Source: an uncultured bacterium
GTDB taxonomy: Bacteria; Cyanobacteriota; Vampirovibrionia; Gastranaerophilales; Gastranaerophilaceae
Length of the DNA: 34,402 nucleotides
Reading direction: 5' to 3'
Assembly (NCBI GenBank): GCA_949286885.1
Contig: CASEEG010000059.1
Location: 1 to 34,402, forward strand
The notes under the pieces are model-generated. The model saw only the letters and a list, made by a program, of their open reading frames with translations, was not told the DNA's origin and ran no database searches. The first letter of the stretch is position 1. Every line of letters starts with the position of its first letter. The position numbers and the translations under genes are program-made. Shown piece after piece: positions 1 to 34,402 of this stretch.

Positions 1-1246
1 ACTGCAGTGCTGATGTTATTGTATTGATTCTTTTGTTAACATCTCCTGTTCCTACTCCTTGTGCTCCAAGCAGTTTACCGGTTTTTTTGTCTGCAACAAG
101 CTTAATTGTTATTGTTTCTGAATTTGGCATATAACCTGCCTTATCTTTTTTTACAACGGTTGTGCATACAGGTTGTATGTTGAATTTTTCGGCTATTCTG
201 TTTGCATTTTCGTAATTTATCCCTGTTAGTGCCATTGTGTAATCAAAATATTTTGTTATAGCTGAACCCAGAATTCCTTCAAATTTTTCATAATTTTCAG
301 GATTTGTTGATATGTTTATTCCGGTAACACGTCCTTCTTTGTTGGCAATATTACCAAGAGCAATATATATCGGTCTGTTTGTAAGCATACATTTTTCTTC
401 TGTACAGTCTCCTGCTGCCCAGATGTTTTCTATGCTTGTTTTCATATTGCTATCTACAACAATGCCGCCTGTTTTGCCTATTTTTATCCCTGCATTTTTT
501 GCAAGTTCAACATTAGGAACTACACCTGACGCTATTACACAAAAATCTGCTTCTATTTCCAACCCGTTTTTTGTCCTTAGTTTTGTGAATTTACCTTGTG
601 CATCTGAGAAAAACTCGATAACTTCTTCTTCAAAATGTATTTCTACCCACTCTCCGCTTCTTTCCATAATATGATTTTTTATCATGTCACTAAATTCGCA
701 GTCAAAAACTTTCATAAGTCTTGAACCATATTCAACAATTACTGTATTAACTCCATTTTGCACAAATGCTTCTAATAGTTCTATACCAATATAACCTCCG
801 CCAATTATCACCACTTTTCTAGCTTTATGCATCTCTTCTTTTATTTTTATGCCGTCTTGAATATGTCTTAGAAAATACACACCATCCATATCTATATTCT
901 TAATAGGCGGTATAAAAGGTTTTGCACCTGTGCAAATTACAAGTTCGTCGTAATAAACTTCCTTATCATTTATTATTACACATTTTTTTTCAGGAATTAT
1001 TTTTTGAGCTTTATGTTCAAGAAATATTTTTACGCCTTGTTTTTCAAATTCTTCAGGTGTTCTAACTATAAGTTGATTTATATTTTTTACCGTCCCCTCT
1101 ATATAATAAGGCAGACCACATGCACTGTATGAAATTAAATTTTCATCAGTATATAGTTCTATTTGATTTTCAGGATTTACTCTTTTAGCCTTTGCGGCTG
1201 TTTTTGGACCCGCTGCACCGCCGCCGATTATAACAATTTTTTTCAT
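1..1246 (-). CDS. FAD/NAD-dependent CoA-disulfide reductase / NADH oxidase family protein (3' end cut by window)
   Basis: This is a pyridine nucleotide-disulfide oxidoreductase of the CoADR/Nox type, which uses NAD(P)H and FAD to reduce CoA disulfide, polysulfide or oxygen in the cytosol. The N-terminus MKKIVIIGGGAAG is the FAD-binding GxGxxG motif. The stretch SYSACGLPYY puts a cysteine at residue 43, the single redox-active Cys typical of CoADR/Nox. A second dinucleotide motif (VVIIGGGYIGIE, about residue 150) binds NAD(P)H, and the FAD-binding AAGDC motif lies near residue 275. About 415 codons are present; the family is usually 440-560, so only the end of the dimerisation domain, or an added rhodanese domain, is missing. 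The start is only 29 bp from the divergent rsmD start, and I see no clear Shine-Dalgarno sequence. The substrate cannot be told from sequence. Confidence 0.88.
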   Translation of the reverse strand, partial: MKKIVIIGGGAAGPKTAAKAKRVNPENQIELYTDENLISYSACGLPYYIEGTVKNINQLIVRTPEEFEKQGVKIFLEHKAQKIIPEKKCVIINDKEVYYDELVICTGAKPFIPPIKNIDMDGVYFLRHIQDGIKIKEEMHKARKVVIIGGGYIGIELLEAFVQNGVNTVIVEYGSRLMKVFDCEFSDMIKNHIMERSGEWVEIHFEEEVIEFFSDAQGKFTKLRTKNGLEIEADFCVIASGVVPNVELAKNAGIKIGKTGGIVVDSNMKTSIENIWAAGDCTEEKCMLTNRPIYIALGNIANKEGRVTGINISTNPENYEKFEGILGSAITKYFDYTMALTGINYENANRIAEKFNIQPVCTTVVKKDKAGYMPNSETITIKLVADKKTGKLLGAQGVGTGDVNKRINTITSALQ

Positions 1247-1275
1247 GCTAATATAATATGGGAGATTAACATTAA

Positions 1276-1821
1276 ATGCAACTTACAGGCGGGCAATTTA
1301 AAGGAAGAAAAATAACTACCCCAAAAGGGGTAAGGCCAACTTTGTCTCTTGTAAGGGAAAGTGTTTTTAATATTTTGTTTTCTACTTTTGGTTCTTTTAA
1401 AGAGAAAACTTTTTTAGATTTATTTTTGGGCAGTGGGATTATGACATTCGAGGCTTTGTCCAGAGGTTTTAGTACTGTCTCATACGAAATTAGTCCGCAG
1501 GTAATAAAAATAGCTTTTGCAAATGCGTCCAAACTTGGATTTAACCCAGAAATAATACGCGGTGATTCACTCAAGTCTTCTTTATTATTGAAGAGAAAAT
1601 TTGATGTAATTTATGCAGATCCGCCTTGGGACAAAACTTATCTAAAAATTTTTGATATTTCATCTAAACTCTTGTCAGATAATGGTATTTTAATTGTCGA
1701 GTGTGATAAAAAGAAAAGATCCAATGTGCTTGAAGAACTTGGAACTGTTAGCTCATTGGATCTTTTTAGTGAAAAAAATTATGGTCGTTGTTGTCTTTTG
1801 TTTGTAAAACTATACCGATGA
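1276..1821 (+). CDS. rsmD: 16S rRNA (guanine(966)-N2)-methyltransferase RsmD
   Basis: This SAM-dependent enzyme methylates the N2 of G966 in 16S rRNA during small-subunit assembly. At 181 aa it has normal family length. The N-terminus (GGQFKGRKITTPKG, then RPTLSLVRESVFNIL) is the typical RsmD signature. A SAM-binding motif I follows (FLDLFLGSGIMTFEALSRG, about residues 46-64), and the catalytic motif IV appears as YADPPW near residue 115, the DPP[FYW] class used for exocyclic amino methylation. GGGAGA about ten bases upstream supports this ATG. The last 12 bases overlap the 3' end of the convergent EF-hand gene. Confidence 0.95.
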   Translation: MQLTGGQFKGRKITTPKGVRPTLSLVRESVFNILFSTFGSFKEKTFLDLFLGSGIMTFEALSRGFSTVSYEISPQVIKIAFANASKLGFNPEIIRGDSLKSSLLLKRKFDVIYADPPWDKTYLKIFDISSKLLSDNGILIVECDKKKRSNVLEELGTVSSLDLFSEKNYGRCCLLFVKLYR

Positions 1822-2319
1822 TGAGTCATAATCATCATTGTCAACGTAATTTGAAATGTTTGTAGCTTGGAATTTTGGGTGGTTTTCTTCCATTTCTTCT
1901 ATTTCTTCATCCATACTATATTCTGCGATTTCTTGATTAGTTACTCTGCCGTCTCCGTTTTTATCAATTTCCTGAAAATGATTAAGCACTTCTTCAAGAG
2001 TGGAGCTTGCACTGCCCGAGTAACAAAGTTGCATTAATTCTTCATAGCTTAAACCTTTTTGTGAAAGCTGATTTGTGTATTGTTGCAAATCGGTTGCGCT
2101 TATTTTTCCATCTCCGTCAGCATCGATGCTTGAAAAATTTTGTGTTAAATAACTTTGAAAGCTTGCGCTTAGATTGTTTTTGTTGACTTCATCTGAGGGG
2201 TTTATTATCTGTTCCAACGTCAGACCCCCTGATGTACCGGCGCTAAGCACAGCAAAATTATTTGTAAGCCCATATATGGCCTGTGCCATAAGACCTTGCC
2301 CGCTTAATCTTGTACTCAT
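1810..2319 (-). CDS. EF-hand calcium-binding protein, cytosolic, unknown role
   Basis: This 169-aa protein has two canonical EF-hand loops. Loop 1 is residues 66-77 (DADGDGKISATD) and loop 2 is residues 119-130 (DKNGDGRVTNQE, with the bidentate Glu at position 12). Calcium binding is therefore a firm prediction; the cellular role is unknown. There is no signal peptide or membrane segment; the N-terminus (MSTRLSGQGLMAQAIYGL) is polar to amphipathic. The C-terminal third is very acidic (DEEIEEMEEN and a tail of Asp and Ser). GAGG seven bases before the ATG supports the start. A perfect 7-bp hairpin lies just upstream in the leader. It converges with and overlaps rsmD by 12 bp. Its N-terminus loosely resembles that of the 105-aa protein at 8633-8950. 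Confidence 0.85.
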   Translation of the reverse strand: MSTRLSGQGLMAQAIYGLTNNFAVLSAGTSGGLTLEQIINPSDEVNKNNLSASFQSYLTQNFSSIDADGDGKISATDLQQYTNQLSQKGLSYEELMQLCYSGSASSTLEEVLNHFQEIDKNGDGRVTNQEIAEYSMDEEIEEMEENHPKFQATNISNYVDNDDYDSSSV

Positions 2320-2336
2320 AATCTAACCTCATTTTA

Positions 2337-2354
2337 TAACCTTTATTAAGGTTA
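2337..2354 (-). promoter_or_regulatory. Hairpin in the leader of the EF-hand gene
   Basis: A perfect inverted repeat (TAACCTT, loop TATT, AAGGTTA) lies 18 bases upstream of the EF-hand start and just before its GAGG ribosome-binding site. In the gene's direction it would form near the 5' end of the mRNA. Read on the plus strand it is followed by a T-run, so it could also look like a terminator, but no plus-strand gene ends nearby. A role in translation or mRNA stability is a guess. Confidence 0.3.
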
Positions 2355-2389
2355 ATGATTTTTTTAAAAAAAGAAAACAACCTTTTGAA

Positions 2390-2398
2390 TGATATAAC
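2390..2398 (+). promoter_or_regulatory. Extended -10 promoter for the small CxxC protein gene
   Basis: TGATATAAC matches the extended -10 form TGnTATAAT with one change. Transcription would begin near 2405, which leaves AGGGTG (2416-2421) as ribosome-binding site before the gene at 2434. No good -35 is visible, as is common for extended -10 promoters. Confidence 0.4.
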
Positions 2399-2433
2399 TT
2401 GTTTGAAATTTTTATAGGGTGTAAAATTTGTTT

Positions 2434-2610
2434 ATGAGTGAAAAAAAGCAATTTCTTGGAGTTATGTTTGAGTGTTGCCATGTCTATGGCAGAATTTACA
2501 AAAACAAAGAGGGCACAGCCTACGTTGGTAAGTGCCCAAAGTGTTTAAAACAAGTTAGTGTAAGAATCGGCAAGGGTGGTACCGATAACAGATTTTTTAA
2601 GGCATATTAA
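2434..2610 (+). CDS. Small conserved-looking CxxC (zinc-ribbon-like) protein
   Basis: This 58-aa cytosolic protein has an FECCHVYGRIYKN segment, then KCPKCLKQVSVRIG and a C-terminal GGTDNRFFKAY. The Cys-Cys-x-x and CPKC pairs could form a zinc ribbon. The dense, ordered pattern of Gly, Cys and aromatic residues looks like a real conserved domain rather than a chance ORF. From memory, short proteins with the ending GGTDxRFF occur in several phyla, but I cannot confirm the family or function. The start is ambiguous: ATG at 2434 is chosen, but an in-frame TTG at 2428 sits at better spacing from AGGGTG. The gene stands alone and converges with gatA. Confidence 0.72.
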   Translation: MSEKKQFLGVMFECCHVYGRIYKNKEGTAYVGKCPKCLKQVSVRIGKGGTDNRFFKAY

Positions 2611-2611
2611 A

Positions 2612-4048
2612 TTATTTAATTGCTTGTTCTAAATTATATGCAGCTCTTAAGACAGTTGCCTCGTCAAGATTTTTACCGATAATCTGTAAACCTATGGGCA
2701 TTTTTTCACTATCAAAGCCACAAGGTGTGCTAAGTGCAGGCGCACCAATTAAATTTGCACTAATTGTTGCAATATCGGTTAAATACATTGCAAGTGGGTC
2801 TTCATTTCTTGAACCTATATCAAAAGCCGTTGTCGGGCATGTCGGTGAAATTAAAATATCAACATCTTCAAAAACTTTATCGAAATCATTTTTTACAAGT
2901 CTTCTTAACTGTTGAGCTTTTTTATAATACGCATCATAGTAACCGCTTGATAAAGCATAAGTTCCAAGCATTATACGCCTTTTAACTTCATCGCCAAAGC
3001 CTTCGGCACGAGTTTTAGTGTACATTTCTAAAAGATTTTGAGCGTCTTTTGTCCTGTATCCGTATCTTACACCGTCATATCGTGCTAAATTTGAGCTTGC
3101 TTCTGCCGTTGCAACGATGTAATATATGCCTATTGAGTACTTCAAAAGCGGAAGTGATACTTCCTTTATTGTTGCGCCCAGTTTTTTATAGGTTTCAATA
3201 GTATCTTGCACTGATTTTCTTACATCGTCATTTACGCCTTCGGCTAAAAGCTCTTTTATAACGCCGATTTTTAAACCTTTTACATCGTCTTTAAGGGTTT
3301 TTGTAACATCATCAACCTCTATTTTTAAAGAAGTAGAATCTTTTTCGTCCCATCCTGCAATAGCCATGTAAAGATTTGCTATATCCTCTACACATCTGCC
3401 AAATGGACCTATTTGATCTAATGATGAGGCAAAAGCAATTAAGCCATAGCGAGAAACCCTGCCATATGTTGGCTTAAAGCCGTTTATACCGCAAAAACTT
3501 GCAGGTAATCTTATACTTCCGCCGGTATCTGAGCCCAATGAAACAGTTGCTTCATAAGATGCAACAGATGCTGCAGAGCCACCTGATGAGCCCCCTGGAA
3601 CTTTATTTAAATTATGAGGATTTCTTACAATTTTAAAAGCAGAGTTTTCATTACTTGAGCCCATTGCAAACTCATCCAAGTTTGCTTTTCCGATGATTGG
3701 CACAAGATTTTCTTTTAGTTTTTTTGTAACTGTGGCATCGTATGGTGATACAAAATTTTCAAGTATTTTTGAACTTGCTGTTGTTTTAGAACCAATCATG
3801 TTCATATTATCTTTAAGCGCAAGAGGAATACCTGCCATAAGGGGTATATCTTCTCCTTTTGCAATTTTTTCATCAACTTTTTTTGCTGTTTCAATTGCTT
3901 GTTCTTTTGTAAGCGAATTGTATGCACCTATTTTTTCGTCAAGATTTTCAATTTGTTTATATGTTTCTTGAACTAATTCCAGCGCACTTACTTCTTTATT
4001 TAAAAGTGCTTTTCTTTGTTCTATTGCTGTTTTTTTCAATAATTCCAT
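2612..4048 (-). CDS. gatA: Asp-tRNA(Asn)/Glu-tRNA(Gln) amidotransferase subunit A
   Basis: GatA is the glutaminase subunit of GatCAB. It releases ammonia from glutamine so that misacylated Glu-tRNA(Gln), or Asp-tRNA(Asn), can be amidated. The amidase signature is plain (PGGSSGGSAA, residues 151-160). The Ser-cisSer-Lys triad is at Lys79 (ALKDNM), Ser154 and Ser178 (GSDTGGSIRLP), the numbering known for this family. Length is 478 aa, typical. gatB and gatC are not in the window, so the complex is encoded at scattered loci. Its start lies 40 bp from the divergent YraN-family gene. Presence of GatCAB implies indirect synthesis of at least one amide aminoacyl-tRNA. Confidence 0.97.
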   Translation of the reverse strand: MELLKKTAIEQRKALLNKEVSALELVQETYKQIENLDEKIGAYNSLTKEQAIETAKKVDEKIAKGEDIPLMAGIPLALKDNMNMIGSKTTASSKILENFVSPYDATVTKKLKENLVPIIGKANLDEFAMGSSNENSAFKIVRNPHNLNKVPGGSSGGSAASVASYEATVSLGSDTGGSIRLPASFCGINGFKPTYGRVSRYGLIAFASSLDQIGPFGRCVEDIANLYMAIAGWDEKDSTSLKIEVDDVTKTLKDDVKGLKIGVIKELLAEGVNDDVRKSVQDTIETYKKLGATIKEVSLPLLKYSIGIYYIVATAEASSNLARYDGVRYGYRTKDAQNLLEMYTKTRAEGFGDEVKRRIMLGTYALSSGYYDAYYKKAQQLRRLVKNDFDKVFEDVDILISPTCPTTAFDIGSRNEDPLAMYLTDIATISANLIGAPALSTPCGFDSEKMPIGLQIIGKNLDEATVLRAAYNLEQAIK

Positions 4049-4087
4049 CGGCTTTGTGCTCCACTTATTTTGTATTACAATTATTTT

Positions 4088-4432
4088 ATGTCAAACAAAC
4101 TTAAAGGTAAACTGGGAGAAAATAGAGCTAAAGAATTTCTTTTGAAAAACGGTTTCAAGATTCTGGAAACTAATTTTCGCTACTCCAGATACGGCGAAAT
4201 TGATATAATTGCCGGCAAAAATGATATATTGTATTTTGTTGAGGTTAAATATAGGACAACAAATAAATTCGGCATGCCTTTAGAAGCTATAACAAAAGCT
4301 AAGTTAAAAAAAATATGTAATTGTGCAAATTATTATCTAACCTTGTGTGACAAGAAATTTAAGTCGTATAAAATTAGTGCCTTGTCAGTATTTAACGATG
4401 ACATTAATTTTATCGAAAGTGTCGAATGCTAG
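4088..4432 (+). CDS. yraN: YraN/UPF0102 family nuclease-like protein
   Basis: This 114-aa protein has the compact PD-(D/E)xK-like fold signature of the YraN family: GENRAKEFLLKNGF (Glu11), then YGEIDIIA (Glu37, Asp39) and FVEVKYR (Glu52, Lys54, the ExK motif). The family is predicted to be a DNA nuclease related to Holliday-junction resolvases, but its biological role is poorly defined. The start is set at the ATG giving MSNKLKGKLGE. An in-frame TTG 18 bases upstream would add six non-conserved residues. No strong ribosome-binding site is visible. It is divergent from gatA and 60 bp ahead of the RelA/SpoT-like gene. Confidence 0.88.
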   Translation: MSNKLKGKLGENRAKEFLLKNGFKILETNFRYSRYGEIDIIAGKNDILYFVEVKYRTTNKFGMPLEAITKAKLKKICNCANYYLTLCDKKFKSYKISALSVFNDDINFIESVEC

Positions 4433-4492
4433 CAATTTTTTTTATTTTGTTGTTTTATATTCCTGTCTGGTTTATCTTTTGAAAAACATAAT

Positions 4493-5644
4493 ATGAAAAT
4501 AAATATAATTTCAAGTGCATACAATAGCGCAAGTATTAACAAAAAAACTAATTATTTAAATGTAAATTTGCTCAACAACCGTTTTATAAATTTGCAACAC
4601 CTTCAAACAGATGCGGTGTCTTTTTCTTCCAGAGGTAAACAACCTTCTTTGCAAGCGAAGCCATTTTCAAATCCAATAGTGACCACACCGGCTGCCAATG
4701 GTAAATTGTTGTCTGCAAAAGAAAGAACAATAACTAATCATCTTGCACAACAGATTTTTGAACAGGCAGAAGGTGATACGTGTAGGCTAAAAAGTATTTT
4801 AAGAAAGTCTATTTCTGGCTTAATTCCAAATGATGATAACTTTTGTGATTTTACTCACCCTGTTTTTTCTTTGGAATTTAGGACAAAAAGTGCAAATTCC
4901 ATACGAGAAAAAGCAAGTCAGAAGTACTTGCATACAAAAGAAGGTGTTGTAAGTAATCTCCATGATTTGGTCGGTGCAAGAATTATCATGGGTAATGCTC
5001 AAAAGGGTTGCATAGATAAAGTTATTGATCAAATAATCGAGTGTGTAAGGGATCGCAAATTAAAAATAATAGAAGTTGAAAATCATATTCCTACCGATAA
5101 AAAATATCAATATGTAAGCCAAACAAAACTTCGCAAACTGGCTCAGTTGTCATCGGATCTTTATGGAATTATTGTTCCAGAGCGTATAACAAGACGTGAG
5201 AACGGTTATATGGGTGTGCATTTGATGTTAGCTTTTCCGGATGGCTTATTTGGCGAAATACAAATATTAGGCTATGACGTTGCGCTTTTTAAGGAGCTTG
5301 AAGACATCCCTTATAAGATTTTGCAAGGTAAGTCAACCAAGAAAAAGTATGCGGAAATAGCAAGAGTGTTATCCCCAATGCTCCCTATAGGTGAGGATTT
5401 AACCAGTGCAGATAATATCGAGCGTGCAAAGTTAAAGAAGGAATTTATAGCCTATACCACTGCTGCATATAAATATGAGAGGGAAAAACCTACTGCATAC
5501 TTGAGCATTGATACGGTTCCGCATTTTTTATCAATTGATGAGTTTTCAAAAATGTACAAAAGAAAGCTGCATTTGACACCGGATATGGATTTTAATAATT
5601 TATATAAACTTAAGATGGCTGCTGACTATAAAACATCGGAATAA
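4493..5644 (+). CDS. RelA/SpoT-like nucleotidyltransferase domain protein, stand-alone
   Basis: The central region (about residues 125-275 of 383) matches the RelA/SpoT synthetase fold. It has FRTKSANSIREKASQK (residues 129-144, basic ATP-binding motif), LHDLVGARII (156-165), ENGYMGVHL (226-234) and GEIQILG (244-250). In known synthetases these bind the nucleotides and carry the catalytic acidic residues. No HD hydrolase, TGS or ACT domain is present, so it is not a long RSH enzyme. The usual NGYxSxH motif is NGYMGVH here. The first 75 residues are polar and apparently disordered (Asn/Ser rich, TDAVSFSSRGK), and about 100 residues follow the domain. It could be a small alarmone synthetase, a toxic pyrophosphokinase, or a divergent member with another substrate. 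No antitoxin-like partner lies beside it, and no clear Shine-Dalgarno is visible. Confidence 0.78.
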   Translation: MKINIISSAYNSASINKKTNYLNVNLLNNRFINLQHLQTDAVSFSSRGKQPSLQAKPFSNPIVTTPAANGKLLSAKERTITNHLAQQIFEQAEGDTCRLKSILRKSISGLIPNDDNFCDFTHPVFSLEFRTKSANSIREKASQKYLHTKEGVVSNLHDLVGARIIMGNAQKGCIDKVIDQIIECVRDRKLKIIEVENHIPTDKKYQYVSQTKLRKLAQLSSDLYGIIVPERITRRENGYMGVHLMLAFPDGLFGEIQILGYDVALFKELEDIPYKILQGKSTKKKYAEIARVLSPMLPIGEDLTSADNIERAKLKKEFIAYTTAAYKYEREKPTAYLSIDTVPHFLSIDEFSKMYKRKLHLTPDMDFNNLYKLKMAADYKTSE

Positions 5645-5717
5645 TAATTTACTTGAATATTCCTTAATTTTGTAGTAAAAAAATAGTGTATTCACTCACA
5701 AAATGTAAGGATTCAAA

Positions 5718-6812
5718 ATGGTAAAAAAACTTATTACACAAGACACCAGAATGTTCTTGACGGGAAATGAAGTTATTGCCTACGCGGCGAACGCAGCTGA
5801 GGCCGAGTTCATGTATGGTTATCCCATTACACCACAGAATGAAATTATGCACACTTGGTGTAAATTGCTTCCTAAAACAGAAGCAGGATTTTTGCAAACA
5901 GAAGATGAAATTTCTGCAGGATTTTCCACAATTGGCGGTATTTTAGCCGGTAAAAGAGCTTTTACCGCAACTGCAGGTCCCGGTAATGTCATTATGCAAG
6001 ATGCGCAAAGCATGGCTGAAATGATGAGAATACCTTTTGTTTGTGCTGTTATGCAAAGAGGTGGTCCATCAACAGCTACAGTTATTTATGCTCAACAAGA
6101 AACAAGATTGACATGCTTTGGCGGCAATGGTGAAGGTTTTAGAATTGTTTATTCAACGGCAGGACACCAAGATTTATATGATTACATGATTAAAGCATTT
6201 AATACGGCATGGAAATACAGATTTCCAACATTTATGCTGGCTGATGGCTACCAAGGTAAAATGAGAGAACCTGTTACATTATATGATCCTGCATCTCGCG
6301 GTATTAAAATGGTTCCAACCCAAGCTACATTGGGTGGTGCAAACGGCACAAGACCTGTAAATCATATTAGAAATACATTTAACCTTGAAGAAGAGCTTAT
6401 GGAGGTTCTTGATAAATATCAGGAAGAATTTGACAGAATTTCTCCCGAAATTGAAGAGTATCTTGAATACAAAGCGGACGATGCGGAAATTCTTGTTATC
6501 GCCCATGGAATTGTTGCAAGATCTGCAATGACTGCTATAGATGAGTTGAGAGCAAAAGGTATTAAAGCCGGTTTATTCAGACCTATCACACTTCGTCCTC
6601 TTGCTGTTAAACCTTTAAGAGCGGCTGTAAAACGTGCTAAACAAGTTCTGTTTACTGAATCTGCAAATGGTCAACTTGCACAAATGGTTCTTGAAAAAAT
6701 CTATGGATTAACAACTCCTTATTCAACTTTATTTAAAATGGGTGTTGGCGTAACAGGCGACGACATTGTTAAAAAAGTTGAATCTATGGTAAAAGAACCT
6801 GCTACAGTGTAG
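5718..6812 (+). CDS. 2-oxoacid:ferredoxin oxidoreductase, alpha subunit (operon 1)
   Basis: This is the alpha subunit (364 aa) of a four-subunit CoA- and TPP-dependent enzyme that oxidatively decarboxylates a 2-oxoacid and reduces ferredoxin. Early features are FLTGNEVIAYAA and YGYPITPQNEI, the pyrimidine-binding domain of the PorA/KorA/VorB family. RGGPST (about residue 113) is typical, and domain II carries LFRPITLRPL near residue 290. Substrate is unproven; the RGGPST motif leans toward the 2-oxoglutarate (KorA) branch. The ATG has TAAGG seven bases upstream. It is the first gene of a tight alpha-beta-gamma-delta operon. A paralogous set lies at 22016-24607. Confidence 0.93.
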   Translation: MVKKLITQDTRMFLTGNEVIAYAANAAEAEFMYGYPITPQNEIMHTWCKLLPKTEAGFLQTEDEISAGFSTIGGILAGKRAFTATAGPGNVIMQDAQSMAEMMRIPFVCAVMQRGGPSTATVIYAQQETRLTCFGGNGEGFRIVYSTAGHQDLYDYMIKAFNTAWKYRFPTFMLADGYQGKMREPVTLYDPASRGIKMVPTQATLGGANGTRPVNHIRNTFNLEEELMEVLDKYQEEFDRISPEIEEYLEYKADDAEILVIAHGIVARSAMTAIDELRAKGIKAGLFRPITLRPLAVKPLRAAVKRAKQVLFTESANGQLAQMVLEKIYGLTTPYSTLFKMGVGVTGDDIVKKVESMVKEPATV

Positions 6813-6840
6813 TTTAAAATAGAAATAAGAGGAAATATAA

Positions 6841-7596
6841 ATGATAGAAATGCTAGAAAAAGGACCAAAGCTTGCTAAAGCGCAAAATGCTGAAGTAGGT
6901 GCTTCTAAATTTTGCCCAGGTTGTGGTCATGGTATGATTTTAAAAACTCTTGCTCAAACAATTGACGAGCTTGAGTTAAATGACAAGGCTATTTTTGGCT
7001 GCGACATCGGTTGTTCTCTTTTGTCCTGGAATTACATGAACGTTGACACCGTTCAAACACACCACGGTCGTACAACCCCTGTCATTTACGGTGTTACTCG
7101 TGCTAATCCTGATTTAGTAGGTATTGCATATATGGGTGACGGTGGCGGTCTTGCAATAGGTTCACAACACCTTGTAAATGCTGCAGTTAGAAGTGAAAAT
7201 CTTTTAATTATTGTTGCGAATAATACAAACTACGGTATGACAGGCGGGCAAATGTCGCCAACCACAATGCCGGGTCAAAAAACTGAAACTACCCCATATG
7301 GTCGTGATTGCGATGTAACCGGTCGCCCTGCAAAGGGTGCTGAAATGGTTGCGTCGATTGCTGATCCAAACAAGTCTTTTGTTGCAAGAGCTTCTGTTTC
7401 AAACTTAAGAAAATTAAAATCTACATTTAAGAAAGCTCTTAAAAACGTTGATATGGGAGGATTTTCTTTTGTTGAAGTTCTTTCTGTTTGTCCTTTGAAC
7501 TGGAGAACAAACAATGTTCAAACCTGGGACAGATTAAAAACAATGGAAGAATTCTTTGAAGTTAAAGAGTTTGTTCAAAGAGAAGGATTGGAGTAA
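6841..7596 (+). CDS. 2-oxoacid:ferredoxin oxidoreductase, beta subunit (operon 1)
   Basis: This is the TPP-binding catalytic subunit, 251 aa. SKFCPGCGHGMI provides the conserved Cys pair, and GCDIGCS follows. The TPP/Mg motif is MGDGGGLAIGS with its partner NNTNYGMTGGQ about 25 residues later, as in KorB/PorB/VorB. There is no C-terminal ferredoxin extension; the cluster-binding role is taken by the separate delta subunit. AAGAGGA seven bases upstream decides the start (a second ATG lies three codons in). The gap from the alpha gene is 28 bp. Confidence 0.93.
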   Translation: MIEMLEKGPKLAKAQNAEVGASKFCPGCGHGMILKTLAQTIDELELNDKAIFGCDIGCSLLSWNYMNVDTVQTHHGRTTPVIYGVTRANPDLVGIAYMGDGGGLAIGSQHLVNAAVRSENLLIIVANNTNYGMTGGQMSPTTMPGQKTETTPYGRDCDVTGRPAKGAEMVASIADPNKSFVARASVSNLRKLKSTFKKALKNVDMGGFSFVEVLSVCPLNWRTNNVQTWDRLKTMEEFFEVKEFVQREGLE

Positions 7597-7600
7597 TAAT

Positions 7601-8161
7601 ATGGCAAGAACAAGAATCGTTTTAGCGGGTGAAGGCGGACAAGGCGTCCAAAGTGTTGCAAAAATCCTTGTAGAAGCAGGTTATGAAGCTGGTAAGGAAA
7701 TTTTATATATTCCTAACTTTGGTGTAGAACAAAGGGGTGGTGTTTCCATTGCCTTTTGCCAAATTGCTGATGAAAAAATTGGTGAACCAAGATTTTCAAA
7801 AGGTGACATTGTAATTATGTTATCTGACCGTGCGATTGACAGATGCTGTACATATGTAAATGAAAATTCTACCGTCATTTACGATTCTTCTGTATGTACA
7901 AAAAAACCCGTTTGCAATGCTAAAAACATCATTTCTGTTGAGGCAAACAAAATTGCTAACGAACAGTTAAGTGCAAGGGTATTTAATATAATTGTTCTTG
8001 GTGTTCTTTTAAGTGCAACAAATGTTCTTGACTTAAGTGATATTAAGAATGCTATGGAAATGGCATTAGGTAAAAAATTCGATGCGAAGCCCGAGTTGAG
8101 AGAACTTAACTATAAAGCTCTTGAGATGGGTATGGGTTTAATACAGAAAGCAGGTGTATAA
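7601..8161 (+). CDS. 2-oxoacid:ferredoxin oxidoreductase, gamma subunit (operon 1)
   Basis: This 186-aa gamma subunit opens with RIVLAGEGGQGVQSVAKIL, the GxGGQG motif of the family, and continues with YIPNFGVEQRGG, the conserved xRGG segment that helps form the CoA/2-oxoacid site. The start is the ATG at 7601, four bases after the beta stop, with GGAG inside the end of the beta gene. An in-frame start inside beta at 7556 is rejected. The stop is one base before the delta start. It completes the heterotetramer with its neighbours. Confidence 0.92.
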   Translation: MARTRIVLAGEGGQGVQSVAKILVEAGYEAGKEILYIPNFGVEQRGGVSIAFCQIADEKIGEPRFSKGDIVIMLSDRAIDRCCTYVNENSTVIYDSSVCTKKPVCNAKNIISVEANKIANEQLSARVFNIIVLGVLLSATNVLDLSDIKNAMEMALGKKFDAKPELRELNYKALEMGMGLIQKAGV

Positions 8162-8162
8162 A

Positions 8163-8414
8163 ATGACTACAAAACATAAAGCTATAACTGTTAATGATGT
8201 TGCCAAAGGCAAAGCAGACTGGCATTTATATACGGATTATTGCAAAGGTTGCGGTCTTTGCATAGTAAAATGCCCAAAAAAATGCCTAAATTGGTCAAAA
8301 GAAGTTGGTATTTACCAAACTCCGGCCGTCGAACCTAATCGCGACGAGTGTATTGCATGTGGCACATGTGAGCTTGTTTGTCCTGATAATGCAATTAGAG
8401 TGGATAAGAAATAG
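8163..8414 (+). CDS. 2-oxoacid:ferredoxin oxidoreductase, delta subunit: 2[4Fe-4S] ferredoxin (operon 1)
   Basis: This 83-aa subunit has two CxxCxxCxxxCP-type cluster motifs, CKGCGLCIVKCP and CIACGTCELVCP, so it should carry two [4Fe-4S] clusters and pass electrons from the TPP subunit to soluble ferredoxin. The WHLYTDYCKGCG lead-in matches delta subunits rather than free ferredoxins. The ATG follows the gamma stop directly, with the AGGTG inside the gamma 3' end as ribosome-binding site; an in-frame GTG at 8154 is rejected. It is last in the operon and is followed by a hairpin. Confidence 0.92.
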   Translation: MTTKHKAITVNDVAKGKADWHLYTDYCKGCGLCIVKCPKKCLNWSKEVGIYQTPAVEPNRDECIACGTCELVCPDNAIRVDKK

Positions 8415-8432
8415 CTTTTATTTATCATTTTT

Positions 8433-8460
8433 AAATGCCCTCCTGCGATGGGGGGCATTT
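8433..8460 (+). terminator. Intrinsic terminator after oxidoreductase operon 1
   Basis: AAATGCCCTCC pairs with GGGGGGCATTT (one G-T pair) around a 6-base loop, 18 bases after the delta stop. The 3' arm ends in TTT then GTATTTAT, a modest U-tract. It also lies just beyond the 47-aa minus-strand gene and could stop transcription from both sides. Confidence 0.65.
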
Positions 8461-8464
8461 GTAT

Positions 8465-8608
8465 TTATGCATCAAATGCTGAGACGATTGGCATGTTAGC
8501 CGAATCTAAGGCTGTTTGGTTAATGTACACAATGGTCCAGCTGAACATAATTGTAGTCAAGATTACAATTGTGCACAACAGACAATTAGCAAATTTATTT
8601 TCATCCAT
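8465..8608 (-). CDS. 47-aa single-pass membrane peptide
   Basis: A small ORF reads MDENKFANCLLCTIVILTT at its start and ends in SANMPIVSAFDA. Residues about 9-29 are strongly hydrophobic, giving one transmembrane segment with a short cytoplasmic N-terminus. A good Shine-Dalgarno (AAGGTGG) lies seven bases before the ATG. It begins 24 bp after the stop of the 105-aa gene on the same strand, so the two are probably co-transcribed. I do not recognise the family. The ribosome-binding site, position and clean hydrophobic segment argue that it is real despite its size. Confidence 0.55.
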   Translation of the reverse strand: MDENKFANCLLCTIVILTTIMFSWTIVYINQTALDSANMPIVSAFDA

Positions 8609-8632
8609 ATTCTACCACCTTTTTGAGAGAGA

Positions 8633-8950
8633 TTATGCTACACAACTTACGCTTGCACCAACGCTTCCTGCGGCTGAAGCCATTGTACCCGCTGATTCTG
8701 CCCCACTGCTGCTATATGCCATTGTGCCCAAGGTTTCGGTTGGTATAGATGGTATAGAATCACTTTCAAAAGCCACTTGGGATGTTGTTTCCTCTTGTGC
8801 TGTACTAAAAGGGTTAATTTTTTGATTTTCTTGTTTCTTTTTGTTATCAATATTGTTTAAATTTTGCGCTTTTGCTGCTTGTGACATTTGTGGTTTAAGA
8901 CCGCTTTTATGGTTTGCTAATACCAGACCTGAACTTGCGCTAAGACTCAT
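8633..8950 (-). CDS. Small low-complexity protein, unknown
   Basis: This 105-aa protein has an excellent Shine-Dalgarno (AAAGGAGAA) before its ATG. The N-terminus MSLSASSGLVLANHKSGLKP is followed by a Lys/Gln/Asn-rich middle and a Ser/Ala/Gly-rich C-terminus ending SVSCVA. There is no signal peptide, and I recognise no known domain. Composition suggests a disordered or surface/assembly protein. It probably forms an operon with the downstream 47-aa membrane peptide. The Ser-rich start loosely recalls that of the EF-hand protein at 1810-2319. Confidence 0.6.
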   Translation of the reverse strand: MSLSASSGLVLANHKSGLKPQMSQAAKAQNLNNIDNKKKQENQKINPFSTAQEETTSQVAFESDSIPSIPTETLGTMAYSSSGAESAGTMASAAGSVGASVSCVA

Positions 8951-9055
8951 AATAATTCTCCTTTTATAATGTCTAATGTCTTACATATATATAAAAACAA
9001 TATAAAAGGTATAAATTCAGTATATATTTATTTTGTTACAATACTTAACAAGAGT

Positions 9056-9553
9056 TCACGATATGTATGTAGGTGCATTTTTTGGACTTTTACCTTTAAT
9101 TACATTGTGATAATAGGAGTATGTCATTGGCGTATCTTCATTTATTATGCCAGAATCAGTGACCTGTGCTATAAAAATACTGTGGGTACTTGTTTCTGTA
9201 GTGTTTATGAGTTTACATATCAGATATGCGCAACTATCTGTGCATATCGGAAGTCCTTCTATTGTTTTATATTTTATATTTTCAAATTTATTAAAATTTC
9301 GTGAACTCCTAAAGCCAAATGTTCCAATAATTATCGGGTTGATTTTTTCTCCTAATACACAAATAGAAAATTCTTTTGAGTTTTTAATGCATTCGTTTGT
9401 ATAGTTGTTATGGTTAATGCTCAGTGCAATTGTTACGGGTTCTGCCGTAATTTGAACTAGCGAGTTTGCAATACATCCGCAAAAGTTCTCATTGTTTTTT
9501 GTTCCTATGACGTACATCCCGTAAGATAATTTTGTAAGTGCATTAACATTCAT
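9056..9553 (-). CDS. Flavin reductase-like, FMN-binding domain protein
   Basis: This 165-aa protein fits the FMN-binding split-barrel flavin reductase/flavoredoxin family. It starts LTKLSYGMYVIGTKNNE, then CGCIANSLVQITAEPVTIALSI (the substrate/FMN edge), NEFSICVLG-like text and a central GTFGFRSSRNFNKF. It ends with SPKNAPTY, an ending common in anaerobe members. Such proteins bind FMN and exchange electrons with rubredoxin or oxygen-detoxifying partners; the partner is not encoded here. Length is that of the single domain, with no fused rubredoxin. GGGGGAG before the ATG supports the start. A 100-bp gap separates it from the 105-aa gene downstream. Confidence 0.82.
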   Translation of the reverse strand: MNVNALTKLSYGMYVIGTKNNENFCGCIANSLVQITAEPVTIALSINHNNYTNECIKNSKEFSICVLGEKINPIIIGTFGFRSSRNFNKFENIKYKTIEGLPICTDSCAYLICKLINTTETSTHSIFIAQVTDSGIINEDTPMTYSYYHNVIKGKSPKNAPTYIS

Positions 9554-9603
9554 ATGCTCCCCCTTTTTACAAAATTATATAGTATTGTACTAAAAAAGTA
9601 AAA

Positions 9604-9622
9604 GCCTGCTTTGAATGCAGGC
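9604..9622 (-). terminator. Terminator for the TolC-family gene
   Basis: GCCTGC pairs with GCAGGC around a 7-base loop. On the minus strand it is followed by TTTTACTTTTTT, a good U-tract. It lies about 100 bases beyond the TolC-family stop codon, and the flavin reductase gene begins just past it. Confidence 0.6.
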
Positions 9623-9722
9623 ATTGTGTTAATATGTATTTAGGGTTGTTAGTCTTCTCCTGCATCTACAAGTTTTCTAAATTAGTGTATTTGCTACAAT
9701 TTATAAAAATATTTACACTTCT

Positions 9723-11156
9723 TTACGGATTATAAGTTTTTAGCATTTCATCTTTTGATATTGTTCCGCTATCGAATAGCATTTGAACTTGAGCAATGTT
9801 GTACCGTATGATTGAATCTACAAGTTCAATCCTTGTTCTGGTTTTAAATGTTTGAGCTTGAATTACATCTATTAATATGCCTTCGCCTGCATCAAGTCTT
9901 AATTCTGCTAATTTTACACTTTCTGTTGCATACCCGGTTTGTTCTTGTGAGATTTTTATTCTGTCCTTAGAAATTTTTGATTCGTAATAATCTTTTAAAA
10001 TAGTCTCTTTTATATCTCTCAGTGATTGCTCTAAATCAACAATGTTTTTGTCAATTTCGGCTTGTTTTGCTTTTGCCTGGGTTATAGTTCCAAATCCCAT
10101 ATTTTGCCCCAAATTCCAATCAACATAAGCTCCAAGGACAATAGCCGGTCCTAAACCCGCTCTTGCAGTACCCTGCCACTGTTCCTGTGCTATAATTCTG
10201 GGGCGTGGAACAAATTGTGTGTAAATCATTCTTTTTTGTTCTTTCAGTGCCTGTATTTGAGAGCGCATTTTCTTGACATCTTCCCTGCAAGAAAAAGCAA
10301 GGTTGTACATATCTTCAATTGTTTTATTTTCTTCAATCAGCGTATACATCTGCGCTTCCATTTCAATGGGCATAAGACATGTTGTAATTTCCACTCCCAT
10401 AATATTGGCGAGTTTTGCTTGAGCCAGTCTAAATTCTTGCATTGCGTCCAGTAGATTTTGCTTCGCTTGCGCAAGTTCAGTTTTTGAACGAATTACGTCA
10501 AATTTTGTCCCTAATCCAGCGTTCATCAAGTTTTCTGTTTGTACCAACTGGGCGCAGCGCTCTTTGTAATTCTTTTGATAAATTTCAATATCGAGCTTTG
10601 TTTTTAGTAACTCATAGTAGTATTTTGCACAGTAGAGCAAAACCTCACTCCTTGTAAAATCTAAATTGTGCCTTTGTGCAAATTTCAAGTTCTTCTTGGA
10701 TCGTGCTTCAAAAATTTGTTCCCCTCCTTTTGTTAGTTGGTGAGCTCCTCTAACGTAAACTGATAATGCAAGCTCATTAAAATTTTCAAGTAACGCTGCA
10801 CCAACAAGTACTTGTCCGCTATAGTAGACAGAATAGTTGCTTACAGACAAATCGGGCAAGAAATTTGTTAAAGAGTTCTTGTATTCCCATTTTGCTCTTG
10901 TGTAGTCATAACTTGCACTTTTTAGATAAAAATTATAAAGAAGTGCGATTTCAAGGCATTCTTTTAAGTTTACGTAAACGGGCTCATCTCCTAAATATCT
11001 TTTTACTTCTTCTTCAACATTTACATCCCTTAAGCAGTCATTAAAACCACTGCTCATTGTTATTTCTGCGTCCGCCTGCTTTTCTTCTGCAGCAATAAAA
11101 TTACCGTTGCATAGATATATTGTTATTAAAAAAAGCGCAATTATAACTTTTTTCAT
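9723..11156 (-). CDS. TolC-family outer-membrane efflux/secretion channel
   Basis: This 477-aa protein has a signal peptide (MKKVIIALFLITIYLCNG, processed near ANFIAAEE-like residues 19-25) and two repeated OEP-type halves of long amphipathic helices. LKECLEIALLYNFYLKSA near residue 65 is the typical first-helix motif. The segment NAGLGTKFDVIRSKTELAQAKQNLLDA near the middle and DAGEGILIDVIQAQ near residue 430 are the paired TolC helix signatures. As a trimer it would span the outer membrane and periplasm. The start is the ATG giving MKK; an upstream TTG start adds six residues and is less likely. It stands alone, divergent from valS, so its pump partners must be elsewhere. It is only distantly similar to the channel at 28989-30407. 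Confidence 0.9.
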   Translation of the reverse strand: MKKVIIALFLITIYLCNGNFIAAEEKQADAEITMSSGFNDCLRDVNVEEEVKRYLGDEPVYVNLKECLEIALLYNFYLKSASYDYTRAKWEYKNSLTNFLPDLSVSNYSVYYSGQVLVGAALLENFNELALSVYVRGAHQLTKGGEQIFEARSKKNLKFAQRHNLDFTRSEVLLYCAKYYYELLKTKLDIEIYQKNYKERCAQLVQTENLMNAGLGTKFDVIRSKTELAQAKQNLLDAMQEFRLAQAKLANIMGVEITTCLMPIEMEAQMYTLIEENKTIEDMYNLAFSCREDVKKMRSQIQALKEQKRMIYTQFVPRPRIIAQEQWQGTARAGLGPAIVLGAYVDWNLGQNMGFGTITQAKAKQAEIDKNIVDLEQSLRDIKETILKDYYESKISKDRIKISQEQTGYATESVKLAELRLDAGEGILIDVIQAQTFKTRTRIELVDSIIRYNIAQVQMLFDSGTISKDEMLKTYNP

Positions 11157-11255
11157 ATTAAAAAGATTAATCAAATTTTGCGCAAAAAATAATAAGCTTT
11201 ATGGGCTAATACTTTTGTGATACATTATTTTTGTAGTTAAAATATTGAGGACAAA

Positions 11256-13868
11256 ATGGATAATTCGCAAGCTCAAAATATGGCAACAACTTATGAAGCA
11301 AGAGAAATAGAAACTGATATTTATAAGTTTTGGGAAAATAATGAATGTTTTAAGGCTGATGCAAAATCTAAAAAAGAACCTTATTCAATTGTTATACCTC
11401 CGCCAAATGTAACAGGGGTTTTGCATATGGGTCATGCGCTTGATGGCACTTTGCAAGATATTTTAACCAGATATCACAGAATGTGCGGCTATGAGGCTCT
11501 TTGGCTGCCAGGGTGCGACCATGCCGGAATTGCTACTCAAAATGTTGTTGAAAAACAGCTTGCAAAAGAAGGTAAAACTCGTCATGATTTAGGGCGAGAA
11601 GAATTTGTTAAAATAACCTGGGATTGGGCGAACGACCATAAGAGTAAAATTTTAAATCAATTTAAAAAATTGGGGGCATCTTTTGACTTATCTCGTGCTC
11701 GTTTTACGCTTGATGAAGGTTGCTCTCGTGCTGTTAAAAAAGTTTTTGTTGATTTATATAATAAGGGTTTAATTTATAAAGGTTCTTATATTGTAAACTG
11801 GTGTCCACGTTGTCAAAGTGCAATTTCAGATATCGAAACTCAATATGAAAATGAGGATGGTAAACTTTGGGAAATATCCTATCCGCTAAAAGATGAAATG
11901 GGCGCAATTGTTATCGCTACAACACGTCCTGAAACAATGTTTGGAGATGTTGCAGTTGCAGTTAATCCTAATGACTACAAATATAAGGATTTAATTGGTA
12001 AAAAGTGTGTAATTCCTCTGACCGGTCGTGAAATACCTATAATTGCCGATGAATATGTTGATAAAAGTTTTGGCACCGGTGCGCTTAAAATCACTCCTGC
12101 ACATGACCCTAACGACTTTGAAGTTGGCAGACGCCACAATTTAAAATCTATAAAAGTAATTGATGAACAAGGTAAAATGATTGCATGCGCCGAAGTTCAC
12201 CCTGAACTTCATGGCAGGGACAGATACGATGCACGTGAAAGAACAATAAGGATGTTAAAAGACCACCAAGTTCTTGTTCGCATAACTGATCACCCGCATG
12301 CGGTCGGTAAGTGTCAGCGTTGCAATACAACAATTGAGCCTCTATTATCTGAACAATGGTTTGTGAAAATGGAACCGCTTGCAAAAGCCGCTATTGAAAA
12401 AGTTAAAGACGGGTCAATTAAGTTTGTTCCATCTCGTTGGGAAAAGAATTACTTGATGTGGATGGAAAATATACGTGATTGGTGTATTTCAAGGCAACTC
12501 TGGTGGGGGCATCAAATTCCTGCATATTATCATAAAAAAACAGGCGAAATGGTTGTTGCGCTTGAAAATCCTGACCCTGATAACTACAGACAGGATACTG
12601 ATGTTTTAGACACTTGGTTTTCATCAGGCTTGTGGCCTTTTGAAACAATGGGTTGGCCGGATACTGACTGTGATGACTTTAAAAAGTTTTATCCTACAAC
12701 AACTCTTGTAACCGGTTTTGATATTATTTTCTTCTGGGTTGCAAGAATGATTACAATGGGGCTTGAGTTTACTAAAAAGCCGCCATTTTCAACGGTTTAC
12801 ATCCATGGGCTTATAAGGGATGAAAACGGGCAAAAAATGTCAAAATCAAAAGGTAATACAATTGACCCTGTTGAAATTATTGAAAAATATGGCTGTGATG
12901 CCATGCGCTTTACACTGACTTCTCTTTGCACCTATGGCGGGCAAGATATTAAGCTTTCAAATGAACGCTTTGAGTATGGAAGAAATTTTGCAAATAAAAT
13001 CTGGAATGCTTCTCGCTTTGTTTTAATGAATTTAACAAAATCAGGAAAAGATTTAGAGCTTGATACTAAAAATCTTTCCATTGCCGACAAATGGATATTA
13101 AACGAGCTGAACAGAGTTGTAAAAGAAGTAAATGAAAATATTAAAAATTACAGAATAGGTGAAGTTGCCTCAATTCTTTATGATTTCTTCTGGAATTATT
13201 ACTGCGACTGGTATGTAGAACTTTCTAAAATTGAAAAAAATGAGGCTGTATTAACTTATGTCCTTGAGCAGTCTTTGAAGCTTTTACATCCTATTATGCC
13301 TCATATTACAGAGAAAATCTGGCAGTTAATGCCAATTGAAAAGTGTGAAATTGCGCTTATGAAAACAGATTTTCCTGTTTATAACAAGGAATTTGAATAT
13401 TGCGCCGAGTCAGAACAAATGGAAACTGTGTTTGAGGCTATTAAGTCTTTAAGAAACCTAAGGGCAGATTTTAATATTCCTGTCGGTACAAAAATAAATA
13501 TTAAAATCGATGGGGATGAGGAGTTATTCTCTAAAATAATTCCTTATATTAAAAGGCTGGCACGAGTTGAAGAAGTAACTTTTGAAAAGAACTCAAAAGA
13601 TGAAAAACATTGTGCTTATTGCACTGTCGGTGAAACAAAAATAATTGTTCCGCTTGAAGGACTTATTGATATTCAAAAAGAAATTGAACGTCAAAATAAA
13701 AAAATTCAAAAATTTGAAATAGAGCTTAATTCGCTCAATGGCAGATTGAACAATGATAAATTTGTTAATTCTGCGCCAAAAGAAGTGGTTGAGCAGACAA
13801 AAGCTAGAGTTGAAGAAATTAAATCGGAAATTTCAACAATAGCAGAACTTATTAAAAAATTATCATAA
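11256..13868 (+). CDS. valS: Valyl-tRNA synthetase
   Basis: This class I synthetase charges tRNA-Val and edits threonine. PPPNVTGVLHMGHALDG carries the HIGH motif as HMGH at residues 57-60. The CP1 editing domain includes TTRPETMFGDVAVAVN, and the KMSKS loop is at 527-531. The C-terminal 70 residues are a Lys/Glu-rich coiled coil, the tRNA-binding arm typical of ValRS. At 870 aa it is full length. GAGGAC lies five bases before the ATG. It is monocistronic, followed by a strong GC hairpin. Confidence 0.98.
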   Translation: MDNSQAQNMATTYEAREIETDIYKFWENNECFKADAKSKKEPYSIVIPPPNVTGVLHMGHALDGTLQDILTRYHRMCGYEALWLPGCDHAGIATQNVVEKQLAKEGKTRHDLGREEFVKITWDWANDHKSKILNQFKKLGASFDLSRARFTLDEGCSRAVKKVFVDLYNKGLIYKGSYIVNWCPRCQSAISDIETQYENEDGKLWEISYPLKDEMGAIVIATTRPETMFGDVAVAVNPNDYKYKDLIGKKCVIPLTGREIPIIADEYVDKSFGTGALKITPAHDPNDFEVGRRHNLKSIKVIDEQGKMIACAEVHPELHGRDRYDARERTIRMLKDHQVLVRITDHPHAVGKCQRCNTTIEPLLSEQWFVKMEPLAKAAIEKVKDGSIKFVPSRWEKNYLMWMENIRDWCISRQLWWGHQIPAYYHKKTGEMVVALENPDPDNYRQDTDVLDTWFSSGLWPFETMGWPDTDCDDFKKFYPTTTLVTGFDIIFFWVARMITMGLEFTKKPPFSTVYIHGLIRDENGQKMSKSKGNTIDPVEIIEKYGCDAMRFTLTSLCTYGGQDIKLSNERFEYGRNFANKIWNASRFVLMNLTKSGKDLELDTKNLSIADKWILNELNRVVKEVNENIKNYRIGEVASILYDFFWNYYCDWYVELSKIEKNEAVLTYVLEQSLKLLHPIMPHITEKIWQLMPIEKCEIALMKTDFPVYNKEFEYCAESEQMETVFEAIKSLRNLRADFNIPVGTKINIKIDGDEELFSKIIPYIKRLARVEEVTFEKNSKDEKHCAYCTVGETKIIVPLEGLIDIQKEIERQNKKIQKFEIELNSLNGRLNNDKFVNSAPKEVVEQTKARVEEIKSEISTIAELIKKLS

Positions 13869-13872
13869 AAAA

Positions 13873-13892
13873 GCCGCCCCGAGTGGGGCGGT
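13873..13892. terminator. Bidirectional terminator between valS and the cysteine-rich protein gene
   Basis: CCGCCCC (13874-13880) pairs perfectly with GGGGCGG (13885-13891) around GAGT. The minus-strand side has a run of six T, the plus-strand side TTAATTTTA. It sits between two convergent genes, four bases past the valS stop. Confidence 0.85.
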
Positions 13893-13897
13893 TAATT

Positions 13898-14521
13898 TTA
13901 GTCACAATTGCATGCGCTATAAGTTTTACATCCACAATCGCAGGGGAAATGAGGTTGCATGCAGTACCTTACAAGTTGTTTCATTTTCTTTTTTTCGGCT
14001 CTGTTAAATTTATTGAAACATTTAATTTGGTCTTTACATAGTTGAGCCTTTATTTCTTTAGAGAAGCATTTGTACTGATCTTTTGCTTCGTTTCTTATTT
14101 CTTTAAGTTCGTCTTTTTGTTCTTTTATTTCACTGTTTGAAGCACAATCGTTAATCATTTGGCAAAGTTTTTCTTGTCTGCATTTTGCTTGATCGTGCAA
14201 AATTTGCATTTGGTTTTTGTATTTATCGTAAATGCAATCAATTGCTGAATCTTGTTGCGGACTTAGACATAAAACTTTTTTCATCTGTGCAAATTGGTTG
14301 TCAAAAAAGCATTCGTTGTCACTTCTTGCGTCGTTACATGAAGATTTTTCGCAAGGTGTTTCACATTTGTCTTCTTTACAACCTTTGGGCACATTGTATT
14401 GTTTACATTCTTTTTTACAACTTGTTTTTGTATCACATGGTACATTAATGCTGCAAGGGGCAGCAAATGTGCAATTGCAAATAAATACAGTAGCAGCAAG
14501 CATTAATAGTGTTTTTCTCAT
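13898..14521 (-). CDS. Exported cysteine-rich protein, Spy/CpxP-like core
   Basis: This 207-aa protein has a clear signal peptide (MRKTLLMLAATVFICNCTFA, cleavage near AAP) and 25 cysteines, about 23 of them in the mature part. Residues 22-75 are a Cys/Lys-rich segment (CKKEC, CKEDKCETPCEKSSC). The middle, from CLSPQQDSAIDCIYDKYKNQ to LCKDQIKCFNKF, is helical, charged and carries two LSPQQ/LCKDQ elements spaced like the LTxxQ motifs of the Spy/CpxP periplasmic chaperones. The C-terminus ends CDCGCKTYSACNCD. The LTxxQ likeness is my inference; metal binding or disulfide cross-linking are both possible. AAAGGG before the ATG supports the start. It is monocistronic and divergent from the tRNA-Lys promoter. 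Confidence 0.72.
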   Translation of the reverse strand: MRKTLLMLAATVFICNCTFAAPCSINVPCDTKTSCKKECKQYNVPKGCKEDKCETPCEKSSCNDARSDNECFFDNQFAQMKKVLCLSPQQDSAIDCIYDKYKNQMQILHDQAKCRQEKLCQMINDCASNSEIKEQKDELKEIRNEAKDQYKCFSKEIKAQLCKDQIKCFNKFNRAEKKKMKQLVRYCMQPHFPCDCGCKTYSACNCD

Positions 14522-14625
14522 ATTGTTCCCTTTCTTGTATATAGTTTAAATATTATCTAAATTTTGATTTTTTTAAAAACCCGATAGGATATGTATGGTT
14601 GGGTAATAATTTTTTAAAAAAGTAT

Positions 14626-14654
14626 TTGACGTGAATTTTTGTTCTTGCTATATT
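14626..14654 (+). promoter_or_regulatory. Promoter for tRNA-Lys
   Basis: TTGACG, a 17-bp spacer and TATATT preceded by TGC (extended -10) make a near-consensus sigma-70-type promoter. Transcription would begin near 14661 and run about 140 bases through a tRNA-derived leader before reaching the mature tRNA-Lys. Confidence 0.65.
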
Positions 14655-14694
14655 GAATTAGCAGTGAGGAATTAACTTTCTCGTGTTGAAATTT

Positions 14695-14773
14695 AAATTT
14701 GCGTCTGTAGCTCAATAAACGAGCGTAGCGAGGTTAGCGGCGAAGTCCGCACAAACTACCTGCTGAGCTATAG
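14695..14773 (+). repeat. tRNA-Lys-derived fragment: direct 5' end plus inverted D-arm
   Basis: Bases 14695-14714 are an exact 20-bp copy of the sequence spanning the 5' end of tRNA-Lys (14796-14815). After 41 unrelated bases, 14756-14773 is the reverse complement of the tRNA D-arm region 14806-14823, with 17 of 18 matching. The two halves can pair with each other into a long hairpin (CTGTAGCTCA with TGAGCTATAG). The spacer carries its own small GCGG/CCGC hairpin (14737-14750). It is not a functional tRNA. Confidence 0.8.
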
Positions 14774-14801
14774 ATATGACAATTAAATAAGTCTAAAATT
14801 T

Positions 14802-14874
14802 GCGTCTGTAGCTCAGCAGGTAGAGCACTCCCCTTTTAAGGGATAGGTCATGCGTTCGAATCGCATCAGACGCA
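14802..14874 (+). tRNA. tRNA-Lys (anticodon TTT)
   Basis: A full cloverleaf folds. The acceptor is GCGTCTG with CAGACGC and the D-arm is GCTC with GAGC. The anticodon stem is CTCCC/GGGAT, with its bottom C-T pair mismatched, and the loop is CTTTTAA, giving anticodon TTT at 14835-14837. The T-arm is ATGCG/CGCAT with loop TTCGAAT, and the discriminator is A. CCA is not encoded. The acceptor stem is extended outside the mature ends by a further AAATTT/AAATTT pairing, giving a 13-bp perfect inverted repeat, and a T-run follows. Confidence 0.95.
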
Positions 14875-15002
14875 AATTTTTTATATCAAATAATATTAAT
14901 TTTGCGATTCGAACCTATTGCGATACCGCATTTGCAAGCAAGCTTACAAAGTCGCATCAGACGCAAATTTTTTATATCAAATAATATTAATTTTGCGATT
15001 CG
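14861..15002 (+). repeat. 51-bp direct repeat (two exact copies) derived from the tRNA-Lys 3' end
   Basis: Bases 14861-14911 and 14952-15002 are identical over 51 bp. Each copy holds the last 13 bases of tRNA-Lys plus the T-rich downstream region. The first copy runs into an inverted piece of the T-arm (14904-14914 is the exact complement of 14854-14864). Thirty-seven bases with partial dyad symmetry separate that piece from the second copy. The arrangement mirrors the fragment on the 5' side of the tRNA. Confidence 0.85.
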
Positions 15003-15046
15003 GGCATTTGTGATTGAGCATAATATTTAATTAATTTAACATTTAA

Positions 15047-15075
15047 TTGTGAATATACTTTTTTGGTTGTATAAT
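15047..15075 (+). promoter_or_regulatory. Promoter for the unknown gene-uvrB operon
   Basis: TTGTGA, a 17-bp spacer and a perfect TATAAT. Transcription would begin near 15082, and the first gene starts at 15114 with AAGGG in between. No LexA-type SOS box is recognisable next to it. Confidence 0.65.
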
Positions 15076-15113
15076 ACAGTCTCAATGAAGGAATGATTAT
15101 AAGGGATTATTAC

Positions 15114-15545
15114 ATGAAAATTTCGCGTACTTTAAATTTATCTTTAAAAAGTGCTTTGCATTTTGGTAAAATTGAAAAAGCAAACAAACAAAAAATTATC
15201 GAGAATCTTCCAAGACAAGTTGCCGGTTTGCCGGATACTCAGTTTTACCGTCAGATCGCAATAGACGCTTTAGATTACAATAATGGTGTAATTGTAAAAT
15301 GGGGTGGTTTAAATAATCCAAGAGGTCTTATATATGCCGATTTAGTACCTGAGTATGTTGCAAAAAGCGATTTTAAGGGAGATTACTTAGAATTGGTACG
15401 AGATTTAAACAATAACCCCTCCACTCCTGTATCTTACTATTCCGGCATTGATAATCTGCAGTATGAAAAAAAATACAGTAGTTTGATTTCTAAAATTCTT
15501 TACTTGTGCTCAAAAGAAGGGCCTGACGGCAAGTCTATAAAGTAA
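15114..15545 (+). CDS. Unknown protein upstream of uvrB
   Basis: I do not recognise this 143-aa protein. It begins [19 protein letters not shown], basic and Ser/Leu rich but not a classical signal peptide. The rest is soluble-looking, with [20 protein letters not shown] in the middle and a Cys-containing helical end. The start is the ATG at 15114, eight bases after AAGGG; an ATG at 15093 has its purine run too close to serve. It shares a promoter with uvrB, which follows 16 bp later, so the two are co-transcribed. No link to DNA repair can be claimed. Its SALHFGK segment recalls the VSFSSRGK stretch of the RelA/SpoT-like protein. Confidence 0.7.
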
Positions 15546-15561
15546 ATACAATCAAATTATT

Positions 15562-17547
15562 ATGATTAAAAATCAGTTTAAAATTGTTTCAGAATTTAAA
15601 CCATCCGGCGATCAGCCTTCAGCGATTGATTCGCTTGCCGATGGAATTATTGCAGGCTATCAAAATCAAACCCTGCTCGGTGTTACAGGTAGTGGTAAAA
15701 CTTTTACCATTGCAAATGTTATTGAAAGAGTCCAAAAGCCAACTCTTGTGATTGCGCACAATAAAACTCTTGCAGCTCAACTTTATAACGAATTTAGAGA
15801 GCTTTTTCCAAATAATGCCGTTGAATATTTTATAAGCTATTATGATTATTATCAACCAGAGGCATACATTCCAAGAACTGACACATACATTGAAAAATCG
15901 GCAACAATTAATGATGAAATTGATAGACTCAGGCACAATACTACACGCAGTTTGTACGAAAGAAATGATGTAATTGTTGTAGCATCTGTTAGTTGTATTT
16001 ATGGTTTAGGTTTGCCTGAAAACTACTTTAGGGGCTCTATTACTCTAAAAGTAGGACAGGAAATTTCCAGAGAAGAACTTTTGACCCATCTTGTAACTAC
16101 TAGATATGAAAGAAATGATGTCGAATTAAAACGTGCAACTTTTAGAGCTCGTGGCGATGTTGTCGAAATTATGCCAAGTTATGAAAAAATAATTACCAGG
16201 ATTTATTTTTTTGGCGACGAGATTGAAAAAATTTCAAGGATTGATTCTGTTACGGGCGAAGTTCTTGAGAATGTTTCTGAAACGGTTATATATCCTGCTG
16301 TGCACTATCTTGCTTATGACGATGATTTAGATGAAACAATTCGACTTATTAATTTGGAATTAAGGCAAAGGCTAAATGAATTACACGCACAAAATAAGCT
16401 GGTTGAGGCGCAACGCCTTGAACAAAGGGTTCACTATGATATGGAAATGATTAAAGAAATGGGCTACTGCTCTGGCATTGAAAATTACTCAAGAATAATT
16501 GAACGTCGTGCCCCAGGTACACCGCCTGCAACTCTACTTGATTATTTCCCTGAAGATTTTCTTGTGGTTATTGATGAATCACACGTAACTCTGCCACAAC
16601 TCAAGGGTATGTATTTTGGTGATAAATCAAGAAAAGAAGTGCTTGTTGATTATGGTTTCAGACTTCCTTGTGCAAAAGACAACCGCCCCTTAACATTTGA
16701 TGAATTCTGGGGTAAAATTGGACAGAAAATATTTATTTCAGCGACTCCTGCAGATTTTGAACGTAATAATTCAGATCAAATTGTTGAACAAATTATTCGC
16801 CCTACGGGACTTTTAGACCCTGAAATTGATGTCCGTCCAACAGAAGGTCAAGTGCAAAATCTTATGTTAGAAATTAAAAAAGTTGCCGATAAAAAAGAAC
16901 GTGTTCTTGTAACTACTTTAACAAAAAAGATGGCGGAAGATTTGACTCAATACCTTTTGCAGCAGGGGATAAGGGTAAGGTATTTACACAGTGGTGTGCA
17001 ATCGCTTGAGCGTGTTGAAATTTTAAGGGATTTAAGGCTTGGCGAATTTGACGTTTTGGTTGGTGTAAATCTTTTAAGGGAAGGGCTTGATATACCTGAA
17101 GTATCTCTTGTTGCAATTATGGATGCAGATAAGGAAGGCTTTTTAAGGTGTGAAACGTCTTTAATCCAAACAATAGGTAGAAGTGCAAGAAACGCTGCAG
17201 GGCATGTTATTATGTATGCTGATAAAATAACTGATTCTATGCGCCTTGCGATTGATGAAACAAACAGGCGCAGGAAATTGCAAATTGCCTTTAATAAAGA
17301 GCATAATATTGTGCCAAAGACAATTAAAAAATCTATTGAAAACAATTTGCTTAGCCTTGTTGCAAGCTATAGGAGTCTTGAAGATATCGTTGCAGAACAA
17401 ATGAGCGAATTTAATGTTGATAAAAAAGACTTGCCAAAACTGTTAAATAAACTTGAAAAAGATATGCACAAGGCAGCAAAATTGCTTGATTTTGAGCGTG
17501 CTGCCCAAATACGTGATCAAATTAAAAAATTAAGGGATTTAGTATAA
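15562..17547 (+). CDS. uvrB: Excinuclease ABC subunit B
   Basis: UvrB is the damage-verifying helicase-like subunit of nucleotide excision repair, working with UvrA and UvrC. GVTGSGKT (residues 40-47) is Walker [21 protein letters not shown] (about 92-112) is the beta-hairpin that inserts into [11 protein letters not shown] (about 334-341) is the DEAD-like box, and motifs V and VI appear as [13 protein letters not shown] and QTIGRSARN. The last 35 residues ([21 protein letters not shown]) are the UVR motif that binds UvrC. At 661 aa it is full length. It ends at a hairpin shared with dapA. Confidence 0.98.
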
Positions 17548-17573
17548 TTAAAGCCTCCAGTTGGAGGCTTTAA
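17548..17573. terminator. Bidirectional terminator between uvrB and dapA
   Basis: TTAAAGCCTCC and GGAGGCTTTAA form a perfect 11-bp stem around AGTT, placed exactly between two convergent stop codons. The flanking AT pairs provide short U-tracts in both directions. Confidence 0.85.
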
Positions 17574-17574
17574 T

Positions 17575-18480
17575 TTAGTTGTTTTTTAGGGCTTCAAGAA
17601 CATCATTTAAACAATCAAAAAGCTCTGAGCGTTCTATTTCATTTAGTTCAAATAAAGGGCGTCTTACATAATTTTCAATCATCTTTAATCTTGAAAGCAC
17701 TGCTTTAACAGGCACAGGGTTGGGCGCCATAAATAGTTTTTTGAACAATGGAAACAGCATTTGATGCATATTTCTTGCAGCTTTTACCTGACCTGATTTG
17801 TAATTGTGTATCATTGATTTTATTTCCTTGCCGACTACATGGGAGGCAACAGAAATTACACCATGTGCGCCTAAAGAAAGCATTGGTAACGTGAGACTAT
17901 CATCACCGCAATATATTGCAAAGTCTTTAGGGCATTGAGCTTTGAGCTCTGATATTAAGTCTAAATCAGGGTTTGATTGCTTAAGTGCAACAATGTTTGA
18001 ATATTCCTTTGCAAGAAAAGCGACTGTCTGAGGCAACATATTTACACCCGTGCGAGATGGTATGTTGTATAAAATTATTGGCAAATTGGTACTTTTTGCA
18101 ATTGCACCGAAATGCTCAATCATGCCTTGTTGATTGGGTTTGTTGTAGTATGGTACAACTGATAAAATAGCGTCTGCTCCCAAGCTTTCAACCTTTTTAG
18201 CTACATCAACCGCTGTTCTTGTAGAGTTTGAACCTGCACCCATTATTACTTTTGCGCTACCGCTAACTGTGCCTTTAACGGCGTATAAAAGCTCATATTC
18301 TTCTTCATGTGTTAAAGTCGGACTTTCACCAGTAGTGCCCGCTACCAAAACTGCATCTGAGCCTGTGTTTACAAGGTGTTTTGCAAGTCTTTCAACTGCA
18401 GGGTAGTCTATTTCACGTTTTTCGTTAAATGGTGTTACCATTGCTGTTATAACTTCGCCCGCATCATATCTGATTGTCAT
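17575..18480 (-). CDS. dapA: 4-hydroxy-tetrahydrodipicolinate synthase
   Basis: DapA condenses pyruvate with aspartate semialdehyde, the first committed step to diaminopimelate and lysine. The (beta/alpha)8 enzyme shows GTTGESPTL (Thr49-Thr50) and YYNKPNQQG (Tyr112). It also has LYNIPSRTGVN (Tyr138 of the proton relay, Arg143) and the Schiff-base lysine in VALKQSN (Lys167). Length is 301 aa, normal. AAGGAG overlaps the end of asd and serves as ribosome-binding site. It is last in the dapB-asd-dapA operon. Confidence 0.97.
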   Translation of the reverse strand: MTIRYDAGEVITAMVTPFNEKREIDYPAVERLAKHLVNTGSDAVLVAGTTGESPTLTHEEEYELLYAVKGTVSGSAKVIMGAGSNSTRTAVDVAKKVESLGADAILSVVPYYNKPNQQGMIEHFGAIAKSTNLPIILYNIPSRTGVNMLPQTVAFLAKEYSNIVALKQSNPDLDLISELKAQCPKDFAIYCGDDSLTLPMLSLGAHGVISVASHVVGKEIKSMIHNYKSGQVKAARNMHQMLFPLFKKLFMAPNPVPVKAVLSRLKMIENYVRRPLFELNEIERSELFDCLNDVLEALKNN

Positions 18481-18491
18481 ACTTCTTCTCC

Positions 18492-19514
18492 TTAATAAAG
18501 ACCCATCTCAATTACTTTTTGAGCCAGTCTTACAGTGTTTAATGCTGCACCTATTCTCAAATTATCCGCTACACAGAAAAAGTCAATACCATTGTCAAAT
18601 GCTATAGAATTTCTTATTCTGCCTACAAAAACGGGATCTTTTCCTGCTGCATCTTTTGGTGTCGGGTAAGCGTAATGTTCAGGATCATCTATAACATTTA
18701 CGCCATAAGCATTTTTTAATATTTCCCTTGTTTTATCAGCGTCAATAGGTTTTTCAAATTCAATACTTACTGCTTCAGAATGTCCGATGTATACAGGAAC
18801 TCTTACGGCAGTACAAGAAATTGGTACAGATTTATCCAAATGTAGAATTTTTCTTGTTTCATTTGTTACTTTCATTTCTTCTTTTGTGTAGCCATTTTCA
18901 GTAAATACATCAATTTGCGGAATGACATTAAAGCCAATTTCATGTTTAAATGCTTTACTGTCGTATGGCATGCCAATTAAGTTTGTTTTTGTGTTGTCTG
19001 TTAATTCTTCAATAGCTGCAAGCCCTGCACCTGATACAGCTTGATATGTTGATACAATCAACCTTTTAATTTTTGCGTAATCATCAAGTGGTTTTAGCGC
19101 AAGCATTAATTGTGAAGTTGAACAGTTCGGGTTTGCAATAATGCCTTTGTGTTTTCTTAAATCTTCATCATTGACTCCTGCTATAACAAGCGGTACATCT
19201 TCTTCCATACGAAAAGCGCTTGAATTATCAATGTAAACCGCACCTCTTTTAACTGCTTCAGGCGCAAGAGCAAGACTTGTTGAGCCGCCGGCAGAAGCTA
19301 AAACTACATTTACACCCTCAAAAACATCTGGTGTTGCTTCAATAATAGTATATTCTTTACCCTTGAATTCTATTTTATTTCCTGCCGAACGCTTGGATGC
19401 GAGTAATTTTATTTCATTAAATTCAATATTACTTTCAGCAAGTATTCCTAAAATTTCTCTGCCAACTACGCCTGATGCACCAAGTACTGCAATGTTGGGT
19501 TTTTTGTTTGTCAT
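18492..19514 (-). CDS. asd: Aspartate-semialdehyde dehydrogenase
   Basis: Asd reduces aspartyl phosphate to aspartate semialdehyde with NADPH, supplying the DapA substrate. It has the nucleotide-binding start IAVLGASGVVGREIL, the catalytic cysteine in NPNCSTSQL (Cys131) and the acid/base histidine in VYIGHSEAVS (His245). At 340 aa it belongs to the Gram-positive/cyanobacterial-length class rather than the E. coli type. Its start overlaps the dapB stop by 4 bp (ATGA), indicating translational coupling. Confidence 0.96.
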   Translation of the reverse strand: MTNKKPNIAVLGASGVVGREILGILAESNIEFNEIKLLASKRSAGNKIEFKGKEYTIIEATPDVFEGVNVVLASAGGSTSLALAPEAVKRGAVYIDNSSAFRMEEDVPLVIAGVNDEDLRKHKGIIANPNCSTSQLMLALKPLDDYAKIKRLIVSTYQAVSGAGLAAIEELTDNTKTNLIGMPYDSKAFKHEIGFNVIPQIDVFTENGYTKEEMKVTNETRKILHLDKSVPISCTAVRVPVYIGHSEAVSIEFEKPIDADKTREILKNAYGVNVIDDPEHYAYPTPKDAAGKDPVFVGRIRNSIAFDNGIDFFCVADNLRIGAALNTVRLAQKVIEMGLY

Positions 19515-20290
19515 AAAATGTTCTCCAATCCATACGTGAAACTATTATTTTTAGCAATATATTTTGCAGCCATTAAAACGCCGTCCATGTAGCACTCTCG
19601 ATTTATTGAATCGTGCCTTATTTTAAGTGTTTGCCCCATAGAACCAAAAATTACTTCTTGTGATGCCACAAACCCCGGCATTCTGACTGAATGGATGTTG
19701 ATTTGAGCTTTTTCAAAATTACCACCACGTGAGCCCTTTATCAGTTCTTTTTCTTCAACATTTCCCTCTTTAAAATTAGAATTTACCTGTGCCATAAGTT
19801 CCGCTGTTTTTATGGCAGTGCCTGATGGAGCGTCTTTCTTTTGATTATGATGAAATTCAATAATTTCTGCATTATTAAAATATTTGGCTGCAAGTTGCGC
19901 AAATTTCATCATAAGCACGGCACCTGTTGAAAAATTGGGTGCAATAAAACAGCCTGTACTTTTTTCTTTTGATAATTTTTCTATTTGAGAAAGTTGTTCT
20001 GAGCTTAGACCTGTTGTACCAATAACGGATTTTACGCCTAAATCTAAATAAGTTTTTATGTTTTCAAAAATAATATCGGGTTGTGTAAAGTCAATCACAA
20101 CATCAGGTTTTTTCAGTTCAAAAGCCTTTTTAATGTCGCCCTCTATCGCAACATCATTGTGAACATTAAAACCTAAATTAAATTTATCAATTGCACAAAC
20201 AAGTTCACAATCATTATCTGCAATAACTGCTTTTACAACCTCTTGCCCCATTTTTCCCAGTGCCCCTGTAACTGCAATTTTAATTGTCAT
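19511..20290 (-). CDS. dapB: 4-hydroxy-tetrahydrodipicolinate reductase
   Basis: DapB reduces the DapA product with NAD(P)H. The N-terminal GALGKMGQEV is the nucleotide-binding motif. EFHHNQKKDAPSGTA (about residues 144-158) is the DapB signature with the catalytic His pair, Lys and the substrate-binding GTA. At 259 aa it is normal. It is the promoter-proximal gene of the dapB-asd-dapA operon, with ACGGAGAG before the ATG. The three genes give consecutive steps: Asd, DapA, DapB. Confidence 0.96.
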   Translation of the reverse strand: MTIKIAVTGALGKMGQEVVKAVIADNDCELVCAIDKFNLGFNVHNDVAIEGDIKKAFELKKPDVVIDFTQPDIIFENIKTYLDLGVKSVIGTTGLSSEQLSQIEKLSKEKSTGCFIAPNFSTGAVLMMKFAQLAAKYFNNAEIIEFHHNQKKDAPSGTAIKTAELMAQVNSNFKEGNVEEKELIKGSRGGNFEKAQINIHSVRMPGFVASQEVIFGSMGQTLKIRHDSINRECYMDGVLMAAKYIAKNNSFTYGLENIL

Positions 20291-20326
20291 ATTACTCTCC
20301 GTTAAATGTAGTATTTTTGCTTAAAA

Positions 20327-20355
20327 ATTATCACATAAATTCCCCACAATTTCAA
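20327..20355 (-). promoter_or_regulatory. Promoter for the dapB-asd-dapA operon
   Basis: On the minus strand TTGAAA, a 17-bp spacer and GATAAT preceded by TGT form a good promoter. Transcription would begin near 20320, giving a leader of only about 30 bases, so there is no room for a lysine riboswitch. Confidence 0.55.
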
Positions 20356-20407
20356 TATTTTTAACAATTAAAGCATTCTAAAAACTTTACAAAAAACCTT
20401 AATTCAC

Positions 20408-20436
20408 TTGACTTTCTGCTATTTTTAGCTCATAAT
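20408..20436 (+). promoter_or_regulatory. Promoter for the SLH-domain protein gene
   Basis: TTGACT, a 17-bp spacer and CATAAT lie back to back with the dapB promoter. The leader is about 50 bases, with AGGAG five bases before the start codon. Confidence 0.5.
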
Positions 20437-20491
20437 GACTGCGTTGTATGTATTGTAAAATACGGGTTGATTTAAAAGAATAGGAGAACTG

Positions 20492-21931
20492 ATGGAAAAG
20501 ATTAAAAAACTTTTTGCAGCTTCCGTTATGGTACTTGCACTAAGTGCAACTGCTGTGTTTGCTGGCCCCTGCAAAGAAGGTCAAATTGAAGGCTATGCAC
20601 ACCCGACATTATTTAATGCTGAAGCGCAAACTTATGTAGATGGTAACAAAGTTTATCAAACAGGCGGCAAAATTTACAAAACAAAGAATAGAATTGGTAT
20701 CAAAAACAAAGATTCTGTTTATGTTGATTCTTGGGCAAGAGACGTTCTTTCTTTAATTAAAGAAAGAAGCGGTGGGGAGTTGTTTAACCCCAAAATGCCT
20801 ATCTTGCGTTCTGAAATGGCAGTTGTACTATCAGAAGGCTTTGATGTTAAACCTGCCGGAAAAACAAGCAAATACTCAGACGTTGCTCAAAACTACTGGG
20901 CAAATGAATGGATTGCAAGAGCTACAAACGCAGGCGTTATGATTGGTTATCCGGATAAAACCTTTAAACCGGATCAACCAATTACTAAAGCTGAAGTTTT
21001 TGCAGTAGTTGCTCAATTAATTGATGTTCCAACCGATAAAAGCCTTTTAGTTCCCGAATTTAACGGTAAAACAATCGAATACATTCCTTCTTGGGCAGTT
21101 AGTGCAACAAAAGAAGTTGTTAATTCTGAACTTTTAGATCAAGTACCTGATCCTAAAAGAGTTAACGATGATATGTATTTATCAAAAGAACAAGTTGCTT
21201 ACTTAATTGGTACACTTAGAACAAATTTTGCTATTGCAAACGATAAAATTGCAAAGGATAAATTTGCTCCTGATTGTGTAAAATCATACAAACCTGTCTA
21301 TTTGAATGTAAAACTTTGCGACAGAATCAGTGCTAAAACTTCTAACATCGGGCAAAAATTTGCTGCGGTAACAACTAAAGAAGTTGAAATTAACAATAAT
21401 GTTTTCCCGGCTGGTTCAAAAGTTAAAGGTGAAGTTGTAGCGGTTAAACGCCCAGGACTCAAAAACCCCGGATTCATTAAGGTTAAATTCTTAGAAATCA
21501 AAAATGGCGACTGCGTTGTTGAATTCCCTAAAAACATCACAGAAGCTCAAGCTAACGAAATCAAAAATCCTAACTTTATTGCAAGATTATTTGGTGCACC
21601 TTTCTCTGCTGCTGCAAGAATCGTTGGTGTTTCAGGCAGAACAGTAGGCACAGGTGTTAATATTGCCGCAAATGGTGTTGAAGAAATTGGTGATGAATTG
21701 TCTGATACATTTGTTGATACTCTTTGCTTGCAGCCTGTAGCAGGCGTTAAGAGATTTGGCAGCTCATTTATAACACTTGGCAAAGGTATTTTTGATACTT
21801 GCAAAAATATTATTGGTGGTGTATTTGGTGTAATTTATGAAATTGGTGACGAAATTGTTTACTTAATCGTTCCAAGCTTATCAAATGCATCAAGCTTAAA
21901 CCCTGGTGAAGAATTGTTAATTATATTCTAA
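20492..21931 (+). CDS. S-layer homology (SLH) domain envelope protein
   Basis: This 479-aa exported protein has a signal peptide (MEKIKKLFAASVMVLALSA, cleavage after AVFA near residue 24). Residues 127-178 (YSDVAQNYWANEWIARA then GYPDKTFKPDQPITKAE) are a canonical SLH repeat. Weaker SLH-like units appear at about 78-117 and 195-245. SLH domains anchor proteins to peptidoglycan-linked polymers. The C-terminal half has FPAGSKVKGEVVAVKRPG, a small beta-rich element, and a Gly-rich amphipathic tail. It is not a beta-barrel of OprB/SLH-porin length. The strong promoter, strong Shine-Dalgarno and even codon use suggest high expression. The role of the C-terminal half is unknown. Confidence 0.85.
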   Translation: MEKIKKLFAASVMVLALSATAVFAGPCKEGQIEGYAHPTLFNAEAQTYVDGNKVYQTGGKIYKTKNRIGIKNKDSVYVDSWARDVLSLIKERSGGELFNPKMPILRSEMAVVLSEGFDVKPAGKTSKYSDVAQNYWANEWIARATNAGVMIGYPDKTFKPDQPITKAEVFAVVAQLIDVPTDKSLLVPEFNGKTIEYIPSWAVSATKEVVNSELLDQVPDPKRVNDDMYLSKEQVAYLIGTLRTNFAIANDKIAKDKFAPDCVKSYKPVYLNVKLCDRISAKTSNIGQKFAAVTTKEVEINNNVFPAGSKVKGEVVAVKRPGLKNPGFIKVKFLEIKNGDCVVEFPKNITEAQANEIKNPNFIARLFGAPFSAAARIVGVSGRTVGTGVNIAANGVEEIGDELSDTFVDTLCLQPVAGVKRFGSSFITLGKGIFDTCKNIIGGVFGVIYEIGDEIVYLIVPSLSNASSLNPGEELLIIF

Positions 21932-21965
21932 TTTGGGTGTATATATAGGCTTAAACATAAGCTTA

Positions 21966-21992
21966 AACGGCGGATAGCTTTTATCCGCCGTT
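21966..21992. terminator. Terminator between SLH gene and oxidoreductase operon 2
   Basis: AACGGCGGATA and TATCCGCCGTT form a perfect 11-bp stem with a 5-base loop between two convergent transcription units. U-tracts on either side are short, so termination may rely on the stem strength. Confidence 0.7.
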
Positions 21993-22015
21993 CTAATTTA
22001 AAGATTAATATATTT

Positions 22016-22543
22016 TTAGATATTATAACCTTTTTCAAATGATTCTATATTTCTTTTAAGAAAAGCGGGGTTCTTCTTTTTTGAAATAAATTCTAATGCA
22101 CTTAGCGCACTTTCTTTTTTTAATATATTTGTTTTTTTAATAAAATAACCTAGTGTTACAATATTCAGGAGTCCGCCTTCAATCTCTAAAGCTGCATCGC
22201 CCAATTTTGACATAATATAGTTAACATCTGCTCTTGACGGGTGTTTTTCAATAATTGAGGAATTGCCAATAACTAGAGCGTTTGGAGCCATTGATTTTTC
22301 AAATTTTTCCATCGCTTTGTCATTTAAAAAAATTCCATAGTCTGCGTAGTCAATTATAGGGGAAGCAATTTCCTCATCAGATATTTTAACCGAGCAATTT
22401 GCATGACCTCCACGCATTTCTGCTCCATAAGAAGGTATCCAAGTTGTAAATTTTCCCTCAGTCATTGCAGCTTGCGCGAGAGTTGTTCCAAAAAATAATA
22501 CTCCTTGTCCGCCATAACCTGCAATTATAATACTTTTTTCCAT
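22016..22543 (-). CDS. 2-oxoacid:ferredoxin oxidoreductase, gamma subunit (operon 2)
   Basis: This 175-aa gamma subunit shows IIAGYGGQGVLFFGTTLAQA, the family GxGGQG motif, and WIPSYGAEMRGGHANCSV with the xRGG segment. The sequence pattern differs clearly from its paralogue in operon 1 (FGVEQRGGVSIAF there), so the two enzymes are not recent duplicates. The ATG follows the beta stop codon with no gap. It is the last gene of the delta-alpha-beta-gamma operon. Confidence 0.9.
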   Translation of the reverse strand: MEKSIIIAGYGGQGVLFFGTTLAQAAMTEGKFTTWIPSYGAEMRGGHANCSVKISDEEIASPIIDYADYGIFLNDKAMEKFEKSMAPNALVIGNSSIIEKHPSRADVNYIMSKLGDAALEIEGGLLNIVTLGYFIKKTNILKKESALSALEFISKKKNPAFLKRNIESFEKGYNI

Positions 22544-23308
22544 CTATACCGCACCTTCTGCTAAATCTTTGAATACACCCAGTTTATGAACCTTTGAAAC
22601 TTCGTTTTTAATGTACTCAAGAGCTTGGACAGGTTTTAGTTTCCAGCCTGTTGGACAAGCTGCGAGTACTTCTACAAAGGTAAACCCCAGTCCTTTGATC
22701 TGATATTCAAACGCTTTTTTTATGGCAGCCTTAGCTTTTATAATGCTTTGTGGTGAAAAAATTGCTACACGTGCAACAAAAACTGCCCCTTCGCAGTTTG
22801 CAATCATTTCGGATATTTTTGCAGGGTAGCCGGATATTTTAGGGTCGCGACCATATTTTGTTGTTGCAGTGACTTGGCCTAAAATTGTTGTTGCACTTGC
22901 TTGACCTCCTGTCATTCCAAAATTTGTATTATTAACACAAATTGTTGTAATATTTTCTCCTCGTAGTGCGGTGTGAATAAGCTCGTTGAATCCAATTGTT
23001 GCAGCATCGCCATCGCCTTGATATGTAAAAACAACTTTGTCCGGTTTTGCCCTTTTTACACCTGTTGCAACACAAGGGGCTCTGCCGTGGTCTGCACCTA
23101 CGATATCAAGATTATAAAATTTATCAAGATTAATGGAACAACCAACAGATGCCGTTGCTATTGTTTTTCCTATAACATTAAGCTCCTCAAGTACTTCCGC
23201 AATTAATCTTAAAACTACACCATGTCCGCAGCCTGCGCAAAACGGGTAGTTATAGTTTTCTCTATAGGCTTTTGGTCTTTTAAATACTCTTTGCAGTGTT
23301 TCTTTCAT
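22544..23308 (-). CDS. 2-oxoacid:ferredoxin oxidoreductase, beta subunit (operon 2)
   Basis: This TPP-binding subunit has FCAGCGHGVVLRLI, then the TPP/Mg motif QGDGDAATIGF with its partner NNTNFGMTGGQ. The start is set at the ATG giving MKETLQRVFKRPKAY because GAAGGAC sits just before it. That makes 254 aa and a 29-bp overlap with alpha; a longer ORF start at 23353 would overlap more and lacks a ribosome-binding site. It converts the 2-oxoacid to its hydroxyalkyl-TPP adduct and passes electrons to the delta ferredoxin subunit. Confidence 0.91.
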   Translation of the reverse strand: MKETLQRVFKRPKAYRENYNYPFCAGCGHGVVLRLIAEVLEELNVIGKTIATASVGCSINLDKFYNLDIVGADHGRAPCVATGVKRAKPDKVVFTYQGDGDAATIGFNELIHTALRGENITTICVNNTNFGMTGGQASATTILGQVTATTKYGRDPKISGYPAKISEMIANCEGAVFVARVAIFSPQSIIKAKAAIKKAFEYQIKGLGFTFVEVLAACPTGWKLKPVQALEYIKNEVSKVHKLGVFKDLAEGAV

Positions 23309-24380
23309 ATTGTCCTTCTCTGGTGAGTTCCAAAATCTTATTGTATATTTCAAGTGAATTAATTATCGCTCCACCCGTCTTGCCGAAGAAATTAACCTTA
23401 GTACAGCCATTGAGTCCAATTTTAACATCTTGAAGCATTTGACCCATATTAAGCTCTATGTCAAGAACAAACTTTTTGCTTTGTGCGCATTGTTTAAGTT
23501 GCTTGTATGGAAATGGCCATAGCGTAATAGGTCTAAATAAGCCGACCCTAATACCTTTTTGTCTTGCATGATTAACTGCCGATTTTGCGACACGAGCAAC
23601 AGTGCCAAACGCAGTGATAATAATTTCTGCATCTTGACACATATACTCTTCATACATTACTTCATTTGCTTCAATTTCCGCGTATTTTTTAAATATACGA
23701 TGATTTAGTTTTTCTAATATATTATCGCCCATATGTAAAGACATTAAGCTTCTTGAAGGTCTTTTGTTACTACCTTCACCTGTTCCGTTTAGCGACCATG
23801 ACGAGTTGTCAATATTCCCAAAAGCATTTCCTTCAGGCATTTCAACCGGTTCCATCATTTGTCCCAAAATGCCATCAGCTAACAACATGGCCGGGTTTCT
23901 ATATTTCATTGACAACCAAAAAGCCTTTTGCATAAGTATCACAGCTTCGCTTATTGTTGAAGGGGCAAGTACTATAGTTCTGTAGTCACCGTTGCCGCCA
24001 CCTTTTACAGATTGAAAATAGTCAGCCTGCGACGGAGTTATATCTCCTAATCCCGGGCCTGCGCGCATAACACTGACGATGACTCCCGGTATTTCTGCTG
24101 TTGCCATAGAGGATATCGCTTCCTGCATAAGTGCGATTGCACAACTTGACGATGAAGTCATTGCAAGCGTGCCTGTTGAACCTGCACCTATAAGCATATT
24201 GACTGCTGCAAGTTCGCTTTCAGCACTAATATATGTTCTGCCAAGTTCAATCATTTTTGAACTCATAAACTCGCCAATTTCATTTTGCGGAGTAATCGGG
24301 TAACCAAAATAACACATGCAACCCGCATTGATTGCAGCTTGCGCTATTGCTTCATTCCCCTTCATTAAAATTTTTGACAT
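23280..24380 (-). CDS. vorB: 2-oxoacid:ferredoxin oxidoreductase, alpha subunit (operon 2), VorB-like
   Basis: This 366-aa alpha subunit starts ILMKGNEAIAQAAINAGC followed by YFGYPITPQNEIGEF. RAGPGLGDITPSQADYFQ and KGGGNGDYR are typical of the branched-chain 2-oxoacid (VorB) group, as is LFRPITLWPFP. The likely substrate is 3-methyl-2-oxobutanoate and related acids, but this is inferred from motif resemblance. It replaces the RGGPST of the operon 1 paralogue by RAGPGLG. It lies 14 bp after the delta gene and overlaps beta. Confidence 0.88.
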   Translation of the reverse strand: MSKILMKGNEAIAQAAINAGCMCYFGYPITPQNEIGEFMSSKMIELGRTYISAESELAAVNMLIGAGSTGTLAMTSSSSCAIALMQEAISSMATAEIPGVIVSVMRAGPGLGDITPSQADYFQSVKGGGNGDYRTIVLAPSTISEAVILMQKAFWLSMKYRNPAMLLADGILGQMMEPVEMPEGNAFGNIDNSSWSLNGTGEGSNKRPSRSLMSLHMGDNILEKLNHRIFKKYAEIEANEVMYEEYMCQDAEIIITAFGTVARVAKSAVNHARQKGIRVGLFRPITLWPFPYKQLKQCAQSKKFVLDIELNMGQMLQDVKIGLNGCTKVNFFGKTGGAIINSLEIYNKILELTREGQYERNTAKSI

Positions 24381-24394
24381 AACTCTTCCGCTTG

Positions 24395-24607
24395 CTATTT
24401 TAATACTTCATATATTGCCATATCCGGACAACTCACTGCACAAAGCGCGCAACCTAAGCATTCATGATTTTCGTCACGAAATTCAACATAACTATTGCCC
24501 GCATGGTTTGTGTGTTCCTTATTTAATTTTATTAATTTTTTAGGACAAACACTCACACATATCATGCAACTTTTGCATTTTTCTTTGTCTATTTTTATTT
24601 CAGGCAT
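24395..24607 (-). CDS. 2-oxoacid:ferredoxin oxidoreductase, delta subunit: 2[4Fe-4S] ferredoxin (operon 2)
   Basis: This 70-aa protein has two cluster motifs, CKSCMICVSVCPK and CLGCALCAVSCPD, with a Lys/His/Asn linker. It should hold two [4Fe-4S] clusters. It leads the operon here, whereas the delta gene of operon 1 is last. It starts KIDKEKCKSC without the WHLYTDYCKGCG lead-in of the other delta subunit, more like a KorD/VorD ferredoxin. Confidence 0.9.
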   Translation of the reverse strand: MPEIKIDKEKCKSCMICVSVCPKKLIKLNKEHTNHAGNSYVEFRDENHECLGCALCAVSCPDMAIYEVLK

Positions 24608-24673
24608 GTCTATATCTTAACACTTCATAAAAAAATAACATTAAAAAAAATATATTTTAACATTTGCTTAATA

Positions 24674-25270
24674 TTAAAGTTCTTGTCTGCCTTCGAGTGC
24701 CTTTACCAGGGTCATCTCATCAGCATATTCAAGTTCTGATCCGAGTGGTAAACCAAATGCTATGCGTGTGACTTTTATTTCAAAAGGTTTTAGCAGTTTG
24801 TACAAATAAAGACTCGTTGCTTCTCCTTCAACAGAGGGGTTTAGTGCTAGAATAATTTCTTTTACATTACCACTGTGAACTCTTGTCAGTAGTTCGCGCA
24901 CCCTTATATCATCAGGCCCAATGCCGTCAATTGGTGAAATCAGCCCCTGTAAGACATGATAAACACCCTTGTATTCATTTGTTTTTTCAATTGCAATAAG
25001 GTCTTTAGTTTCACATACTACACAAATGGTACTTTTATCTCTCAGTTGGTTAGAGCATATTTCGCATGGGCTTTGACTTGTCATGTTAAAACAAATTTCG
25101 CAGTACGAAATAGTGTTTTTTGCTTCAATCATAGTTTGTGCAAATCTTTCAACTTCATACTCAGGCATTTTAACCAAATACAAAGCCAACCTTTGTGCCG
25201 TTTTTGGGCCAATGGAGGGTAATTTTTGAAAACATTCTATTAATTTTGCCAAGGGTTTTGTGTATTCCAT
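24674..25270 (-). CDS. recR: Recombination mediator RecR
   Basis: RecR acts with RecF/RecO to load RecA at gaps. At 198 aa it is normal. It has the helix-hairpin-helix region [17 protein letters not shown] (residues 17-33) and a zinc finger with Cys57, Cys60, Cys69 and Cys72. The Toprim domain begins [16 protein letters not shown] and includes [13 protein letters not shown]. It overlaps the ybaB stop by one base, the classic ybaB-recR coupling; dnaX, often upstream, is absent here. Confidence 0.97.
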
Positions 25271-25602
25271 TAGAATAATCCCGGTATGCTGATCCCGCCT
25301 GTAATTGCCTTCATTTTAGCTTCCATTTGTGAGTTTGCTTTTTCTGTTGCATTTGTCATGGCTTCTATGATTAAATCTTCGAGCATTTCAATGGTTTCAG
25401 AATCAACTGATTGAGGATTTTCGGGATTAATTGCTTCGGCTTTCAGTTTTATTGATTTGAATTTTCCTTGTCCGTTAAAAATAACCTCAACAGCGCCGCC
25501 CGCACTTTGCCCGTTTACTTCTATATTTGCAAGCTCATCTTGAGTTTCTTTGAACTTTTTTTGCATTTTTTGAGCTTGTTGCATCATTTGTATCATATTC
25601 AT
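25270..25602 (-). CDS. ybaB: YbaB/EbfC family nucleoid-associated protein
   Basis: This 110-aa DNA-binding dimer is made of a long N-terminal helix ([22 protein letters not shown]) and the core [20 protein letters not shown], the YbaB signature. The C-terminal helix ([24 protein letters not shown]) and GISIPGLF ending are typical. The AAGGGGAG upstream supports the start. It is divergent from the metzincin protease gene and translationally coupled to recR. Confidence 0.95.
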
Positions 25603-25643
25603 TTTATTATCTCCCCTTTAAAATAGTATGTTATTATTATTGT

Positions 25644-26432
25644 ATGAAAAGAATAACATATCTGCAACATTCTTTACATGGAGGCAAAATTTCGCGTTGG
25701 CCTTTGCAAGCCATGCCTTTAAATATACATATTGCCGATTACAGATGGTACAGATCCAAGGGTATGGAAGAAGCATATAAATATAAACAAATGGTTAAAA
25801 ATGCTCTTGATGCCTGGACTGCCGCAACAGGTGGTGTGATTTCTTTTAACGTTGTTCAAACTTTGTACGATTCAAACATTAACCTTGAATGGAAGCGTGT
25901 AGACAGAAAGTCTCTTGGCATGTGCCACTTTAATTATGATAAGAGGGGAAACTATTATAGTGCAGAAGTTCAAATAGGTCTTTCTGATGGTATTATACAT
26001 CATAAATATATGGATGAAGCTGAAGTATATCATACAATTGTTCATGAAATAGGACATTCTTTGGGTTTGGGACATTCGCCAAATAAGGGCGATATTATGT
26101 ATGTTCCGCACCAATACGGTGTTACAAATATTACTAAGGGCGATGCCATGACTCTATTGTGGCTGTATCGTTTTGATATAGGTGCAAAAGAGACGGATAT
26201 TCTGGCAAAATACCCCAATATTAAGGTTGCTGATGTTGATACGCTTGTTGCCTTATTAATGAGTCAAAAAAGTGAATTTCAAACCCAACTGGAAAGTGTT
26301 GGGCAAGTTAGCGAAAAAGATTTAATTAAAGAAAATGAGAATATTGCCGAGCTCAAGAAGTATCTTCTTGAACTAAACAATATAAAAATTCAATATAAGA
26401 ATCCCCAAGATAAAAATAAACCCCCTAAATAG
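25644..26432 (+). CDS. Matrixin-like (metzincin) zinc metalloprotease
   Basis: The 262-aa protein carries the metzincin zinc site HEIGHSLGLGH (His134, Glu135, His138, His144) and a Met-turn 7 residues on (DIMY, Met152). This identifies a peptidase M10-type catalytic domain (about residues 20-180). VKNALDAWTAATGGVISF at 51-68 is the typical matrixin helix and strand. There is no signal peptide or propeptide with a PRCGxPD switch, which is odd for the family; Cys94 (LGMCHF) is a lone cysteine. The C-terminal 80 residues are a Lys/Glu-rich helical tail. It is divergent from ybaB. Confidence 0.86.
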   Translation: MKRITYLQHSLHGGKISRWPLQAMPLNIHIADYRWYRSKGMEEAYKYKQMVKNALDAWTAATGGVISFNVVQTLYDSNINLEWKRVDRKSLGMCHFNYDKRGNYYSAEVQIGLSDGIIHHKYMDEAEVYHTIVHEIGHSLGLGHSPNKGDIMYVPHQYGVTNITKGDAMTLLWLYRFDIGAKETDILAKYPNIKVADVDTLVALLMSQKSEFQTQLESVGQVSEKDLIKENENIAELKKYLLELNNIKIQYKNPQDKNKPPK

Positions 26433-26440
26433 CAGGGGGT
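26420..26440 (+). terminator. Possible terminator overlapping the protease stop codon
   Basis: ACCCCCT and AGGGGGT form a 7-bp stem whose loop contains the stop codon TAG. There is no U-tract downstream, so termination efficiency is doubtful. Confidence 0.35.
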
Positions 26441-26557
26441 ATAAGCAATCAGAAGAGTTGAGGATTTACAGTACTAATATAAGGCTTTTCTGTGAAGATT
26501 TAATTGTCGAAAACTCTAATATTTTTTTCATATCTGATATTTTTTATTTATACTTTG

Positions 26558-26566
26558 TGCTATAAT
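26558..26566 (+). promoter_or_regulatory. Extended -10 promoter for rph
   Basis: TGCTATAAT is a perfect extended -10 (TGnTATAAT). Transcription would begin near 26573, giving a leader of about 15 bases with GGGGTGGG before the ATG at 26588. This supports moving the start downstream of the longer ORF start. Confidence 0.55.
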
Positions 26567-26587
26567 TTTTCAAAAACGGGGTGGGCA

Positions 26588-27283
26588 ATGAGAATTGACG
26601 GTAGAAAAAATGATGAAATCCGCAATGTGAAATTTACGAGAAATTATGTTAAGCATGCAATGGGATCTGTATTGGTTGAATTTGGGGATACTAAAGTCCT
26701 TGTGTGCGCCAGTGTCGATGAAAATAAGCCTAAATGGATGGCAAAAGATGAAAAAAGCGGTTGGTTGACTGCGGAATACTCATTGCTCCCTGCATCAACA
26801 AATGTTCGCTGTCAGAGAGAGCGTACTAAAATATCCGGCAGAACCCAAGAAATACAGAGGCTTATCGGAAGAAGTTTGAGAGCATGTCTTGATTTGGAAA
26901 GGCTGGGTGAAAGAACTATAACAATTGACGCTGACGTAATTCAAGCTGACGGCGGTACAAGAGTTGCTTCGATATGCGGTGGATTTATTGCGCTTAATGA
27001 CTTAATTAATACGCTTATGATTCAAGGTGTGTTGACGGAAAATCCTATAATAGAGCCAATTGCTGCAATTTCTGCAGGAATTTATGACGGTAATATAATA
27101 GTTGACCTATGTTATGAGGAAGATTCTCATGCGCAAGCTGATTCAAATATTGTATTGACAAAAAGCGGTAAAATAATAGAGTTCCAAACAACTGCAGAAG
27201 GCGAACCTTTTACAAAAGAACAAATGGACGAAATTTTTAAACTTGCAAAAGATGCAATAGCTGGAATCATAAACTTGTATTGA
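26588..27283 (+). CDS. rph: Ribonuclease PH
   Basis: This phosphorolytic 3'-5' exoribonuclease trims tRNA 3' ends. It begins MRIDGRKNDEIRNVKFTRNY, typical of RNase PH. The phosphate-binding and catalytic region is PASTNVRCQRERTKISGRTQEIQRLIGRSLRA (about 72-103), followed by TITIDADVIQADGGTR. At 231 aa it is slightly short of the usual 237-258. The ATG at 26588 with GGGGTGGG is chosen; an upstream in-frame ATG at 26504 would add 28 hydrophobic residues that no RNase PH has. Because no tRNA here encodes CCA, a trimming role fits. Its end overlaps the convergent kinase gene by 17 bp. Confidence 0.94.
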   Translation: MRIDGRKNDEIRNVKFTRNYVKHAMGSVLVEFGDTKVLVCASVDENKPKWMAKDEKSGWLTAEYSLLPASTNVRCQRERTKISGRTQEIQRLIGRSLRACLDLERLGERTITIDADVIQADGGTRVASICGGFIALNDLINTLMIQGVLTENPIIEPIAAISAGIYDGNIIVDLCYEEDSHAQADSNIVLTKSGKIIEFQTTAEGEPFTKEQMDEIFKLAKDAIAGIINLY

Positions 27284-27965
27284 TTATAGGAATTTCAAAG
27301 CTGAATTTGACTGTATCTTTGTCGAGATTTTCTGCTTTTATTTTGCCGTTGTGCGCATCTATAATTTGTTTTGAAATATGTAAGCCCAATCCGCTTCCGC
27401 ATATTGAATTTTCTTTACCGTTTGTTTTGTACAATTTGAACACGTCATCAACATTTTTAAAAGTGATTTTGCCTTTGTTTTTGACACTTATAATAAGATT
27501 GCCGTTTTTACTACTGCTTTCTAGATAAATATTTGTACCACTTTTCCCATATTTTGCCGCATTGGCAAGCAAGTTGATAATGACCCTTTTAATTTCTATT
27601 TCATCGTATTCAGCATAGGGACTTTCACATTTGTCCGTTATAACAAGTGTTTGATTCCTCTCGGTAAGCATATGTTCAATGCTTTTAACGGCAAAATTAA
27701 TAGTATTTTTGATGCAGTTTGTTTTAATTTTAATATTTGAATTTTTCATTCTGAAACCGGAGAGCAAATTTAGCACCATATCTCTCATATAGATATTAGA
27801 GGTAAGTACACTGTTTAATAATTCAATTTGAATATCATTGTAATGAAAACTTTTATCTTTAAGTAATATATTTAGTGCGTTGATTTGCGAGAATATCGGA
27901 GATTTAAGGTCATGTGCAAGATTTTCTACAAATTTTTCTCCCTTGTTTGCAGCTGTTTCCGTCAT
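27267..27965 (-). CDS. Soluble histidine kinase, no sensor domain
   Basis: This 232-aa kinase starts directly at the dimerisation/phosphoacceptor helix: FVENLAHDLKSPIFSQ (His18). The ATP-binding domain has the N-box NLLANAAKYGKSG (about residues 132-144), and GSGLGLHISKQIIDAHNGKI is the G2 box. No transmembrane, PAS or HAMP segment precedes it, so it must sense in the cytosol or act with another protein. No response regulator lies nearby. AAGGAAAAG supports the start. It converges with rph, overlapping by 17 bp. Confidence 0.88.
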   Translation of the reverse strand: MTETAANKGEKFVENLAHDLKSPIFSQINALNILLKDKSFHYNDIQIELLNSVLTSNIYMRDMVLNLLSGFRMKNSNIKIKTNCIKNTINFAVKSIEHMLTERNQTLVITDKCESPYAEYDEIEIKRVIINLLANAAKYGKSGTNIYLESSSKNGNLIISVKNKGKITFKNVDDVFKLYKTNGKENSICGSGLGLHISKQIIDAHNGKIKAENLDKDTVKFSFEIPIINTSL

Positions 27966-28040
27966 AGTCTTTTCCTTTTGTACTTGTTTTATACAATTAT
28001 GTTAGCTCGATATTATTATGTGTATATTAGACTTATGGGT

Positions 28041-28073
28041 AGTTTTGTAAAGATTTACAAAACTTTATATAAT
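28041..28073 (+). promoter_or_regulatory. Promoter with overlapping perfect palindrome (candidate operator)
   Basis: TTGTAA (28045-28050), a 17-bp spacer and TATAAT (28068-28073) form a promoter for the gene at 28132. A perfect 10-bp inverted repeat, AGTTTTGTAA and TTACAAAACT around AGAT (28041-28064), covers the -35 element and most of the spacer. That is the position of a repressor site. The regulator is unknown. Confidence 0.5.
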
Positions 28074-28131
28074 GTCAATTTTTTTACTTTTAAGAACTTT
28101 ATATCATTATAAGGTTGGTAAGGTTAGATAA

Positions 28132-28617
28132 ATGAATTTGATTGGTTTTTTAAAGAAAGTATTGCGCTTGCTTTTTTCTGCAGATTTTTTAGTCAGGACG
28201 AGTTTTCGATTTTCACAGAGTGAAATTAACGAAATAGTTTCAAATGCCGATAAAGATAATTTAAAATATCTGGAGCGCCTTGTTAACATTACAGAATTAA
28301 GTGCTTTTGACATCAGTTTTCTTATGTCAAATGTTGCATTGGATGATAAAAAAATTTCAATTATTCAGCATGCGTGCAAAATGTATGATGAAAGAGAATT
28401 TAAGTCTTTAGGACAGACGTTTAGTGATTTTATTTTTAGAGTCAGCGCAAATATCAATTACTTGGATGAGTCCAATTTAACCGTATTTAAAGAGCTGGTT
28501 CAATGCAAAAATGAGTTGTATGATTTTTCAAACATTCTTAATGGTTCTGCAAGGTTTGTCAACAAGAAAAAGAATAATAAAATGGCATTTGCCTTTGAAA
28601 ATGTATTTGCTAATTAA
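28132..28617 (+). CDS. Unknown 161-aa protein with basic hydrophobic N-terminus
   Basis: I do not recognise this protein. The N-terminus (MNLIGFLKKVLRLLFSADFLV) is an amphipathic, basic-hydrophobic helix that could touch the membrane but lacks a cleavage site. The rest appears all-helical and soluble, with SQSEINEIVSNADKDNLKYLERLV and several charged helices. TAAGG lies before the ATG. It is monocistronic, downstream of a promoter with an operator-like palindrome, and is followed by the tRNA-Pro pair. No known domain can be named. Confidence 0.65.
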   Translation: MNLIGFLKKVLRLLFSADFLVRTSFRFSQSEINEIVSNADKDNLKYLERLVNITELSAFDISFLMSNVALDDKKISIIQHACKMYDEREFKSLGQTFSDFIFRVSANINYLDESNLTVFKELVQCKNELYDFSNILNGSARFVNKKKNNKMAFAFENVFAN

Positions 28618-28716
28618 TTATTGATTATATATTTTTTTTTGATAATATTGTTAGTAAATTGTTTGTCTAATTGTATTAATTTTGTTAATACGCGGTTTTT
28701 GATAATTTAATATTCT

Positions 28717-28790
28717 CGGGACGTAGCGCAGCTTGGTAGCGCACCTCGCTTGGGACGAGGGGGTCGCAGGTTCAAATCCTGTCGTCCCGA
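28717..28790 (+). tRNA. tRNA-Pro (anticodon TGG)
   Basis: The cloverleaf is acceptor CGGGACG/CGTCCCG, D-arm GCGC/GCGC, anticodon stem CCTCG/CGAGG with loop CTTGGGA (anticodon TGG at 28751-28753), and T-arm GCAGG/CCTGT with TTCAAAT. The C1-G72 pair and A73 suit proline. CCA is not encoded. A second proline tRNA begins 19 bases downstream. Confidence 0.95.
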
Positions 28791-28809
28791 TTTTTGCTTT
28801 AGTCAATTA

Positions 28810-28883
28810 CGGGATGTAGCGCAGCTTGGTAGCGCACCGTGTTCGGGTCGCGGGGGTCGCAAGTTCGAATCTTGTCATCCCGA
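28810..28883 (+). tRNA. tRNA-Pro (anticodon CGG)
   Basis: Acceptor CGGGATG/CATCCCG, D-arm GCGC/GCGC, anticodon stem CCGTG/CGCGG with loop TTCGGGT (anticodon CGG at 28844-28846), T-arm GCAAG/CTTGT with TTCGAAT, discriminator A. CCA is not encoded. It shares its first 35 bases almost exactly with the tRNA-Pro(TGG) just upstream, so the pair probably arose by duplication and is transcribed together. Confidence 0.94.
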
Positions 28884-28895
28884 ATTTCTAAAAAG

Positions 28896-28930
28896 AAAGA
28901 GCCCACGGGGTTCTATTGTAGGCTCTTTTT
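28896..28930 (+). terminator. Terminator of the tRNA-Pro pair
   Basis: AAAGAGCC (28896-28903) pairs with GGCTCTTT (28921-28928) around a 17-base loop, and the T-run continues to 28930. It lies 12 bases after the second tRNA. Confidence 0.75.
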
Positions 28931-28934
28931 CCTT

Positions 28935-28954
28935 GCGCAATCTTCCGATTGCGC
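28935..28954. repeat. Perfect 8-bp hairpin downstream of the tRNA-Pro terminator
   Basis: GCGCAATC and GATTGCGC pair perfectly around TTCC, immediately after the tRNA terminator and 34 bases before the convergent channel gene's stop codon. On the minus strand there is no clean U-tract, so it may or may not end the channel transcript. The surrounding bases are GC-richer than the neighbourhood. Confidence 0.55.
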
Positions 28955-28988
28955 TTGCGGACTTTGGATTGAAAAGGAATTGAATGAA

Positions 28989-30407
28989 TTAAATCTGCGC
29001 CCCGCAAGCTTTGTAGAGTCCGATATAATCTACAAGGTACTCTACCTTTTGTTGCGCAACCAGCTGATTTATACTTAGCAAGCTTTCTTTAAATTGAATT
29101 AAATCAAGTTTTGAGATAATACCTTCTTTAAATTTCATTTCGTTGTACATGTAATCTTTTTGTTCAAGTTGGAGTTGCTCAATTGTTTGTTCTAACTTGT
29201 CCCAATCTAAACGAGCACTCACCATTGCGTCGTTGACTTCCTGGATTGCTTCAAGATTTGTCTTTAAGTAAGTTTGGAGTACTCTTTCATATTGCGCTTT
29301 TTTCAGTCTTAAATTTGCTATTCTTTTACCCCCTGTAAATATTGGCAATATCGCTGCGCCACCAAGAGACCAGAGCATATTTCTTGTTGTAAATATACTG
29401 CCAAAGTTTGAACTGTTAAAAAGTGCAAGCCCGCTAAGGTTAATTGTCGGTAGGAATTCTTTTTTGGCAATTCTAATGTCTATGCCCGCCTTTTCTACCA
29501 TTTTTGCTGCTTTTAAATAATCTGGGCGATTTTCTATAATTTGCGATGAAATTTCTGATGGTATTTTATTTACAACGTTGAGTTCCTCTAAACTTATTCT
29601 TTTTAGTGAGTTTATATTTTCAGGGCTTTCTCCTATTAGTACTGCAAGTTGGTTTAGTGCCTTTTCTCTTTGCTTGTTAAATTCAATCAAATCGCACTCT
29701 CCTTTTATAAGGAGTTTGTTTGCTTTTATGGTGTCCGATGTACTTACAAGCCCTTCCCTGTTGCTTAAAAGCATTAGTTCATATATTTCTTGTCTTTGTT
29801 TGTTTATTTCTTCTTGAAGATTTATAGCTTCATCAAGTCTTACAATATTAAAATAAGTTGTCCCCACTGCTGAAGCTATTGAAATATATATTGCTCTTTC
29901 ATCATCAAATGAAGCTTCGTATTGTTTTTGCACCGACTTTGTTTTATCTCTGTTTTTTAAAAATATATCTGCTTCGTAGCTTACAATCCCGGGGAGTGCA
30001 AAAGCGCCGACTACATCGGTTGAATTCGGCAATTTTGCTAATGCCGGCGCGAATGCTCCGCCTATTTGAGGTAATTCTGAGCCGAATTGTATTTTGTAGT
30101 TTTGATAGTATTCCTCAGTGCTTATTGTTGCAATTTTTAGGTCATGGTTTTTTTGCAAAGCTTTTGCGATGTATTCGTTCAAATACGGGTCTTGAAAACC
30201 ATTCCACCAATCCGTATTTATATACTCAACTTTTACTTTAAGCTCCGGTTCTTTTTTCTTTGTCGAGAAAAGACTTTTTTTTGTATTTTTCTGTGCCGAA
30301 ACCATAGTTTTTGAAGTCAAATTAATATTGTCGTTTATTGCATATACCGGCATGTATGTGCTCATCTGAATAAACGCCATAAGTGTTAATGCTGCAATCT
30401 TTTTCAT
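28989..30407 (-). CDS. OprM/NodT-type outer-membrane efflux channel
   Basis: This 472-aa protein has a signal peptide (MKKIAALTLMAFIQMSTYM, cleavage after PVYA near residue 23). The WWNGFQDPYLNEYIAKALQKNHDLKIA segment (about 67-93) is the standard opening of RND/EmrAB-type outer-membrane factors. Two halves of long coiled helices follow, including IPSEISSQIIENRPDYLKAAKMVEKAGIDI. Unlike many NodT proteins it has no lipobox cysteine. AAAGGGAAAA precedes the ATG. It is divergent from marR and the EmrA-like adaptor, with which it should form one export system; the intergenic palindromes probably control both directions. Confidence 0.9.
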   Translation of the reverse strand: MKKIAALTLMAFIQMSTYMPVYAINDNINLTSKTMVSAQKNTKKSLFSTKKKEPELKVKVEYINTDWWNGFQDPYLNEYIAKALQKNHDLKIATISTEEYYQNYKIQFGSELPQIGGAFAPALAKLPNSTDVVGAFALPGIVSYEADIFLKNRDKTKSVQKQYEASFDDERAIYISIASAVGTTYFNIVRLDEAINLQEEINKQRQEIYELMLLSNREGLVSTSDTIKANKLLIKGECDLIEFNKQREKALNQLAVLIGESPENINSLKRISLEELNVVNKIPSEISSQIIENRPDYLKAAKMVEKAGIDIRIAKKEFLPTINLSGLALFNSSNFGSIFTTRNMLWSLGGAAILPIFTGGKRIANLRLKKAQYERVLQTYLKTNLEAIQEVNDAMVSARLDWDKLEQTIEQLQLEQKDYMYNEMKFKEGIISKLDLIQFKESLLSINQLVAQQKVEYLVDYIGLYKACGAQI

Positions 30408-30444
30408 GGTTTTTCCCTTTTAGATATTGCATTTTTTATAACAG

Positions 30445-30476
30445 TATGCTAGCATAAGATTGTTGCATTTGCAACA
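30445..30476. promoter_or_regulatory. Two perfect palindromes between channel gene and marR (candidate MarR operators)
   Basis: TATGCTAGCATA (30445-30456) is a perfect 12-bp palindrome. TGTTGCA TT TGCAACA (30461-30476) is a perfect 16-bp inverted repeat five bases later. Both sit in the 102-bp gap between two divergent units, one of which begins with a MarR-family regulator. MarR proteins typically bind such short dyads next to their own promoter. Confidence 0.6.
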
Positions 30477-30509
30477 TGTATTTTTCACAACATTATATGA
30501 CTGGTAAAT

Positions 30510-30989
30510 ATGCAAACTGAGATTAACGAATATACTATGATGAATTATATTGATACTCCTTCTTATGATTTGGAGTTGACATCAAAGTATACAAAAACCC
30601 TTTTATCCCAGTTTTTTAGCAAATTTTGTTCGGAAATTTCGCCCGAGGAGTTTATTGTTTTAGAGACTATTTCTACTCATAGAGGCCTGTGCCAAAGAGA
30701 CTTGGCAAAACTTATTTTAAAAGACAGAGCAAATACCGGCAGAATTGTAGAAAGTCTTTCAAATCGTGGCTTTGTAACCAGACACAATGACACAAAGAAT
30801 AACAGACTGGTAAGAAAAGTTGTTATTACAGACAAGGGCGAATTTATAATTAAAGAGCTAAGAACCAGATTTCAACCGTATCATGAAAAAATGTGTAAAC
30901 TATTTAATAACGAAGAACTTTTAGTTTTAAAGAGGTCTTTGAAAAAGTTTAGAGACGCAGTGTCTCAAATTGTCGAAATACAAATATAA
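30510..30989 (+). CDS. MarR-family transcriptional regulator
   Basis: This 159-aa winged-helix regulator has FIVLETISTHRGLCQRDLAKLI (helix-turn-helix), DRANTGRIVESLSNRGFVTRH (recognition helix) and the wing DTKNNRLVRKVVITDKGE with its conserved Arg. Helices at both ends form the dimer interface. MarR proteins usually repress efflux genes and release on ligand binding. The start may be ATG 30510 or one of two ATGs at 30537/30540; no Shine-Dalgarno is decisive. The EmrA-like gene follows 13 bp after its stop. Confidence 0.92.
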   Translation: MQTEINEYTMMNYIDTPSYDLELTSKYTKTLLSQFFSKFCSEISPEEFIVLETISTHRGLCQRDLAKLILKDRANTGRIVESLSNRGFVTRHNDTKNNRLVRKVVITDKGEFIIKELRTRFQPYHEKMCKLFNNEELLVLKRSLKKFRDAVSQIVEIQI

Positions 30990-31002
30990 AACAGAGGTTA
31001 AA

Positions 31003-31992
31003 ATGGCTGAAGAGAACAATGTAAATGAAAAGGTCGGTAAAAAAGCTCCTAATAAAAAACTTATAATCGGTATTTGCACTGTAGCAGTTTTTCTTGTTGC
31101 AGTGTTTGTCCATAATTCAATGAAATACCAATCAACCGATGATGCTTATGTTGAAACAACAACAGTACAGGTTGCGCCCAGGGTTTCAGGTCAAATTATT
31201 GAAGTACATGTTGACGATAACCAGAGGGTTAAAAAGGGAGATTTGGTAGCAGTTATTGACCCTGCTGATTACGAAATCAAACTGGCACAAGCACAGGCAA
31301 AATATGAAAAAGTACTTTTTGAACAAAAAAATGCTATTGTGGCGAGATCTGCGGCAAATTCAGAGATCGCAGCAGCAAAGGCTGATTTAGACAGGTATAC
31401 CAATTTATATAAAGGCGGGGCTGTTTCGAAGCAAATGTTAGACAATGCTCAGACCCGCTATGATAATGCTCTTGCAAGACAAATGAGTGCCGAACAAGCC
31501 GTTATGTCTCCAAACGGCGGTAAAAAAGTCGCTGATGCCGAAATTAACGAACTGAAAGCTGCAAGAGATCAGGCAAAATTAAATCTTTCTTATACAAAAA
31601 TATATGCTCCGCAAGACGGCACTGTCACTAGCAGAAAAGTCGAAGAAGGAATGTATGTAAATGTTGGCTCTCCATTATTTACAATAGTGCCTGATGATGT
31701 TTGGGTGGTTGCAAACTTTAAAGAAAACCAGCTCAGACATATGAAAGCAGGGCAGTTTGTGGAAATTAAAGTGGACACTTATCCTAATAAAAAATTTAAA
31801 GGTAAAATTGACTCAATTCAAAGAAGTTCAGGTGCTAAGTCCAGCATGTTTCCGCCTGAAAATGCTGTTGGTTCTTTTGTAAAAATTGTACAAAGAATTC
31901 CCGTAAAAATTGTTTTCGATGAACCAATTGATAAAGATGAGTATAACATTGTACCGGGAATGTCTGTTGTGCCTAAGGTAAAAGTTAAATAG
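31003..31992 (+). CDS. EmrA/HlyD-family periplasmic adaptor protein
   Basis: This 329-aa membrane fusion protein links an inner-membrane exporter to an outer-membrane channel. A cytoplasmic tail is followed by one membrane segment (about residues 19-37). Then come STDDAYVETTTVQVAPRVSGQI, the EmrA signature, and VDDNQRVKKGDLVAVIDPADYE, the first biotinyl-lipoyl half. A coiled-coil hairpin (about 90-180) is followed by NLSYTKIYAPQDGTVT, the second half. The ATG with AGAGG upstream replaces a longer ORF start inside marR. The usual EmrB-type transporter gene does not follow; a histidine kinase converges instead. Confidence 0.92.
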   Translation: MAEENNVNEKVGKKAPNKKLIIGICTVAVFLVAVFVHNSMKYQSTDDAYVETTTVQVAPRVSGQIIEVHVDDNQRVKKGDLVAVIDPADYEIKLAQAQAKYEKVLFEQKNAIVARSAANSEIAAAKADLDRYTNLYKGGAVSKQMLDNAQTRYDNALARQMSAEQAVMSPNGGKKVADAEINELKAARDQAKLNLSYTKIYAPQDGTVTSRKVEEGMYVNVGSPLFTIVPDDVWVVANFKENQLRHMKAGQFVEIKVDTYPNKKFKGKIDSIQRSSGAKSSMFPPENAVGSFVKIVQRIPVKIVFDEPIDKDEYNIVPGMSVVPKVKVK

Positions 31993-32009
31993 TTTTCGTG
32001 TCCAATTTA

Positions 32010-32990
32010 TTATTTTTTCATTATTACGCTAAATTCTGCACCCTTGTTTTCTTCGCTTGCAACTTGAATTGAGCCGCCAAGGGCGTTAATAATTTTATTT
32101 GACAGGTAAAGGCCAAGACCCATGCTTGCTTTTGAATATAGTTCGGCTGCCGAGTAATATTTATTGAATATCTTATCCATATTTTCTTTTGAAATTCCAA
32201 GCCCGTAATCACGAACTCTGACAATGTATTGCGTATCATTGTTTTCAATCGTTATGTCTATATAGTCCGAATTTACGCCATAAGAAATTGCATTCAAAAT
32301 AAGGTTTTGGATAACTCTTCTTAATAGAAAAATATCGGTACTTATTTTATAGCCAGGTTCTAAATGGTCGTACAATCTTATTATTTTATCATGTAACGAT
32401 GCTATAGAGTTTGCTTGAGCAATTATATCATCTATAAACTCTCTTAAATTAACATTATCTTGTATTTTTGGCACAAACCCTTTTTTTTCAAATTTGTGGG
32501 AGTCTAACAGTGATTCCACAAGGTGCCTTAAATCTGAATTAGATATTTTAATGTTTTTTATTGCATTTTTTTGTTCTTCGCTAAGCTGTCCGAATTTTTC
32601 ATCTAAAAGAAGGTCTAAAGTGTTGTCTTGAGCTATTATTGGCACTTTTAAGTCATGTGTCAGCATAGCAATAAAATCTTCTTTTATGTTATTATTTTCC
32701 TTTTCTTTTTCCACGTACTCTTGTATCATTTTATCTCTATCCAAGATACTTTCTAAAAGGCTGTTTAAATTTTTTGAAATTTCTTCAGTAAGAATAGACG
32801 AGCCCTTTCGCGCTTTTATTTGTAAATTTCCCCATCTGGCAGAAGATATACAATTGTTTAAGGATTTTAAATATTTCAATAAGTCATGATATTTTACTAA
32901 AAGCTTTGAATACCTTGTTATTATGATTGCGTTTAAAATGGCACAAATTGCAAAGAATACTACTGTTATTGTCAATATCATATTTTTCAT
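32010..32990 (-). CDS. Membrane-anchored sensor histidine kinase
   Basis: This 326-aa kinase has one N-terminal membrane segment (MILTITVVFFAICAILNAI). A cytosolic helical linker of about 80 residues follows, then the phosphoacceptor FIAMLTHDLKVPI (His112) and the ATPase domain. That domain has the N-box NLILNAISYG, GLGISKENMDKIF (G1/F region) and MGLGLYLSNKII (G2). There is no second membrane pass and no periplasmic sensor, so it may sense the membrane or cytosol. No response regulator is encoded beside it. It ends 17 bp from the EmrA-like stop (convergent) and is divergent from mntP. Confidence 0.9.
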   Translation of the reverse strand: MKNMILTITVVFFAICAILNAIIITRYSKLLVKYHDLLKYLKSLNNCISSARWGNLQIKARKGSSILTEEISKNLNSLLESILDRDKMIQEYVEKEKENNNIKEDFIAMLTHDLKVPIIAQDNTLDLLLDEKFGQLSEEQKNAIKNIKISNSDLRHLVESLLDSHKFEKKGFVPKIQDNVNLREFIDDIIAQANSIASLHDKIIRLYDHLEPGYKISTDIFLLRRVIQNLILNAISYGVNSDYIDITIENNDTQYIVRVRDYGLGISKENMDKIFNKYYSAAELYSKASMGLGLYLSNKIINALGGSIQVASEENKGAEFSVIMKK

Positions 32991-33026
32991 CTTTTCAATA
33001 TAACATAACTTTGTTAAAATTATTCA

Positions 33027-33578
33027 ATGAATTTATCAGAGATTATCTTTCTTGCAGTAGCTTTATCAATTGATGCAGGTGCTGTGTCTTTTTCGCAAGG
33101 TTTAATAATATGTAAAAATAAATCTAAAAATGCATTTTTGCTTGCAATTTTTACAGGTTTTTTTCAATTTCTCATGCCAATTCTGGGCTTTATTTTTGCA
33201 AGCTTAATATATGGCTATGTAAAAAACTTTTGTTCAATTATTGCCTTTGCGATATTTTTTGTACTGGGTGTTAAATTCATTTACGATGCAGTTAGAAAAA
33301 ATTCCAGTCAAAAAGAATACGAAGTCTGTTGTCTTTCTGCCAGATGTCTTTTGATGTTCGCTCTTGCTACAAGTATCGATGCACTTGCCGCAGGTGTTAA
33401 TTTTCGTTTCCTTGATACCCCTTTGTTTTTTGCATCTTTAATTATTGGAATTACTACTTTTTCAATCTCACTTTTTTGTTTTTGGTCCGGACATTTATTT
33501 AAAAAATTTCCATCAAAATACCTTGAAATCCTCTCAGGTTTAATACTTATTGCGCTTGCTATAAAAATTTATATTTAA
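33027..33578 (+). CDS. mntP: MntP-family putative manganese efflux pump
   Basis: This 183-aa protein has about six membrane segments. The two MntP repeats are recognisable: LAVALSIDAGAVSFSQG with Asp16, and FALATSIDALAAGVNF with Asp118. Both are in the transmembrane Asp positions conserved in the family. It would export manganese. No yybP-ykoY type manganese riboswitch fits in the 36-bp gap upstream. Cys100/101 in the central loop and Cys107 are unusual extras. A YtaF-like relative is an alternative name. Confidence 0.84.
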   Translation: MNLSEIIFLAVALSIDAGAVSFSQGLIICKNKSKNAFLLAIFTGFFQFLMPILGFIFASLIYGYVKNFCSIIAFAIFFVLGVKFIYDAVRKNSSQKEYEVCCLSARCLLMFALATSIDALAAGVNFRFLDTPLFFASLIIGITTFSISLFCFWSGHLFKKFPSKYLEILSGLILIALAIKIYI

Positions 33579-33605
33579 ATTATTAATTTTTTGTTTATTT
33601 TTTAG

Positions 33606-34402
<797 letters not shown>

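What the first reader, a model, noticed from the sequence alone, without database searches (positions are those of the whole stretch)
14695..14773. Fragment of tRNA-Lys, half direct and half inverted, sits in the leader of tRNA-Lys
An exact 20-bp copy of the tRNA-Lys 5' region (14695-14714) is followed after 41 bases by an inverted copy of the D-arm (14756-14773, 17 of 18). This is not simple tandem duplication; it needs a template switch, an inversion or a mobile palindromic element that captured tRNA ends. It recalls REP/MITE-like elements associated with tRNA genes.
Basis: seen in the sequence. Interest (0 to 1): 0.62.

Follow-up and report, generated by a model that had tools for sequence, protein, structure and literature searches.

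The report
Snapped-back tRNA fragments flank tRNA genes
In one family of gut bacteria (Gastranaerophilales), many tRNA genes are flanked by rows of broken, hairpin-folded copies of their own ends, some carrying a conserved 44-base DNA hairpin that has spread between genes; the window's lysine-tRNA gene is one example of this apparently undescribed kind of repeat.

Summary
In the window, tRNA-Lys(UUU) has a unit upstream (exact copy of its 5' end, hairpins, inverted D-arm) and a mirror-image unit downstream (inverted T-arm, hairpins, copy of its 3' end). The same two arrangements, each matched to the LOCAL tRNA, flank many tRNA genes of this Gastranaerophilales MAG and its genus. The strict 5' test is met by 9/30, 12/22 and 6/22 tRNAs in three genomes, against 0-0.9% for mismatched flank/tRNA pairs and 0/67 in four genomes of other genera. 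Units are often tandem, break assemblies, and differ in presence between species. One insert ('F3', 44 bp) recurs in different tRNAs of different genera, at a tmRNA gene, and in dispersed palindromes. It occurs in 63/170 genomes of the family and 0/216 others in the phylum. F3 lies sense upstream and antisense downstream of tRNAs, so its strand bias follows the DNA ends of the tRNA gene, not transcription. Best explanation: a DNA-level process (fold-back template switching at the D/T arms, tandem recombination, spread of short hairpin elements). The Y1/RAYT transposase is absent from nearly all genomes of the genus. Which process makes the units, and whether they do anything, is unproven.

The parts
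14626..14654 (+). Likely sigma-70 promoter (TTGACG, 17 nt, TATATT) upstream of the 5' unit, so the unit should be transcribed in the pre-tRNA leader
   Evidence: read directly from the sequence; inference, no RNA data
14686..14698 (+). Outer (older) leader copy, TTGAAATTTAAAT, boxA-like
   Evidence: sequence; the motif is associated with unit-bearing leaders
14695..14714 (+). Direct copy of tRNA-Lys 5' end (leader -5 to about +15: acceptor 5' strand and D-stem 5' strand)
   Evidence: 20/20 with 14796-14815
14715..14755 (+). Interior of the 5' unit; contains hairpin 14737-14750 (GCGG-CGAAGT-CCGC)
   Evidence: identical 41/41 in G014, while 200 bp upstream is 80% identical; GTGG/CCAC compensatory change in G007
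14756..14774 (-). Inverted copy of the tRNA-Lys D-arm
   Evidence: 18/19 complementary to 14805-14823
14777..14789 (+). Inner leader copy, TGACAATTAAATA (boxA-like)
   Evidence: sequence
14802..14874 (+). Intact tRNA-Lys (UUU)
   Evidence: ARAGORN and Rfam tRNA 70.4 bits
14861..14911 (+). Tandemly repeated segment: tRNA 3' end plus flank, first copy
   Evidence: 51/51 with 14952-15002
14903..14914 (-). Inverted T-arm of tRNA-Lys, start of the 3' unit
   Evidence: 12/12 complementary to 14854-14865
14919..14950 (+). 3' unit interior: TGCG-ATAC-CGCA (14919-14930), then a weaker hairpin (14931-14950)
   Evidence: TGCA-AGAC-TGCA in G011; folding of this copy alone is not significant (z -0.14)
14952..15002 (+). 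Second copy: T-stem 3' strand, acceptor 3' strand and flank (end of the 3' unit)

Best explanation
The feature is one 'snap-back' unit of a repeat system confined, as far as seen, to the window's bacterial family. Each unit is a truncated copy of a tRNA gene's own end, read from outside inward as far as the first arm (D-arm from the 5' side, T-arm from the 3' side). The copy then turns back as a reverse complement, with short hairpins in the arm or at the turn, and rejoins the flank so that an intact tRNA gene follows. Shown: anatomy, tRNA specificity, mirror symmetry, tandem arrays, presence/absence between species, sharing of one insert (F3) between different tRNAs, a tmRNA and dispersed palindromes, and F3 orientation fixed by the gene end rather than by transcription. 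Inferred: formation by fold-back template switching when DNA synthesis meets the D- or T-arm hairpin; growth and loss by recombination between the direct repeats; spread of inserts such as F3 as short non-autonomous DNA hairpins into loops of palindromes, by an unidentified enzyme or by template switching at short homologies. A role in tRNA expression is not needed to explain the data.
For: Flank matches its own tRNA and not others; 0/67 in four genomes of other genera. Direct copies end at tRNA position 8-20, mostly 12-19, i.e. in the D-arm, while the left extent varies from 0 to 80 bp, unlike a fixed target duplication. Empty versus filled site at Arg-CCU: G000 lacks 5' units; G014 has two, each re-supplying about 24 bp of leader plus tRNA start. 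In G000 every strong match to 12 unit interiors lies in tRNA arrays or at contig ends that continue them. F3 in different tRNAs of different genera, with local arms. F3 near tRNAs: 21/21 upstream sense; downstream 10 antisense and 3 'sense', of which 2 belong to a neighbouring Pro array. F3 stem covariation: 50 double-change cells against 16.4 in shuffles, score 0.260 against 0.068; only 2 G-U among 89 paired cells in the four most variable pairs, as expected for DNA pairing. F3 in REP-like palindromes, including a chimera joined at F3. Template switching is known to create and mend hairpin stems (PMC8794818) and is promoted by RNA-DNA hybrids in highly transcribed DNA (PMC3820800, abstract only). 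Several 3' units (Pro, Glu) lie beyond an intrinsic-terminator-like hairpin.
Against: No enzyme has been identified. Pure template switching does not by itself explain one insert shared between loci and genera. The Lys interior is more conserved than its flanks (41/41 versus 80% in G014), which suggests constraint or repeated homogenisation. 5' units lie between promoter and tRNA, so an RNA role remains possible. The Lys unit is not F3; that its interior arose in the same way is inference.
Confidence: 0.6

Rival explanations
1. RNA-level device: the leader hairpin acts in the pre-tRNA. The inverted D-arm can pair either with the upstream copy or with the tRNA itself and so tunes or insulates tRNA folding and processing.
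For: 5' units lie in the leader downstream of a promoter. The inverted arm can form about 20 bp with the tRNA (-47.7 kcal/mol, z -6.5), and the leader hairpin alone folds at -26.5 (z -2.4). Stem conservation with loop variation among Lys orthologues. Association with a boxA-like motif. 14 of 38 arm mismatches keep G-U pairing.
Against: Mirror-image 3' units, several of them beyond a terminator-like hairpin. F3 is antisense downstream. F3 also sits in palindromes with no tRNA. Units are present or absent at the same tRNA in sister species. The G-U count is no clear excess over what transitions alone would give (my estimate).
Confidence: 0.2
2. Single local template switch or slippage at tRNA-Lys, without wider meaning.
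For: The Lys unit is unique in this genome. A double switch explains the direct-inverted-direct order.
Against: At least 9 other genomes share it at tRNA-Lys, and many other tRNAs carry analogous units.
Confidence: 0.03
3. REP/REPIN elements moved by a RAYT (Y1 transposase).
For: Short imperfect palindromes; F3 in REP-like repeats of G129.
Against: Y1_Tnp is absent from G000 and from 14 of 15 genomes of the genus. It is present in 5/12 F3-rich and 3/6 F3-free genomes. The only F3 beside a Y1 gene among ten such loci belongs to a tRNA-Phe array. No constant GTAG-type tag precedes F3.
Confidence: 0.08
4. Scars of phage/ICE integration by tyrosine recombinases at tRNA genes (att repeats of tRNA ends).
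For: Direct repeats of the tRNA 3' end are typical of att sites; the arms are natural recombinase sites (general knowledge). One search shows such a repeat at the 3' side.
Against: Both ends of tRNA genes are affected, units are only about 90-120 bp, inverted arms are present, and many isoacceptors are involved in one genome. No viral contig holds F3 or the Pro 3' interior.
Confidence: 0.05
5. Assembly or binning artefact of MAGs.
For: Many contigs end in these arrays; G000 is 89% complete with 5.7% contamination. Contig C115 may be foreign.
Against: Independent MAGs with divergent, covarying units; different tandem copies and orders; absence from relatives also assembled as MAGs.
Confidence: 0.02

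Closest known systems
Escherichia coli tyrT distal repeats / RtT RNA (from memory; one literature search returned nothing)
   Same: Tandem repeats downstream of a tRNA gene, each carrying the tRNA 3' end
   Different: One locus and 3' side only; about 178-bp units (from memory); here both sides, many isoacceptors, inverted arms, hairpin inserts shared between loci; no RtT match in Rfam on the loci scanned
REP / REPIN / BIME palindromic repeats (PMC3733652, PMC3116915, PMC2817692)
   Same: Short imperfect palindromes, possibly miniature mobile DNA, strand-specific
   Different: No consistent Y1 transposase and no GTAG/CGTC tag; arms are made from the local tRNA; the window genome's units lie only at tRNA genes
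IS elements that insert into REP palindromes (PMC1525189)
   Same: Palindromes as insertion targets, like F3 in REP-like repeats
   Different: F3 is 44 bp and carries no gene
Template-switch (quasipalindrome) mutation (PMC8794818, PMC7202029)
   Same: Creates reverse-complement copies beside the original and mends hairpin arms
   Different: Known as sporadic small events; here recurrent at tRNA ends, with shared inserts and tandem arrays
Repetitive hairpin elements of sponge mitochondria (PMC2800124, abstract only)
   Same: Hairpin-forming elements described as having invaded compact genomes several times
   Different: Organelle, not shown here to carry local tRNA ends

Membership tests
REP/RAYT system | Y1 (RAYT) transposase in genomes that carry the elements | tested here: not met
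   0 in G000 and in 13 of 14 other genomes of the genus; no correlation with F3 across the family
REP/RAYT system | Constant tetranucleotide tag (GTAG or CGTC) at the hairpin foot | tested here: not met
   Bases before F3 vary: GTGGC-A, GATGGCC-A, TAAGG-A, TTTGC-A, TGAGC-T (by eye)
REP/RAYT system | Many dispersed extragenic copies | tested here: inconclusive
   Not for the Lys interior (1 copy); yes for F3 in G129 (20 copies, most not at tRNAs)
MITE with conventional transposition | Target duplication of constant length | tested here: not met
   Direct-repeat length 8-99 bp, median 22
Integrase att scars at tRNA genes | Intact tRNA 3' end plus distal copy flanking an element with an integrase | tested here: not met
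   Units about 90-120 bp, no room for genes, both gene ends affected
Known RNA family | Covariance-model match in Rfam 15 | tested here: not met
   Only tRNA passes; weak hits are far below gathering scores
Template-switch products | Reverse-complement copy adjacent to its source with short-homology switch points | tested here: inconclusive
   Anatomy and breakpoints in the arms fit; the event itself was not observed
E. coli tyrT/RtT-like repeats | Released stable RNA from the distal repeats | not testable with these tools
   No transcript data

The most novel reading that the evidence does not exclude
A new class of miniature DNA element that spreads by capturing tRNA (and tmRNA) gene ends. 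It inserts a folded strand into the first hairpin arm met from either end of the gene and re-supplies the displaced end so that the tRNA survives, giving each tRNA gene its own custom-made repeat array.
Probability: 0.3. Interest if true: 0.88.

Novelty: new variant of a known kind. Interest (0 to 1): 0.72.

Why it matters
I know of no described bacterial lineage in which a large share of tRNA genes carry private arrays of truncated, inverted self-copies; three targeted literature searches found none. If DNA-made, they are a natural record of how synthesis fails at tRNA arms and of how compensatory changes can arise without selection on RNA. If mobile, F3 is a 44-bp element whose strand orientation is set by the target hairpin. 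There is a practical cost too: the arrays break assemblies, since at least 12 of 39 tRNA genes of this MAG lie within about 300 bp of a contig end, against about 2 expected.

Tried and rejected
Dispersed repeat of the Lys unit in the own genome: none. RAYT as mobiliser: rejected. Viral carriers: none for the Pro 3' interior or for F3, strict or relaxed. Phage records: only short matches to the tRNA itself. Known RNA families: none. GTDB scan for the Lys pattern: 7 of 12 stretches are genomes of this genus; the 5 others have no tRNA nearby and are chance. G-U test of the inverted arm: inconclusive. Self-cleaving ribozyme in the interiors: no shared core, dropped by eye.

Full report
OBSERVATION. 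The window holds an intact tRNA-Lys(UUU) at 14802-14874. Upstream lies an exact 20-bp copy of its 5' end (14695-14714), a 41-base spacer and an inverted D-arm (14756-14774, 18/19). A promoter-like TTGACG-17-TATATT precedes the 5' unit. The window is contig C59 of a 1.58-Mb MAG, 89% complete and 5.7% contaminated.

NOT LOCAL, NOT AN ARTEFACT. The Lys 5' unit occurs once in the genome but is found at tRNA-Lys in at least nine other genomes of the genus; in G007 there are two tandem copies, and G001 and G009 lack it. Its interior is 41/41 identical in G014, where the 200 bp upstream are 80% identical. Changes fall mainly in loops, with one compensatory change.

GENOME-WIDE. Scanning tRNA loci of this genome showed the same design at many tRNAs, each matching its own tRNA: Val, Phe, Ala, Arg, Asn, Ile, Met, Leu, His, Trp and others, often in tandem. 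A strict test (direct copy plus inverted arm within 400 bp upstream) is met by 9/30, 12/22 and 6/22 tRNAs in G000, G014 and G002, and by 0/67 in four genomes of other genera. Pairing flanks with another isoacceptor gives 0-0.9%. Seventy-two candidate units were collected, of which one is merely a neighbouring tRNA. Mirror-image 3' units occur at Pro, Glu, His, Val, Lys, Trp and Arg. In G000 all strong matches to twelve unit interiors lie in such arrays or at contig ends that continue them. The interiors occur in 15/15 genomes of the genus and in 8 other genera of the family, with none in the genomes of other families.

ANATOMY AND BREAKPOINTS. Direct copies run from a variable point in the leader (0 to 80 bp) to tRNA position 8-20, mostly 12-19, i.e. 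into the D-arm. 3' copies start at about position 60, the T-stem 3' strand. At Arg-CCU, G000 has no 5' unit and G014 carries two, each re-supplying about 24 bp of leader plus tRNA start so that the tRNA stays intact. Repeat length is not constant, unlike a transposase duplication.

ONE INSERT MOVES BETWEEN LOCI. The 44-bp F3 (CTCTGCCGAGNAAAANNTGACTNAATGTCANNTTTTNNGAGAGG) sits in leaders of Met, Val and Ala in G000, Leu in G023, Lys in G029 and initiator Met in G025, closed in most cases by arms of the local tRNA. It was found in 51/146 family genomes in one sample. In a phylum-wide sample it was in 63/170 genomes of the family and 0/216 others, counted from the table; the reversed-pattern control gave 0. 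Upstream of tRNAs it is sense in 21/21 cases. Downstream it is antisense in 10 of 13; two of the three exceptions belong to the 5' array of a neighbouring Pro gene and one (Ser) is unresolved. So, with that one unresolved case aside, it reads from outside the tRNA gene inward. It also lies at the 3' end of what reads as a tmRNA gene (L264, recognised by eye) and, in G129, in dispersed palindromes including a REP-like GTCATTCTGAGC...GAAGAATC, with a chimera joined at F3. Its stem covaries strongly (50 versus 16.4 double-change cells, 0/500 shuffles; slid controls fail), with 2 G-U among 89 paired cells in the four most variable pairs. A conserved, strand-specific sequence whose strand does not follow transcription and which also occurs away from RNA genes points to DNA.

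MECHANISM. Shown: the facts above. Inferred: synthesis or strand folding at the D- or T-arm hairpin produces a snap-back copy and a return to the flank (template switching can create and mend hairpins, PMC8794818; I rely on it also as a warning that covariation alone does not prove RNA function). Direct repeats then amplify or delete units; short hairpins such as F3 spread into loops of palindromes by an unknown route. An RNA role for 5' units is not excluded: the inverted arm could form about 20 bp with the tRNA, and a boxA-like motif accompanies unit-bearing leaders (17 of 20 motif-bearing leaders in three genomes). But 3' units beyond terminator-like hairpins, antisense F3 and presence/absence between sister species argue against it as the general explanation.

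COMPARISON. REP/RAYT membership fails on the transposase and on the foot tag. Conventional MITE membership fails on target duplication. Integrase scars fail on size and on two-ended occurrence. Rfam has no family. The nearest precedent I recall is the E. coli tyrT distal repeats, one locus and 3' side only. Literature searches found no description in this group, but the library lacks most subscription journals.

LIMITS. All genomes read closely are MAGs; tRNA sampling is incomplete in several; only four other-genus genomes had tRNA flanks read directly; no expression data; the enzyme is unknown; kinship labels are those of the tool.

Noticed in passing
window 14861-15002: Mirror-image 3' unit at tRNA-Lys: 51-bp exact repeat with an inverted T-arm between the copies; tandem in G009 and G011.
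   Followed up: yes
L040 and L041 (G007, G014), downstream of tRNA-Lys: A tRNA-Lys-like sequence lacking the acceptor 5' strand, with a large branched hairpin insert before the anticodon arm; stems differ compensatorily between the two species (GTC/GAC versus GGC/GCC).
   Followed up: partly
L284-L299 (G129): A family of dispersed palindromic elements of about 150 bp (GCGAATTTGC...GCAAATTC), most copies carrying F3, nested in another repeat; some copies of the outer repeat lack the insert.
   Followed up: partly
L226, L228, L084 (tRNA-His); L230, L132 (tRNA-Phe): Arrays mixing two unit types in different order between species, like a cassette array.
   Followed up: no
G000 contig C115 (L073): Second copies of tRNA-Val(GAC) and tRNA-Ala(GGC), both with F3 units; possibly a contaminating contig from a relative.
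   Followed up: no
leaders in G000, G014, G002, e.g. window 14777-14789: boxA-like TTGAAAATTRAATA just upstream of many tRNAs; 17 of 20 motif-bearing leaders also carry a unit, and the motif is rare in genomes without units.
   Followed up: partly
window 28716-28883: Adjacent tRNA-Pro(UGG) and tRNA-Pro(CGG) without units here, while Pro tRNAs in sister species carry them.
   Followed up: no
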